A DNA stretch of 8,851 bases from Candidatus Fermentibacterota bacterium (GTDB taxonomy: Bacteria; JAFGKV01): NCBI GenBank assembly GCA_030620115.1, contig JAUXFG010000158.1, positions 1 through 8,851 on the forward strand. The letters run 5' to 3'. Both the position numbers and the translations under genes were made by a program. Below, piece after piece: positions 1 to 8,851 of the stretch. The notes beneath the pieces were generated by a model. That model did no database searches and was not told the origin of the DNA. It was given only the letters and a program-made list of their open reading frames with translations. Within the stretch, counting starts at the first letter, position 1, and each line of letters opens with the position of its first letter.

Positions 1-210
1 CTCCTCCACCTGTCATTGCGAGGAGAGTTCCGACGAAGCAATCTCATCCGCCCATCGAGATCGCCGCGCTATCGCTCGCGATGACCAACTCCTCCACCTG
101 TCATTGCGAGGAGAGTTCCGACGAAGCAATCTCATCCGCCCATCGAGATCGCCGCGCTACCACTCGCGATGACCAGCTCCTCCACCTGTCATTGCGAGGA
201 GGGTTCCGAA
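1..210. repeat. Tandem array of an 88-bp palindromic intergenic element (2 full + 1 partial copy)
   Basis: Two full 88-bp units (1-88 and 89-176) differ at only three positions. A third unit begins at 177, matches for about 34 bp with one mismatch, then diverges after about 210. Each full unit carries near-complementary ends, GTCATTGCGAG (12-22 and 100-110) and CTCGCGATGAC (75-85 and 163-173), which pair as an 11-bp stem with one G-U. An inner stem is possible between GCAATCTC and GAGATCGC. Each unit could therefore fold into a long hairpin on either strand. The style (TCATTGCGAG...GAAGCAATCTC) matches dispersed palindromic elements I recall from intergenic DNA of many bacteria. The array may continue left of the window. 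It lies just after the Omp85 gene and might protect or terminate that transcript, which is inference. No gene is visible in 1-257. Confidence 0.9.
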
Positions 211-217
211 AGCGTAA

Positions 218-254
218 GCACTTCCCTGCCTGTCCTGAAACATCCCAGAAGTGC
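218..254. other. Inverted repeat just downstream of the Omp85 stop codon
   Basis: GCACTTC (218-224) and GAAGTGC (248-254) are perfect 7-bp complements with a 23-bp gap, starting four bases after the Omp85 stop on the minus strand. No T-run follows on the minus strand, so this is at best a weak or Rho-assisted 3' end. It may simply be part of another repeat element joined to the partial third copy of the 88-bp unit. Confidence 0.4.
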
Positions 255-257
255 GGG

Positions 258-1880
258 CTAAAATCCTTGCTGGAGCGCCATGTGGATCCGTCCATCACGG
301 AGATCCTTTCCTTCAGGGATACCGTATTCTACACTGAGGGCGCCTATTGCCGTCTGGGCACGCAGCCCGATACCCATGCCTAGAGGCCATTCCCAGGCGT
401 GATCGTCCTCATAGACCCCGACATCAAAGAAGGCGAACAGGGTACTGCCACGATCCACTAGGAATCTATATTCAGTGTTGAGCCACCCGATGGTTCGTGA
501 ACGGAACTGGCGTTCCCGATACCCCCGCAAAGAGGTGGCTCCTCCAAGGGGAAACTGATCAGGGATGGGGATCTCATCTTCTTCACTGACTACCTGGCGC
601 CATGCCAATCGAAAACCCAGCGAGTGGCTGCCGTGGAGGTGAACATGCCTGCGCCTATCGATCTCCATTCGTACACTCGGCACCTTGGTTTCCTCTTCGA
701 GGTCTTTTCGCTGCTCGTAGCCGACTCTGAGACGCACCCAGTGGCCACCGCGCCACACGCCAATCTGTTGCTCGGCATCCCAGACAAGCTCTCCCCAGCC
801 TTCGCTGCTTCTCGTCGACATGACAAACTTCTGATGCTCCCCAGGGATGACGCGACGAGTGCTGTACCCGAGACTGCCTCGTACACCAGGCCCGAGACTC
901 CATGCCAGGGCAACAGCCCCCTTCCGTTCTACCCACAGCGTATCCTCCACCGCCTGAAGTACCTCGAGTTCAAGACTCGGGGGCAGTCCCAGCAGCCACG
1001 GTTCCCGGTACCGGATCAGGAGATCGCTCCGGCCATCCTCAGTGCCCTCCCAAGAGAAGGCCGCCTCCCTAGCCGTTCCTGCGATATTCTTCAAGCCCAC
1101 CTGAAGACTTCCGGTAAGGGTTCCTTCTCTGGAGATCCCCACGGCCCCCATGGCGGAATTGAACGTCCGCTCTTTGAGATGAAACTCCACCACAAGACGA
1201 TCCGATGAACTCCCTGCCCTGAGACGAGGGAGGCCGACTATCTCGTAGTAGCCTGTACGGATAAGACGGCTGTGAGCTGCATCAAGCCGTGCCTGATTAT
1301 ATATCATTCCAGGCGAAATTCCTGCGATTCGTGCGATAATACGACTCTTCGTCTTCACCGTCTCTGGTGCAGCGACCCTTTCGATAATCGTCTTGGGACC
1401 TTCCCGTACGGCAACCCGCATGCGCAACAAAGCCGTCGCGCTGTCCACCGTGGCATGGCGCACGGTGAAGGAAGCAAATGGATGCCCATTGTTCTCATAC
1501 CATAAAAGAAGATGATCCATCGCCTTGTGGAACGCCGACCCATCCCAGAACTCTCCCTCAAGATCTCTTATGGGGAACAAGGCAGGTGTTTCCGGATCAG
1601 CCCTCATACCATCGATGACCAGTCGCCCTAGCTGGTAGCGTCTTCCAGGGATCAAGGTCAGAACTGGATTGGTCTCCTGACACGTGGTCTCCACCTTGGC
1701 CTCGAAATACCCTTGTGCACCAGCTTCAACCAGGAGCTGTTCCATAACCCAAGCCTCGCGCCCCATGGAAAGGCTTTCAGGGTAAGCAGTCGCCAGCTCT
1801 TGCGTTAGGTCCATAGGCAAGATTCCCGCGAGATCCCATGTGGAGAGCAACAGGAGCCAGGCAAGGGTCATGGCGCTCAT
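258..1880 (-). CDS. Omp85-family outer-membrane protein (BamA/TamA-like, POTRA + barrel)
   Basis: This 540-residue protein has the layout of a short Omp85 protein, a family that inserts or translocates proteins at the outer membrane. A hydrophobic leader (about residues 4-20) is followed by POTRA-like segments at roughly 36-80 (partial), 80-160 and 164-238. The last two show the beta-alpha-alpha-beta pattern, for example the Y-E-N-N-G-H-P-F helix end and R-L-I-R-T-G-Y-Y. Residues 240-540 alternate as beta-strands. The Omp85 signature lies at 446-454 (GGATSLRGY, with the invariant Arg at 452), then LNTEYRF and FFDVGV, and the chain ends in Phe, a typical barrel C-terminus. The leader has no Lys or Arg before its hydrophobic core, which is unusual. 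The start ATG overlaps the upstream stop as TGATG with no clear Shine-Dalgarno, implying coupling to the giant barrel gene. It is much shorter than BamA (about 800 residues) and nearer TamA in size. The Omp85 assignment is firm; substrate and subfamily are unknown. Confidence 0.92.
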   Translation of the reverse strand: MSAMTLAWLLLLSTWDLAGILPMDLTQELATAYPESLSMGREAWVMEQLLVEAGAQGYFEAKVETTCQETNPVLTLIPGRRYQLGRLVIDGMRADPETPALFPIRDLEGEFWDGSAFHKAMDHLLLWYENNGHPFASFTVRHATVDSATALLRMRVAVREGPKTIIERVAAPETVKTKSRIIARIAGISPGMIYNQARLDAAHSRLIRTGYYEIVGLPRLRAGSSSDRLVVEFHLKERTFNSAMGAVGISREGTLTGSLQVGLKNIAGTAREAAFSWEGTEDGRSDLLIRYREPWLLGLPPSLELEVLQAVEDTLWVERKGAVALAWSLGPGVRGSLGYSTRRVIPGEHQKFVMSTRSSEGWGELVWDAEQQIGVWRGGHWVRLRVGYEQRKDLEEETKVPSVRMEIDRRRHVHLHGSHSLGFRLAWRQVVSEEDEIPIPDQFPLGGATSLRGYRERQFRSRTIGWLNTEYRFLVDRGSTLFAFFDVGVYEDDHAWEWPLGMGIGLRAQTAIGALSVEYGIPEGKDLRDGRIHMALQQGF

Positions 1881-1882
1881 CA
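1878..1882 (-). promoter_or_regulatory. TGATG stop/start overlap (translational coupling)
   Basis: On the minus strand the TGA stop of the giant barrel gene (1882-1880) shares its A with the ATG of the Omp85 gene (1880-1878). No good Shine-Dalgarno sits close upstream. Termination-reinitiation is the likely way the Omp85 gene is translated, which would tie its output to that of the giant protein. Confidence 0.8.
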
Positions 1883-4800
1883 GAAGTAGGCGATCAATTC
1901 CATCTTCCCTTCGAAAAGACGGCTTTGGGAAGGGCTTGATCCATAAGAGAAGTCCAGCCGCAACGTGAGTTTTTCCTGCAACTGGTAGTCACCCGTTATG
2001 TTGATCTTCCTTGTAGTGCCTTCTTGATCAGAGCGTTGATACAGACTTGCCATTTGAGCCCAAGGGCCATCCACGCTCAGCCTGGAGAGCATCGCTTTGA
2101 TGGTCATCCTTCCCCGCCCCGGAACGGTCCAGCGAACGCCTGAATTTGCCTCGAACTCACGAAGCGTCGCCTTTCTTGATTCTTGTGTTCCCTGCACTTG
2201 TTCGGCTGTCTCCTCCGAGAAAGTGCCGCCGGCCAGTAGCTGGAGATGCCGAGACAACGGTGTGGTGATCGATGGTGTGATACCCTTCCTTTTCGATCTA
2301 TTGCAGAGGCCGGCGGGTGCCTCGTCCTCCGATTCGTGGAACTCGTCCCGCACTTCGTCGGCTTCATAGAGCGCGACATCAAGCCTCCCCGTCAGGAAAA
2401 ATGGCGTGCGAACGCGCAACGTGGTCCGTTCTCTCCTTGTATGGAGCCGTCTTGTCAGACGCCTATGGTCCTCATCGTTGGAGAATAGCCATTGAATGCC
2501 CACCTTGACGCCGGTGCCGGGAGGGGTCACTTCGAAACGTTGTTCGATATGGTACTTCTTCCGCACAGTGGTGGAATCATTGGCAAAGGCCTCCGGACGA
2601 AGGAGATAGAACTGGCGCAGCTTGTCGGTGGTACTGCTGGCCTGTATCCGGGCTGACGTCTCGCTGGACAAAAGGCGCCTCCAATAGGGCCCGGACGAAC
2701 CTCCCGGGCGCAAGCGAACCGAAGCAGTACCTTCTACCATCGCCACGCGCTCCGCTCCGCCGGCGGGAACCAGGATCTTCTTGTGCGTACCTGCATCGGG
2801 TCCCACCCAGTGTCCTAGTGAATCATACTCCCCCACATTGGTCTCGAACTCCTCTTCAGGCACCAGCTCTTCCACCATGATCTCCGCTTCTCTCCCGCTG
2901 GCCTTGTAGGTCATCTCGAGATGGGGGCCTCCTTTCACAGGGGCAGCAGTGAGACGGACGGCCCCCACGGTGTTCCGCACGTCGTCTCCTGCAGAGGATG
3001 GTTGCGCAAGAAGAAATTCCTCGGTATAGCTGGTGGTGGTATGTGTGATGTCCGCCTTGGCCTTGAGCTCTGTCCCCATTGTCACGGCGAGATCCATTTC
3101 GTACCGTGCCCCGTGTTGGCTCGTGAGCCACTCCTCCTGCTCCCGAACAAATTCCCGCATGGTTCGTCTGCCTGCCATAAGCCGGATCAGATTTCGCGCC
3201 GAGCGCCCCACTCTGAAGCCATAGCCAACATCCATGTGACCTTTTCCGGAGGACACAGAAGGCTGCGTGTCCGGCATGTGGGAGATCTCTTCTCCCTTCC
3301 ACCGGAAAACGGGACCCAGCAGGCCCTCTTCACGAGAGAGGAAACCATCCGTCCACCATCGCGTATTGCCGCCTCCTGTGCGCGCTGAACGGTTGAACCG
3401 CCCCGACAGCCGGAAGCCGGCGGGAGCCACAATTCTGCCAGAGATCAAGGCTCGCCGATCCACCGTACCACTGTGACGGAGTTCGGCCAATGACATGGCG
3501 ACATTTCCTCCCGAGGAACTGCCCAGCATCATCTGAAGCTGCGTCTCACTTTGCGCTTCACTCTCTTCGCTAGGCGAATTCCATCCTCGCGCCCAATCTA
3601 CCGGCCGGGCTCTGCCTGGTGTGGCAAAGCCGGCTTCCTGTCCCCTCCAAATCAAATTGGCACGCCACGCCGGGAGGAATGTCTTCTCCGATCCGGAGGC
3701 CGTGAGATGAGCCTCCAAAGCGGCGGCATCATTGTCTTCATCATCTCGATCCGAGAGTGTATTCTTATCCTTCCTCGCCATGGCGCCTTCTACCGAAAGG
3801 CCAAGATGTTCCATCTCACCTATATCGAGCCCCACCACCGCCGTGGTGAGAGAATGTGGTATGGGAATTGACCTGCGGACAGTATAGTCCCCATGGCCCG
3901 GGCCCACATAGCGCCAGGTATCACTGGTTTCTCGAACATAGGAACCCCCACCTGATCGGTAGAATGTCGCCGTGAATGCTCCCCCCCACGACATCACGCC
4001 CAGATCAGAACCATCCATCATGCTTGTTTCACGCACCCTCGCTTCATGCAACGATCCCCCAGGAAAAAGAATGACCTCGCGTTTCATGACATAGTCGCCC
4101 ACTCCCGTACTCTCGGGAAGTGCCAAAAAATCCCCACCATTTGGCCCATAGTACTCGAACAGATCACCAACTGCCCGATACTCGCCGTGGCCGTCCCCCA
4201 CAGGGGAGAAACTTGCGGTCCACGTCCCCGATTCATGCGGGATGAGAAAGACAACATGGAGTGTGTCATACTGCCCCTCTCCTGGGCCTACATACGTAAA
4301 GGAAACCAACGAGGAGGATTCTTCGTCATCCCCTGCCTCGGCCAATGCCTGACGCTCTGTTTCGCTGAGAGTCCATTCGAGCGGGTGACTGGCATCGTCG
4401 GCCTCACGGAAGAGTCCGGCTCTCACGGTCACTGCGTCGGAAAGTGGTCCCGTGGTGGTAGTGATATAGACCGTCCTTCGATAGTTTTCCCTTGTATACT
4501 GGAAATCCACCGAGATTCGCGATTGCGCGGTGATGAGATTGCGTTCCGTGAATGTCAGTGCGCCGGTGGTGTAGTCTATGATGTAGTCGCGATCACTTCC
4601 CCTGCCGACTGCTCTCCCATCCAACCACACCCGCTCCGTTCCCGCCAACACCACCACCATGCCGCCAGCCCGTCCCAACTGATCTCCCAGGTAGTAAGGA
4701 CCCTGCTTCCCCTCTGTTCCTTCAAACTCCACAGAGGAAAACTCACCTTTCGTGGATGCGGCGGCGAACAGCGTTCTCCACGATCCCTGAGAAATGCTGC

Positions 4801-5536
4801 CCAAGATGCCCTGCATCTTCCTCTCGAGGTTGAGGTATTGGAAGCCACGTGTGCGGATAAAACAATCCCCAATGCTGACCTCATTTTCCTTTCTGCGAAG
4901 CTCGATCACCACCTTATCCAGCTCCTTCAATTCAGCGGTGGTCCCTTCGGGCTGAATGGGCGAATTCTCATCAGAAAGGCTCGCCACCACCTCCACATCA
5001 CCCGCCAAGGTTCCATGGAGCTGCACATTGAGAGACTGATCCAGACTGGGATCCTTGCCGGCGCCAAATCGTATGCCAATGGTCTTGCTTCCCGCGACAA
5101 ACAGGCTCCCCTCGGTGGAGAGATCGACCTGATGGGCCACGGGAGAGGATATCTTCCTTCCTGCCGACATCACCTCCTGTCCTGGGACAGGAGCGACGCG
5201 GTGAAAAAACACACGAGGAATGCCAAGCGGGAGATAGCGGTACTTGATGAGAAGGAGCGAGTCAGCAATGACACTGGGCGGCAAATGGATCACCGAATTG
5301 AACAAATCCACCCGGTATCCACCCGATCCCTCCCCCAAGGACACAGAGCCGGCGCGGACCAGAAATGATCCGGGGATCAGAAAGGAGTCAGCTAATTGAA
5401 GACTGGCGGGCTGCGGCGGTGCAAGATGGAGCGTACGGCGAATCCCAGGCGCCGCCCCTGCCGATGACGCCAGGAGAAGCACCGCAAAGATGTATGCCGG
5501 GCTACGAACGCTCCTCCATAATCCTGAGACAAACAA
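1880..5536 (-). CDS. Giant secreted protein, probable large outer-membrane beta-barrel, function unknown
   Basis: This 1218-residue protein is of no characterised family I can name. A signal peptide is clear: basic n-region, hydrophobic core at 15-23 and an SAGA/AP cleavage site near residue 28. Residues 167-224 form a compact block with LSDENSPIQPEGTT and ELDKVVIEL, ending in a short IGD strand. Residues 302-347 contain a WLDGRAVGRGSD - YIIDYTTGALTFT - RISVDFQY pattern, typical of beta-sandwich repeats in surface proteins. Residues 415-555 hold several degenerate VGxGxGDY motifs. From about 560 to the end the chain is dominated by alternating short amphipathic strands with charged or Gly-rich loops, and it finishes in Tyr-Phe as outer-membrane barrels do. 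I recall similar large uncharacterised proteins in FCB-group and candidate-phylum genomes, some compared to the SprA translocon, but cannot confirm homology. The start is TTG with AAGGA nine bases upstream. The 5' end overlaps the propeller gene by 35 bp and the 3' end is coupled to the Omp85 gene. Confidence 0.85.
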   Translation of the reverse strand: MFVSGLWRSVRSPAYIFAVLLLASSAGAAPGIRRTLHLAPPQPASLQLADSFLIPGSFLVRAGSVSLGEGSGGYRVDLFNSVIHLPPSVIADSLLLIKYRYLPLGIPRVFFHRVAPVPGQEVMSAGRKISSPVAHQVDLSTEGSLFVAGSKTIGIRFGAGKDPSLDQSLNVQLHGTLAGDVEVVASLSDENSPIQPEGTTAELKELDKVVIELRRKENEVSIGDCFIRTRGFQYLNLERKMQGILGSISQGSWRTLFAAASTKGEFSSVEFEGTEGKQGPYYLGDQLGRAGGMVVVLAGTERVWLDGRAVGRGSDRDYIIDYTTGALTFTERNLITAQSRISVDFQYTRENYRRTVYITTTTGPLSDAVTVRAGLFREADDASHPLEWTLSETERQALAEAGDDEESSSLVSFTYVGPGEGQYDTLHVVFLIPHESGTWTASFSPVGDGHGEYRAVGDLFEYYGPNGGDFLALPESTGVGDYVMKREVILFPGGSLHEARVRETSMMDGSDLGVMSWGGAFTATFYRSGGGSYVRETSDTWRYVGPGHGDYTVRRSIPIPHSLTTAVVGLDIGEMEHLGLSVEGAMARKDKNTLSDRDDEDNDAAALEAHLTASGSEKTFLPAWRANLIWRGQEAGFATPGRARPVDWARGWNSPSEESEAQSETQLQMMLGSSSGGNVAMSLAELRHSGTVDRRALISGRIVAPAGFRLSGRFNRSARTGGGNTRWWTDGFLSREEGLLGPVFRWKGEEISHMPDTQPSVSSGKGHMDVGYGFRVGRSARNLIRLMAGRRTMREFVREQEEWLTSQHGARYEMDLAVTMGTELKAKADITHTTTSYTEEFLLAQPSSAGDDVRNTVGAVRLTAAPVKGGPHLEMTYKASGREAEIMVEELVPEEEFETNVGEYDSLGHWVGPDAGTHKKILVPAGGAERVAMVEGTASVRLRPGGSSGPYWRRLLSSETSARIQASSTTDKLRQFYLLRPEAFANDSTTVRKKYHIEQRFEVTPPGTGVKVGIQWLFSNDEDHRRLTRRLHTRRERTTLRVRTPFFLTGRLDVALYEADEVRDEFHESEDEAPAGLCNRSKRKGITPSITTPLSRHLQLLAGGTFSEETAEQVQGTQESRKATLREFEANSGVRWTVPGRGRMTIKAMLSRLSVDGPWAQMASLYQRSDQEGTTRKINITGDYQLQEKLTLRLDFSYGSSPSQSRLFEGKMELIAYF
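3872..4294 (-). repeat. Protein-level degenerate repeat: VGxGxGDY motifs in the giant protein
   Basis: Residues 415-423 (YVGPGEGQY), 445-453 (PVGDGHGEY), 463-470 (YGPNGGDF), 476-482 (STGVGDY) and 543-551 (YVGPGHGDY) share one Gly-rich turn ending in Asp/Glu plus an aromatic residue. A weaker relative (HWVGPDAG) appears near 909. The spacing is irregular, about 12 to 65 residues, so this is an old diverged series and not a recent DNA duplication. Confidence 0.65.
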
Positions 5537-6530
5537 TATGACAATTCCTTGGATCAGCCAAAAAAAGCAGAACTCCCTCGTCCTTTTTGGAGGACTCCAT
5601 TGGCTCCCAGAAACATATATCCGACGCCGCGGAAAAAACCGACTCCGAGAGGTGCTCCTTGACCCTGGTCATGCTCCCCTCCGTTGCGTTGAGGATCACC
5701 ACATCAGCTTCCTTCTCGTCAATAATGGCGAGCATTCCACCTGGGCCCACATCGAGCCTGAATGGTACGATATCCCATGTATCCACGGTGAAAACCGTTC
5801 CCACTCGATCCACATGGATTATCGAGCCGCTGGAGGAATCGCAGATGTACAGAAGAGAACCCTTGCATGCGAGATCCGTGGGTTGGACTGCGTTCCCCGC
5901 TCCATATTCATCGGCCGCAAGGAATGGGCTTAATGCATCGAACGTATCGATCGTCTCGATCACCCCGGCGCCCGCGTCGGCCACGTAGAGAGGTCCGCTC
6001 TGGGCAGCCACCAGTGCCGATGGTCTCCATAACTCGCCCTCCTCGTCTTCAGGGGCACGCCGTATCTCCCGAACACCAAGCCCGGATCGTGTGATCTTCA
6101 GGACTCGACTGCCGTCGATGTCCGCCACATAGACGAACAGACCGCCAGGATCACAGATTGCGGTACGATCGGTGAATTCGCATGCTCCTTGGCCTGTTCC
6201 CCCAAACGATCTGACATGATCACCCTCAGGCGAGAAGAGGTGGATTCGCGGTTCTTCGCCGTCAGTGACCCAAAGACTCCCTTCTCGTGACACTGCCAAG
6301 CTCTGAGGTGACGAGAGGAGCTCCCTTCCGCCCACGATTCTCTCGACCTCGATGCGCACTCCCCCACCCGCCCAGACCACAAGAACCAACGAACAGAGGA
6401 ATCCCCACGCAGCAATCCAGCATTTGGGCAATCCCGCATTTCCACATTTCCCCACTTCCCCACTCCGTCCTTCATCTCTTTCTCGTAGATTCCAGATTAC
6501 AGATTGCCAGATTCCAAATTCCTCAAGCAT
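5502..6530 (-). CDS. Secreted six-bladed NHL-type beta-propeller protein
   Basis: The ORF is 342 codons; the reliable protein begins further in. Residues 37-54 form a hydrophobic signal segment with a likely VWA/G cleavage site near 54, so the product is probably exported; no lipobox Cys is evident. Six propeller blades follow at about 74-109, 119-156, 169-205, 216-251, 255-293 and 300-338. Blades 1 and 2 have the classic pattern (SLAVSREGSLWVTD...IHLFSPEG, then a GGTGQG linker). Residues 1-36 are encoded partly by a repeat also present in non-coding DNA at 6752-6802, and read as Trp/Gly-rich filler. Better starts are GTG at 6455 (GGAG seven bases upstream) or TTG at 6431; the ATG at 6530 has GGGAG nine bases upstream. 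The gene overlaps the giant barrel gene by 35 bp. NHL propellers usually bind proteins or glycans, so a binding partner of the barrel pair is plausible but unproven. Confidence 0.85.
   Translation of the reverse strand: MLEEFGIWQSVIWNLRERDEGRSGEVGKCGNAGLPKCWIAAWGFLCSLVLVVWAGGGVRIEVERIVGGRELLSSPQSLAVSREGSLWVTDGEEPRIHLFSPEGDHVRSFGGTGQGACEFTDRTAICDPGGLFVYVADIDGSRVLKITRSGLGVREIRRAPEDEEGELWRPSALVAAQSGPLYVADAGAGVIETIDTFDALSPFLAADEYGAGNAVQPTDLACKGSLLYICDSSSGSIIHVDRVGTVFTVDTWDIVPFRLDVGPGGMLAIIDEKEADVVILNATEGSMTRVKEHLSESVFSAASDICFWEPMESSKKDEGVLLFLADPRNCHIVCLRIMEERS
5534..5550 (-). promoter_or_regulatory. Ribosome binding site and TTG start of the giant barrel gene
   Basis: On the minus strand AAGGA (5550-5546) stands nine bases before a TTG codon (5536-5534). 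No ATG or GTG lies in frame close enough to keep the signal peptide intact, so TTG is the best start. The site lies inside the last codons of the propeller gene, consistent with one transcript. Confidence 0.65.
6463..6513. repeat. 51-bp direct repeat, copy 1 (inside the 5' end of the propeller ORF)
   Basis: This stretch matches 6752-6802 at 49 of 51 positions, with a perfect 33-bp core (6481-6513 = 6770-6802) built from CAGATT-type short units. It encodes about residues 6-23 of the longest propeller ORF, which argues that those residues are not ancestral protein sequence. Confidence 0.9.
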
Positions 6531-6570
6531 TTCCTTCTTCTCCCAATCGCCAGCTCATCCGCATCTCTGG

Positions 6571-6607
6571 AGGGACGCGCTCTGCCGTCAGTGGCGCAGG
6601 CGTCCCT
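6571..6607. repeat. Inverted repeat with 8-bp perfect arms
   Basis: AGGGACGC (6571-6578) pairs perfectly with GCGTCCCT (6600-6607), and an inner CTGC/GCAG pair can nest in the loop. The GGAGGGACGCGCTCTG wording resembles a dispersed intergenic element I have seen in other environmental genomes. There is no T-run after it on the minus strand, so it is not a standard terminator. Confidence 0.6.
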
Positions 6608-6642
6608 GCCTGCGGTCTTCCCCTGCCTGTGATCTTTCCGTA

Positions 6643-6688
6643 TCGAGCATGAAGGGCCATGACGGAGCATGGCCCTTCATCATCCCCA
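6643..6688. repeat. 46-bp hairpin repeat, copy A (perfect 13-bp stem)
   Basis: ATGAAGGGCCATG (6649-6661) and CATGGCCCTTCAT (6668-6680) are exact complements around a 6-base loop. The flanks TCGAGC and CATCCCCA are shared with copies B (8631-8676) and C (8812-8851). Copy A alone keeps a perfect stem. No T-tract follows on either strand. Confidence 0.9.
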
Positions 6689-6689
6689 C

Positions 6690-6723
6690 TTCAACGTTGA
6701 ATGTTGAATGTTCGATGTTCACT
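6690..6723. repeat. Heptamer tandem repeat with palindrome
   Basis: A 12-bp palindrome TTCAACGTTGAA (6690-6701) leads into GTTGAAT, GTTGAAT, GTTCGAT and GTTCACT in tandem (6696-6723). This is a short low-complexity repeat of the kind found in repeat-rich intergenic DNA; no function is visible. Confidence 0.75.
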
Positions 6724-6751
6724 CCCCCATTCCCCCATTCCAGCAATCCCC

Positions 6752-6802
6752 CTCCGTCCTTCATCTTCTTCTCGTAGATTCCAGATTACAGATTGCCAGA
6801 TT
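6752..6802. repeat. 51-bp direct repeat, copy 2 (intergenic, downstream of tonB)
   Basis: This is the partner of 6463-6513, 49 of 51 identical, ending 17 bp before the tonB stop. It is clearly non-coding, which makes it the reference for judging the copy inside the propeller ORF. It continues as further CAGATT units to about 6809. Confidence 0.9.
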
Positions 6803-6819
6803 ACAGATTCCCCCTCCCA

Positions 6820-7509
6820 TCACCGCAGTTCGAATCGGATGGTAACGACTCCCTCCGAAAGGGATGAGTCCCGTACCGCGGCGAATCGCCACTGGCGGAT
6901 CGCCCGCAATGCCGCATCCTCCAGAGAGTGATGTGCCTTTTGAATGACGATAGCCATCTGCACCGTGCCGTCAGGTACCACCAGGAGCCTGATCTTCACC
7001 TCTCCCCCTGCACTCATGTCCGGGGGGAAGACCGGCTGGATAAGATGCACCAATTTCCTGGTAGAAAGAAGCCCCTCCACCTTTACCTGTACGTCGCTTT
7101 TGGGCTCGACACGTCCCTCTTCCGGTATTGGCACTGGGGCAAGACGATCAGCGGGAGATAGTGGGATTGATGGACGTGATGAATCAAAAAGCTGCGGCTT
7201 CAATGCCTCCAGGTCGAGACTCTCGCTTTCGGGGAGTTCTGGAATCGAGACAGGTGAAACATCATTGCCAGGCTGATCCAATGGGCCGGCCATCCTTCGT
7301 TCTGGGATGGTGGGAACCCGCGAATGGTCGGCAGCCTCATGATCCGGCGCTTCTTCAGGGCTTGTGAGCGCCGTACCAAGGAATTCCACTTCCATAGGAG
7401 GGGAGGTCATGGGTTCAACATTCACGTACAAGGTGGCCATCACGACGACCAGAAGGATATGAAGCAGTGTGGCCATTCCCGTTCCCACGGCCATTGGTCG
7501 CGACATCAT
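6820..7509 (-). CDS. tonB: TonB-family energy transducer
   Basis: From the ATG at 7509 the protein has 229 residues. An N-terminal membrane anchor (about residues 9-29) carries a His at 17, the position type conserved in the TonB transmembrane helix. A long charged, moderately Pro-rich periplasmic linker follows (about 32-150). The C-terminal TonB domain (about 156-229) has PVFPPDM, the VKIRLLVVPDGTVQ strand pair, DAALRAIRQWRF and a final strand. TonB carries energy from ExbBD to outer-membrane transporters. The frame stays open to a possible start at 7590, which would put 27 residues ahead of the membrane anchor and overlap exbD by 68 bp. I prefer 7509 because AGGAG lies ten bases upstream. 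The gene sits directly after exbD, as expected. I see no TonB-dependent receptor plug in the window, so its client is unknown. Confidence 0.9.
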   Translation of the reverse strand: MMSRPMAVGTGMATLLHILLVVVMATLYVNVEPMTSPPMEVEFLGTALTSPEEAPDHEAADHSRVPTIPERRMAGPLDQPGNDVSPVSIPELPESESLDLEALKPQLFDSSRPSIPLSPADRLAPVPIPEEGRVEPKSDVQVKVEGLLSTRKLVHLIQPVFPPDMSAGGEVKIRLLVVPDGTVQMAIVIQKAHHSLEDAALRAIRQWRFAAVRDSSLSEGVVTIRFELR

Positions 7510-7525
7510 GATGGATACACTCCTA
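7507..7525 (-). promoter_or_regulatory. tonB ribosome binding site fused to the exbD stop codon
   Basis: The minus strand reads TAGGAG, where TAG (7525-7523) is the exbD stop and AGGAG (7524-7520) is the tonB Shine-Dalgarno, ten bases before ATG at 7509-7507. This compact join supports co-translation and decides the tonB start. Confidence 0.75.
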
Positions 7526-7939
7526 AGAGGACATCTCTCCGGGTTGAGATGCAATGAGGAGCCGCTGGTAGCCAACACGCCTTCCGGCATCCAATACCCG
7601 AACCACCCAGTGAAACTGACAGGTCTTGTCCGCGCGTATTATGAGGGATGGTCGCTCTTGTACGGGATCAAGCATTGCTCTCAATTCATCTTCCAAGCGT
7701 TCTGGCGACACGGGCCGCATTCCCACGAAGAGCTCGCCCTCGCTGGTCACGGTGACAATCACCCGATCATGCGATTCGGGTTCGGAAGTCCTGGTGCTGG
7801 GAAGATCGACCTTTATACCCGGCTGCACCACGAAGGATGACGAGAGGAGAAAGAATATCAGGAGGAGGAATATGATATCCGTCAGTGATATCGCCGAGAA
7901 AGAGGTGATCTTCTTCCTCGAAGGCTCAAAGAGTAACAT
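7523..7939 (-). CDS. exbD: ExbD/TolR-family proton-channel subunit
   Basis: The 138-residue length is normal for the family. A short cytoplasmic N-terminus is followed by a single membrane helix at about 17-37 (ISLTDIIFLLLIFFLLSSSF). It carries Asp21, the equivalent of the essential proton-binding Asp25 of E. coli ExbD. The periplasmic part opens with VVQPGIKVDLP, a family hallmark, and ends with the conserved IIRADKTCQFHWVVRVLDAGR strand-helix unit. ExbD works with ExbB as the inner-membrane proton channel that drives TonB, and the tonB gene immediately downstream favours ExbD over TolR. Its start overlaps the end of exbB by 14 bp. The upstream AGGGA is a modest ribosome site, so coupling to exbB is likely. 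Confidence 0.94.
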   Translation of the reverse strand: MLLFEPSRKKITSFSAISLTDIIFLLLIFFLLSSSFVVQPGIKVDLPSTRTSEPESHDRVIVTVTSEGELFVGMRPVSPERLEDELRAMLDPVQERPSLIIRADKTCQFHWVVRVLDAGRRVGYQRLLIASQPGEMSS

Positions 7940-8555
7940 AATCCCTACCCGGGGCGACGGACAGCTTGAGCAGCGTCAAGGAGGCCTTTCTCAACTGATG
8001 CGTAAGGGTCTCTATCTGAACGGCAAGCCAGTTGTGTCCCACCAAGGCGAAAATGCCAACCGTCAGCCCGGCGGCGGTTGTCACCAGTGCCTCCCAGATA
8101 CCGCCCGCCAACACACTGGCGTCGACTTGGCCGGAATGCGCCTGTACCTGCATGAAGGCTCTGATCATCCCTGTGACCGTACCGAGGAAGCCCACCATCG
8201 GCGCAGCCGCGGCCACCATGGAAAGCCATCCCAAACGTTTCTCGAGGCTATCCAGCTCAACCTGTCCCGCGAGCGAGACGCTCTCCCGCATGGCGTCGAC
8301 ATTACCCAGAACCTCCAGGCCCGCCAACAATACGCGACCCACAGCCCTCCGGCTGAGCTTGCATTGAACCTTGGCGCCCTCGATATCACCTCCGCCTGCA
8401 AGCTTCAATACGCCTGCGGCGGTCGGCTCTGTGCCGGCTCGCGCCCGCCGAATCACGATATACCTCTCAATAAGAACCGCCAAAGCTACCAGCGAGCCCG
8501 CGGCGAGGGCGATCATGAAGTAGCCACCCTTTGACATGACAGTGAGCAGATTCAA
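7926..8555 (-). CDS. exbB: ExbB/TolQ/MotA-family proton-channel subunit
   Basis: The 209-residue protein has the three-helix layout of the family: helix 1 at about 12-34, helix 2 at about 111-134 and helix 3 at about 153-178, with a cytoplasmic loop between 1 and 2. Helix 2 contains the signature APMVGFLGTVTGMIRAF; Thr126 matches the channel-lining Thr148 of E. coli ExbB. Helix 3 contains EALVTTAAGL, where Thr160 matches Thr181. Five ExbB subunits surround an ExbD dimer to pass protons. The start is TTG at 8555, chosen because a near-perfect GGAGGTGA lies just upstream; the in-frame ATG at 8537 has no such site. It is the first gene of the cluster. TolQ is the alternative name, but the neighbouring tonB and absence of tolA/tolB/pal here favour ExbB. 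Confidence 0.94.
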   Translation of the reverse strand: MNLLTVMSKGGYFMIALAAGSLVALAVLIERYIVIRRARAGTEPTAAGVLKLAGGGDIEGAKVQCKLSRRAVGRVLLAGLEVLGNVDAMRESVSLAGQVELDSLEKRLGWLSMVAAAAPMVGFLGTVTGMIRAFMQVQAHSGQVDASVLAGGIWEALVTTAAGLTVGIFALVGHNWLAVQIETLTHQLRKASLTLLKLSVAPGRDYVTL

Positions 8556-8567
8556 AGCTTCACCTCC
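8553..8567 (-). promoter_or_regulatory. Strong Shine-Dalgarno and TTG start of exbB
   Basis: On the minus strand GGAGGTGA (8567-8560) is an almost full match to the 16S anti-Shine-Dalgarno. Its GGAGG core is seven bases before TTG (8555-8553). The next in-frame ATG (8537) is too far from it. A strong site with a weak start codon is a common balance. Confidence 0.8.
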
Positions 8568-8630
8568 AACTCAACTTTCGCGCACATCCCTCTTCGGGAT
8601 CCACGATTCTTCAATCCATCCATTGGTCTT

Positions 8631-8676
8631 TCGAGCATCAACGGCCATGACGAAGCATGGCCCTCCATCATCCCCA
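8631..8676. repeat. 46-bp hairpin repeat, copy B (degenerate stem)
   Basis: This aligns with copy A (6643-6688) without gaps. The core GGCCATG...CATGGCC still pairs, but several outer pairs are lost. It lies about 75 bp upstream of the exbB start. Confidence 0.88.
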
Positions 8677-8717
8677 CAAACTTCGTCTCGAACTTTGTCC
8701 CGAACTCCTCCCCACAT

Positions 8718-8734
8718 CTACGCTTCTTGCGTAG
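8718..8734. other. Small stem-loop
   Basis: CTACGC (8718-8723) and GCGTAG (8729-8734) are perfect complements around TTCTT. GCGTAG recurs at 8764-8769, so an alternative longer-range pairing is possible. This is probably part of another dispersed repeat. Confidence 0.55.
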
Positions 8735-8781
8735 TCTCGCGTACTGCGCGGGATTGCCCCGAGCGTAGGCGAGGGGATGTT

Positions 8782-8797
8782 TCCGCCAGCTGGCGGA
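8782..8797. repeat. 16-bp perfect palindrome TCCGCCAGCTGGCGGA
   Basis: The 16 bases are exactly self-complementary. As a double-stranded palindrome it could be an operator-like site. Its position among other repeats, next to copy C of the hairpin element, makes a REP-like repeat more likely. Confidence 0.7.
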
Positions 8798-8811
8798 TCG
8801 CGTCCGCCATA

Positions 8812-8851
8812 TCGAGCATCAACGGCCATGACGGAGCATGCCCCTCCATCA
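8812..8851. repeat. Hairpin repeat, copy C (cut by the window edge)
   Basis: This follows copies A and B through TCGAGCATCAACGGCCATG, ACGGAG and CATG, and runs into the window end before the expected TCCCCA tail. It has the same outer-stem losses as copy B plus one in the core, so it is closer to B than to A. Confidence 0.82.

Follow-up and report, generated by a model that had tools for sequence, protein, structure and literature searches.

Background

The insertion of outer-membrane barrels is mostly attributed to a single general machine, BAM. Its Omp85-superfamily protein BamA (TIGR03303) combines POTRA domains with an Omp85 barrel domain, TamA and TamL are accessory Omp85 proteins with three POTRA domains found beside BamA, and in FhaC/ShlB two-partner secretion an Omp85-superfamily gene is paired with the gene of one large exported protein. 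Type IX secretion (T9SS) is known mainly from Bacteroidota; SprA is its outer-membrane translocon, PorW/SprE is a lipoprotein of the system, GldL is its usual motor protein, and peptidase C25 is the family of PorU and gingipain. The SprA of F. johnsoniae is a 36-strand barrel that is capped on the outside and has a lateral opening where PorV docks (PMC10994853). The elaborate BAM of Bacteroidota accompanies complex barrels such as SprA (PMC12611786).

The DNA analyzed here, referred to as the window, is a stretch of 8,851 nucleotides from a Candidatus Fermentibacterota bacterium (GenBank assembly GCA_030620115.1, contig JAUXFG010000158.1). It contains a triad of genes encoding an NHL beta-propeller, a giant protein and an Omp85-superfamily protein. 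The triad is a conserved and apparently undescribed module, which may contribute in a so far unnoticed way to the transport of proteins to the surface of many T9SS bacteria. No description of it was found in the open-access papers searched on SprA paralogues and SprA-like proteins, on Omp85 proteins in T9SS and on T9SS outside Bacteroidota. The initial annotation of the window, made from the sequence, had likewise named no known system with this layout; that view stands as far as the layout goes, but one of its parts does have known kin, the giant being a distant homologue of SprA.

Gene layout

All three triad genes are on the minus strand, arranged head to tail. A 35-bp overlap joins NHL to giant and the shared letters TGATG join giant to Omp85, and the open reading frame coordinates thus bear out the overlaps first reported. 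Genes on this strand extend beyond the triad, with ExbB, ExbD and TonB genes upstream of the NHL gene (Table 1). The overlaps suggest that the three triad genes are read as one transcript. Judged by eye only, the NHL, giant and Omp85 proteins all have putative signal peptides. Both the giant (...ELIAYF) and the Omp85 protein (...LQQGF) end in the terminal phenylalanine that had been pointed out earlier, and the Pfam matches given below agree with the propeller and Omp85 identities initially assigned.

Table 1 Positions of genes and of giant-protein regions in the window
Feature	Positions	Strand	Basis
Omp85-superfamily protein, 540 aa	258-1880	minus	Pfam Omp85, POTRA
Giant protein, 1218 aa, TTG start	1880-5536	minus	63-sequence family, SprA profile match
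C-terminal end of giant, resembling a barrel insertion signal, LFEGKMELIAYF	1883-1918	minus	two alignments of giants (12 and 63 sequences)
Motif shared with SprA, second copy, giant residues 278-377 (QGPYxL...AGTERVWLDG..RGSDRDYIIDYTTGALTFT)	4406-4705	minus	hhalign, weak TIGR04189 match
Giant residues 141-350, region like the SprA N-terminus	4487-5116	minus	hhalign
Motif shared with SprA, first copy, giant residues 44-108, GSxxV-xxxG-L-xDYxxDxxxGxIxF	5213-5407	minus	hhalign
NHL beta-propeller protein, at most 342 aa (as listed)	5502-6530	minus	Pfam NHL
TonB-like protein	6820-7590	minus	Pfam TonB_C
ExbD-like protein	7523-7939	minus	Pfam ExbD
ExbB-like protein	7926-8555	minus	Pfam MotA_ExbB

The propeller was recognized by a Pfam NHL match (2.6e-6), and known NHL structures match it from residue 72 onward. 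The listed TonB gene and the listed NHL start are separated by 289 bp, and both ends of this gap carry a copy of a 64-bp direct repeat (92 % identity; positions 6459-6522 and 6748-6811). One copy covers most of the first 24 codons of the NHL open reading frame, which casts doubt on the listed start; the true start probably lies downstream of 6459.

The giant protein and its relation to SprA

The giant had no match in Pfam, including no passenger repeat, TPS domain or TonB receptor domain, and PDB and plasmid searches returned no relative; a scan of viral contigs gave two weak fragments. Its AlphaFold2 model, built from an alignment of 4 sequences, had a pLDDT of 29. The SprA/Sov model TIGR04189 matched the giant with 13.4 bits (E 0.008) in hmmscan and 14.8 bits in the genome search, below the curated cut-off of 200 bits, which places it outside the SprA family as that model defines it. 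Prompted by this weak direct match, a profile of 63 giants was compared with a profile of 20 SprA proteins using hhalign. Giant residues 278-377 aligned with SprA columns 612-703 (score 118, probability 97.2, E 3e-11), residues 141-350, the best conserved stretch of the giant family, aligned with SprA columns 172-448 (probability 94.9, 191 columns), and residues 44-108 matched the same SprA columns as residues 278-377 (probability 93.7). Controls with Omp85, NHL, PorV, peptidases, reversed SprA and column-shuffled SprA gave 29 or less.

Judged from these profiles, the giant and SprA have a common ancestry that is still detectable. The kinship is confined to the N-terminal third of the giant; the C-terminal two thirds, in which most barrel strands are expected, match SprA weakly and have no clear counterpart there. 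The two kinds of protein have in common the repeated DYxIDYxxGxIxF motif, the N-terminal region, their character as very large outer-membrane proteins and their occurrence in the same genomes, the window's genome itself encoding a separate SprA at another locus. They differ in length, the giant family (about 1100-1200 aa) being about half as long as SprA/Sov (2000-2400 aa), and in the pairing of the giant with Omp85 and NHL genes. Alignments of 12 and of 63 giants gave the C-terminal consensus HxGxAExRAFF, and 55 of the 63 homologues end in phenylalanine, as barrels typically do.

The linked Omp85 protein

The 540-aa protein belongs to the Omp85 superfamily, with matches to both Pfam PF01103 Omp85 (45.7 bits, cut-off 24, 8e-12) and PF07244 POTRA (28.1 bits, cut-off 21.3, 3.5e-6). 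It has a BamA-like POTRA region and an SLRGY motif of the loop-6 type, and the solved structures closest to it are BamA and POTRA proteins, with no FhaC among the solved-structure matches. AlphaFold2, given an alignment of 2 sequences, returned a model with a pLDDT of 31. The score against the BamA model TIGR03303 was 87.5 bits, below the cut-off of 297, so the protein falls outside the BamA family proper. The ShlB model PF03865 gave 19.4 bits (cut-off 22.7) for the window protein and 25.9 bits, just above the cut-off, for its homologue in a second genome of the phylum (G001); the Omp85 and BamA models both score the window protein far above ShlB.

A BamA-family protein was present in all 22 genomes tested, in 21 of them above the curated cut-off. 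A tree was built from 33 triad Omp85 proteins, 21 BamA proteins and 8 second-class Omp85 proteins of the same genomes. The triad proteins, that is, the window protein and 32 other giant-linked Omp85 proteins, formed one side of a branch with a support of 100/93, found in 99 % of bootstrap trees, and stood apart from BamA and from the second Omp85 class, in a tree that has several long branches and a homologue set gathered by iterated profiles in which a few distant members are uncertain.

BamA is the best family and structure match of the triad Omp85 proteins and has the same domain content. They are, however, shorter (455-644 aa), form a clade of their own and are linked to one client gene, and the window's genome encodes its own full-length BamA besides. 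TamA and TamL resemble them in length, in being accessory Omp85 proteins beside BamA and through weak profile matches, but no TamB neighbor was seen for the triad Omp85 and most of these proteins are without a lipobox. The FhaC/ShlB systems share the pairing of one Omp85-superfamily gene with the gene of one large protein; the triad Omp85, in contrast, is BamA-like, and its giant has the look of a barrel rather than of a passenger.

Conservation of the gene order

The giant and the Omp85 protein were both found in all three surveyed genomes of the window's phylum (G000, G001 and G002). The gene order in G001 is TPR protein, 475-residue protein, ExbB, ExbD, TonB, NHL, giant and Omp85; the locus in G002 is split between contigs and agrees with this order where it can be read. 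A scan of genome contigs gave only three relatives, labeled Candidatus Fermentibacteria and Candidatus Eisenbacteria, a number explained by the search patterns having come from close homologues. A giant homologue of Saprospira grandis is 33 % identical over 371 columns, and a profile that included it found the giant family across the bacterial domain, with a strong match in 76 of 386 genomes according to a reading of the match list by hand, in broad searches that scored few candidates per genome.

The neighborhood survey covered all open reading frames of 60 fetched neighborhoods with iterated profiles and comprised 63 giants from many bacterial families. An NHL gene lay directly upstream on the same strand of 39 of the 63 giants, an Omp85 gene directly downstream of 35, and both were in place for 28; these partner counts are lower bounds, because some contigs end near the giant. 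All giant neighborhoods together contained 44 NHL and 42 Omp85 matches, so that most of these matches are the direct neighbors of the giant. Most adjacent pairs overlap or are separated by 30 bp or less (31 of 35 for giant and Omp85, 32 of 39 for NHL and giant). The initial annotation had proposed checking whether the genes are rarely neighbors in relatives; at least one directly adjacent partner was found at 47 of the 63 loci, in 34 families, and the 28 full triads came from 22 families (family labels counted by hand). Together with the separate Omp85 clade, this adjacency upholds the suggested fixed coupling of a dedicated Omp85 protein to the giant, with the propeller as partner. No partner accompanied 14 giants despite long enough flanks, and a supported three-member clade among the partnerless giants consists of that of Saprospira and those of two genomes with canonical GldL.

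Association with type IX secretion

SprA was present in 75 of the 76 genomes with a strong giant match and in 73 of the 310 others, a co-occurrence that partly reflects shared ancestry and is inflated by it, the Fisher test ignoring ancestry. SprA, PorV and cargo-tail proteins all occur in the three genomes of the window's phylum, which on this combination possess T9SS; besides SprA, PorV and 42 cargo-tail matches were found in the genome of the window. As in T9SS gene clusters, PorV, a C25 peptidase and cargo-tail proteins adjoin the triad at some of the loci. At 18 of the 63 loci PorV lay no more than about 9 kb from the giant, and at the other 45 it was not found within that distance. In the loci that were checked with Pfam, a C25 peptidase and an M6 peptidase with Por_Secre_tail lie beside PorV, followed by DUF5683 and then by the triad; locus counts for C25 and M6 were not used, as their profiles cross-match through shared tails. 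The known neighbors of the triad within the window are ExbB, ExbD and TonB and are not T9SS genes.

Several further features of these genomes were observed. The NHL gene is often separated from the gene of the cargo-tail peptidase by two DUF5683-like genes in tandem (L106, L112, L113, L073 and others). The 997-residue TPR protein that opens the G001 cluster (L006, 16765-19758) matches PorW/SprE with 72 bits against a cut-off of 250, a match that is weak because of the TPR repeats. SprA was detectable in 148 of the 386 genomes, in 90 of them above the cut-off.

In the window and in G001 (L006, 13617-15629), the ExbB, ExbD and TonB genes lie directly upstream of the triad; this linkage was absent from the other 61 giant loci. 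TonB-ExbBD was considered as a core part of the module and rejected, its linkage being limited to the window's phylum. Six ExbD matches were found in the window's genome, the triad-adjacent ExbD among them. The GldL model TIGR03513 had no match at E 1 in the three genomes of the phylum, and canonical GldL exceeded its cut-off in 3 of the 386 genomes surveyed. Absence of GldL in the window's phylum says little, because nearly all other SprA-bearing genomes are also without it. The model may be too narrow, and the rarity of GldL in SprA genomes would mean either that the motor is very diverged or that many of them use another energy source. It is a guess that the upstream ExbB-ExbD-TonB genes supply energy in the window's lineage.

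Proposed role of the module and alternatives

Among the large outer-membrane barrels of the SprA family, the giant would be a compact one, and the linked Omp85 protein would be a BamA-derived assembly factor that folds and inserts it as its one client, a role suggested by the coupling of the genes and by the clade that these Omp85 proteins form. The NHL propeller would be exported and play an accessory part, possibly as a scaffold in the manner of BamB. After its insertion the giant would most likely provide a further protein-conducting pore, or a docking platform, for T9SS cargo carried by PorV-type proteins; the kinship with SprA and the neighborhood point to this, and the mechanism is modeled on the F. 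johnsoniae SprA structure (PMC10994853). We regard this account as a whole as having about an even chance of being right. An extended form of it, in which the module is a second, compact class of SprA-type translocon in many families, with a private BamA-derived insertase and propeller, and is powered by TonB-ExbB-ExbD in the window's lineage in place of GldL-GldM, seems doubtful.

Alternatively, the giant may be a T9SS-linked barrel that acts as a surface attachment or sorting platform like the PorU-PorV-PorZ complex, SprA translocating everything and the giant receiving or processing the cargo. Since 75 of the 76 giant genomes have SprA, they do not strictly require another translocon, and the C25 peptidase and PorV neighbors suit cargo handling, but the kinship of the giant is to the translocon SprA and not to known proteins of the attachment complex, and we see this reading as possible though not probable. 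The initial annotation had suggested a specialized insertion or two-partner translocation device. In two-partner secretion the Omp85 protein would export the giant, which would be a substrate that is secreted or displayed on the surface instead of a membrane barrel. One Omp85 gene beside one large protein gene does recall the TpsA-TpsB layout, and the window Omp85 has its weak, sub-threshold ShlB match; in the FhaB/FhaC sense the idea is nevertheless not borne out and has become improbable, since the Omp85 protein resembles BamA with no FhaC structure match, and the giant has a conserved barrel-type C-terminus, kinship with SprA and no passenger repeat or TPS domain known to Pfam.

The position of ExbB-ExbD-TonB directly upstream of the triad in the window and in G001 would suit a giant that is an energized channel for TonB-driven uptake or export. 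The linkage is missing at the other 61 loci, however, the genome has six ExbD matches, and Pfam finds no TonB receptor domain in the giant, which leaves this reading quite improbable. A chance neighborhood of ordinary envelope genes with no joint function is hardly credible: some giants, that of Saprospira included, are without such neighbors, but order and strand are the same in 28 full triads from 22 families and the Omp85 proteins form a single clade, so that the survey refutes this reading provided that the homologue sets are right.

If the preferred account of a compact SprA-family barrel with its own assembly factor is right, the BamA-related clade, tied genetically at 33 loci to one giant client, would clearly qualify as a candidate client-specific insertase, and the module would add an unrecognized SprA relative to type IX secretion. 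The data suggest the NHL-giant-Omp85 module as another solution for complex barrels than the elaborate BAM of Bacteroidota, and the partnerless giants of the Saprospira clade would fit the idea of two such alternatives.

Repeats in the window

An Rfam search of the window gave no RNA feature. Positions 1-209 hold an 88-bp unit in tandem, with two full copies and one partial copy (97 % identity). A 40-bp repeat (95 % identity) with CATGGCC-like palindromic halves lies at 8631-8670 and 8812-8851, and the sequence near 6650 resembles it in type.
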